A stretch of 35,300 nt of DNA from Oscillospiraceae bacterium (GTDB taxonomy: Bacteria > Bacillota > Clostridia > Oscillospirales > UBA929), in NCBI GenBank assembly GCA_031254575.1, contig JAIRUE010000086.1, forward strand, positions 1 to 35,300, written 5' to 3'. Both the position numbers and the translations under genes were made by a program. Shown here piece by piece: positions 1 through 35,300 of this stretch. The notes beneath the pieces were generated by a model. That model did not search any database. It was not told the DNA's origin and saw only the letters and a list, made by a program, of their open reading frames with translations. The first letter of the stretch is position 1. Each line of letters starts with the position of its first letter.

Positions 1-1393
1 CTGTTTCCGAGTCATAATACGCCGTGACATAGCTGCCCTCCACAAACCACGCGGGGTCCAGGCTGCCTGTCGTAAAGTCATCGGCCTCAGGCACGTCATT
101 GATTGTGTGGACGCGGAAACACAGCTTCCACGCCGCCGGGGACACCATGGGGGTGTAGCCTCCGTCTCTGAGAATCGCGTCCTCGTTGAGGGGGGTGAGG
201 TCCTTAAAGCCGGCGCGGCCTATCACGATCGGTTTCCAGGGCAGTTCCTCCTCCACCCTCTGGCCGACCGTGACCTTGGTGACCTGAAGATCAGCTGTGC
301 ACCCGCCGACGTTGAGTTTGTCAAGGAAATCCTCAAACTCCTCGGGGGGGAAGTTGATGTCCTCATAGCGGAACTGCGCGACGTTGCCGGTGAGGTTGGT
401 GGTGTAAGGCTCCGTTTTGCCCCAGCCAATCGTCCCGCCGGCATAGTTCTGGAAAATGAGCTCGGGGGCGTCGTCACTCTTATAATAGACGGTGATGATG
501 CTGCCCGGCACAAGGTATTCGCGGATCTCGGCGGGGTCAATGAATCCGGCCTGCCCCCACGCGCCGCAGGAACCCGGCGCGCCGTCCCAAAGGTGGTCGA
601 GCTGAATCTCTTCCACGATGTTATAGAGGAGGGAACGGTCGGCCGAACCGAAGCCGGCGGGCGGTTCAAAGGACGCGGAGGTGTCATAACCGGTCATGAT
701 GTTGCCGGAAGCGTCGTAGAAGGCGATGTAGTCGATGATAAGGTTGGCGGCGTGCTCACCCGCGGTGACGGCGCTGTCGTGCGTCTTGGTGAGGACGAGG
801 ATGTTCTTCGCGCCGGGAGCAAAGACCCGGTTGTCGTCCAGCTTTGCCGTCAGCTCTTTGAACAGGCTCTTATCCAGAGCAACGCCCCAAAGGAACTCGC
901 TCCTGTTGTTGCTTTCGCCGGTATAGGCCTCCAGCATACCCCCCGACGCGTAGAAATTGCCATCCGGGTGCTCGACCCAGATGCGCAGATCTATCTCGCG
1001 GACGTCGGCGACCCTGTCGCCGAACAGGCCGGAGATGTCAATGCCCAGATAGGGGCAGCCGCCCTCCGTGGTCTCGATTTTGAGCGCTTTGCCGCCGTTG
1101 TAGTCGATGACCGACATCACGGACGGGTCGGCGTTGCCGGGGGTGAGGTTAAAGGCGAGGTAACCGGTCCTGCCGTCGTCAAAGGTGATGGCGCCGTCGG
1201 GAATGGCTTTGGGCTGGGCGACAACCGGCGTGTCGTCCCAGGCCAACCCGCCGCCGCCGCCGCCTCCTCCGTCGCTGGCTTCAGCCGTAGACGGGGTGAC
1301 CGGTGACGGGGACGCCGTGTCTCCGCACGCCGTCAAAAGCGTGCCAAAGACGAGCAAGACCGACAGCAGCAGAGCAATTCGCTTTGTGTTCAT
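1..1393 (-). CDS. Secreted lipoprotein, partial (runs off left edge); probable beta-sandwich/carbohydrate-binding-like extracellular protein of the ABC cluster
   Basis: Open minus frame from ATG at 1393: MNTKRIALLLSVLLVFGTLLTACGDTASPSP...; signal peptide with lipobox LLTAC, then Ser/Pro and an 8-Gly linker. No stop before the window edge, so it is absent from the ORF track. Confidence 0.8.
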   Translation of the reverse strand, partial: MNTKRIALLLSVLLVFGTLLTACGDTASPSPVTPSTAEASDGGGGGGGGLAWDDTPVVAQPKAIPDGAITFDDGRTGYLAFNLTPGNADPSVMSVIDYNGGKALKIETTEGGCPYLGIDISGLFGDRVADVREIDLRIWVEHPDGNFYASGGMLEAYTGESNNRSEFLWGVALDKSLFKELTAKLDDNRVFAPGAKNILVLTKTHDSAVTAGEHAANLIIDYIAFYDASGNIMTGYDTSASFEPPAGFGSADRSLLYNIVEEIQLDHLWDGAPGSCGAWGQAGFIDPAEIREYLVPGSIITVYYKSDDAPELIFQNYAGGTIGWGKTEPYTTNLTGNVAQFRYEDINFPPEEFEDFLDKLNVGGCTADLQVTKVTVGQRVEEELPWKPIVIGRAGFKDLTPLNEDAILRDGGYTPMVSPAAWKLCFRVHTINDVPEADDFTTGSLDPAWFVEGSYVTAYYDSET

Positions 1394-1563
1394 GTTTTTC
1401 CCTCTTTCTTATATAAATTGGTTTTCTCGCGGTTTTCTGCGGTGTCACGCTCCAGCATTTCGCACACGGGCGATGGAGCCGCTCTGTGTCACGCTCCATG
1501 CCGCGCCCTCTCCGCTTCGCTTTCCCTCCGGAGACACCGTCTCCTGCGGAAAGCTGCGCTTCG

Positions 1564-1600
1564 GTCTGAAAATAACTCGCGGGATACGTTATTTTCAGAC
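1564..1600. repeat. Perfect 13-bp inverted repeat (hairpin) in the permease-lipoprotein intergenic region
   Basis: GTCTGAAAATAAC (1564-1576) / GTTATTTTCAGAC (1588-1600), 11-nt loop. Confidence 0.9.
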
Positions 1601-1621
1601 GCGGGCGATGGAGCCGCTCTT

Positions 1622-2608
1622 TTATCCCACTATTCCCGATCGCTCGACCCCCTCTATGAATCTCCTTTGCAGGAAGATGTAAATGATAATCATGGGCAAT
1701 ATCATCATAATAATGCCGGCGTATACATAGAGCGAGGAAATATTGGGATCGATGATCCGGTAACTGCCTGAGAGCGTATTGCCCAGCGTGTTGAGCTTTT
1801 TGGACAGGGCCCAGTCTCCGCTGATCTGGAAAACATTGGCGTAAAAGACATCGTTATACTGCCAGACCAGCGAGAAGATAAGCACCGTGATGATCGGGGG
1901 CATGGCGTTGGGGACCATCACGCGCAGATAGGTGTAAAACGTGCCCGCGCCGTCCACAAAGGCGGCTTCCTCGATCTCCTTGGGCAAGCCGCGGAAGAAT
2001 TGATTGAAGATATAGATATACAGTCCCGAACGCAGGCCGACGCCGAAGATCGTCAGCATATACATCGGAAAGAGCGTCGTGAGCATATTGGGCGGATTGC
2101 CTCCGGTGATCAGGGAGAGAATTCCCAGCGGGTCAAAGTTGCGGAAGGTCACATAGAGGGGCAGGATGACGCTGTGGGCGGGAAGGACGATGACGAGGAT
2201 GACGCAGGCAAAGAGAATCTTCTTCAGCGGGAACTGAAAGCGCGCGAAACCGTAGCCCACCATCGAGCAGACCACGATCTGGATAAGCGACAGCGAGCTG
2301 ATATAGAACAGCATGTTGCGCAGGACTTTCCAGTATTGGGTGACCGTGAGCATAAGAGAGTACCGCTCCAGCGTGGGGGATTGCGGAATAAGGTATATGG
2401 CGGGGCTGTACGCGTCCTCATTGGAGAAAAACGAGTTGAACGCGATGCCGATGATCGGGCCGAGGATGACATAGGAGATGCCGACGATCAGCGCCAGCCG
2501 GAAAAGGGAAAGAACAAACCCCATAAGCCAGCGGATGATCCGCTGCCTCTCGTTGCCCATCCTTGTATCCGCATTGAATTTCTTAATTCTCTGTTTCAGG
2601 GATTCCAA
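1622..2608 (-). CDS. Carbohydrate ABC transporter permease (MalG/LacG-type)
   Basis: 328 aa, multi-TM, EAA-loop-like segment 'LPKEIEEAAFVDGAGTFYTYLRVMVPNAMPPIITVLIF' typical of binding-protein-dependent transport inner-membrane components. Confidence 0.9.
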   Translation of the reverse strand: MESLKQRIKKFNADTRMGNERQRIIRWLMGFVLSLFRLALIVGISYVILGPIIGIAFNSFFSNEDAYSPAIYLIPQSPTLERYSLMLTVTQYWKVLRNMLFYISSLSLIQIVVCSMVGYGFARFQFPLKKILFACVILVIVLPAHSVILPLYVTFRNFDPLGILSLITGGNPPNMLTTLFPMYMLTIFGVGLRSGLYIYIFNQFFRGLPKEIEEAAFVDGAGTFYTYLRVMVPNAMPPIITVLIFSLVWQYNDVFYANVFQISGDWALSKKLNTLGNTLSGSYRIIDPNISSLYVYAGIIMMILPMIIIYIFLQRRFIEGVERSGIVG

Positions 2609-2684
2609 TCCTACCGCTCCTCTCCAAATCTGCGCGCGTCATATTCCTCGCCAGGCGTACAGCCGCGTTCCGCGCCCTCTCCGC

Positions 2685-3620
2685 TCAGTTATCGTAGTAA
2701 ACCAGCTTTGACACCGCATAGCTGGCGATACCCAGAATGCCGCAGACGCTTATCATGCTGATAAGGCTGAACGCCGCGCCGACCGAATAATTCTGTTCGC
2801 CGAACATGGTGTCGTATACTTCCTGCAGCACGCGGCTGTTGACAAAAGAGTCCAGCACGGTGTAAACCATATTGGTCACCAGCAGCGGCGACACCATAGG
2901 GAAGGTGATCTTCCAGAACGTCTCGTAAGTCGTCGCGCCCTCAATCTTCGCCACCTCATACAGGGAGGGCGAGATCGATTGCAGCGCCGCGAGGAAGATG
3001 ATGATCTGCACGCCGGACATGGTGATAACGGTGTTGATGCGGGACACCGCGCCGACGATGTATTCGAGTACCGTTTCCGGCAGGGCGATGTCGCCCAGGA
3101 GGTCTATGTAGTAAAGAATCCCCGCGCTCCCGCCGCCGGCGCCCGAAACGGAGTCCACCACCGCGGACGGAGCGGGGCTGGAACCTCCGATCATCATGGC
3201 TCTCACAAGGTCCAGCGCCTGAACGATCGCCGGGGCGTTGAGCAGGGCCGGCAGGAAAAAGATGGCGCGGGCGACCGTGCGCCCCCGGAACTTCTGGTTG
3301 AGTACGATGGCTATGAACAGGGAGAAGAAAATAATCAGCGGAACGTCAACGACCATGTTAATCAGCGACTCGGTCAGTATCTGCGTAAAACGCGGGTGGC
3401 CGGTGAACGCGTAACGGAAATTCTCCAGCCCGATAAACCTCGTCGTGTACCCCAATCCCTCCGTCGTCGTCTCGGAAAAGGCAAACTGCCCCACCATCCA
3501 AAGGCTTCGCACGTAAAACAGCAAAAACCCCAAGACGAACGGCGATATGAACAAAAGGCCCGTGACGGCGCGCCGCTGCGAAAGCGTCATGCCCCTGCGC
3601 TTTTTCACCACCCCGGTCAT
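2685..3620 (-). CDS. Sugar ABC transporter permease (MalF/UgpA-type)
   Basis: 311 aa, multi-TM, EAA loop 'SPSLYEVAKIEGATTYETFWKITFPMVSPLL'. Confidence 0.9.
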   Translation of the reverse strand: MTGVVKKRRGMTLSQRRAVTGLLFISPFVLGFLLFYVRSLWMVGQFAFSETTTEGLGYTTRFIGLENFRYAFTGHPRFTQILTESLINMVVDVPLIIFFSLFIAIVLNQKFRGRTVARAIFFLPALLNAPAIVQALDLVRAMMIGGSSPAPSAVVDSVSGAGGGSAGILYYIDLLGDIALPETVLEYIVGAVSRINTVITMSGVQIIIFLAALQSISPSLYEVAKIEGATTYETFWKITFPMVSPLLVTNMVYTVLDSFVNSRVLQEVYDTMFGEQNYSVGAAFSLISMISVCGILGIASYAVSKLVYYDN

Positions 3621-6208
3621 GCCGCGGCCCCCTCTCTGACCGCGAACCCGCGCGCGGACACCGTCAGGCCCCCGTAGGAGAGGTCCGTGCCGGTATAGTT
3701 GACGAGAATCTGGATGCCGTTGTCATACGTGACGCACCGCAGGCCGTCCGGCATGATCTCATGCCGGACAATGGCGCTGCCGCTCACCCGGCTGAGAATC
3801 GGGTTGACGGTATGGTACAACTCCATTGCCTCAGCCACCCAGTTCTGATAGTAGGTGCCGTAAAAACGGTTGAGGCCGGTGTACTTCATCCCGCTGGCTT
3901 CCTCATAGGTAAAGGTGAAGTGGGGGGAGGCGCCGGTCTCAAGCAGCCGCAGCACGGTGCCGGCGCGGTCGTGGGCGTCGCTGTGATTGACGGCGTAGCC
4001 CGCGTAGGGGATATAGCCGTGGATCACCATCTGGTAAAAGGGCACTTCCTCGTCCACGATATAGAAGTCGCTGTGCTCCAGCGAGATATTGATCAGATCG
4101 TCCGCGTAAGGGAGGGCGTACAGGTTGCCGCCCGACACCATGACGTCCTTGCCCATCCCGGCGATCTTTTCCAGCTGGCCCTTCACCACGTCCAGGGACT
4201 GCTCCCTGTCGATGAGTTCGGTGCGTTTGCGGTCGGAGTGAAGCTCGTCCCCAAGGTCGCGCAGCGAGACGCCGGTCACGTTATACGGCTCAAAGCGTTT
4301 GGTAAACGCGTCCACATAGCGGGGCAAGAATTTGGGGCTTATGAGCGCGTTCCACGTCTCCGGGTATCCGAGCGAATAGGTGGTGTAGCTGACCGGGTCG
4401 ATCTGCTGCGCCCACCACCCCGTCAGGTTGCCGCCGTAATAACGCGAGTTCTCCATGGCGTAATTGTACCGTTTGGCGTTGTACGGGACGTTTTGGAACA
4501 AGACGTCGGCGTACAGTTTGCCGCCCTGCGCCTCCAGCTTGGCCGACAGGTCCTCAAACTTTTTCCTGCTCCCAAGCTGCCGCACGAGGATTATCCTGTT
4601 GGCGGCGTCGTGGAAATAGCCGCGGTTGAGCCACCCCTGATAATTGACCACCTGATTGGACACGCCGCCCTCACGGAACAGGTCCACAATTTCCGCCGCC
4701 TGCGCGTATGTGGTCATCGGGATGCTGCCCTGATACTGGACGGAGAGCATAAACTTCGTCCCCGTGACGGCTCCGACCATGTCCATGTATAAGGGAATGT
4801 CCCCCTGCCCGGCGGATTCTCCCAGCGCGCCTTCGCGGATCAGCCTCTCGCGATAATACCGCGCCATACCGGAGTAGCCGTCATAGCCGGCGTCCAGAAA
4901 GCTGTAGCGCACCGTCAGGTCGGCATTATAAATATTGGCCTCCACGACGGGCATTTCGGCCTCCGTGCCCGTGTTGCCGAACATATACAGGGAAAGGCTG
5001 CCGCGTACGATAAAGGTCGGGTAGACGCTGTTATACGACGCCGTTCTTCCGGACACGGCCGCGGCGAGCTGGACAAACGTATGCCCCTCCTCGATCTGGG
5101 CAAAGACGGAAGGCCCTCCCTCCCGGTAAATCCCGAACACCGGCATCCTGGCCGTTTCGTTGTTGCCCAGCACGGTATACTCGTTGTCCATCGGGTCCTG
5201 CCCGTACAGATACTGGCTGTACTCCTCGGCGTGATCCTTGCCGTTGTTGAAACGTATCAGGGAACCGGAGCCGTTGGGGACGAGCAGGTAACCGCTCTCA
5301 CCGGTCCCGGCCGCGCCGAGGCTGCGCGCGAATTGAATCTGATATATCCTGGCGCCGCCTGTCTCCACGATGCGGTGCGTGGGAACCGACACCTTCAGGC
5401 TGTCGCCGTCCAGCCGGTATTCCAGCGGAACCTCAAAGCTGACGGTCACGGCGCCCTCCACGCCCGACGCCAGCGAATCCTCCAGCCAGTCCTCCTCGGT
5501 ATACCCGGCCCCCTCGAAGATAGCGAGCAGCTTGCGGACGGTAGCCGCGCCCCTCGCGTTCGCGAACAGCTCCCAAAATCCCTCCGGGGCGTCTTCGGAC
5601 TCAATATACCGCATCTCAACGTACTCGCGGTCTTTGGGGTCCTCCACCCTGTCAAGGAAAAAGTCCAGCCGGTCGCGGTGGATATAGAGAGGGACGATGC
5701 CGGTGGTCACCCTAAGGTCGCCCAGCGTATAGACATACCGCAGGCCCCCGTCGAGGCTCTCAGCCCTGAACTGCCCGTCCTTGATCGCGTAATCGTAGAC
5801 GTTGTAACGGCCCGGCGTCCGGCGGGCATTGAAAAAATCGATGGTCAGAGGCGACTTCAGGATCGACTTGTTGAGACCGGACGCGATGGGGTCCTCGTCG
5901 GCGTCCGGCGGGCAGACGTACGTAATCAACCCCGAGCGCTTGTCATACACGGCGGCGTTTGTGGATTCAAGGTCGGTGTACAGCTGCAAAAACCCGTTTT
6001 CGGCCGCGAGAACCATTCCCGGCACGTTCCCGCCGCCCTGCAGCGGCGCGAAAGCGCGCCCCTCCTCGTAATAGGCGCCGCGTTCCTCAAGGTACTGCTT
6101 GTACCCGCCGTACATGCGGTAGTAGAATTGCAGATACCCCTGATAGATCAGGATCACCAGAGCGGCAACCCCCAGCACGGTCAGCAGCAGTTTTGTCCCC
6201 AGTTTCAT
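3617..6208 (-). CDS. Large membrane-anchored DUF5696-like protein (possible glycoside-hydrolase-like fold)
   Basis: 863 aa; N-terminal TM anchor (MKLGTKLLLTVLGVAALVILIYQGYLQFYY), long soluble region, C-terminal beta segment 'CVTYDNGIQILVNYTGTDLSYGGLTVSARGFAV'. Family assigned from memory of sequence style and neighbourhood (sugar permeases plus Yip1). Confidence 0.65.
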   Translation of the reverse strand: MKLGTKLLLTVLGVAALVILIYQGYLQFYYRMYGGYKQYLEERGAYYEEGRAFAPLQGGGNVPGMVLAAENGFLQLYTDLESTNAAVYDKRSGLITYVCPPDADEDPIASGLNKSILKSPLTIDFFNARRTPGRYNVYDYAIKDGQFRAESLDGGLRYVYTLGDLRVTTGIVPLYIHRDRLDFFLDRVEDPKDREYVEMRYIESEDAPEGFWELFANARGAATVRKLLAIFEGAGYTEEDWLEDSLASGVEGAVTVSFEVPLEYRLDGDSLKVSVPTHRIVETGGARIYQIQFARSLGAAGTGESGYLLVPNGSGSLIRFNNGKDHAEEYSQYLYGQDPMDNEYTVLGNNETARMPVFGIYREGGPSVFAQIEEGHTFVQLAAAVSGRTASYNSVYPTFIVRGSLSLYMFGNTGTEAEMPVVEANIYNADLTVRYSFLDAGYDGYSGMARYYRERLIREGALGESAGQGDIPLYMDMVGAVTGTKFMLSVQYQGSIPMTTYAQAAEIVDLFREGGVSNQVVNYQGWLNRGYFHDAANRIILVRQLGSRKKFEDLSAKLEAQGGKLYADVLFQNVPYNAKRYNYAMENSRYYGGNLTGWWAQQIDPVSYTTYSLGYPETWNALISPKFLPRYVDAFTKRFEPYNVTGVSLRDLGDELHSDRKRTELIDREQSLDVVKGQLEKIAGMGKDVMVSGGNLYALPYADDLINISLEHSDFYIVDEEVPFYQMVIHGYIPYAGYAVNHSDAHDRAGTVLRLLETGASPHFTFTYEEASGMKYTGLNRFYGTYYQNWVAEAMELYHTVNPILSRVSGSAIVRHEIMPDGLRCVTYDNGIQILVNYTGTDLSYGGLTVSARGFAVREGAAA

Positions 6209-6219
6209 CGGCGGTCCCC

Positions 6220-6852
6220 CTATCCCCTGAGCATCAGGTCGTTATAGATACTTTCAAAGAAGGTAAACACCTGATTGAGCATGTCGAACAGCAGCAGCAC
6301 AAGGAAAATGATGATAAACATGGCTATCAGCGTGAGAATCAGCGTAAAAATCGTTTTGACCAGCGTGTAGTTGTGCACCGTCATGATCCCCGTCAGAATC
6401 AGCAGGGCTGTCCACGCGACGCCCAAGCCGATGATAAGGACATAAAAGACTTCCTCATTGGCCGCCAGCACGTTGGAGATGAGAATGGCGGGAATGTAGG
6501 TAATGATGAGCGGCAGGAACGCGTAGCCCGTCACCGTCATAATATCCTTGAACCGGCCCTCGCCCTCCATCAGGCAGGTGATCGACCAGTTGCCGATGCA
6601 AAACAGCAGATAGAGCAGAAAGATGCTCTGCAGATCGGTCAGCCCGTTGACCGAACGCGGGTCGGTCAGGTTTACGATGAAGCCCGCGAAGATGCGGTTG
6701 CAGGTATAGCACAGGCTGAACAGGAAGACGATAATCAGCGCCAGCGGCACGCTTCCCTTCTCCCTGTGCCGTATCTCGTAGAAGGTATCGGCGGGATGGT
6801 TCAGGACCCGGACGAGGTGCTGAAATTTGTCGCGTGTAAAAATTTTAGTCAT
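6220..6852 (-). CDS. Yip1 family membrane protein
   Basis: About 210 aa from MTKIFTRDKFQHLVRVLNHPADTFYEIRHREKGS; roughly 5 TM. ATG at 6852 overlaps the upstream stop (ATGACTAA), implying translational coupling. Confidence 0.75.
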   Translation of the reverse strand: MTKIFTRDKFQHLVRVLNHPADTFYEIRHREKGSVPLALIIVFLFSLCYTCNRIFAGFIVNLTDPRSVNGLTDLQSIFLLYLLFCIGNWSITCLMEGEGRFKDIMTVTGYAFLPLIITYIPAILISNVLAANEEVFYVLIIGLGVAWTALLILTGIMTVHNYTLVKTIFTLILTLIAMFIIIFLVLLLFDMLNQVFTFFESIYNDLMLRG

Positions 6853-8332
6853 CGGCGAGCAGATCCCCCTTCTCGGTCCCTTTTTGCCTGACCAGACTCC
6901 GCACATACAACGCCAGCGCCGCCACGATGACCCCCGTGAGGATATACCCCAGATTCGCCTTGAGGATGTTGTTGCGGTAGCGCTTGAAAGCGATGGAGTA
7001 ATACGTGCGGTTCATGCCCAGCTTGAGGTGCTTCATGGCCTCCTTGTTATTCCCCTCGGTGAGGTACGCCTTGCCGATGCCGATATTGGCCAGCTCAAGG
7101 TTTTCATTGAGGGTGAGCACCTGCCGCCACAGATCCACCGCCAGCCCCTCGTCGCCGTCCTGCCGGAGCCCGACCGCGGTGTTGATAAGACTGCCGTATT
7201 CCGTCTCGGTAAAAATCATGATCTCCAGCCGCCCGGAGTCGAGCACAAGCAGCTTATCCCCGGTGGAGGCCAGCGCGCAGGGGGCCTTGAACGTACCGGC
7301 CTGTGTGCCCATACCGCCGAAGATATAGAGCAGATTGCCCTCGTAGTCGTAGGTGAAGACGCGCCCGCGTTTTGAGTCTAGCATGGAATAGATGCCCTTG
7401 CCCCGGTAGAGGATGTCCACGATCTTGGAGGGGCCGTCGAACTCACCGGCGACGGCGGGGAGAAAAAAGACATCTCCCCCGACATTGTTGTTCTCCCCCT
7501 TTCTGATGACGTCCACGCCCTTGGGGTTGAGCCGGAAAGCGGCCTGCGTTCCCTGGGGGTCGATGCAGGAGGCATAGACAAATCCCGCGTCGTCCACGTC
7601 GACGCCGGTAAACTCGGTGGGAATGAACAACTGCTGCAGCTTGCGCTGCTCTTTGGTGGAAAGGCTGCGCCAAATGCGCTGCCAAAGGGAGACCGAAACC
7701 GGAATCGTTCCGAAAAAGCTCAGAAATTCGCCATCCGCCGTAAAGACCATGATCCCCTGAAACATATTTCTGGCGACCACATATACCCGGTCGGCATAGT
7801 CCACCGCCACCTTCAGCGGGGAAAACTCATACTCCGCCGGCAGGATCTCGCTCTTCGGGTCGGCAATGATCCGAACGGCTCTGTCCCCGTCCAGCACGAC
7901 AATCCGCTTGTTCTCGGTGTCGGCCACATAGAGCAGGTTTTTTTCCGATACCGTCACCCCGTAAGGCTTGCGGAACGTATCGGGCGTCCCGCCGTTGTCA
8001 AACGTCTCGATGACGGCGACCGCTCCGGTCAGTTCCTGATTGACGACGACGATGCGGTCGTTATCGGTATCGGCCACATAAATCAGCCCGTCCGGCGCGA
8101 CGCAAAAGCTCTGCGGATTCCTGAACGGGGTGATCCCGAGCGTCTGCCCCGAAACCGTTCCGGCGGGGACATACGGCGCGGGCGTGAACTCGATATATTC
8201 GCGGTAGTTGAACGTATAGGAATCATACGGCACGTCGGCCGCGGCCAGAGCCGGCACGGCGCAGGAGAGCAGCGCGGCGGACGCCGCCGTCAGCGCCGCC
8301 AGCCTTGCAAAGCGTTTCACGACCTGTCGCAC
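6845..8332 (-). CDS. Secreted/membrane-anchored NHL-repeat (beta-propeller) protein with C-terminal TPR-like segment and TM helix
   Basis: 495 aa; signal peptide; repeats such as 'FRNPQSFCVAPDGLIYVADTDNDRIVVVNQ' and 'FRKPYGVTVSEKNLLYVADTENKRIVVLD'; TPR-like 'ELANIGIGKAYLTEGNNKEAMKHLKLGM'; C-terminal TM 'LGYILTGVIVAALALYV'. Confidence 0.8.
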   Translation of the reverse strand: MRQVVKRFARLAALTAASAALLSCAVPALAAADVPYDSYTFNYREYIEFTPAPYVPAGTVSGQTLGITPFRNPQSFCVAPDGLIYVADTDNDRIVVVNQELTGAVAVIETFDNGGTPDTFRKPYGVTVSEKNLLYVADTENKRIVVLDGDRAVRIIADPKSEILPAEYEFSPLKVAVDYADRVYVVARNMFQGIMVFTADGEFLSFFGTIPVSVSLWQRIWRSLSTKEQRKLQQLFIPTEFTGVDVDDAGFVYASCIDPQGTQAAFRLNPKGVDVIRKGENNNVGGDVFFLPAVAGEFDGPSKIVDILYRGKGIYSMLDSKRGRVFTYDYEGNLLYIFGGMGTQAGTFKAPCALASTGDKLLVLDSGRLEIMIFTETEYGSLINTAVGLRQDGDEGLAVDLWRQVLTLNENLELANIGIGKAYLTEGNNKEAMKHLKLGMNRTYYSIAFKRYRNNILKANLGYILTGVIVAALALYVRSLVRQKGTEKGDLLADD

Positions 8333-8336
8333 CCCC

Positions 8337-9251
8337 TTAGTCTTTCATCCCGGACGTCGTCATCGTCTCAAGGATGCTGGACTGGCATATGAGGAAAAAG
8401 GTGATCGGAATGGCGGCAAGGACGAACGCCACCGCCATAGCCTCGCCGGCACGGCGCGCGCCGCCCGCCGCGATCTGCTGCATGGCAAACTGCAGCGGTT
8501 TCAGTTCCTCGCTGCGCAAAAACATATACCCGGTATTGCCCCACATCGTCTGGAACTGGAAGATGGCGAGCGTCAGCCACGCGGGCTTGACATTGGGCAT
8601 AATGATCTGCCAGAAAACCCTGACCTCGCCCGAGCCGTCCATCCGCGCCGATTCGAGCAGCGAGTCGGGGATCTGTTCCATAAACTGCTTCATCAGGTAG
8701 AGCCCCAGCCCATAGCCCCACGCGGGCAGGATCAGGGCGAGATAGGTGTTGTTGAAGCCCAGGAAGGAAATGATGACATAATTGGGGATTTGCGTGACCT
8801 GATAGGTGAACATCAGCGAGAGGATAACCAGCGTGAACAGCGCCTTCTTGCCGGGGAATGTGTGTTTGGCCAGCGGGTAGGCCGCGAACGACGCGATGAC
8901 GACATGCCCCACCACGCCGCAGCCCATGATGATGGTCGTGTTGAAGATATACCGCGTGAACGGCACCCATGTGTCGCTCATCGAGATAAAGAGGTCGGTA
9001 AAGTTTTCAAACGTGGGGTTGCGCACGAAAATGCGCGGCGGGTATGTAAAGATTTCATCCAGCGGTTTAAGCGCGTTGTTGATGACGATGATCAGCGGCA
9101 TCACCATAAAGACGCCGAAGAGCGCCATGAAGAAGAACATCATGGTATTGCCGGCGCGCGACCGGTTCAGTTTCTTCTCGCGGCGAAACACGCGCTCAAA
9201 GAACGTCTCCTTGACAATGACGGGGCCCTCGGAATTCTTAACCTTGACCAT
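8337..9251 (-). CDS. Carbohydrate ABC transporter permease (MalG-type), second pair
   Basis: 304 aa, multi-TM, EAA loop 'IPDSLLESARMDGSGEVRVFWQIIMPNVKPAWLTLAIFQF'. Confidence 0.9.
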   Translation of the reverse strand: MVKVKNSEGPVIVKETFFERVFRREKKLNRSRAGNTMMFFFMALFGVFMVMPLIIVINNALKPLDEIFTYPPRIFVRNPTFENFTDLFISMSDTWVPFTRYIFNTTIIMGCGVVGHVVIASFAAYPLAKHTFPGKKALFTLVILSLMFTYQVTQIPNYVIISFLGFNNTYLALILPAWGYGLGLYLMKQFMEQIPDSLLESARMDGSGEVRVFWQIIMPNVKPAWLTLAIFQFQTMWGNTGYMFLRSEELKPLQFAMQQIAAGGARRAGEAMAVAFVLAAIPITFFLICQSSILETMTTSGMKD

Positions 9252-9254
9252 GCC

Positions 9255-10175
9255 TCAATCGCCCACCTTCCTCAGCAGACGCTGCACCAGTTTGTTTGTG
9301 CCTATCATCAGCAGAAACAGCACTGTCGCGATGGCGGAAGCGTAGCCCATTTCAAAGCGGACGCCGCCGTAGTCCTGAAGATGGGTGACGATGGTGGCCC
9401 CGGCGTAGCCGACCGAGGGGTTGCCGGCGAGCTGGATGGAAACGTCGGCGATGGCGAACGAGGCCGTGATCTGCATGACCGCGCCGAACATGAGCTGCGG
9501 CTTTATGGCCGGCAGGGTGACAAACCACAGCTCCTGCCAGCGGTTTTTGATCCCGTCGATCGCCGCCGCCTCATAAAGCGCCTTATCAATGGTCTGCAGG
9601 CCCGCGATAAAGGCGAGGAAACCGGTCCCGAGCGAAAGCCAGAGCTGCACGATGATGAGCACCGGCAGGACGTATTTGGCCGTCACCATCCAGAGGATGG
9701 GCTCCTGTATAAAGTCGTTTTGCAGCAGAAACCCGTTGAGAAGGCCGTAGCGGTCGCCGGTGAGGATGATGTTCCAGACAAGGTACGCCTGTCCGGCAAT
9801 CGACGGCGCGTAAAAGATGAGGGTGAGAAAGGCGCGCAGCTTGCCTTTGAACTCGTTGATGATCCACGCGAACAGCAGGCAGAGGAGATAACTGACCGGC
9901 CCGGTGATCACGGCGAGGATCAGCGTGTTTTTTAAGGAGATGATGAAAATATCGTCCTCCAGCAGGAGCTTGAGATAGTTCGTCCAACCGACGAACTTCG
10001 GCAGTTCGAGCATGTTGAAGTAGGTCAGCGATATGAACATGGAGGCGACGACCGGGAGGATGGTGAAACAGGTAAACAGAAGGAAATAGGGAGCCATCAT
10101 CAGGTAGGAGGCCTTGTGCTTTGACAGGACCGCCCCCACAGACGGTTTCTCGGACTGTTTCTGCGTTTTTGTCAC
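9255..10175 (-). CDS. Sugar ABC transporter permease (MalF/UgpA-type), second pair
   Basis: Multi-TM; EAA loop 'IDKALYEAAAIDGIKNRWQELWFVTLPAIKPQLMF'. ORF track starts at 10217, inside the upstream gene; a GTG start at 10175 (VTKTQKQSEK...) is more likely. Confidence 0.88.
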   Translation of the reverse strand: MTKTQKQSEKPSVGAVLSKHKASYLMMAPYFLLFTCFTILPVVASMFISLTYFNMLELPKFVGWTNYLKLLLEDDIFIISLKNTLILAVITGPVSYLLCLLFAWIINEFKGKLRAFLTLIFYAPSIAGQAYLVWNIILTGDRYGLLNGFLLQNDFIQEPILWMVTAKYVLPVLIIVQLWLSLGTGFLAFIAGLQTIDKALYEAAAIDGIKNRWQELWFVTLPAIKPQLMFGAVMQITASFAIADVSIQLAGNPSVGYAGATIVTHLQDYGGVRFEMGYASAIATVLFLLMIGTNKLVQRLLRKVGD

Positions 10176-10179
10176 GCCG

Positions 10180-13149
10180 TCAGCCCCTTTCCGTGCCGCC
10201 GTAAAGCGGCAGACCAAATTCCCTGCGCTTGAAATCTATCTCCTCATTGATCAGGATCACCTTGTCGGTCAGCGCCTCGCGCGGAAACTCAAAGACGTCG
10301 GCCGAGGCCCCGATCGGCCTCCAGCCGGTGACCACGGCATAGAAGGCGTTATTGATGTTGCGGTAGCTGAAATAGCCGCCGGGCACCTGCGGGACGCCCC
10401 GCACCGACTCATACTGGCTTGCCAGCGCCTGATAGTCGGTGATGGGCCACGGAAGCCTCTCAAACGCGTCCTTGTTGGCGGTCGGCACGCGCGCCGCCGC
10501 GCCCATAAGGCTCTCCATCTCCCGCCCGTACAGCGTCTGCGTATCGGCGTCCGTCCACCATTTGAGAAATTCCCAAGACTGCTCCGGGCTGGCGGCGGAC
10601 TCCATGATAATGCAAGCCGAACCGAAACTGCCCACCGAGCGGTTGAGGCCCCCGGCGGCGTCCACGGTCGCGGGCACGGGGGTAAATCCCCACAGCCCCT
10701 TAAGATCGGGCGCGGAGACCTGCAGGGTGTTGTAGAAGATATAGTCCTGTATGATGATGGGCGCCTCGCCGGTGCGGAAACGCTCCTCTACGCTGGTGTC
10801 CTTATCCAGCTTATAATCGGTAAAGAGTTCCGTATACAGCTTGAACGCCTGATACGCCTCTTCGCTGTCGAGCGCGGAGCGCGTCGCGCCCTCATTGTAG
10901 TATTTCCCGCCGTACTGGTAGAGGAACATGGCGTAGATCGGCTCGGCCGGCTTCATCCCCAGTTCCATCTGATTGTTGGCCAGCACGGCCAGCGCCACCT
11001 TCATGTCGTCCCATGTGTCGGGGATCTTGAGCCCCAGCTCCTTGAGGATGTCCTTCCGGTAGAACATCATCGGGAAAGTCTGGGTTTCCGGAAGGCCGTA
11101 AACCGCGCCGTTATAGGTAAGGCCCTCCATGGCGCTCGGCCGGAACCGCGCCGTGACCACCGGCAGGTCGGAAAATTGCGAGAGGTCGGCCACCGCGTTG
11201 CGCAGGCCGAAATTCATCGGCAGGTCGTTGCCCACCTGAATGGCCACATCCGGCCCCTGCCCCGCCAGGGTCGCCTGCATCAGCGTGCTCATATCGATCA
11301 GCACGACGTTGACGTTGATACCGGTGACGCGGGTAAACGTTTCGTCTATCAGCGATTTGATGACGTTCGCCTGGTCGCGGCCGGAGCCGATCCAAAGGGT
11401 GACGGTATTCCCGTCTTTTTCATCGGACACATTGCCGATCTGGTTGTAGTCTATGACAAACGAGTAGAACAGGCGCTGGAACTCATACCCGATCCGCGAG
11501 AAAACGGAGCTGTTTTTGGCTTTCGGCTTCACACCCGGCTGATGGAAGGTGATCGTGTCGAGCTGGAGAGGCTGCTCAATCGCCTGTGTCAGCCATGTGC
11601 CGCAGGCGCGCACGTTGACCATAAAGGAATTGATCGTCTTGGGGAAGCGCTCGCCGTCTTTGATCAGTTCGTCGAGGTGGGCGATCATCGTCTTCAGCAC
11701 GCGCTCGCGGTCGCTGCGCTTGCCCGCCACACGCTGCAGCTCGTCAACGGCCCACTGGAGATTGTCGCGCACGGCGATCATCTCGCCCCTCAGTTCCGGC
11801 AGGCTGGTTTCCACCTGGTAGTCGCGGTATTTGTCCGGCTTTACGCCGGTGAGATGGATGACTTTGCGGTATATGCCGTTCAGGCCGGAAACCGCGTCGC
11901 GCACGACCCCGATCGCCCCTCCGAGGCTGCCCAGCACCGCCTCGGCGCGCAGTGTGTGCCGGCCCTTTTCAAGGTAGATCTTATAGGCCCCGCCGTCGCG
12001 GTCCGCCAGCGTCTCCATATGCCAGCTCTGTTTATAAATAAACCCGTAATCCTCAAATTCCGCAAACGGCACGACGCCGTCAATGCTGATCTTTCTTGAC
12101 ATGTGGATGCCCTTGGAGAAGTTCTGCAAAACGTGCAGCGACAGTTCATAAAGCCCGTCCCCGGGCACATCGAAGTCCCACTCGACCCATTGCCCCGCCA
12201 TCCTCCATGAGTAGCCGCCGATGGTGTTGTTGAGCAGCACTTTGGGACTGGAGGGGGTGACGGACGGGGAGGACTGGTCCTGCACGGGGTAGAGCATCTG
12301 CGAGGAAGTGCGGGAGGTGTTCTGCGCCTGAATGGTGACGGACTCCGAAGCGTCCCTCGCGCCCGCCCGCACCCATCCGGCCAGCGCCTCGGCATACGGC
12401 GCGGGGTACGGCTCGTTGCTCAGGTTGAGGCTGTTGATCAGCATGGGCTCGCGCAGGGAGAGAAGGGCGAGGGTGTGCTCTCCTTTTTCAAGGTAGAGGG
12501 AAAGCCGGCTCGTTATGTACCCGTCGCTGTCGTAGAAGTAACTGTCAATCCATTGGGGGCATTCGTCCATCGTGGGTTTGAGGTCGTTGCCCTGATTGTC
12601 CTTTCCCCAGACCGGCTCCGGGCTGCCGTCCGCCTCGGCCGCGATGGCGGCGCTGTTGCTCCAGACGCGCTGGAACTCGACGGTCGAAAACTCGCGGTAC
12701 GGGAGCTCCCCGTCGAGAAAAACACCCCTCTGGATCGCGGAGTTTTTCCCCCCGACCGGGTAGTAGAGGATCGAGAGGTCGTACAGCCCGCTCTCCGGGA
12801 CCGCGATCACAAATTCGGTCAGCGCGTCCTCGGCGGTCAGCACGCCGCCCCGGGCCGTGCCGCCGATGTCCGTGACGATCTCGGGAGATACGGCCGCGCC
12901 GCCCTCCTCATAACGCGCGACGGCGTCCGTGCCGAACGTGACGTGTACGTCGGGCCGGTTCTGCGGGTGCAGGGCGAGATATTCCCCGTAACCGGGAATC
13001 GACTCGTCGATCGAATACCCCTCGATAATATCCTCGTAGTCGTCGCGCGTCATGTCCCCCGGCGTATAGCCGTATGCCGGAAGCGCCGTAAGCAGCGCCA
13101 AAGCCGTCAAAACGGCCAGCGCGCGGACCGGAATTTTTTTCCGTACCAT
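10180..13149 (-). CDS. Very large extracellular solute-binding protein: N-terminal carbohydrate-binding-like modules fused to a sugar-type SBP domain
   Basis: 989 aa with signal peptide. Two similar beta-rich modules ('GLYDLSILYYPVGGKNSAIQRGVFLDGELPYREF', 'GLYELSLHVLQNFSKGIHMSRKISIDGVVPFAEF'). C-terminal SBP region with 'TVTLWIGSGRDQANVIKSLIDETFTRVTGINVNV', 'YGLPETQTFPMMFYRKDILKELGLKIPDTWDDM' and 'AASPEQSWEFLKWWTDADTQ'. Confidence 0.88.
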   Translation of the reverse strand: MVRKKIPVRALAVLTALALLTALPAYGYTPGDMTRDDYEDIIEGYSIDESIPGYGEYLALHPQNRPDVHVTFGTDAVARYEEGGAAVSPEIVTDIGGTARGGVLTAEDALTEFVIAVPESGLYDLSILYYPVGGKNSAIQRGVFLDGELPYREFSTVEFQRVWSNSAAIAAEADGSPEPVWGKDNQGNDLKPTMDECPQWIDSYFYDSDGYITSRLSLYLEKGEHTLALLSLREPMLINSLNLSNEPYPAPYAEALAGWVRAGARDASESVTIQAQNTSRTSSQMLYPVQDQSSPSVTPSSPKVLLNNTIGGYSWRMAGQWVEWDFDVPGDGLYELSLHVLQNFSKGIHMSRKISIDGVVPFAEFEDYGFIYKQSWHMETLADRDGGAYKIYLEKGRHTLRAEAVLGSLGGAIGVVRDAVSGLNGIYRKVIHLTGVKPDKYRDYQVETSLPELRGEMIAVRDNLQWAVDELQRVAGKRSDRERVLKTMIAHLDELIKDGERFPKTINSFMVNVRACGTWLTQAIEQPLQLDTITFHQPGVKPKAKNSSVFSRIGYEFQRLFYSFVIDYNQIGNVSDEKDGNTVTLWIGSGRDQANVIKSLIDETFTRVTGINVNVVLIDMSTLMQATLAGQGPDVAIQVGNDLPMNFGLRNAVADLSQFSDLPVVTARFRPSAMEGLTYNGAVYGLPETQTFPMMFYRKDILKELGLKIPDTWDDMKVALAVLANNQMELGMKPAEPIYAMFLYQYGGKYYNEGATRSALDSEEAYQAFKLYTELFTDYKLDKDTSVEERFRTGEAPIIIQDYIFYNTLQVSAPDLKGLWGFTPVPATVDAAGGLNRSVGSFGSACIIMESAASPEQSWEFLKWWTDADTQTLYGREMESLMGAAARVPTANKDAFERLPWPITDYQALASQYESVRGVPQVPGGYFSYRNINNAFYAVVTGWRPIGASADVFEFPREALTDKVILINEEIDFKRREFGLPLYGGTERG

Positions 13150-13206
13150 ATGGGCCTCCCCCTATATTTTCAGCACAATGCCGATTCTCACCCGACAGAT
13201 GAAAAT

Positions 13207-13235
13207 ATTTTAATACATTGTTAACAAAAAGTCAA
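13207..13235 (-). promoter_or_regulatory. Predicted sigmaA promoter for the large minus-strand ABC cluster
   Basis: On the minus strand: TTGACT (13230-13235), 17-nt spacer, TAAAAT (13207-13212), upstream of the 13149 start. Confidence 0.6.
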
Positions 13236-13367
13236 TAGCAATAATGCGTTTTCTTGTTTTCATAAGTTTACCGGATACCTTGTACGCCGCCGTTTCTCCG
13301 GCTGTTTCCCGCGCGGCGTTTTTGTGGTATACTGCATGTATATTTCTGTCGGAAGGTGGGTCCCGCT

Positions 13368-14339
13368 TTGAAACGGCTGTTTCTATGCCTTACCTCTATT
13401 CTTTTGGCGCTCTCTTTATGCGCCTGCGGCGCCGCGTCCCCCTCCCCGTCCGGGCCGGAGGAGCCCGTCCGTATCGGCGCGCTCAGGGGCGCGACGGCTA
13501 TCGGCCTTGTAAAGCTGATGGAAGACGCGAAAACCCCGGGCAGTTCTCCGGACCTGCTGTTCGACGTCGTGACCACCGACGAGCTCGTGCCTCTGCTGGC
13601 GCGCGGCGAGCTCGATATGGCGGCCGTCCCCGCCCATCTGGCCGCGACGCTGTACAACAACACCGGCGGCGCTTTCCGCGTCGTCGCGGTCAATACGCTG
13701 GGGCTTTTTTACATTGTCGAGACGGGCGACACGATTCATTCCATCGAGGATCTGCGCGGCAAAACCGTTATGTCGACAGGAAAAGGCACGACGCCGGAAT
13801 TTACGCTGCGGCATATCCTCCGGCAAAACGGTATCGACCCCGATACCGGCCTGACGCTGGAATTCAAAAACGAGCCCGCCGAAATCGTGGCCATCCTCCG
13901 GCAAAACGGCGGGATCGCCATGCTGCAGCAGCCCTTTGTCACCACGGCGGAGGATAACGTGCCGGAATTGCGCGAGGCGCTTGACCTCACGAAAGAATGG
14001 GACAAGCTGGACTCCTCCGGCACCCTCGTCATCGGCGTGTTCATCGCCCGGACGGCGTTTCTGGAGCAGACCGCCGCCGTTCCCGCCATTCTGGACGGAT
14101 ACCGCCGCTCGGTGGACTGGGTCAACCAAAACCCCGCCGAAGCCGCCCCGCTGGTGGAAGAACTGGGCATTGCCGCGGCGGATGTGGCGGCGCGCGCCAT
14201 CCCCAAGTGCCACACCGTCTTTGTCGAGGGGGCGGAGATGAGGGAGATGCTGGAGGGGTATTTCGCCGCGCTGTTTGAAAACGCGCCCGAATCGGTCGGC
14301 GGCGCGCTGCCCGGCCCGGATTTTTACTATGTTCCGTAA
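13368..14339 (+). CDS. ABC transporter substrate-binding lipoprotein (NMT1/SsuA/NitT-TauT-like)
   Basis: ORF 13356-14339. Probable TTG start at 13368 (LKRLFLCLTSILLALSLCACG) preceded by GGAAGG; lipobox LCAC; SBP-like 'VRIGALRGATAIGLVKLME' and 'IEDLRGKTVMSTGKGTTPEFTLRHIL'. Confidence 0.85.
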   Translation: MKRLFLCLTSILLALSLCACGAASPSPSGPEEPVRIGALRGATAIGLVKLMEDAKTPGSSPDLLFDVVTTDELVPLLARGELDMAAVPAHLAATLYNNTGGAFRVVAVNTLGLFYIVETGDTIHSIEDLRGKTVMSTGKGTTPEFTLRHILRQNGIDPDTGLTLEFKNEPAEIVAILRQNGGIAMLQQPFVTTAEDNVPELREALDLTKEWDKLDSSGTLVIGVFIARTAFLEQTAAVPAILDGYRRSVDWVNQNPAEAAPLVEELGIAAADVAARAIPKCHTVFVEGAEMREMLEGYFAALFENAPESVGGALPGPDFYYVP

Positions 14340-15081
14340 CCGGCGGATTACCGCCCTGCTCTGCGCCTTTTTCTGGCTGGCGCTGTGGCATGTGGGAAGC
14401 CTGCTGGTGGGGGAGGATGTACTGCTCGTCTCCCCGCTCGCGGCGGCGGCGCGCCTGTTCGCGCTGGCCGGAACGTCTCTTTTCTGGAAAACGGCGGGAT
14501 TTTCCCTCGTGCGGATCATGGGCGGGTTTTTTCTCGCGCTCGCGTCGGGCATGCTGCTGGCGGCTTCGGCTTACCGCCTCCAGCCCGTCAGGGCGTTGCT
14601 CGCTCCCCTGCTCAGCGCGGCGAAATCCGTGCCGGTCGCGTCGTATACCGTCCTCTGCCTTGTCTTTCTGCGGGCGAGAAGCCTGCCGCTGATCATCGCG
14701 TTTCTGATGACGCTGCCGATCTTCTATGACAGCCTTTTGGAGGGATTGCTGAACACCGACGGAAACCTGCTCGAAATGGCAGGCGTCTTCCGCGTGACGC
14801 CCCTCCGCCGCCTGCGTGCCATATACGTCCCGCAATGCCTGCCATATTTGGTTTCGGCGATCGGCGTCGGAATCGGCATCGCGTGGAAGTCGGGGGTTGC
14901 GGCCGAGGTTATCGGCCTGCCGCAGGGGGCGGTCGGCACGCGTATCTACGAGGCCAAACTCACGCTGGACACGCGCGGCCTGTTCGCGTGGACCGTCGCG
15001 GTCATGCTGCTGTGTTTCGCGCTTGAAAAATCGGTGCTGTTTCTCGTCCGCCGCGCCGCGGGCGCTCTGGAGAGGGTGTAG
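14329..15081 (+). CDS. ABC transporter permease (SsuC/TauC-like)
   Basis: Start MFRNRRITALLCAFFWLALWHV overlaps the stop of the SBP gene (ATGTTCCGTAA); multi-TM; 'LLEMAGVFRVTPLRRLRAIYVPQCLPYLVSAIGVGIGIAWKSGVAAEVIG'. Confidence 0.88.
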   Translation: MFRNRRITALLCAFFWLALWHVGSLLVGEDVLLVSPLAAAARLFALAGTSLFWKTAGFSLVRIMGGFFLALASGMLLAASAYRLQPVRALLAPLLSAAKSVPVASYTVLCLVFLRARSLPLIIAFLMTLPIFYDSLLEGLLNTDGNLLEMAGVFRVTPLRRLRAIYVPQCLPYLVSAIGVGIGIAWKSGVAAEVIGLPQGAVGTRIYEAKLTLDTRGLFAWTVAVMLLCFALEKSVLFLVRRAAGALERV

Positions 15082-15083
15082 GT

Positions 15084-15671
15084 ATGGGCGGAATCGTTCT
15101 CGGCGGCCTCTACAAGGCCTTTGGCGAAAAGCGCGTCCTGGAAAACGTCTCGCACACCTTCGAGGCCGGAAAGATCCACGGTGTCATGGGCCCGTCCGGC
15201 TGCGGCAAAACCACGCTGCTGCATATCCTGCTGGGTTTGCTGAAGCCCGACGCGGGAACGGTGTCCGGCGCAAATCCGGGCGCGCTGAGCGCCGTGTTTC
15301 AGGAGGACCGCCTGTGCGAGAGGCTGGGCGCGGGGGCCAACGTGCGCCTGGCCGCGCCGCAATGGCGGGACAGAATTGCCCTGCGGGCTCTTTTTGAGGA
15401 GATGGGGCTGGGCGGGGCTGAAAAAACGCCCGTATACGAGCTGTCGGGCGGCATGAAGCGCCGCGTCGCGCTGCTGCGGGCGCTGGCCGCGCCGTCGGAG
15501 CTGATCGTCATGGACGAACCGTTCACCGGGCTGGACGGGGCGATGAAGGAAACGGTCGCCGGCTGCGTACGGCGGCGGCTGGACGGGCGCACGGTCATCA
15601 TGGCGACGCACAGCGAGGGGGACCTGGACCTGCTGGGCGGGTCCGCGGGGCTCATTTTGCCGCTGCTGTAA
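15084..15671 (+). CDS. ABC transporter ATP-binding protein (SsuB/TauB-like, short)
   Basis: 195 aa; Walker A 'GPSGCGKTT', signature 'LSGGMKRRV', Walker B 'LIVMDEPFTGLD'. Confidence 0.93.
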   Translation: MGGIVLGGLYKAFGEKRVLENVSHTFEAGKIHGVMGPSGCGKTTLLHILLGLLKPDAGTVSGANPGALSAVFQEDRLCERLGAGANVRLAAPQWRDRIALRALFEEMGLGGAEKTPVYELSGGMKRRVALLRALAAPSELIVMDEPFTGLDGAMKETVAGCVRRRLDGRTVIMATHSEGDLDLLGGSAGLILPLL

Positions 15672-15684
15672 AGCGATCCAACAT

Positions 15685-15724
15685 AAAACCGCCCGTCAGG
15701 GAATCATCCCTGACGGGCGGTTTT
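15685..15724. terminator. Perfect bidirectional intrinsic terminator between convergent operons
   Basis: AAAACCGCCCGTCAGGGA-ATCA-TCCCTGACGGGCGGTTTT: 18-bp perfect stem, 4-nt loop, A/T tracts at both ends. Confidence 0.93.
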
Positions 15725-15734
15725 GAGGGCGTTT

Positions 15735-16652
15735 TCATTTTTCGCGTCTTTTCACCGGCCGCGCCATCCTCGCGCCCGTCCTGGCCGCCGCACCGAAATT
15801 ACAGTAGGGCGCAAGCTCCGGCGCGTATTCCCAGCCGTAAAGAGCCGGGTCGTAAGCGTTCATCAGCTCCCACAGAATCCCGATCGCTTCGCTGAAATCA
15901 TTCTCATCCTCAAACGGCGCGCCCTGAAAATACAGCATCGTGCAGGGCGGCAATTCCACCACCTCGAACCCTTCCGGAACAGGCTTGCCATAATCGAGCG
16001 GCACTTCCGTCCCCACCGCCGCGTCGGTAGTTCCGGGAATGATAAGCCCGGGCGGCAGCGTCAGTCCCGCCGCGCCGTGGTAACTCTCCGGGATGCTGTT
16101 CATTTGGCCTTCCCATTCGCATCCGAGTTCCTCCGCAATGACCAGATAGCCGTCGGCAGCCTTTGCTTTACGCGCCCGTTTCAAAATCAGCTTCCGCGCC
16201 GGGCGTTCGGCCGCCGTGACGGTCATCGTCCTTGAAATCAATTCCTTTGGCATGGGTTCCCCGCCTTCTTTCAACGTGTAGTAGGCTTCGACGGGATACT
16301 GGATAAAGTACGATACCGGCGGCGTCTCCCTGCCGTACCGGCGCGGGGTGATGCCAAACTGCCGCGCAAACGCCCGCGTAAAACCGTCGTGGGAGTCAAA
16401 GCCGTTGTCCAGCGCGGTATCGACGACTTTGCCACCCGCGTCCCGCAGCGTTTGCGCCGCCCTTGTAAGCCGCAGGGCGCGGACGGCCTCAAAAGGCGTC
16501 CTGCCCGTCAGCTCCTTGAAAATCCGCGCCGCGTAGTATTTGCTGTACCCGGCGGCCCGGGAGAGCGCGTCAAGGGTGATCTCCCCGCCGATATGCCCGC
16601 CGATATACCCCTGCATCCGCGACACGGCGGCGACTTTATCCGGCAATTCCAT
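15735..16652 (-). CDS. AraC-family transcriptional regulator with C-terminal GyrI-like/effector-binding domain
   Basis: 305 aa; AraC HTH 'ITLDALSRAAGYSKYYAARIFKELTGRTPFEAVRALRLTRAAQTL...ALDNGFDSHDGFTRAFARQFGITPRRY', followed by a GyrI-like C-terminus. Confidence 0.88.
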   Translation of the reverse strand: MELPDKVAAVSRMQGYIGGHIGGEITLDALSRAAGYSKYYAARIFKELTGRTPFEAVRALRLTRAAQTLRDAGGKVVDTALDNGFDSHDGFTRAFARQFGITPRRYGRETPPVSYFIQYPVEAYYTLKEGGEPMPKELISRTMTVTAAERPARKLILKRARKAKAADGYLVIAEELGCEWEGQMNSIPESYHGAAGLTLPPGLIIPGTTDAAVGTEVPLDYGKPVPEGFEVVELPPCTMLYFQGAPFEDENDFSEAIGILWELMNAYDPALYGWEYAPELAPYCNFGAAARTGARMARPVKRREK

Positions 16653-16711
16653 CTCCAGCCTCCATCTTCAGCATACCAGGGGACAGCGCAAAAATCTCGA
16701 CCGCGGTTGCG

Positions 16712-16740
16712 AAAAAACAGCGGGCGGCTGACAGCCGCCC
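16712..16740 (-). terminator. Intrinsic terminator downstream of fakA-like gene
   Basis: GGGCGGCTG-A-CAGCCGCCC palindrome (16722-16740); on the minus strand it is followed by GCTGTTTTTT. Confidence 0.8.
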
Positions 16741-16762
16741 CCAACCCGTGCAAAACAAACCC

Positions 16763-18397
16763 TTATTCCGCCGAAATCAAATAGCTGTACACCGGCTGCC
16801 CTCCGCTGACCAGATTGATCTCCACGCCGGTACAGCGGCGGCGGAAGCGTTCCGCCATCTCCCGCGCCTCTTCGGCGTTCACGCCCTCCCCGTATATCAC
16901 GGTGATGAACGAGGGATCGCCTTTGGCGAGCTCATCCGCGAGGCGGTTGTGTACAAAATCCGCGTCGCTGTGGGTATAGAGCAGGCGGTCGTTGAGCAGG
17001 GCCATATGGTCGCCCTCGCGGATGGACTGCCCGTCGTATTCGGAGTCGCGCGCGGCGGTCGTGACGGATCCGGTCGTGACATTGGAGATCGCGGCGAGCA
17101 TCTCCTCGCGGTTCTGCCCGGGGTCGAGCGTGGGGTCAAAGACCAGCATGGCGCTCATGCCCTGCGGGACGGAGCGGGTCGGCAGGACGACGACCTCTTT
17201 GGAAGAGAGCGGGACGCACTGCTCGGCGGCCATGATGATATTCTTGTTGTTGGGCAGCACGAAGACGATCTCGCTGGGCGTCGCGTCAACGGCTTTCAGA
17301 ATATCCTCGGTGGACGGGTTCATGGTCTGCCCGCCCGGAATGATCCTGTCCACGCCCAGGTCACGGAAAACGCCCGCTATGCCGTCGCCGGAACAGACGG
17401 TCACAAACCCGAAGCGGCGCACCGGCTCGGCCACCTCGCGGGCCGTTTTCCCCTCGGGCGGGTTTTCGATGACTTTCTGAGAGTGCTGCTCGCGCATGTT
17501 CTCTATCTTGACGGCGGTGAGCTGCCCGTAAGCCAGCGCCTCCTCCAGCGCCATACCGGGGTTGTTGGTATGCACATGGACTTTGATGCACTTCTCGTCG
17601 TCCACCAGCACGAGGCTGTCGCCGGCGGAGCCCAGATGCGCGTTGAGCTTGCGCACGTCGCGGTCACCGTCGCGCAGAATGATGAATTCGGTGCAGTACA
17701 TGAAGCGTATATCCTCGTCGGAATACTCGGAGAAATCGGCGCGCTCACGGCGCCCCCCCTCTACCGCAACGGCGACAAACGGCTTGCCGCGCAGCGCGGA
17801 CAGCATCCCGTCCAAAATAACGCAATAGCCTTTCGCGCCGGCGTCGATCACGCCCGCCTTGGCCAGCACGGGGTTTTGCCGGACCGTCTCCTCCAGCGCG
17901 AGCTCGGCGGCCCCGAGCGCCTCGTCCAGCACCGCCTCAAACGCGGTGTCCTCGGCCGCGGCGGCCTGAGCGCGTTTCGCGGCCTGGCCCGACACGGTGA
18001 GAATGGTGCCCTCGGCGGGTTTCATCACGGCGCGGTAAGCGGCCTCGACGCCCTCCTGGAGCGCGGCGGCAAGCCCCGGCCCGGACAGGACGGCGCAGTC
18101 CCGTACACTTTTGGCGAAGCCCCGGAACAAAAGCGACAGAATAACGCCCGAATTGCCCCGCGCCCCGCGCAGGAGCCCCTGCGCCACCCTGTCGGCCACC
18201 GCCCCGATATGGGCGTCGGTGTTTTCCGAAAGCTCTGCGGCGACAGCGGCCATGGTCAGAGACATATTGGTGCCCGTATCGCCGTCGGGCACCGGAAACA
18301 CGTTCAACTCGTTGATAAGCTGCCGCGACGCCTCAACGGCGGCGGCGGCCGAACAAAACATCCGCGAAAACTGGATGCCGTCGATATGGAGGATCAA
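16763..18397 (-). CDS. fakA: DAK2/DegV-type fatty acid kinase catalytic subunit-like protein
   Basis: About 545 aa; DAK2 motif 'LNVFPVPDGDTGTNMSLTM', 'ARGNSGVILSLLFRGFAKSV', C-terminal FakA-like segment 'QTMNPSTEDILKAVDATPSEIVFVLPNNKNIIMAAEQ'. Likely TTG start at 18397 preceded by GAGGTGGG; ORF track extends to 18427. Confidence 0.9.
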   Translation of the reverse strand: MILHIDGIQFSRMFCSAAAAVEASRQLINELNVFPVPDGDTGTNMSLTMAAVAAELSENTDAHIGAVADRVAQGLLRGARGNSGVILSLLFRGFAKSVRDCAVLSGPGLAAALQEGVEAAYRAVMKPAEGTILTVSGQAAKRAQAAAAEDTAFEAVLDEALGAAELALEETVRQNPVLAKAGVIDAGAKGYCVILDGMLSALRGKPFVAVAVEGGRRERADFSEYSDEDIRFMYCTEFIILRDGDRDVRKLNAHLGSAGDSLVLVDDEKCIKVHVHTNNPGMALEEALAYGQLTAVKIENMREQHSQKVIENPPEGKTAREVAEPVRRFGFVTVCSGDGIAGVFRDLGVDRIIPGGQTMNPSTEDILKAVDATPSEIVFVLPNNKNIIMAAEQCVPLSSKEVVVLPTRSVPQGMSAMLVFDPTLDPGQNREEMLAAISNVTTGSVTTAARDSEYDGQSIREGDHMALLNDRLLYTHSDADFVHNRLADELAKGDPSFITVIYGEGVNAEEAREMAERFRRRCTGVEINLVSGGQPVYSYLISAE

Positions 18398-18438
18398 GGG
18401 CCACCCACCTCTTTCCGAAGGAATCACCGCGCCGGACG

Positions 18439-18792
18439 TTACCCGACCACGACGGAATCAATGCAGATATTGACGGAATTGACCGTAACGCCGGTGATTT
18501 TCTCCACATTGTAACGCACTTCCTGCATCATCGATCGGCATATCTCGGGAATGTTGATCCCGTGCTCGACCACGATGTGCAGGTCAATATCGACCAGCTC
18601 CCCGCCCGCCGGATACGACACCTTGACGCCCTTGGCGATGTTTTCCCGCCGCAGAAGCTGGACGATGCCGTCCTGTACGCTGCGGGAGGCCATGCCCTTG
18701 ACGCCGAAGCAGTTGGTGGCCGCGTAACCGCTGACGGCGGTAAACACGTCGGCCGAAATGTAAAGGGTTCCCTTTTCAAGCGGTATCTTCAT
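18439..18792 (-). CDS. Asp23/Gls24 family envelope stress response protein
   Basis: 117 aa; 'GTLYISADVFTAVSGYAATNCFGVKGMASRS...VDIDLHIVVEHGINIPEICRSMMQEVRYNVEKITGVTVNSVNICIDSVVV'. Typical neighbour of fakA. Confidence 0.92.
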   Translation of the reverse strand: MKIPLEKGTLYISADVFTAVSGYAATNCFGVKGMASRSVQDGIVQLLRRENIAKGVKVSYPAGGELVDIDLHIVVEHGINIPEICRSMMQEVRYNVEKITGVTVNSVNICIDSVVVG

Positions 18793-18826
18793 TGTCCTGC
18801 ACCTCCGTTTGGAGTAAGTACGGTAT

Positions 18827-18855
18827 ATTATACCAAAACATTCCGGCTTTTACAA
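18827..18855 (-). promoter_or_regulatory. Predicted sigmaA promoter for asp23-fakA
   Basis: Minus strand TTGTAA (18850-18855), 17 nt, TATAAT (18827-18832) with extended TG. Confidence 0.65.
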
Positions 18856-19269
18856 GCAAAAATACTGCATCCCGGCGCCCATCCCCGGCGCGGGCAGTTC
18901 TGTGAATCCCAGCCGCGCGTAAAACCCCTCGCGCCCGTCGACCGAGAACAAACTCACCACCACCGCGCGTCCCGGCGGCACAAACGCCCTCGCGCGCCCG
19001 ACCGCCTTCTCCACCAGCAGGCTCCCTATCCCCCGCCGCCGCCACAGCGGCACGACCAGCAGATCGTAGATGAGGAATACGAACGCGCCGTCGCCCACCA
19101 TCCGTACCATCCCCACCGTGCGGGACCCGTTGACGGCCGACAGCGTGAACAGGGATGACGCGATCGCCCGCTTCACCAGTTCCGGCTCCAGTTCCGGCAT
19201 CCCGCAGGCCGCGCGCAGCCCCGCGAACGTGTCCGGCGTAAGGATTCCCTCGCGGATGTAAATGTCCAT
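18850..19269 (-). CDS. GNAT family N-acetyltransferase
   Basis: Start MDIYIREGILTPDTF at 19269 with GGAAAGGAG RBS; acetyl-CoA loop 'VVPLWRRRGIGSLLVEKAVGRA', 'GFYARLGFTELP'. Confidence 0.88.
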   Translation of the reverse strand: MDIYIREGILTPDTFAGLRAACGMPELEPELVKRAIASSLFTLSAVNGSRTVGMVRMVGDGAFVFLIYDLLVVPLWRRRGIGSLLVEKAVGRARAFVPPGRAVVVSLFSVDGREGFYARLGFTELPAPGMGAGMQYFCL

Positions 19270-19348
19270 ATGGGAAAACTCCTTTCCCGCGGCGGAACGC
19301 GCGGGGCGCGTCCCCGTCCGGGACAATCCCCGGCGCGAAGGCCGCCTG

Positions 19349-20881
19349 TCACTCCCCCTCGTCTAAAACGATCCTCGGGAACAGGTTCCCGCCCCTTTTG
19401 ACCGTAAACCCGGCGGGCGCGGGTTCCGTCCAGACCGGGACTTCCGGCAATCCCAGCTGCGCCCGCAGTTTGCCCATCGCCAGCGGCATGACGGGGTAGA
19501 GCGTCACCGACGCGCAGCGCAGCGTCTCCAGCAGCGTATACAGCACGCGGATCAGGTCCTCCGCCTTTTCCGGGTCCTTCGCCAGCGCCCACGGCATCGT
19601 CTCGTCGATAAAGCGGTTGGCGCGGACGACGGGCGCCATCGCCTCGGTGACGGCCTGCTGCATGGCAAGTTTATCCATCGCGTCTTTGTATTTTATCCGT
19701 GACGACGCGCAGAGGTCCAGCACCTCGTTTTGCGGCACCGCCGACGGCGCGACGGTCCCCTGAAAGTATTTCTCGGCCATCGTGATCGAGCGGGAGGCCA
19801 GGTTGCCGAGGTCGTTGGCCAGATCGGCGTTGCAGCGGGAGACGAACAATTCCCTGGTTATGCTGCCGTCGCGGGCAAAGGGCATTTCCCGCAGGACATA
19901 GTAACGGGTACAGTCCGCGCCGTATTTTTCAACCAGCTCGGGGGCGTGGATGACGTTTCCCAGAGACTTGCTCATTTTATCGCTGCCCATCAAAAACCAC
20001 GGATGCCCGAAGACCTGCCCGGGCAGCGGGACCCCCAGCGCCATCAGAATCCCGGGCCAGTACAGCGTGTGGAAGCGCAGCACGTCCTTCCCCAGCACAT
20101 GCACGTCGCAGGGCCAGTATTTTTCAAAGAGTTCGCCGTGGTCCCTGTCCGGGTCGTACCCCAGCGCGGTGATGTAGTTGCTCAAAGCGTCCACCCAGAC
20201 GTACATCACATGCCCCGGGTCAAACTCGACCGGGACGCCCCACTTAAACGACGTGCGCGACACGCAGAAATCCTGAAGGCCCGGCTTGATATAGCCGTTG
20301 ATCATTTCGTTTTTGCGGCTGTCCGGCTGTATGAAGCCCGGATTTGCCTCAATATGCGCCGCAAGCCTGCCGGCATAAGCCGAAAGGCGGAAAAAATAGG
20401 CTTCCTCCTTCAGCCATTCGACCGGACGCCCGCAGTTGGGGCAGAGGTTCCCGCCGGGCGTCTTTTTGACCTGCGACTCGGTGTGAAAAGCCTCGTCGGG
20501 GACGCAGTACCAGCCCTCGTAGGCGCTCTTGTAAATATCGCCCTGATCGTAGAGCTTTTTGAAAATACGCTTGACAATATCCTTATGGCGCGGTTCGGTC
20601 GTGCGGATGAAGTCGTCATACTCCACCATACAGACGTCCCAGTCATGCCGCAGCGCGGCGGTGATCCCATCGACAAATTCCTGCGGCGAGACGCCGGCCT
20701 TTTCGGCGGCGCGCTCGATCTTTTCCCCGTGTTCGTCCGCGCCGGTCAAAAAATATACGTCGTCGCCGAGCAGTTTATGATACCGCGCCACGGCGTCGGT
20801 GAATATGGCCTCATACGTGTTGCCGATATGCGGTTTTTGAGACGCGTAGGGAATGGCGGTGGTAATATAGAATTTTGACAT
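19349..20881 (-). CDS. metG: Methionyl-tRNA synthetase
   Basis: 510 aa; 'TTAIPYASQKPHIGNTYEAIFTDAVARY', zinc-knuckle-like 'CPNCGRPVEW', KMSKS motif 'GSDKMSKSLGNVI'. Confidence 0.96.
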   Translation of the reverse strand: MSKFYITTAIPYASQKPHIGNTYEAIFTDAVARYHKLLGDDVYFLTGADEHGEKIERAAEKAGVSPQEFVDGITAALRHDWDVCMVEYDDFIRTTEPRHKDIVKRIFKKLYDQGDIYKSAYEGWYCVPDEAFHTESQVKKTPGGNLCPNCGRPVEWLKEEAYFFRLSAYAGRLAAHIEANPGFIQPDSRKNEMINGYIKPGLQDFCVSRTSFKWGVPVEFDPGHVMYVWVDALSNYITALGYDPDRDHGELFEKYWPCDVHVLGKDVLRFHTLYWPGILMALGVPLPGQVFGHPWFLMGSDKMSKSLGNVIHAPELVEKYGADCTRYYVLREMPFARDGSITRELFVSRCNADLANDLGNLASRSITMAEKYFQGTVAPSAVPQNEVLDLCASSRIKYKDAMDKLAMQQAVTEAMAPVVRANRFIDETMPWALAKDPEKAEDLIRVLYTLLETLRCASVTLYPVMPLAMGKLRAQLGLPEVPVWTEPAPAGFTVKRGGNLFPRIVLDEGE

Positions 20882-20893
20882 TTGCAGTTCTCC

Positions 20894-23329
20894 TCATCCG
20901 AACGGGACGTTCCAAATATTCCGCGCGTACTCCGTAATCGAGCGGTCGGCCGCGAAAAAGCCCGACTTGGCTATATTGACCAGCGAGCGCCGGTTCCATT
21001 CGGCGGGGTTGCGGTAGGCGGCTTCCACTTCTTTATGGACGGCGCAGTACCCTTCAAAATCGGCCATCAGAAAATAGGGATCCGCCCCCTCGTGCCCGCC
21101 GATCAGCAGGCCCTGAACGATGTCGGCGTACTCCACGCCGTCGCTCAGGCCTTCCGTAAGCTGATCCAGGACGCGGCGCAGCGCGGCGTTGTGCGAAATA
21201 TACGCTTTGGGCGAGTAACCCTCGCGGCGCATCCGGTCAACCTCTTCCGCGCGCAGGCCGAAGAGAAAGATATTTTCCGGCCCGACCAGCTCCGCGATCT
21301 CCACATTGGCGCCGTCGAGCGTACCGACGGTCAGCGCCCCGTTGAGCATGAACTTCATGTTGCCGGTACCCGACGCCTCTTTGCCCGCGGTGGAGATCTG
21401 CTCGCTGACTTCGCTGGCGGGAATCAGGCGCTCGGCCAGCGAGACGCTGTAATTTTCCAGAAAAACCACCGCGAGTTTTCCCCTCGCCGCCGGGTCGGCG
21501 GCAATGTGGGCGGCGATGCTGTGAATCAGGCGGATAATGCGCTTGGCCATGAAATAGCCGGGCGCGGCCTTGGCGCCGAAGATAAAGGTGCGCGGCAGGA
21601 AATCGGCGCCGGGCTCGTCTTTGAGCGTATTGTAGAGGTGGAGGATGTGCAGCGCGTTGAGGAGCTGCCTCTTATACTCGTGCAGGCGCTTGACCTGTGC
21701 GTCAAAGACGCTGTCCGGGTCCAGCGTCACGCCGCGCGTCCTTTGCATAAAGGCCGCAAATTCCGCCTTGTTCTCCCTTTTTATCGCGCCCAGCCGCTCA
21801 AGGACCGTCTCGTCGCTGATCCTTTTGAGCAGGGACTCGAGCGCGCCGGGGCGCGTGAGATAGGTATCACCCCCGGCCACGTCGCGGATCAGGCTGTGCA
21901 GGCGCGGGTTGATCTGCGCGAGCCAGCGGCGGTGATCGACGCCGTTGGTGACGTTGTGGAACTTGTTGGGCCACAGCGAGGCCTGACTTTTGAACAGCTC
22001 GTTGCGCAGGATGTCCGAATGCAGCGCGCTGACGCCGTTGACGGCGAAACAGGCGTATACGCAGAGGTTGGCCATGCGCACCTCGTTGCCCCAGATAACG
22101 GCCGACTGCCCGACGCGCGCCTCGTCGTGCAGCGCCTCCCACAGCAGCGGCAGGCAGCGCCGGTCGATCTCGCACAGGATCATCCATATGCGCGGCAGCA
22201 GCATTTCAATGAGGTTTTTCGGCCATATCTCCAGCGCCTCGGCCAGAACGGTATGGTTGGTGTAGGCGACGCAGTTGGTGACGATCTGCCACGCGCGGTC
22301 CCAGTCCATGCCCTCCTCGTCCATGAAAATGCGCATAAGCTCCGGGATGATGAGGGCGGGGTGGGTGTCGTTGATCTGTATCACGTTCCAGCGGTGGAAA
22401 TTTTGCAGGGTGCCGCGTTTGCGCTTGTGGCGGCGCACGATGCTCTGCGCCGTCGCCGAAACGAAAAAGTATTGCTGGCGCAGGCGGAGCAGCTTGCCCT
22501 CCATATGGTTGTCGTTGGGGTAGAGCACCATGTTGATAACGCGCGCCATCGCGTCCTGCTCGGTCGCTTTCATGTAGTTGCCCACTGAAAACTGCTCCAT
22601 GTCGATGGCGGTGTCGGCGGGGCTTTTGGCCTGCCAGAGGCGCAGCCTGTTGGTTTCGGCCCGGCCGTACCCGTTGACGGTCATGTCGAGCGGCACCGCC
22701 AGCACCTTGGTGTCGTCCTCCACTGAGACTTTGAGCCGGCCGTCCTCCTCATAGCAGGACACATTCCCTCCGAACGAGACGGACACCGCGTCGTCGGCGC
22801 GGGTCGAAAGCCAGACGCTGCCCTTGTCAAACCACGGGTCGGGCTGCTCGATCTGCTCGCCGTTGAAAATGCGCTGCACAAAGATGCCGAACTGATAGCA
22901 GAGCGAATACCCGGTGGCGCGGACGCCTATCGAGGTCATGGCCTCCAGGTAACAGGCCGCGAGGCGGCCCAGGCCGCCGTTGCCCAGGCCCGCGTCGGGC
23001 TCCTCCTCGGCGATGTCGCTCAGGCTGAGGCCCAGCAGCGACAGCGCCTGCTCCAGAGGCTCAAGGCAGCCGAGGTTGAACGCGTTTTTCATAAGGCTGC
23101 GCCCGAGCAGAAACTCCAGCGACAGGTAATGCACCTCGCGTCCGTCCCACTGTTTTTTGACAGGCTCCCCCGTCTCGCCCATCAGGTCAAACACCGCCAT
23201 GGCACAGGCGCGGAAGCGCAACTCGGGCGACGCCGATTCGGGCGTTCTGCCGAAGTTGCGCTGCAGGCGGCTGCGTATGCTCTGGGCGAGTTCCTCTGGG
23301 GTATACTTCATGAATTTGGCGGCTCCCAT
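20894..23329 (-). CDS. glgP: Glycogen/starch phosphorylase
   Basis: 811 aa; 'EEPDAGLGNGGLGRLAACYLEAMTSIGVRATGYSLCYQFGIF', C-terminal PLP region 'PASEVSEQISTAGKEASGTGNMKFMLNGALTVGTLDGANVEI'. Confidence 0.97.
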   Translation of the reverse strand: MGAAKFMKYTPEELAQSIRSRLQRNFGRTPESASPELRFRACAMAVFDLMGETGEPVKKQWDGREVHYLSLEFLLGRSLMKNAFNLGCLEPLEQALSLLGLSLSDIAEEEPDAGLGNGGLGRLAACYLEAMTSIGVRATGYSLCYQFGIFVQRIFNGEQIEQPDPWFDKGSVWLSTRADDAVSVSFGGNVSCYEEDGRLKVSVEDDTKVLAVPLDMTVNGYGRAETNRLRLWQAKSPADTAIDMEQFSVGNYMKATEQDAMARVINMVLYPNDNHMEGKLLRLRQQYFFVSATAQSIVRRHKRKRGTLQNFHRWNVIQINDTHPALIIPELMRIFMDEEGMDWDRAWQIVTNCVAYTNHTVLAEALEIWPKNLIEMLLPRIWMILCEIDRRCLPLLWEALHDEARVGQSAVIWGNEVRMANLCVYACFAVNGVSALHSDILRNELFKSQASLWPNKFHNVTNGVDHRRWLAQINPRLHSLIRDVAGGDTYLTRPGALESLLKRISDETVLERLGAIKRENKAEFAAFMQRTRGVTLDPDSVFDAQVKRLHEYKRQLLNALHILHLYNTLKDEPGADFLPRTFIFGAKAAPGYFMAKRIIRLIHSIAAHIAADPAARGKLAVVFLENYSVSLAERLIPASEVSEQISTAGKEASGTGNMKFMLNGALTVGTLDGANVEIAELVGPENIFLFGLRAEEVDRMRREGYSPKAYISHNAALRRVLDQLTEGLSDGVEYADIVQGLLIGGHEGADPYFLMADFEGYCAVHKEVEAAYRNPAEWNRRSLVNIAKSGFFAADRSITEYARNIWNVPFG

Positions 23330-23369
23330 CTTTGTATGATCCCGATAATCCCGTGATCGGCGGTTCTCT

Positions 23370-24815
23370 CTATTTGCAGATCTCCTTGTACAGCTTCTTA
23401 TACATCCTGGCGGATTCCGTCCAGCTGAAGTCGCTGGACATGCCGCGTTTCATCAGCGCGGCCCAGCGGTTTTTATGGTTATGATAAAGATCCACGGCGC
23501 GGCGCACGGCGTAGAGCAGGTCATATTTGTCATAGTTTGCGAACGTGAAGCCCAGGCCCTCGTCCGTCTCGGAATTATACGGCTCCACCGTGTCCTTCAG
23601 GCCGCCCGTTTCCCGGACGACCGGAACCGTGCCGTAGCGCATGGCAATCATCTGCGACAGGCCGCACGGCTCGGACTGGCTGGGCATGAGGAACATGTCC
23701 CCGCCCGCGTAGAGCGAGCCGGACAGCGACGCGTTGTACAGAATGGAAGCCGACAGCCGCCCCTCGTAATTGTGTCGCGCGGTGGAGAAAAACTGCTCAA
23801 AGTGCCAGTCACCCCGTCCCAGCAGCGCGAACTGTATGTCCATATCCATCAATTCGTCCAGCGCCTCCGCGACCAGATCCATCCCCTTGTGGCTGACCAG
23901 GCGGCCCACCGACACGACCAGCGGCACGTCGGGGTTCCTCGTGAGGCCCAGAAGTTTTTGCAGCTCGGCCTTGCAGACGGCCTTCCCCTTCAGGCTGTCG
24001 GCGGTGAACGTCTGCGTCAGGTTCCCGTCGGTGGCAGGGTCGAACAGCGCCGTGTCAATCCCGTTGAGGATGCCGGTCAGCTTATCCCGGTTTGCCGCCA
24101 GAACGCCCTCCAGCCCGTGGGCGTAATAGGCGTACTGGAGTTCCTCGGCGTAGGAGGGGCTGACCGTGGTCACGCGGTCGCTCAGCTCGATCGCGCCTTT
24201 CATCAGATTGAGGCCGCCCATGTACTCCAGCGTGCCGCCGTCGAAGACCGTGTGCGGCAGCCCAAACACGTTTTCCAGCGTTTCGCGCCCGAAACGCCCC
24301 TGATAGGCGATGTTGTGGATGGTAAAAACGGTGCGGATGGCGTCGACGGCCGGCACGCCGTCATACAGGCGGCGCATATAGGTGGGGATAAGCGCCGTCT
24401 GCCAGTCGTTGCAGTGTACAACGTCGGGCGCCCAGCCGTCAAATTCGGTCAGCAGGGCGGCGACGGCGCGGGAAAAGAACGCGTAGCGTTCCCCATCGTC
24501 GTAGTGGCCGTATATCTCGGCGCGCTTAAAATAATATTCGTTGTCCACGAAATAGAAGGTAACGCCGTCTTTCTTCAGCTCAAACAGGCCGCAGTAAAGG
24601 TTGCGCCACGCGAGCGGCACATAGATGTATTTTATGAACTTCATCTGCGCCCGCCACTGGTCGGGGATGGACCCGTACAGAGGCATGATGACACGCACCC
24701 CGTAACTGCTCCCGGCCAGGGCCGCCGGCAGGGCGCCGGCCACATCCCCCAACCCGCCGGTTTTGGCAAACGGCGCGGCTTCGCTCGTTGCGAATAAAAT
24801 TTTCATCTGCCTCAT
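23370..24815 (-). CDS. glgA: Glycogen synthase (ADP-glucose)
   Basis: 481 aa; N-terminal 'KILFATSEAAPFAKTGGLGDVAGALPAAL', C-terminal 'PSQSEPCGLSQMIAMRYGTVPVVRETGGLKDTV'. Confidence 0.97.
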   Translation of the reverse strand: MRQMKILFATSEAAPFAKTGGLGDVAGALPAALAGSSYGVRVIMPLYGSIPDQWRAQMKFIKYIYVPLAWRNLYCGLFELKKDGVTFYFVDNEYYFKRAEIYGHYDDGERYAFFSRAVAALLTEFDGWAPDVVHCNDWQTALIPTYMRRLYDGVPAVDAIRTVFTIHNIAYQGRFGRETLENVFGLPHTVFDGGTLEYMGGLNLMKGAIELSDRVTTVSPSYAEELQYAYYAHGLEGVLAANRDKLTGILNGIDTALFDPATDGNLTQTFTADSLKGKAVCKAELQKLLGLTRNPDVPLVVSVGRLVSHKGMDLVAEALDELMDMDIQFALLGRGDWHFEQFFSTARHNYEGRLSASILYNASLSGSLYAGGDMFLMPSQSEPCGLSQMIAMRYGTVPVVRETGGLKDTVEPYNSETDEGLGFTFANYDKYDLLYAVRRAVDLYHNHKNRWAALMKRGMSSDFSWTESARMYKKLYKEICK

Positions 24816-24833
24816 TCCTTTCTCCCGTTCAAA

Positions 24834-25955
24834 TCACACAATGCTGCCCTTGGAAATCGCGATCGGATAGGATTCATGCCCTTTCAGCGCGCGCCCCTTT
24901 GTGACGGTGACCTCTTTGTCGGTGATGGTAAAGGCAAGGTCAACGCCCGACTGGATACGGGTGTCCTGCATGAGGATGCAGTTTTTCAGCTTCGCGCCCC
25001 CCTCCACCCTCACGCCGCGGAACACGACGCAGTTCTCCAGATCCCCCTTGATGATGCAGCCGTCTGCGACAAGGTTGCGCTTGACATGGCTTTCGGGCGA
25101 ATAGTAAGTGGACGCCTCGTCGCGCACCTTAGTCCTGATGGGGCGCTTGCGGGAAAAGAGATCTCTGCGGACCTCCGGCTGCAGCAGGCACATCGACTGC
25201 CTGAAATAATCGGCGACCGACTGCGGGCGCGTGGAAAACCCCTCGTGGATATAGGCGGTTATATTGAGCTGGCCCTGCATACGCTGCAAAACGTCACGGG
25301 TAAAATTCACATAGTTGTGGGCGGCGGAGTCGGCCAGCAGCTTGCCCAGAAGAGTCTTGGAGAGGATATAGACCCCCACGCAGGGATAGACGTCTTTGTC
25401 CAGCCCGGACAGCAGCACCTCCTTCACGCGCCCCCTGGCGTCGGTGCGGAGATAGGCGTCGCTCTCATACCCGGGCTCGCGCGCGAGGCAGACGCAGGTG
25501 ATGTCGGCGCCCGTTTCCAGATGCTTCGCGAAAATCTCCTCCAGCGGGAGGTTGATAATCAGGTCGCCGTCGGCCAGCACGACATATTCCTGCCGGATAT
25601 GCTCGATATAGCTTGTGATGGCATAGAGGGCCTCCAGCTTGCCCCGGTAAGCGGTCACGGCGGTGTCGCGCCGCGCGCCCGCGTACGCGAACGGGGGCAG
25701 CAGCCGCAGGCCGCCCCGTTTGCGGGACAGATCCCAGTCCTTCCCGGACCCCAGGTGGTCGAGCAGGGACTGGTAATTCTCCCGCATGATAACGCCGATG
25801 TCGGTAATGCCGGCATTGACCATATTGGACAGCATGAAGTCGATGACCCGGTACCGCCCCCCGTACGGAATGGAGGAGGCCGTGCGGTGTTCCGTCAGCT
25901 CCTTGAGGCGTACGTTGGAGGAGTAGGCGAACAGGATGCCGTGCATATCTTTCAA
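24834..25955 (-). CDS. glgD: Glucose-1-phosphate adenylyltransferase regulatory subunit
   Basis: 373 aa; nucleotidyltransferase-like with diverged N-terminus 'MHGILFAYSSNVRLKELTEHRTASSIPYGGRYRVIDFMLSNMVNAGI'; adjacent to glgC. Confidence 0.94.
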   Translation of the reverse strand: MKDMHGILFAYSSNVRLKELTEHRTASSIPYGGRYRVIDFMLSNMVNAGITDIGVIMRENYQSLLDHLGSGKDWDLSRKRGGLRLLPPFAYAGARRDTAVTAYRGKLEALYAITSYIEHIRQEYVVLADGDLIINLPLEEIFAKHLETGADITCVCLAREPGYESDAYLRTDARGRVKEVLLSGLDKDVYPCVGVYILSKTLLGKLLADSAAHNYVNFTRDVLQRMQGQLNITAYIHEGFSTRPQSVADYFRQSMCLLQPEVRRDLFSRKRPIRTKVRDEASTYYSPESHVKRNLVADGCIIKGDLENCVVFRGVRVEGGAKLKNCILMQDTRIQSGVDLAFTITDKEVTVTKGRALKGHESYPIAISKGSIV

Positions 25956-25980
25956 AAACTGACCCTCCCAATGTCACACT

Positions 25981-27183
25981 CTATACCAAATCGGCATCCG
26001 CCATTTCCCGCGCCCCAACGGCCTTGCCGGGACCGACAGTGACGCCGGACGCGACGACGGCCACGCCCCAGTCCTCGGGGGAGTTCTTAAACATCCCGGG
26101 CGGCGCGCCGATCTTTGCCCCGGAGCGTATCGCCGCGTTTTCGGCGACAATGGCGTATCTGACGACGGCGCCGCGCTCAATGACCGCCCCGGGCATCACA
26201 ATGGAGTACTCCACCAGCGCGCCCTGCTCGACGGTGACGTCGTTGAACAGAACAGAGTTGAACACCCCGCCGTAGACCTCGCAGCCCTCCGTAACCAGGC
26301 TGTGCGAGACGGTGGCGGTATCCCCGATATAATGGGGGGGGGCCGTGGGGTTGCGCGCGTAAATGCGCCACGCAGGGTTGGAGAGATCGATCTCCTCCCC
26401 CGAAAGCATATCCATATTTGCTTCCCACAAATTGTCGATCGTCCCCACATCCCGCCAATAGCCCGAGAAGCGGTATACCGTCATCTTCTCTCCGCCGGCC
26501 AGCATCGAGGGGATGATATTGGTCCCGAAGTCGTTTTTGCTTTTAGGGTCGGCCTCGTCCGCGATCAGGTATTTCTTGAGTTTCTCCCATGTGAATATAT
26601 AAATGCCCATCGAAGCCAGCGTACTCTTCGGTTCCGCCGGTTTCTCCTCAAACTCAAGGATGCCGTCGTTCTCATCGACGTTCATGATCCCCATCCGCTT
26701 CGCCTCTTCGCGCGACACCTCGATGACCGGGATGGTGCAGTCCGACTGTGTGCGTTTGTGCTGCTCCAGCATGACGGCGTAATCCATTTTGTAAATGTGG
26801 TCGCCGCCGAGCACAAGGACGTATTCGGGGTTGTAGTTCTCGATAAAGGAGATGTTCTGATAGATGGCGTTTGCGCTGCCCTTGTACCAGGACGCCCCCT
26901 TGTTCTGCTGATAGGGGGGCAGGATATGCACGCCGCCCTCCAGCCGGTCAAGGTCCCACGGTTGCCCCGAGCCGATATACGCGTTGAGTTCGTGCGGCTG
27001 ATATTGCGTCAGCACCCCCACCGTGTCGATGCCGGAATTGGAGCAGTTGGAAAGGGGAAAGTCGATCAGGCGGAATTTGCCCCCGAACGGCACGGCGGGC
27101 TTCGCCACATGGGTGGTGAGCACATACAGGCGGCTACCCTGACCCCCGGCCAGCAGCATGGCGATACACTCTTTCTTCATCAA
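25981..27183 (-). CDS. glgC: Glucose-1-phosphate adenylyltransferase
   Basis: 400 aa; '[47 protein letters not shown]', '[22 protein letters not shown]'. Confidence 0.97.
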
Positions 27184-27184
27184 A

Positions 27185-29059
27185 TCAACCCTTCTTGAAG
27201 AAGATGGCGCCGTAAGGAGACAGGGTGAGCTGGGCCGACCACTGCATACTGCCGCACGGTACGTTCTCCGCGGTCAGCGAGCCGTTGACCTGGCCGAAAC
27301 CGCCGAAGCGGTCCTCGTTGGTGTTGAGGGCCTCGTAATAGACGCCGGGCCCGGGCAGCGCCAGCCGGTACCCTTCGCGGTTGACCGGGGAGAAGTTGAA
27401 CAGGCAGACGACCGACCCTCCGTCCCTGTCGGCGCGGATAAAGGAGAGGGTGTTGCCCTGATAGTCGCCCGGCGTGATCCAGGAAAACCCGTCCCATGAA
27501 TCCTCGATTTCCCACAGGCAGCGGGTCTGCAGGTAAAACATGTTGAGCGTTTTGACAAATTCCTTGAATTTTTTGTGCATATCATATTCTATGAGGTGCC
27601 AGTCAAGGCTCTGGCCGAAATTCCACTCGATGAACTGGGCGAACTCGATGCCCATAAAGGTCATCTTCTTGCCCGGATGCGCGATCATGTAGGAGAGATA
27701 GGTGCGCACGCCGGCGAACTTATCGACGTAATAGCCCGGCATTTTCTCGATGACCGAGCACTTGCCGTGTACCACCTCGTCGTGCGAGAGCGGCAGGATG
27801 AAATTTTCGGAGAAGGCGTACATCATCGAGAAGGTCATCTTGTTATGGTTATACTGCCGGAAAATAGGGTCGAGCTTGACATAGGAGAGCGTGTCGTTCA
27901 TCCAGCCCATGTTCCATTTGAAATTGAACCCCAGACCGCCCATATAGGCGGGCTTCGTCACCATCGGCCACGCCGTCGATTCCTCGGCGATCATCAGCGC
28001 GTGGGGAAAGGCCGCGAAAACCTGTTCGTTGGCCTTGCGCAGGAAAGACAGCGCCTCCAGGTTCTCCCGCCCGCCGTAAATATTCCTGGGACCGCCGCCG
28101 CGCTTGCCGTAGTCGAGGTAGAGCATACTGGCCACGGCGTCAACCCGCAGGCCGTCGGCATGGAAAAGGTCCAGCCAGAACATGGCCGAGGACAGCAAAA
28201 ACGAACGCGTCTCGTTCCGCCCGTAATCAAAGACGCGGGTCCCCCATTCGGGATGCTCCCGCCGGGCGGGGTCGGAATATTCGTAGCAGCACCCGCCGTC
28301 GAAGTCGATCAGCCCGTGCCCGTCCTTGGGGAAGTGGGCGGGAACCCAGTCGAGGATGACGCCCACGCCGGACTGGTGGCACAGATCGACCAGCCGCATG
28401 AACTCCTTCGGCGTGCCGTAGCGGCTGGTGGCGGCGAAATACCCGGTCACCTGATACCCCCACGAGGCGTCCAGGGGATGTTCCATCACCGGCATCAGCT
28501 CTATATGCGTATAGCCCATTTCCTTCACATAGGGAATAAGCCGCTCGGCTGTCTCCGTATATGTAAGGACACGGTTGTTCTCTCCGCGCTGCCAGGAGCC
28601 GAGGTGCATCTCATAGATATTGAGAGGCCGGTCATACGGCGGGCGGCGGGCGGCGAGCCAGCCGGCGTCGCCCCACTCATAGCCGGACAGGTCATAGACC
28701 TTCGACGCCGTTTTGGGACGCACTTCCGCGTGGAAGGCGTACGGGTCGCTTTTTTCCTGCGTCGCGCCGCTGCGGCCCTTTACGGCGTACTTATAGGCGT
28801 CATACTCGGCCAGTCCCGGCACAAACACCTCCCAGACCCCCACCGACACCTTCTCCATCGGGGTTTTCCCGTGCTCCCAGCCGTTAAACTCACCGATCAC
28901 CGAGACGGCCCCGGCGTCGGGCGCCCACACCCGGAAAACCACGCCCTTTTTGCCGCCCCGCGCCTCAAAATGCGCGCCCATAAACTCATAGGCCCGGCAG
29001 TCGTTCCCCTCGTGGAACAGATACAGGTGGTTGTCGAGATCGTTTTTCCCTTTTGGCAT
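27185..29059 (-). CDS. glgB: 1,4-alpha-glucan branching enzyme (GH13)
   Basis: Start [20 protein letters not shown] at 29059 with AGGAGTG RBS; '[26 protein letters not shown]', '[16 protein letters not shown]', '[14 protein letters not shown]'. Confidence 0.97.
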
Positions 29060-29182
29060 GGCGGGATCACTCCTTGTAATACTCCGTACGCATCCGGCGG
29101 CCGCCCGCCCGGGAAGCTCCGGCCTCTCCCGCAAGCCCGCCGGGCTCGCGCCGCAGTCTTCCCTTCGGATGACGGAGCGGAT

Positions 29183-29773
29183 CTACAGGATCTCTCCGAA
29201 AACCTCCCCCGATAATCCGGCGGCGTTCATCTCGTCGTAATCGAGGTGGACTTCGGTATAAAACTTCTCCGACACGCGCACCGACACTTCGTCAAAGACA
29301 AGGCCGCGCCCGCCCCCGACTTTGACCCGCACCGTATCGCGCCCGGCGATCCCCAGCGTTTCCGCGTCGGCCGGGGTGACGTGCAGGTGGCGTTTGGCGG
29401 CGATGCAGCCCTCCGTCAGTTCGACAGCCCCCGCCGGGCCTTCCAGCCGGATGGGCGCGGAACCGGCGGTGTCCCCGCTGAGGCGCACCGGGGCTGTGAC
29501 GCCCAGCGCGCGGGCGTCGGTCAGGGATACTTCGGCCTGCGTGGCTTTGCGCTCCGGCCCGAGCACCGAGACGCGTTCAATGCGCCCGCGCGGCCCGACC
29601 AGAGTGACTTTTTCCTCCGTCAGAAATTCGCCGGGCTGAAGCAGCCCGCGCTTTACGGAAAGCTGAAAGCCTTTGCCGAACAGGGCCTCCACATCCGCGC
29701 GCGTCAGATGCACATGGCGCGCCGAGCCCTCGATGAGGACGCCGCGGCCGCCGGAACAGCTCTCAACAGACAT
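29183..29773 (-). CDS. pduL: PduL-family phosphate propanoyltransferase / phosphotransacylase
   Basis: Start MSVESCSGG at 29773 with GGGGTGA RBS; repeated motifs 'SARHVHLTRADVEALFGKGFQL' and 'AKRHLHVTPADAETLGIAGRDTVRVKVGGGRGLVFDEVSVRVSEKFYTEVHLDYDEMNAAGL'. Confidence 0.93.
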   Translation of the reverse strand: MSVESCSGGRGVLIEGSARHVHLTRADVEALFGKGFQLSVKRGLLQPGEFLTEEKVTLVGPRGRIERVSVLGPERKATQAEVSLTDARALGVTAPVRLSGDTAGSAPIRLEGPAGAVELTEGCIAAKRHLHVTPADAETLGIAGRDTVRVKVGGGRGLVFDEVSVRVSEKFYTEVHLDYDEMNAAGLSGEVFGEIL

Positions 29774-29812
29774 AAAATCACCCCAAACTATTCTGTAGTA
29801 TCGTCTGTCCAT

Positions 29813-29841
29813 ATTCTAGCACATATTCCTCAGATATGCAA
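29813..29841 (-). promoter_or_regulatory. Predicted promoter for pduL
   Basis: Minus strand TTGCAT (29836-29841), 17 nt, TAGAAT (29813-29818), extended TG. Confidence 0.55.
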
Positions 29842-29910
29842 CAATTATATGGGGCGCTGCGCCGTCCGGCGGTCCCTTTCACATTTTGTCAAATTATTTG
29901 CAAATTTTTC

Positions 29911-29962
29911 TTTACTTTCCGTATTGCATCGTCTATAATATTACATATAGTTTATTACATAT
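29911..29962 (+). promoter_or_regulatory. Predicted promoter and direct-repeat operator for the XRE regulator
   Basis: TTTACT (29911-29916), 17 nt, TATAAT (29934-29939); two exact copies of TATTACATAT at 29939-29948 and 29953-29962, 14-bp period. Confidence 0.55.
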
Positions 29963-29975
29963 GGGGGTTTGCTTT

Positions 29976-30653
29976 ATGGCGACCGGTTTTTCGCGCTCAC
30001 TGGCGCTGCTGCGGAAGGAAAAAGGGCTCAGCCAGCGCGCCGCCGCCGCGGGCCTCGGCGTTTCGCAGGCCCTTTTGAGCCATTATGAGACGGGGGCGCG
30101 GGAACCGGGGCTGCCGTTCATCGTCCGCGCCTGTGATTATTATGACGTCTCGGCCGATTTTCTGCTGGGGCGCACGATGGTGCGCGACGGCTCGCCGGTT
30201 GACCCCGGCGCGATGCACGACGCCCAGACCGACAATCAAAACCGCCTCGGACGCGTCTCCGCCGCGTCGATCCTGGGGCGGAAGATGGTCGTCAACGCCG
30301 TAAGCATCCTCTTCGACCTTGCGGGCCGTTCGGGCAGCACGGCGCTGACGACGGAACTGACCAACTATTTCGGCGGGGCCGTTTATAAATTATTCCGGCA
30401 TTTCTACGCCGTGTCGGGTGTCGGCGAACAGGTCTTTTTCTCGGCCCCGCACTGCGCGTACGGTCCCGCGGCCGACGCGGACATGGCCCGGAGCGAGGCG
30501 CGCCTGCTGGCCGTCCTGCATCAAAAAGACGGCGCGCCGGCACTGCCCGCCCTTTCCAACGACAGCCTCACCGCCGAATACCCGCAGACGGTGCGCAGCC
30601 TGCTGACGCTGACGCATCAGGCGGGGGAGCGGGCCGCCGGAAAGCTCCTCTGA
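29976..30653 (+). CDS. XRE-family helix-turn-helix transcriptional regulator
   Basis: 226 aa from MATGFSRSLALLRKEKGLSQRAAAAGLGVSQALLSHYETGAREPGLPFIVRACDYYDVSADFLLGRT (classic Cro/CI HTH). Confidence 0.93.
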   Translation: MATGFSRSLALLRKEKGLSQRAAAAGLGVSQALLSHYETGAREPGLPFIVRACDYYDVSADFLLGRTMVRDGSPVDPGAMHDAQTDNQNRLGRVSAASILGRKMVVNAVSILFDLAGRSGSTALTTELTNYFGGAVYKLFRHFYAVSGVGEQVFFSAPHCAYGPAADADMARSEARLLAVLHQKDGAPALPALSNDSLTAEYPQTVRSLLTLTHQAGERAAGKLL

Positions 30654-30700
30654 CCCCCGTCCGGTCCCTAAAAAAATAATTGGTTTTTTACAAAAAAGCC

Positions 30701-30728
30701 TTGACAATCCCCTTTTTTTGTGTATACT
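30701..30728 (+). promoter_or_regulatory. Strong sigmaA promoter driving the riboswitch transcript
   Basis: TTGACA (30701-30706), 16 nt, TATACT (30723-30728), with A/T-rich UP-like tract just upstream. Confidence 0.8.
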
Positions 30729-30742
30729 GTGTGTATAGGGAA

Positions 30743-30832
30743 AATCGAAAAGGCAAACCTGTCGAAAGGCAGGGACGCAAAGCTACAGGGCCTGAACCGC
30801 TTTTGCGGGTGGCAGCCAGTTGCCGAAGATGC
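30743..30832 (+). promoter_or_regulatory. Cyclic di-GMP-I riboswitch aptamer (GEMM)
   Basis: Hallmark GEMM-I sequence AGGCAAACC-TGTCGAAAGGCA-GGGACGCAAAGC-TACAGGGCCTGAA-CCGCTTTTGCGG-GTGGCAGCCAGTTGCCG; GGCAA (30752-30756) pairs with TTGCC (30820-30824); GAAA tetraloop and P3 hairpin present. Confidence 0.94.
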
Positions 30833-30839
30833 GTGAACG

Positions 30840-30884
30840 CGCTGTCTTTCCGGTATGGCTGGAGGGATGGCGGGTTTTGTTTTT
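30840..30884 (+). terminator. Probable expression-platform terminator of the GEMM riboswitch
   Basis: CGCTGTCTTTCC (30840-30851) pairs with GGAGGGATGGCG (30861-30872), including G-U wobbles, 9-nt loop, then GGTTTTGTTTTT. Confidence 0.65.
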
Positions 30885-30963
30885 GTCATAAGGCCCGAAT
30901 GTACATTTCACCGCCTTATTCGGCTGTTTCCCTAAGCTCCATTCTTCTTACCCATCTTTACTC

Positions 30964-31011
30964 GCTTGCGGCTCAGTTCCTGACCGCAAGCACTTTTTTG
31001 TTGTTTTTTTT
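30964..31011 (+). terminator. Second strong intrinsic terminator
   Basis: GCTTGCGG-c-TCAG-TTC-CTGA-CCGCAAGC (30964-30991), 12 bp with one bulged C, followed by ACTTTTTTGTTGTTTTTTTT. Confidence 0.85.
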
Positions 31012-31062
31012 GCTCCCATGCGGTAAAATATTATCCCAGCGCCGTCAGAGGGGAGGCTGTCC

Positions 31063-31533
31063 ATGCGTATTCAAGCCAAAGCGCCGCCGGAGCGCGTGAT
31101 GAGACGCCTGCGGAACGCCTGCGAGCCGTGGGACCGCGCGGGATTCTGCAAAAAAGACGCCGCCGTCCTCCGGACAGGCGGCAGCCGGTTCGCGCTGACC
31201 GTCAACGGCGAGCGGGGCCGCACGCACCCCCAGCGCGTCTTCCGCGGCACTGTCCGCGAAGACGGGAACGGCGGCTCGGTCATCCGGGGCCGCTTCGGCA
31301 TGACGGCCGCCGACCGCCTGCTGGTCTACCTGCCCTCGCAGCTCCTGCTGCTGCTCGCGGCCTTCCTCACCCCAAGCCTTGAGGTCAAATACGCCGCAGT
31401 CCTGTGGATCGCCGTACTGCTCTGCGCCTTTACGCTGATCGGCTTCCTGACCGCGATCAACGTCTTCACCGGCGCGGAACGGCAGCGGCGGATGACCGAT
31501 CTATTACAAAAGATAGGAGAATCCCCGCGATGA
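31063..31533 (+). CDS. Uncharacterised small protein with two C-terminal TM helices
   Basis: 156 aa; RBS GGGGAGG upstream; TM 'LLVYLPSQLLLLLAAFLTP' and 'YAAVLWIAVLLCAFTLIGFLTAI'; stop overlaps argS start (ATGA). Confidence 0.75.
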   Translation: MRIQAKAPPERVMRRLRNACEPWDRAGFCKKDAAVLRTGGSRFALTVNGERGRTHPQRVFRGTVREDGNGGSVIRGRFGMTAADRLLVYLPSQLLLLLAAFLTPSLEVKYAAVLWIAVLLCAFTLIGFLTAINVFTGAERQRRMTDLLQKIGESPR

Positions 31534-33254
31534 ATATACTCTCCGATTTGTCGCACACTCTTTCCGCCGCGTTCGCGGCGTGCGGCTATGAGCCTTCCTA
31601 CGGCGCGGTGACGGTCTCCAACCGCCCCGATCTCTGCCACTTCCAGTGCAACGGGGCGCTGCCCGCGGCGAAGGCGCACAAAAAAAACCCGCTCATGATC
31701 GCGGGCGAGGTGGCGGAGCGGCTGCAAAACGACGCCCGCTTTGCCTCCGTGGAAACGGCCCCGCCGGGCTTTATCAACCTGCGCCTGTCCGACGGGACAC
31801 TCGCGTCGCTGGCAAACGGCATGGCGGCGGACGAACGCTTGCTGCTGCCGCGGATGGAGCCTAAAACCATCGTCTTTGACTACGGCGGCGCCAATGTGGC
31901 GAAGTCCCTGCATGTGGGGCATCTGCGCCCGGCTATCATCGGCGACGCGCTGTGCCGGCTGAGCCGTTTTCTGGGGCATACCGTCGTCAGCGACGTCCAC
32001 CTGGGCGACTGGGGGCTGCCAATGGGACAGGTCATCGCCGAACTGGAGGAGCGCGGCCTTGACGCCGCCTCGATCACGGTGGAGGACCTCAACGAGATAT
32101 ACCCGGCGGCCTCGGCGCGGTGCGGAACCGACGCCGCGTTTGCCGAAAAGGCCGCGGAGCGGACGGCGTCGCTTCAGCGCGGCGACCCGGAGATCCGCGC
32201 CGTATGGAAACGGTTCCGGGCATTGTCTGTCGATCATTTGAAGCGCAGCTATGAAAATCTGGACGTCGCCTTTGACTACTGGTACGGCGAGAGCGACGCC
32301 GAGCCCTACGTCCCGCGCGTCAAGGACATGCTGCGGGAAAAGGGATTGCTGCGGGAGTCGGAGGGGGCGCTGGTCGTCGACGTGGCGCTGCCGGACGACA
32401 AAGAACCGATGCCGCCGATGATGGTGCAGAAATCCAACGGCGCGGACGTGTACGGCACGACAGACCTCGGGATGCTGTTACAGCGCAGGGAGGATTTTGA
32501 CCCCGGCGAGGTCTGGTATATGACAGACATCCGCCAGTCTTTGCATTTCAAACAGGTTTTCCGCTGCGCGAAGCTGGGCGGTATTCTGGATATGGGAGGC
32601 GGGAGCATACAGTGCCTCCACGTCTGGAACGGCACCATGAACGGCGCGGACGGCAAACCGTACAAGACCCGCGAGGGCGGCGTCATGCGGCTCAACGACC
32701 TGATAAGTTCGGTCGTCGAAAACGCATTGCGCAAGGTGGAGGAATCGAATCTGCCGATGACGGAACCGGAACGCGCCGAAGCGGCCCGTATGCTCGGCAT
32801 GGCGGCCCTGCGGGTCGGCGACATGCAGAATCACCGGACAAAAGACTATATCTTCGATATGGACAGGTTTCTCGCCTCGGAGGGCAAAACGGGCCCCTAC
32901 CTGCAATACACCGTCGTGCGCTGCCGCTCGGTCCTGGCGAAAGCCCGGGACGCGGGGTTCATTGCCGGGGAAATCCTGCCGCCCCCCACAGACGCGGAGC
33001 GCGACCTGCTGCTGGCGCTGCCGCTCGTCTCCGACGCGCTGCTGCGCGCCTTTGCCGACAAAGCGCCCAGCGTATTGTGCGAAATCCTGTTTGATATAGC
33101 GGGACGGTTCAACCGCTTTTATTTCGAGCATAAGATCCTGCAATGCCCCGACGGGGCGCTCCGCGCGTCCCGGCTGGCGCTGCTCGGTTTGACCGACAGG
33201 CTTATGACGCTCCTGCTGGACATTCTCGGGGTAAAAATCCCGTTACACATGTAA
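31530..33254 (+). CDS. argS: Arginyl-tRNA synthetase
   Basis: 574 aa from MNILSDLSHTLSAAFAACGYEPSYG; 'VFDYGGANVAKSLHVGHLRPAIIGDALCRLSRFLGHTVVSDVHLGDWGLPMGQVI' is class-I ArgS specific; C-terminal 'ASRLALLGLTDRLMTLLLDILGVKIPLHM'. Confidence 0.95.
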   Translation: MNILSDLSHTLSAAFAACGYEPSYGAVTVSNRPDLCHFQCNGALPAAKAHKKNPLMIAGEVAERLQNDARFASVETAPPGFINLRLSDGTLASLANGMAADERLLLPRMEPKTIVFDYGGANVAKSLHVGHLRPAIIGDALCRLSRFLGHTVVSDVHLGDWGLPMGQVIAELEERGLDAASITVEDLNEIYPAASARCGTDAAFAEKAAERTASLQRGDPEIRAVWKRFRALSVDHLKRSYENLDVAFDYWYGESDAEPYVPRVKDMLREKGLLRESEGALVVDVALPDDKEPMPPMMVQKSNGADVYGTTDLGMLLQRREDFDPGEVWYMTDIRQSLHFKQVFRCAKLGGILDMGGGSIQCLHVWNGTMNGADGKPYKTREGGVMRLNDLISSVVENALRKVEESNLPMTEPERAEAARMLGMAALRVGDMQNHRTKDYIFDMDRFLASEGKTGPYLQYTVVRCRSVLAKARDAGFIAGEILPPPTDAERDLLLALPLVSDALLRAFADKAPSVLCEILFDIAGRFNRFYFEHKILQCPDGALRASRLALLGLTDRLMTLLLDILGVKIPLHM

Positions 33255-33269
33255 AGGAGGCCCCTTTTT

Positions 33270-33701
33270 ATGCTCTATCTGGCCAGCGACGGCGCGGGTT
33301 TCCCCTTGAAAATACAGATTGCCGCCCTTTTAAGCGGCAAGGGCATTGCCTTTACAGACATAGGCGCCGGCAGCGACGCGCCCAGCGACTACGCCCCGTA
33401 CGGGCGCAAACTCGCCGAGGCGGTGGCCGCCGGCGGCGGGGAGGCGCGCGGTATCCTTTTCTGCGGCACCGGCGCGGGCATCTCGATGGCGGCCAACCGG
33501 GTCAGGGGCGCGAGGTGCGTATGCTGCAGCGAGCCCGCCACGGCGCGGCTGTCCCGCCTGCACAACGACGCGAACATCCTCGCCGTCGGGGCGCGCATCG
33601 TGGGGGCGGAACTGGCCGCCGACATTGTGACGGCATTCCTTGAAACCCCGTTTTTCGGCGAGGAGCGGCATGTGAGAAGGATCGCAGGGATCGAGGGGTG
33701 A
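33270..33701 (+). CDS. rpiB: RpiB/LacA/LacB-family sugar-phosphate isomerase
   Basis: 143 aa; 'GILFCGTGAGISMAANRVRGARCVCCSEPATARLSRLHNDANILAVGARIVG'. Confidence 0.87.
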   Translation: MLYLASDGAGFPLKIQIAALLSGKGIAFTDIGAGSDAPSDYAPYGRKLAEAVAAGGGEARGILFCGTGAGISMAANRVRGARCVCCSEPATARLSRLHNDANILAVGARIVGAELAADIVTAFLETPFFGEERHVRRIAGIEG

Positions 33702-33720
33702 GAGGACCCCCGGCGCAAGC

Positions 33721-34116
33721 TCAGGCGATAAAAAATCTGCTGAAAAGCACCGCCTCGATAAAACCCGTTTCCATATGCTCGCTGAGTGACAATAAAATTT
33801 CATCGGACAGCGCCCTGACCACGGCGTTATTAGACAGCTCATCCTCCGTTTTCCCCCGGATGCTGAACAAAATCGCGCTGAGGATAATGCTTTCGCTTTT
33901 TTCCAGTTCCCTGTCATGGCCTTTCCCGCTGATTTTTAAGTACGGTGTGAACGCCACATGTTTTTTGCTTCCCGCAATGTCGCTCGTGAAAGATTCTTTG
34001 GCGTTTTTGAAGGTATAGTACACGGGCCTGGGCGGCAGCGATTTGATATAGAGCAGGGCGCCGGCTGAACCGCCTAGAACCAGCGCGCATACCAACACGA
34101 TAACGGCTTTTTTCAT
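33721..34116 (-). CDS. Small membrane-anchored protein, possibly FliL-like
   Basis: 131 aa; N-terminal TM; 'SESIILSAILFSIRGKTEDEL...VRALSDEILLSLSEHMETGFIEAVLFSRFFIA' resembles the FliL C-terminal pattern. TAA/ATG junction with upstream gene. Confidence 0.6.
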   Translation of the reverse strand: MKKAVIVLVCALVLGGSAGALLYIKSLPPRPVYYTFKNAKESFTSDIAGSKKHVAFTPYLKISGKGHDRELEKSESIILSAILFSIRGKTEDELSNNAVVRALSDEILLSLSEHMETGFIEAVLFSRFFIA

Positions 34117-34752
34117 TTATAAATCCTCCCATCCAAGTATTTTACGGATTTCGTTCCCCTCAAGCGGGCGGCGGAGATTCGCCGCGCTCGTCAGGATCGC
34201 GCTTATAACTAAACCGTACAGCAGGGACGTCACGCAAAAACTGAGCCCCGCGCCGAAATGCGTCATGTCGCGCATATTGCCGAGCATTTCGGCGGCGCCG
34301 ATAATCACGCCCGTACCGCCGGCGTACAGAGCGGCGCCGCGGCCGCGGATGAGCGCCGATAATCTGGTCAGCCGGGAGAGTCCGCCGATCAGGACAAACG
34401 CAAGAGTAAATAAGGCCACATAAAGCAGCGCCGAAAAATCAAACAGATAAATATCGCGGAATACGGCGAGCCAGATAAATACCGCCGCGAGCAGGACGAT
34501 CCCCGCAGCCGCCGTGAGGTTATTCTGCCACGGCGCGTTGTAGGAAGCTATCTGCTTGCCGATGTCATAGGGGTCCCCCATCCGCTCAAGGGCCGCTCTG
34601 ACGGCGTCTTCCTCGCAAAGCCCGTTCTGTTTCAGCTCGTCCGTCAGCGTATGTATATGCCCGGATAACTCCGCCCGCGTGGATAAGCGCGTCTGCTTTG
34701 ACTTTATTTGAGAACAGGCCGTATCCAAATACGCGGAAATACTCTTGTTCAT
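34117..34752 (-). CDS. DUF1700/HAAS-like membrane protein
   Basis: About 211 aa; N-terminal helical 'MNKSISAYLDTACSQIKSKQTRLSTRAELSGHIHTLTDELKQNGLCEEDAVRAALERMGDPYDIGKQI' typical of HAAS/DUF1700, then multiple TMs; coupled to a PadR gene. Confidence 0.85.
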   Translation of the reverse strand: MNKSISAYLDTACSQIKSKQTRLSTRAELSGHIHTLTDELKQNGLCEEDAVRAALERMGDPYDIGKQIASYNAPWQNNLTAAAGIVLLAAVFIWLAVFRDIYLFDFSALLYVALFTLAFVLIGGLSRLTRLSALIRGRGAALYAGGTGVIIGAAEMLGNMRDMTHFGAGLSFCVTSLLYGLVISAILTSAANLRRPLEGNEIRKILGWEDL

Positions 34753-35090
34753 CAAATCACCTCTCCTTTCAAACTTTCAAGAACGGAATCCACGGAACGG
34801 ACGATACTCCGCCAGTCGTCCCGTTTGTCCGCGAGTTTCCCGCGGCCCCTGTCGGTAATATGGTAATACTTTCTTTTGCGCTTGTTTTCGGTATTTTCCC
34901 AATAGGACTCGATGAGCCGCGCTTTTTCGAGTTCATACAGAACGGGATATAACGTGCCCTCCTTAAACACAAAAGTCCCGCCTGAACGGCTGGTAAGCTC
35001 CTGGATCATCTGATAGCCATACATATCCGAAAAATCCAGCAGTCCGAGCAACATCAGGGAAACGCTGCCCTTGATCATCTGATAGTCCAA
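34752..35090 (-). CDS. PadR-family transcriptional regulator
   Basis: 112 aa; TTG start with GGAGGG RBS; 'GSVSLMLLGLLDFSDMYGYQMIQELTSRSGGTFVFKEGTLYPVLYELEKARLIESYW...KRKYYHITDRGRGKL'. Confidence 0.95.
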   Translation of the reverse strand: MDYQMIKGSVSLMLLGLLDFSDMYGYQMIQELTSRSGGTFVFKEGTLYPVLYELEKARLIESYWENTENKRKRKYYHITDRGRGKLADKRDDWRSIVRSVDSVLESLKGEVI

Positions 35091-35106
35091 GAATTCCCTC
35101 CTTTCA

Positions 35107-35144
35107 TATACTTAGGTTTTCTAATCTTAGATAACCTAAGTATA
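35107..35144. promoter_or_regulatory. Near-perfect 38-bp palindromic operator, probable PadR autoregulation site
   Basis: TATACTTAGGTT-T-TCTAA-TC-TTAGA-T-AACCTAAGTATA, only one mismatched pair. Overlaps the minus-strand -10 TATACT (35139-35144), whose -35 TTGACA lies at 35162-35167 (17-nt spacer). Confidence 0.85.
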
Positions 35145-35171
35145 CCGCCTGATAATGATCCTGTCAATAGG

Positions 35172-35202
35172 AAAATAAAAATCCGCCGCGGTTTGCGGCG
35201 GA
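35172..35202 (-). terminator. Intrinsic terminator of the right-edge minus-strand gene
   Basis: TCCGCCGC (35182-35189) / GCGGCGGA (35195-35202); on the minus strand followed by TTTTTATTTT. Confidence 0.85.
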
Positions 35203-35219
35203 GGGCATTCTGCCGGGCG

Positions 35220-35300
35220 TCAGTCTTTGCGGCGGAGCCTAATGTATTCCTCTTCTTCTTCTTCCCCGCGTGGAAAGCCGAACGGTACGGCGATGTCGCT
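35220..35300 (-). CDS. C-terminal fragment of an unidentified protein with Glu-rich tail
   Basis: Minus frame SDIAVPFGFPRGEEEEEEYIRLRRKD-stop (TGA at 35220-35222), followed by a terminator; too short to identify. Confidence 0.5.
   Translation of the reverse strand, partial: SDIAVPFGFPRGEEEEEEYIRLRRKD

Follow-up and report, generated by a model that had tools for sequence, protein, structure and literature searches.

Gene content and organization of the cluster

Polysaccharide uptake in Firmicutes is usually described as the work of one binding protein and one permease pair. The locus studied here carries two such pairs within a run of nine genes, which raises the question whether these genes form a single system and what that system does. 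The window, i.e., the whole stretch of DNA analyzed, is one complete contig (G000:C83) of 35300 bp, and a Pfam scan of its ORFs showed that nine minus-strand genes fill positions 1-13149. In the order of transcription, they encode a 989-aa binding protein (SBPlong, 10180-13149; SBP_bac_1, 1.7e-23), the permeases MalF1 (9255-10217, start codon uncertain) and MalG1 (8337-9251), an NHL beta-propeller protein (6845-8332), a Yip1 membrane protein (6220-6849; 4.5e-17), a DUF5696 protein (3617-6208), the permeases MalF2 (2685-3620) and MalG2 (1622-2608, TTG start), and a lipoprotein with a CBM65 domain (2-1393; CBM65_1, 1.7e-14). All four permeases have a BPD_transp_1 domain. Hydropathy analysis predicted a C-terminal transmembrane segment in the NHL protein (residues 456-474) and five hydrophobic segments in Yip1. 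An earlier sequence-only reading had named the protein types of these nine genes, with two MalF/MalG pairs flanking the NHL, Yip1 and "DUF5696-like" genes and no ATPase, and Pfam agreed in each respect: no ATPase gene was found within the cluster, and the DUF5696 assignment is a true one (E 1e-186, 622 bits).

The genes are closely packed. The start of yip1 overlaps the stop of the NHL gene at the junction ATGACTAA in the 6845-6852 region, and the genes for DUF5696 and MalF2 share positions 3617-3620. Whereas these proposed overlaps were confirmed, the junctions are not all tight, since gaps of 76 nt and 228 nt separate MalF2 from MalG2 and MalG2 from the lipoprotein gene, respectively. The promoter proposed at 13207-13235 on the minus strand (TTGACT-17-TAAAAT) is present as a candidate site with 10 of 12 consensus matches, but it is a consensus match only, and such sites are no commoner around the cluster than in shuffled sequences (5 found, 4.6 expected). 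The lipoprotein has an LTAC lipobox and stops after 464 aa because the contig ends there; its homologs occupy the same position in 44 related loci, with a full-length homolog of 546 aa in locus L164.

The 228-nt gap contains a 28-nt direct repeat (1458-1485 and 1593-1620; 89% identical, 135 nt apart). The 18-nt core of this repeat has one further copy in the genome, on contig C80 and with one mismatch, so it is not a common dispersed type. Divergent plus-strand genes at 13244-15671 adjoin the cluster; one of them encodes a nitrate/taurine-type permease (BPD_transp_1, 14275-15081) that is apparently unrelated to the glycan importer. Elsewhere in the window, the minus strand carries at 19349-29134 genes whose translations alone suggest a methionyl-tRNA synthetase and a glycogen operon (phosphorylase, synthase, GlgD, GlgC, branching enzyme).

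The cluster is conserved as one genetic unit

To check the conservation of this organization, DUF5696 matches were collected from 399 Bacillota genomes together with their surrounding genes. A second set was anchored on SBPlong and comprised 80 named genome loci, which represent the best SBPlong matches and not a random sample. Seven core genes were tested for synteny; Yip1 was left out of the count because it is often fused. In relatives it is either a gene of its own or, in many cases, part of the NHL protein. In all 97 full loci the seven genes lay on one strand, and in 92 of them the order was SBPlong-MalF1-MalG1-NHL-(Yip1)-DUF5696-MalF2-MalG2; the other five had the two halves swapped. 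Median gaps inside the core ranged from -5 to 19 nt. One apparent DUF5696 fusion, a 1887-aa ORF in locus L183, was discarded since Pfam recognized a partial DUF5696 domain only. A full module with lipoprotein was also present in a locus labelled Anaerolineaceae (Chloroflexota; L105), for which horizontal transfer and a binning error are both possible.

The two ends of the core also occur together at the genome level. A strong DUF5696 match was found in 37 of the 399 genomes, and all 37 also matched the N-terminal part of SBPlong, one of them (G103) only through an incomplete match where a contig ends. SBPlong without DUF5696 was seen in two genomes (G104 and G155). We do not regard these as counter-examples, as their SBPlong contigs measure 3788 and 4307 bp and are thus so short that the other half could not be visible. 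The association was highly significant (Fisher p ~3e-50, 399 genomes), a value that overstates its strength because related genomes were counted as independent. In addition, the distance matrices of the seven proteins were correlated with pairwise r of 0.90-0.97, compared to a permutation maximum of 0.24 for the two pairs tested; part of this correlation reflects shared ancestry.

Several of the sampled genomes carry three copies of the unit. The genome from which the window derives is such a case, with the window copy and two further whole modules on contig C116 (loci L041 and L042). For every gene of the window copy, the counterpart in locus L133 is nearer (61-83% identity) than the paralogs in the same genome, which indicates that the unit diversifies largely as a block. 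The grouping of the nine genes is not due to chance. The synteny, the co-occurrence and the matched distances reject the possibility of two unrelated operons, and the sequence-only proposal of a single apparatus for binding and importing a complex glycan has good support at the level of the genetic unit.

SBPlong and a second binding protein

In SBPlong, Pfam recognized the solute-binding domain at residues 596-871 only. The AlphaFold2 model (pLDDT 86.5) contains two beta-sandwich modules (approximately residues 70-244 and 271-405), a helical region (407-524) and then the binding domain at approximately 529-977. For the second beta-sandwich module, a match was obtained in the CBM35 region of cycloisomaltooligosaccharide glucanotransferase (CITase). 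The closest solved relatives of the binding domain are Lin1841, which binds beta-1,2-glucooligosaccharides (5ysb, 2e-30), and Tlet_1705 (5ci5, 3e-26); unlike SBPlong, both consist of a single domain of about 400 residues and lack the N-terminal modules. The N-terminus of SBPlong is signal-like, and a simple pattern detected a lipobox in 8 of 109 sequences. As the lipobox is rare, an uncleaved anchor or the partner proteins may keep SBPlong in place.

In many loci, a second binding-protein gene flanks the module, either shortly after MalG2 or shortly before SBPlong. In the closest relative, L133, the operon continues past the lipoprotein gene with such a binding-protein gene. On the Butyrivibrio fibrisolvens plasmid pNP243 (L176, 1970-20015), the module stands beside a GH43 gene and two binding-protein genes and also adjoins a histidine kinase/response regulator pair.

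These genes bear on how the two permease pairs relate to each other. It is somewhat unlikely that the cluster encodes two ordinary, physically separate CUT1 importers which are co-regulated and take up different fragments of the same glycan, with NHL-Yip1, DUF5696 and the lipoprotein as independent surface binders. Such an arrangement would agree with the finding that the DUF5696/MalF2-MalG2 half is often followed by a binding protein of its own, and with the isolated halves seen in genome G062. Besides two full modules, this genome has two loci with NHL-DUF5696-MalF2-MalG2, SBPlong being absent nearby, and one with SBPlong-MalF1-MalG1 alone. It is at odds, however, with how strictly the three partners and the gene order are conserved and with the co-occurrence in all 37 genomes. 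A single physical complex formed by the two importers and their partners is a real possibility that we hold to be short of probable, and the halves found apart in multi-copy genomes suggest that such a complex would not have to be permanent.

Genes adjoining the module point to a likely substrate

In 43 loci including L133, the gene upstream of SBPlong belongs to a single blastp cluster and lies on the same strand within about 1.5 kb. Representatives of this cluster were scanned with Pfam, and the L133 member is a GH26 protein with CBM35 (6e-64). Several loci from Paenibacillus and Thermoanaerobacterium have a gene of this cluster on the downstream side of MalG2 or of the second binding-protein gene. 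In locus L168, the downstream genes encode a second binding protein, DUF624, LacI, GH130, a GDSL esterase and a GH1-mannose-6-phosphate isomerase protein. Judged from these annotations, the neighbor set of L133 and L168 looks like a beta-mannan program. In the genome of the window copy, GH26 is represented by three genes and GH130 by two, but none of these was seen beside the window cluster. Since the relatives of the window copy adjoin a GH26 mannanase, beta-mannan, or glucomannan oligosaccharides, is the likely substrate of this member.

Other copies have other neighbors. One module on contig C116 adjoins GH66-CBM35 and GH31-CBM35 genes (dextran type) and the other GH16-GH30 and GH3 genes (beta-1,3/1,6-glucan type), and the flanks of further loci contain alginate lyase, pectate lyase, GH42, GH43 and GH3 genes. 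As the neighboring enzymes differ between the copies, the platform appears to be general. That the role of the system is glycan import can be stated with high confidence. Of the earlier proposal that the apparatus "binds, processes and imports" a complex glycan, the link to glycans was thus upheld by the neighboring enzymes, but processing by the core itself is doubtful: in relatives the depolymerizing enzyme is a separate GH26 protein, and the one core protein with a glycosidase fold is probably not catalytic, as described below.

DUF5696 has a GH129-like fold

The DUF5696 protein has an N-terminal transmembrane anchor. Its AlphaFold2 model (pLDDT 86.8) shows a fold for which Foldseek gave glycosidases of family GH129 as best matches (5opq, E 1.4e-34; 5wzr, E 3e-28). 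The DUF5696 profile also matched GH129 by sequence (1e-10), while a profile search with the barrel alone returned nothing relevant. The best fold and profile matches were NagBb (5wzn) and DagB/ZgGH129 (5opq). DUF5696 differs from these enzymes by its low identity (12-13%), its transmembrane anchor, its place inside an importer operon and the lack of strictly conserved catalytic acids. The catalytic Asp of GH129 is D435 in NagBb, which corresponds to D486 in DagB (PMC5698469). Each Asp and Glu of the barrel varied in at least one of the 110 DUF5696 sequences compared: D659 was kept in 105 of them, D719 in 101 and D651 in 89.

It is unlikely that DUF5696 is an active exo-glycosidase which removes side chains at the membrane ahead of import. 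Its GH129-like fold and the retention of D659 (95%), D719 and D651 in most sequences speak for such an activity, but some divergent copies have His or Ala in place of D659, and the strand expected to carry the acid/base residue reads GGN-Y; all these positions were assigned by the order of the strands, not by superposition. Moreover, subunits of this one type go with glycans of very different kinds. Since its GH129-like fold lacks catalytic acids that are strictly conserved, DUF5696 is probably a glycan-binding or scaffold subunit, as far as model and alignment can tell.

Both permease pairs retain the EAA loop

The EAA loop is the part of a permease that couples to the ATPase. It is kept in MalF1 (108 sequences) and likewise in MalG1, MalF2 and MalG2 (106-110 sequences each), so both pairs look like working importers, and on the basis of these alignments both probably import. 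The suggestion that one pair serves as a sensor or energizer of the surface proteins and not as an importer has become very improbable, because the loops of MalF2 and MalG2 resemble those of MalF1 and MalG1 and many relatives, including the closest one, have a second binding-protein gene by the module, even if no such gene is visible in the window and it is unusual for an importer to have Yip1 and NHL as partners.

An ATPase of the MsmX/UgpC class is encoded elsewhere in the genome, as an orphan on contig C71 that scored over the cut-off (498.8 bits) and is placed away from permease genes. In about 120 loci, MsmX-like matches near the module reached at most 157 bits, compared to about 900 for the genome's own copy, with one exception: on a Paenibacillus cellulosilyticus plasmid (L177), a UgpC gene (414 bits) is located directly upstream of SBPlong. 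Both the orphan gene and the plasmid copy fit the expectation that the system borrows its ATPase, and a shared enzyme of the MsmX/UgpC type is the probable candidate. The plasmid module itself (5480-28527) is complete and is ringed by genes for LLM-class flavin oxidoreductases and for two additional binding proteins, which suggest an unusual substrate.

Discussion

The family-1-type solute-binding domain of SBPlong is a hallmark of CUT1 importers, and with MalEFGK-type systems that use an MsmX/UgpC ATPase the cluster shares the SBP_bac_1 protein, MalF/MalG-type permeases with EAA loops and an ATPase encoded elsewhere. It differs from them by its 989-aa binding protein, by the conserved NHL, Yip1 and DUF5696 proteins and by two permease pairs, present in all 97 full loci, where CUT1 systems have one heterodimer each. 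It is therefore a variant of a CUT1 importer and not a plain member. A related gene content is known from Roseburia intestinalis, where the MULL/MULS loci combine GH26, GH130, esterases, LacI and a CUT1 importer for beta-mannan, which was described as one binding protein with two permeases (PMC6385246). The relatives' loci described here share this gene set, but in comparison with the Roseburia importer, which is described without NHL, Yip1 and DUF5696, the cluster has the importer twice and three conserved partners in addition.

We consider it reasonably probable that the genes together specify a compound importer of the CUT1 type for glycans, i.e., two importers that share surface partners and, in this member, likely handle beta-mannan or glucomannan oligosaccharides. 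A surface mannanase would cut the polymer, and the CBM-like modules of SBPlong, the CBM65 lipoprotein, DUF5696 and NHL would retain the fragments at the membrane. SBPlong would then deliver to MalF1-MalG1 and the second binding protein to MalF2-MalG2, with a common MsmX/UgpC-type ATPase powering both pairs. NHL-Yip1 and DUF5696 may act as binding and scaffold subunits that join the importers, and GH130 phosphorylases and esterases would complete the breakdown. More tentatively, the products might constitute a single machine in which a GH129-fold subunit without catalytic function and a membrane scaffold of NHL-Yip1 connect two ABC importers, equipped with a shared MsmX-type ATPase and glycan-specific binding modules and hydrolases, perhaps for longer chains than a single importer handles. 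Such a machine would be a Firmicutes counterpart of the SusCD utilisomes of Bacteroidota, in which binding proteins, enzymes and transporter cooperate at the surface in outer-membrane TonB-dependent transport. The idea of joint surface action is alike, whereas the components are not known to be shared.

In the open-access papers searched, neither a description of this module nor a paper on the DUF5696 family was found, in line with the sequence-only reading; as most subscription journals and all bioRxiv preprints lay outside the search, the novelty is provisional. The cluster thus apparently represents a conserved but undescribed sugar-uptake system of Firmicutes, in which two ABC importers are combined with a fixed set of surface proteins. 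It doubles the usual importer core and adds three conserved partners that so far have domain-level names only. The partners remain constant while the adjoining hydrolases vary from glycan to glycan, a pattern that suggests an import platform of general use. DUF5696 thereby gains a testable role, and transport prediction for gut, rumen, termite and soil bacteria would be affected.

What the first reader, a model, noticed from the sequence alone, without database searches (positions are those of the whole stretch)
30701..31062. c-di-GMP-I riboswitch with own promoter and two successive terminators: orphan RNA or c-di-GMP control of a membrane protein-argS operon
Seen: strong promoter, canonical GEMM-I aptamer, a G-U-rich hairpin plus U-tract immediately 3' (30840-30884), then a second strong terminator (30964-31011) before the next gene. 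No good ORF lies between them. Known: GEMM-I riboswitches usually control motility, adhesion or c-di-GMP turnover genes through terminators. Inference: either a short regulated RNA, a lost target gene, or control of the 156-aa membrane protein coupled to argS, which would be an unusual target.
Basis: partly seen in the sequence, partly recalled or inferred. Interest (0 to 1): 0.72.

Follow-up and report, generated by a model that had tools for sequence, protein, structure and literature searches.

The report
c-di-GMP riboswitch gating a small RNA
In a lineage of termite-gut bacteria, a sensor for the signal molecule c-di-GMP sits in front of no protein gene but appears to switch a small regulatory RNA on and off, and that RNA may in turn control glycogen breakdown.

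Summary
There is a strong promoter, a c-di-GMP-I aptamer (RF01051, 80.2 bits, the only one in the genome), a hairpin plus U-tract, and a second strong terminator. The argS-operon reading is not supported. The same unit recurs in related termite-gut Oscillospiraceae beside different genes, three of them convergent. What recurs between the terminators is a non-coding, unpaired C/U-rich motif, CCAUUCUUC-(2-3 nt)-ACCCAUCUU. A scan of 85,462 species finds this motif behind an aptamer only in this lineage. One relative keeps promoter, motif and terminator but has no aptamer. In all five congeners hairpin 1 is a terminator with a conserved antiterminator made from the aptamer's own 3' strand: a Cd1-type OFF switch. 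I conclude that c-di-GMP gates a small RNA (sRNA). The best candidate target is glgP (glycogen phosphorylase), whose ribosome-binding site pairs with the motif strongly in two genera (17 bp; 13 bp) and more weakly in three others, including this genome. In the window the glgBCDAP operon lies divergently nearby. The sRNA reading is well supported, the OFF logic is computed, the target is only suggestive. No expression data exist here. Precedents (EutX/Rli55, C. difficile RCd11) make this a new variant of a known kind.

The parts
30701..30728 (+). sigma-70-type promoter, TTGACA-16-TATACT; TSS predicted near 30735
   Evidence: promoters found at the equivalent place in G001, G002, G005, G006 and G013 and in G015 without an aptamer
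30742..30827 (+). c-di-GMP-I (GEMM-I) aptamer
   Evidence: RF01051, 80.2 bits
30816..30862 (+). antiterminator: aptamer 3' strand CCAGUUGCCGAAGAUGCG pairs with CGCGCUGUCUUUCCGGUAUGGCUGG
   Evidence: minimum-energy fold of the decision-point prefix in all five genus members; alone -17.6 to -23.4 kcal/mol
30840..30885 (+). terminator 1 (hairpin 30840-30872, U-tract 30875-30885)
   Evidence: equivalents in G001, G002, G005, G006
30886..30926 (+). species-specific spacer with a hairpin (AUAAGGC/GCCUUAU), absent from G001 and G005
30927..30934 (+). UUUCCCUA, able to pair with the RNA's 5' end UAGGGAAA (possible long-range helix, not established)
30937..30963 (+). conserved unpaired C/U-rich sRNA motif CUCCAUUCUUCUUACCCAUCUUUACUC (core 30940-30958)
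   Evidence: unpaired probability 1.00
30964..31011 (+). terminator 2, 3' end of the proposed sRNA
   Evidence: a hairpin at this place in all nine carriers
23325..23333 (-). AAAGAUGGG overlapping the predicted glgP start codon (23329); complementary to sRNA CCCAUCUUU
20894..23329 (-). glgP, glycogen phosphorylase, candidate target
   Evidence: TIGR02093, 1007.7 bits; ortholog search
23370..29134 (-). glgB-glgC-glgD-glgA, with glgP making a glgBCDAP operon divergent from the riboswitch

Best explanation
This is an autonomous non-coding RNA gene gated by c-di-GMP. Transcription starts near 30735 and runs through a GEMM-I aptamer. When c-di-GMP is low, the aptamer's 3' strand is captured by the antiterminator, terminator 1 cannot form, and RNA polymerase reads on to terminator 2, giving an RNA of about 276 nt that carries an exposed C/U-rich motif. 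When c-di-GMP is high, the bound aptamer holds its 3' strand, terminator 1 forms, and only a leader of about 150 nt is made. The exposed motif then pairs in trans with ribosome-binding sites; the best candidate is glgP, so low c-di-GMP would repress glycogen phosphorylase. Shown by computation: the parts, their conservation, and the two alternative folds. Inferred: transcription, ligand response, sRNA function and target.
For: The aptamer matches RF01051 at 80.2 bits. The motif occurs only with the unit in relatives: 7 genomes by exact gapped pattern, 0 or 1 per genome. Of 29 hits in 85,462 species, the five with an aptamer core upstream are all Oscillospiraceae MAGs of this family, plus a contig-edge copy (G014); most others lie in long open frames and the total matches the roughly 30 expected by chance. 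G015 keeps promoter, motif and terminator without an aptamer, next to the same GNAT gene as G010. Downstream genes differ and some are convergent. At the decision point the antiterminator beats the enforced aptamer by 3.6-6.7 kcal/mol in all five genus members, and with the aptamer enforced the terminator hairpin forms once its 3' arm is present. Cd1, a proven OFF switch, has the same strand logic (PMC9262584). Motif unpaired probability is 0.59-1.00 against 0.40-0.64 for the whole RNA. GGDEF proteins are present in every carrier. Target: glgP in G006 pairs over 17 contiguous bp across the SD and was the top non-self hit in the stretches scanned; a following test of the orthologues found 13 contiguous bp plus 6 more at the G010 glgP start. 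Against 246 background initiation regions p is .004 (G006).008 (G010).016 (G005).020 (G001).041 (G000).
Against: There are no RNA data. Only five close genomes share terminator 1; in genus g5 the aptamer lacks a separate terminator hairpin, so its switching mechanism there is unclear. The glgP pairing is not above background in G002, G013, G014 and G015; in G000 it is only 9 bp, and the whole-duplex shuffle test is not significant there (p 0.30). G014's terminator has no U-tract and its unit lies at a contig edge. The target was found by search and only part of each genome was scanned.
Confidence: 0.72

Rival explanations
1. The gated 3' part is a protein sponge (EutX/Rli55-like): the repeated CCAUnCUU motif binds an RNA-binding protein rather than mRNAs.
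For: The motif is an imperfect repeat (CCAUUCUUC ... CCCAUCUU) and its spacer varies by one base; G014 carries further CU-rich sequence upstream. The overall layout equals EutX/Rli55.
Against: No ANTAR-type dual hairpin was noticed; complementarity to glgP initiation regions in two genera is better explained by base pairing.
Confidence: 0.15
2. The switch is ON rather than OFF: c-di-GMP increases read-through into the sRNA.
For: A short hairpin between the aptamer's 3' flank and the terminator 5' arm could act as a ligand-favoured antiterminator.
Against: The dominant alternative fold uses the aptamer's own 3' strand in all five species, the Cd1 OFF design.
Confidence: 0.15
3. Ordinary cis control: read-through past both terminators lets c-di-GMP control the 156-aa protein and argS.
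For: Co-directional argS follows in G000, G001 and G005.
Against: Terminator 2 is strong and conserved; in G002, G010 and G015 the next gene is convergent, in G013 it is thrS; the conserved motif would have no role.
Confidence: 0.05
4. A c-di-GMP reservoir like Bdellovibrio merRNA: the aptamer itself is the product.
For: Orphan aptamer with a strong promoter.
Against: A switching platform and a downstream motif are conserved; G015 has the motif without the aptamer.
Confidence: 0.04

Closest known systems
EutX / Rli55 (adenosylcobalamin riboswitch-containing sRNA of Enterococcus and Listeria)
   Same: Own promoter, aptamer, ligand-stabilised terminator, then a functional non-coding element; ligand shortens the RNA; acts in trans near the controlled locus (PMC5821096).
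   Different: Ligand is c-di-GMP; the 3' element is an unpaired C/U-rich motif, not an ANTAR-protein binding site; candidate target is an mRNA.
C. difficile Cdi1_4/Cdi1_5-RCd11/RCd12
   Same: c-di-GMP-I riboswitch; about 140-nt terminated and about 400-nt read-through non-coding RNAs; negative control by c-di-GMP (PMC7699646).
   Different: RCd11/12 are cis-antisense antitoxins on prophages with a second promoter; here no antisense gene is seen and targets would be in trans.
C. difficile Cd1 c-di-GMP-I riboswitch
   Same: Antiterminator built from the aptamer's 3' strand and terminator strands; aptamer and terminator can coexist (PMC9262584).
   Different: Cd1 controls a protein-coding operon; here the regulated product is non-coding.
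Bdellovibrio merRNA
   Same: Orphan c-di-GMP riboswitch RNA with no downstream ORF (PMC3627812).
   Different: Proposed ligand reservoir; no gated sRNA domain reported.
c-di-GMP control of glycogen breakdown through GlgX in Streptomyces
   Same: c-di-GMP promotes glycogen breakdown (PMC9530166), the direction predicted here.
   Different: Allosteric enzyme activation, not an sRNA.

Membership tests
c-di-GMP-I (GEMM-I) riboswitch | Aptamer sequence and structure matching RF01051 | tested here: met
   80.2 bits against gathering 35
c-di-GMP-I (GEMM-I) riboswitch | c-di-GMP rather than cGAMP preference (G at the position called G20 in Vc2) | tested here: inconclusive
   The base before CAAA is G (30753), as in the Rfam consensus; the position mapping is from memory; G20A binding cGAMP from PMC6274999; no binding assay
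c-di-GMP-I (GEMM-I) riboswitch | Ligand-dependent expression platform | tested here: inconclusive
   Mutually exclusive antiterminator and aptamer folds predicted in five species; not measured
Riboswitch-controlled sRNA (EutX/Rli55 type) | Independent transcription unit with own promoter and terminator | tested here: met
   sequence evidence only
Riboswitch-controlled sRNA (EutX/Rli55 type) | Conserved non-coding functional element after the regulated terminator | tested here: met
   Conserved and non-coding; no Rfam family matches 30828-31070 above its threshold; its function is untested
Riboswitch-controlled sRNA (EutX/Rli55 type) | Element binds the ANTAR protein EutV | not tested
   No ANTAR-type dual hairpin was noticed in the folds; no dedicated search was run
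Trans-encoded base-pairing sRNA | Accessible seed complementary to target initiation regions | tested here: inconclusive
   Accessible; glgP pairing strong in G006 and G010, moderate in G005, G001 and G000, absent in four carriers
RCd11-type antisense antitoxin | Antisense to a small toxin gene | tested here: inconclusive
   Nearest neighbours in the carriers are ordinary genes; minus-strand ORFs overlap the unit in the window but their conservation was not formally tested

The most novel reading that the evidence does not exclude
A c-di-GMP OFF riboswitch gates a trans-acting sRNA that represses glgP translation, giving an RNA-only route from c-di-GMP to glycogen breakdown in gut Firmicutes; one species has the sRNA without the aptamer.
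Probability: 0.4. Interest if true: 0.8.

Novelty: new variant of a known kind. Interest (0 to 1): 0.66.

Why it matters
Riboswitches that gate a small RNA instead of a cis gene are rare, and the known c-di-GMP cases are prophage antitoxins or a proposed reservoir. A c-di-GMP-gated sRNA converts one sensor into control of unlinked mRNAs. [quoted passage not shown] It also suggests that other orphan c-di-GMP-I riboswitches be re-examined for conserved non-coding segments after the first terminator.

Tried and rejected
The secreted transglutaminase-like protein controlled by the g2 riboswitch was tested as the conserved target: in g1 and g5, close homologues exist only in G001 and G003. A second initiation-region match in G001 (245-aa membrane protein) has no orthologue in the family. 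A long-range helix between the RNA's 5' end and the pre-motif sequence is suggestive in G001 and G002 (p 0.001, 0.005) but weak elsewhere (0.05-0.49), so it is not claimed. A search of genome contigs with the 156-aa protein found no relative. The own genome has no second full-length complement of the motif. Ligand-ON logic was considered and ranked lower. No c-di-GMP-II riboswitch was found in the family, but that search had no positive control.

Full report
OBSERVATION. The described anatomy is in the sequence. Promoter TTGACA-16-TATACT at 30701-30728, a full-length c-di-GMP-I aptamer at 30742-30827 with 80.2 bits, hairpin 1 at 30840-30872 followed by a U-tract, and terminator 2 at 30964-31011. 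The aptamer is the only RF01051 match in the assembly. The assembly has five GGDEF matches, so a c-di-GMP source is likely.

COMPARISON. Nineteen genomes of the family are held. Five genus members (G000, G001, G002, G005, G006) and two of genus g5 (G010, G013) carry one aptamer each, in front of no protein gene. Public records place several of these among Oscillospiraceae MAGs (termite-gut origin is inferred from isolate names and own knowledge). In genus g2 the aptamer lies directly upstream of a secreted transglutaminase-like gene, an ordinary riboswitch. In g1 and g5 the stretch after the aptamer contains CCAUUCUUC-(2-3 nt)-ACCCAUCUU (UCAUUCUUC in g5), then a strong hairpin. A gapped pattern for it hits only these units, plus G014 at a contig edge. 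In G015 a promoter leads straight into the motif and terminator with no aptamer, beside the same convergent GNAT gene as in G010. Among 85,462 species the pattern gave 29 hits where about 30 are expected by chance; only five, all from this family, have an aptamer core upstream, while most others lie in long open frames.

CONTEXT. Downstream neighbours are argS (G001, G005, and G000 after an extra 156-aa ORF), thrS (G013), a convergent cysK-like gene (G002), a convergent GNAT gene (G010, G015) and a YitT-like gene (G014); upstream neighbours differ too (gene names other than argS are read from the sequences, not from a family search). The unit therefore does not serve a cis gene. No ORF of note lies in it and no Rfam family matches the 3' part above threshold (best chance hit 17 bits against 35).

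SWITCH. Folding growing prefixes showed that in all five g1 species the aptamer's 3' strand CCAGUUGCCGAAG pairs with the terminator's 5' arm, loop and CUGG. At the decision point this antiterminator fold is favoured over the enforced aptamer fold by 3.6-6.7 kcal/mol (G000 6.4, G001 6.3, G005 3.6, G002 6.7, G006 5.0), a range that nanomolar ligand binding could offset (inference). With the aptamer enforced and the 3' arm present, terminator 1 forms. This is the layout of Cd1 of C. difficile, an OFF switch (PMC9262584). The many G-U pairs of hairpin 1 fit an arm that must pair with two partners (inference). In g5 no separate hairpin 1 is present; there the aptamer is closed by a longer A/U-rich stem whose 3' strand is U-rich (sequence), so its switching mechanism is open.

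sRNA. In the folded full-length RNAs the motif is unpaired (probability 1.00 in G000 and G001, 0.59-0.99 elsewhere) while the rest is structured. An unpaired C/U-rich segment followed by an intrinsic terminator is typical of base-pairing sRNAs of Gram-positive bacteria (own knowledge).

TARGET. A two-mismatch scan hit the glgP ribosome-binding site of G006: AGAUGGGUAAAGGAGAA pairs over 17 contiguous bases with UUCUUCUUUACCCAUCU. The glgP orthologues were then examined as a separate test. G010 glgP contains UAUGGAAGAAUGG over its start codon, 13 contiguous pairs with its own sRNA plus six more over the SD. G005, G001 and G000 have nine pairs (AAAGAUGGG or GAAGAUGGG) at or near the start. Against 246 background initiation regions, p = .004 (G006).008 (G010).016 (G005).020 (G001).041 (G000).15 (G002) and .37-.46 (G013, G014, G015); genomes without the sRNA give .07-.87. 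Excluding G006 and keeping one genome per related group, the combined p is .008-.014; non-carriers give .69. RNAduplex with shuffled sRNA is significant only for G006, G010 and G005. In the stretches scanned, glgP is the best non-self site in G006 (z -5.8) and the best start-region site in G005 and G006 and second in G010, but not in G000. I hold glgP as the leading candidate, not as established.

NEIGHBOURHOOD. In the window glgB-glgC-glgD-glgA-glgP run on the minus strand from 29134 to 20894, divergent from the helix-turn-helix regulator at 29976-30653 and the riboswitch. In G001 and G005 glgP and the sRNA share a contig; in G002, G006, G010, G013 and G015 they are on different contigs.

KNOWN SYSTEMS. 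EutX/Rli55 has the same architecture with adenosylcobalamin. In C. difficile, c-di-GMP-I riboswitches precede the antisense antitoxins RCd11/RCd12, with terminated and read-through RNAs. merRNA of Bdellovibrio is an orphan c-di-GMP riboswitch RNA. c-di-GMP activates glycogen debranching in Streptomyces. Within the open-access papers searched I found no report of a c-di-GMP-gated trans-acting sRNA, nor of an sRNA-glgP link driven by c-di-GMP; subscription literature was not searchable.

VERDICT. Real and more interesting than read: a conserved riboswitch-gated non-coding RNA. Certainty falls from aptamer (near certain), to gated sRNA (about 0.8), to OFF logic (about 0.75), to glgP as target (about 0.4).

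Noticed in passing
L039 and L037, and relatives (G011, G016, G007, G017, G018): In genus g2 a c-di-GMP-I aptamer with a terminator-like hairpin lies directly upstream of a secreted transglutaminase-like protein (PF01841), apparently an ordinary cis target.
   Followed up: partly
L047 (G015:C19 around 23048): Promoter, sRNA motif and terminator without aptamer; a divergent gene upstream reads like a CheW-type protein.
   Followed up: partly
L044 (G014:C7, contig edge): The motif is preceded by about 80 nt of almost pure C/U sequence with repeated CCATCTTC-like units; its hairpin lacks a U-tract.
   Followed up: no
L008/L026 (G049:C155:39796-40049) and L010/L028 (G043:C273): Tandem pairs of c-di-GMP-I aptamers about 60 nt apart in other families of the order.
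   Followed up: no
window 31063-31533: 156-aa membrane protein without Pfam match or homologue in the genome-collection scan; found between the unit and argS only in this genome.
   Followed up: partly
window 30886-30926: Species-specific insert with a short hairpin between terminator 1 and the sRNA motif, absent in G001 and G005.
   Followed up: no
L127 (G001:C23:18250-18290): Initiation region of a 245-aa membrane protein ORF pairs with both halves of the sRNA motif (10 + 9 bp); no orthologue in the family.
   Followed up: yes
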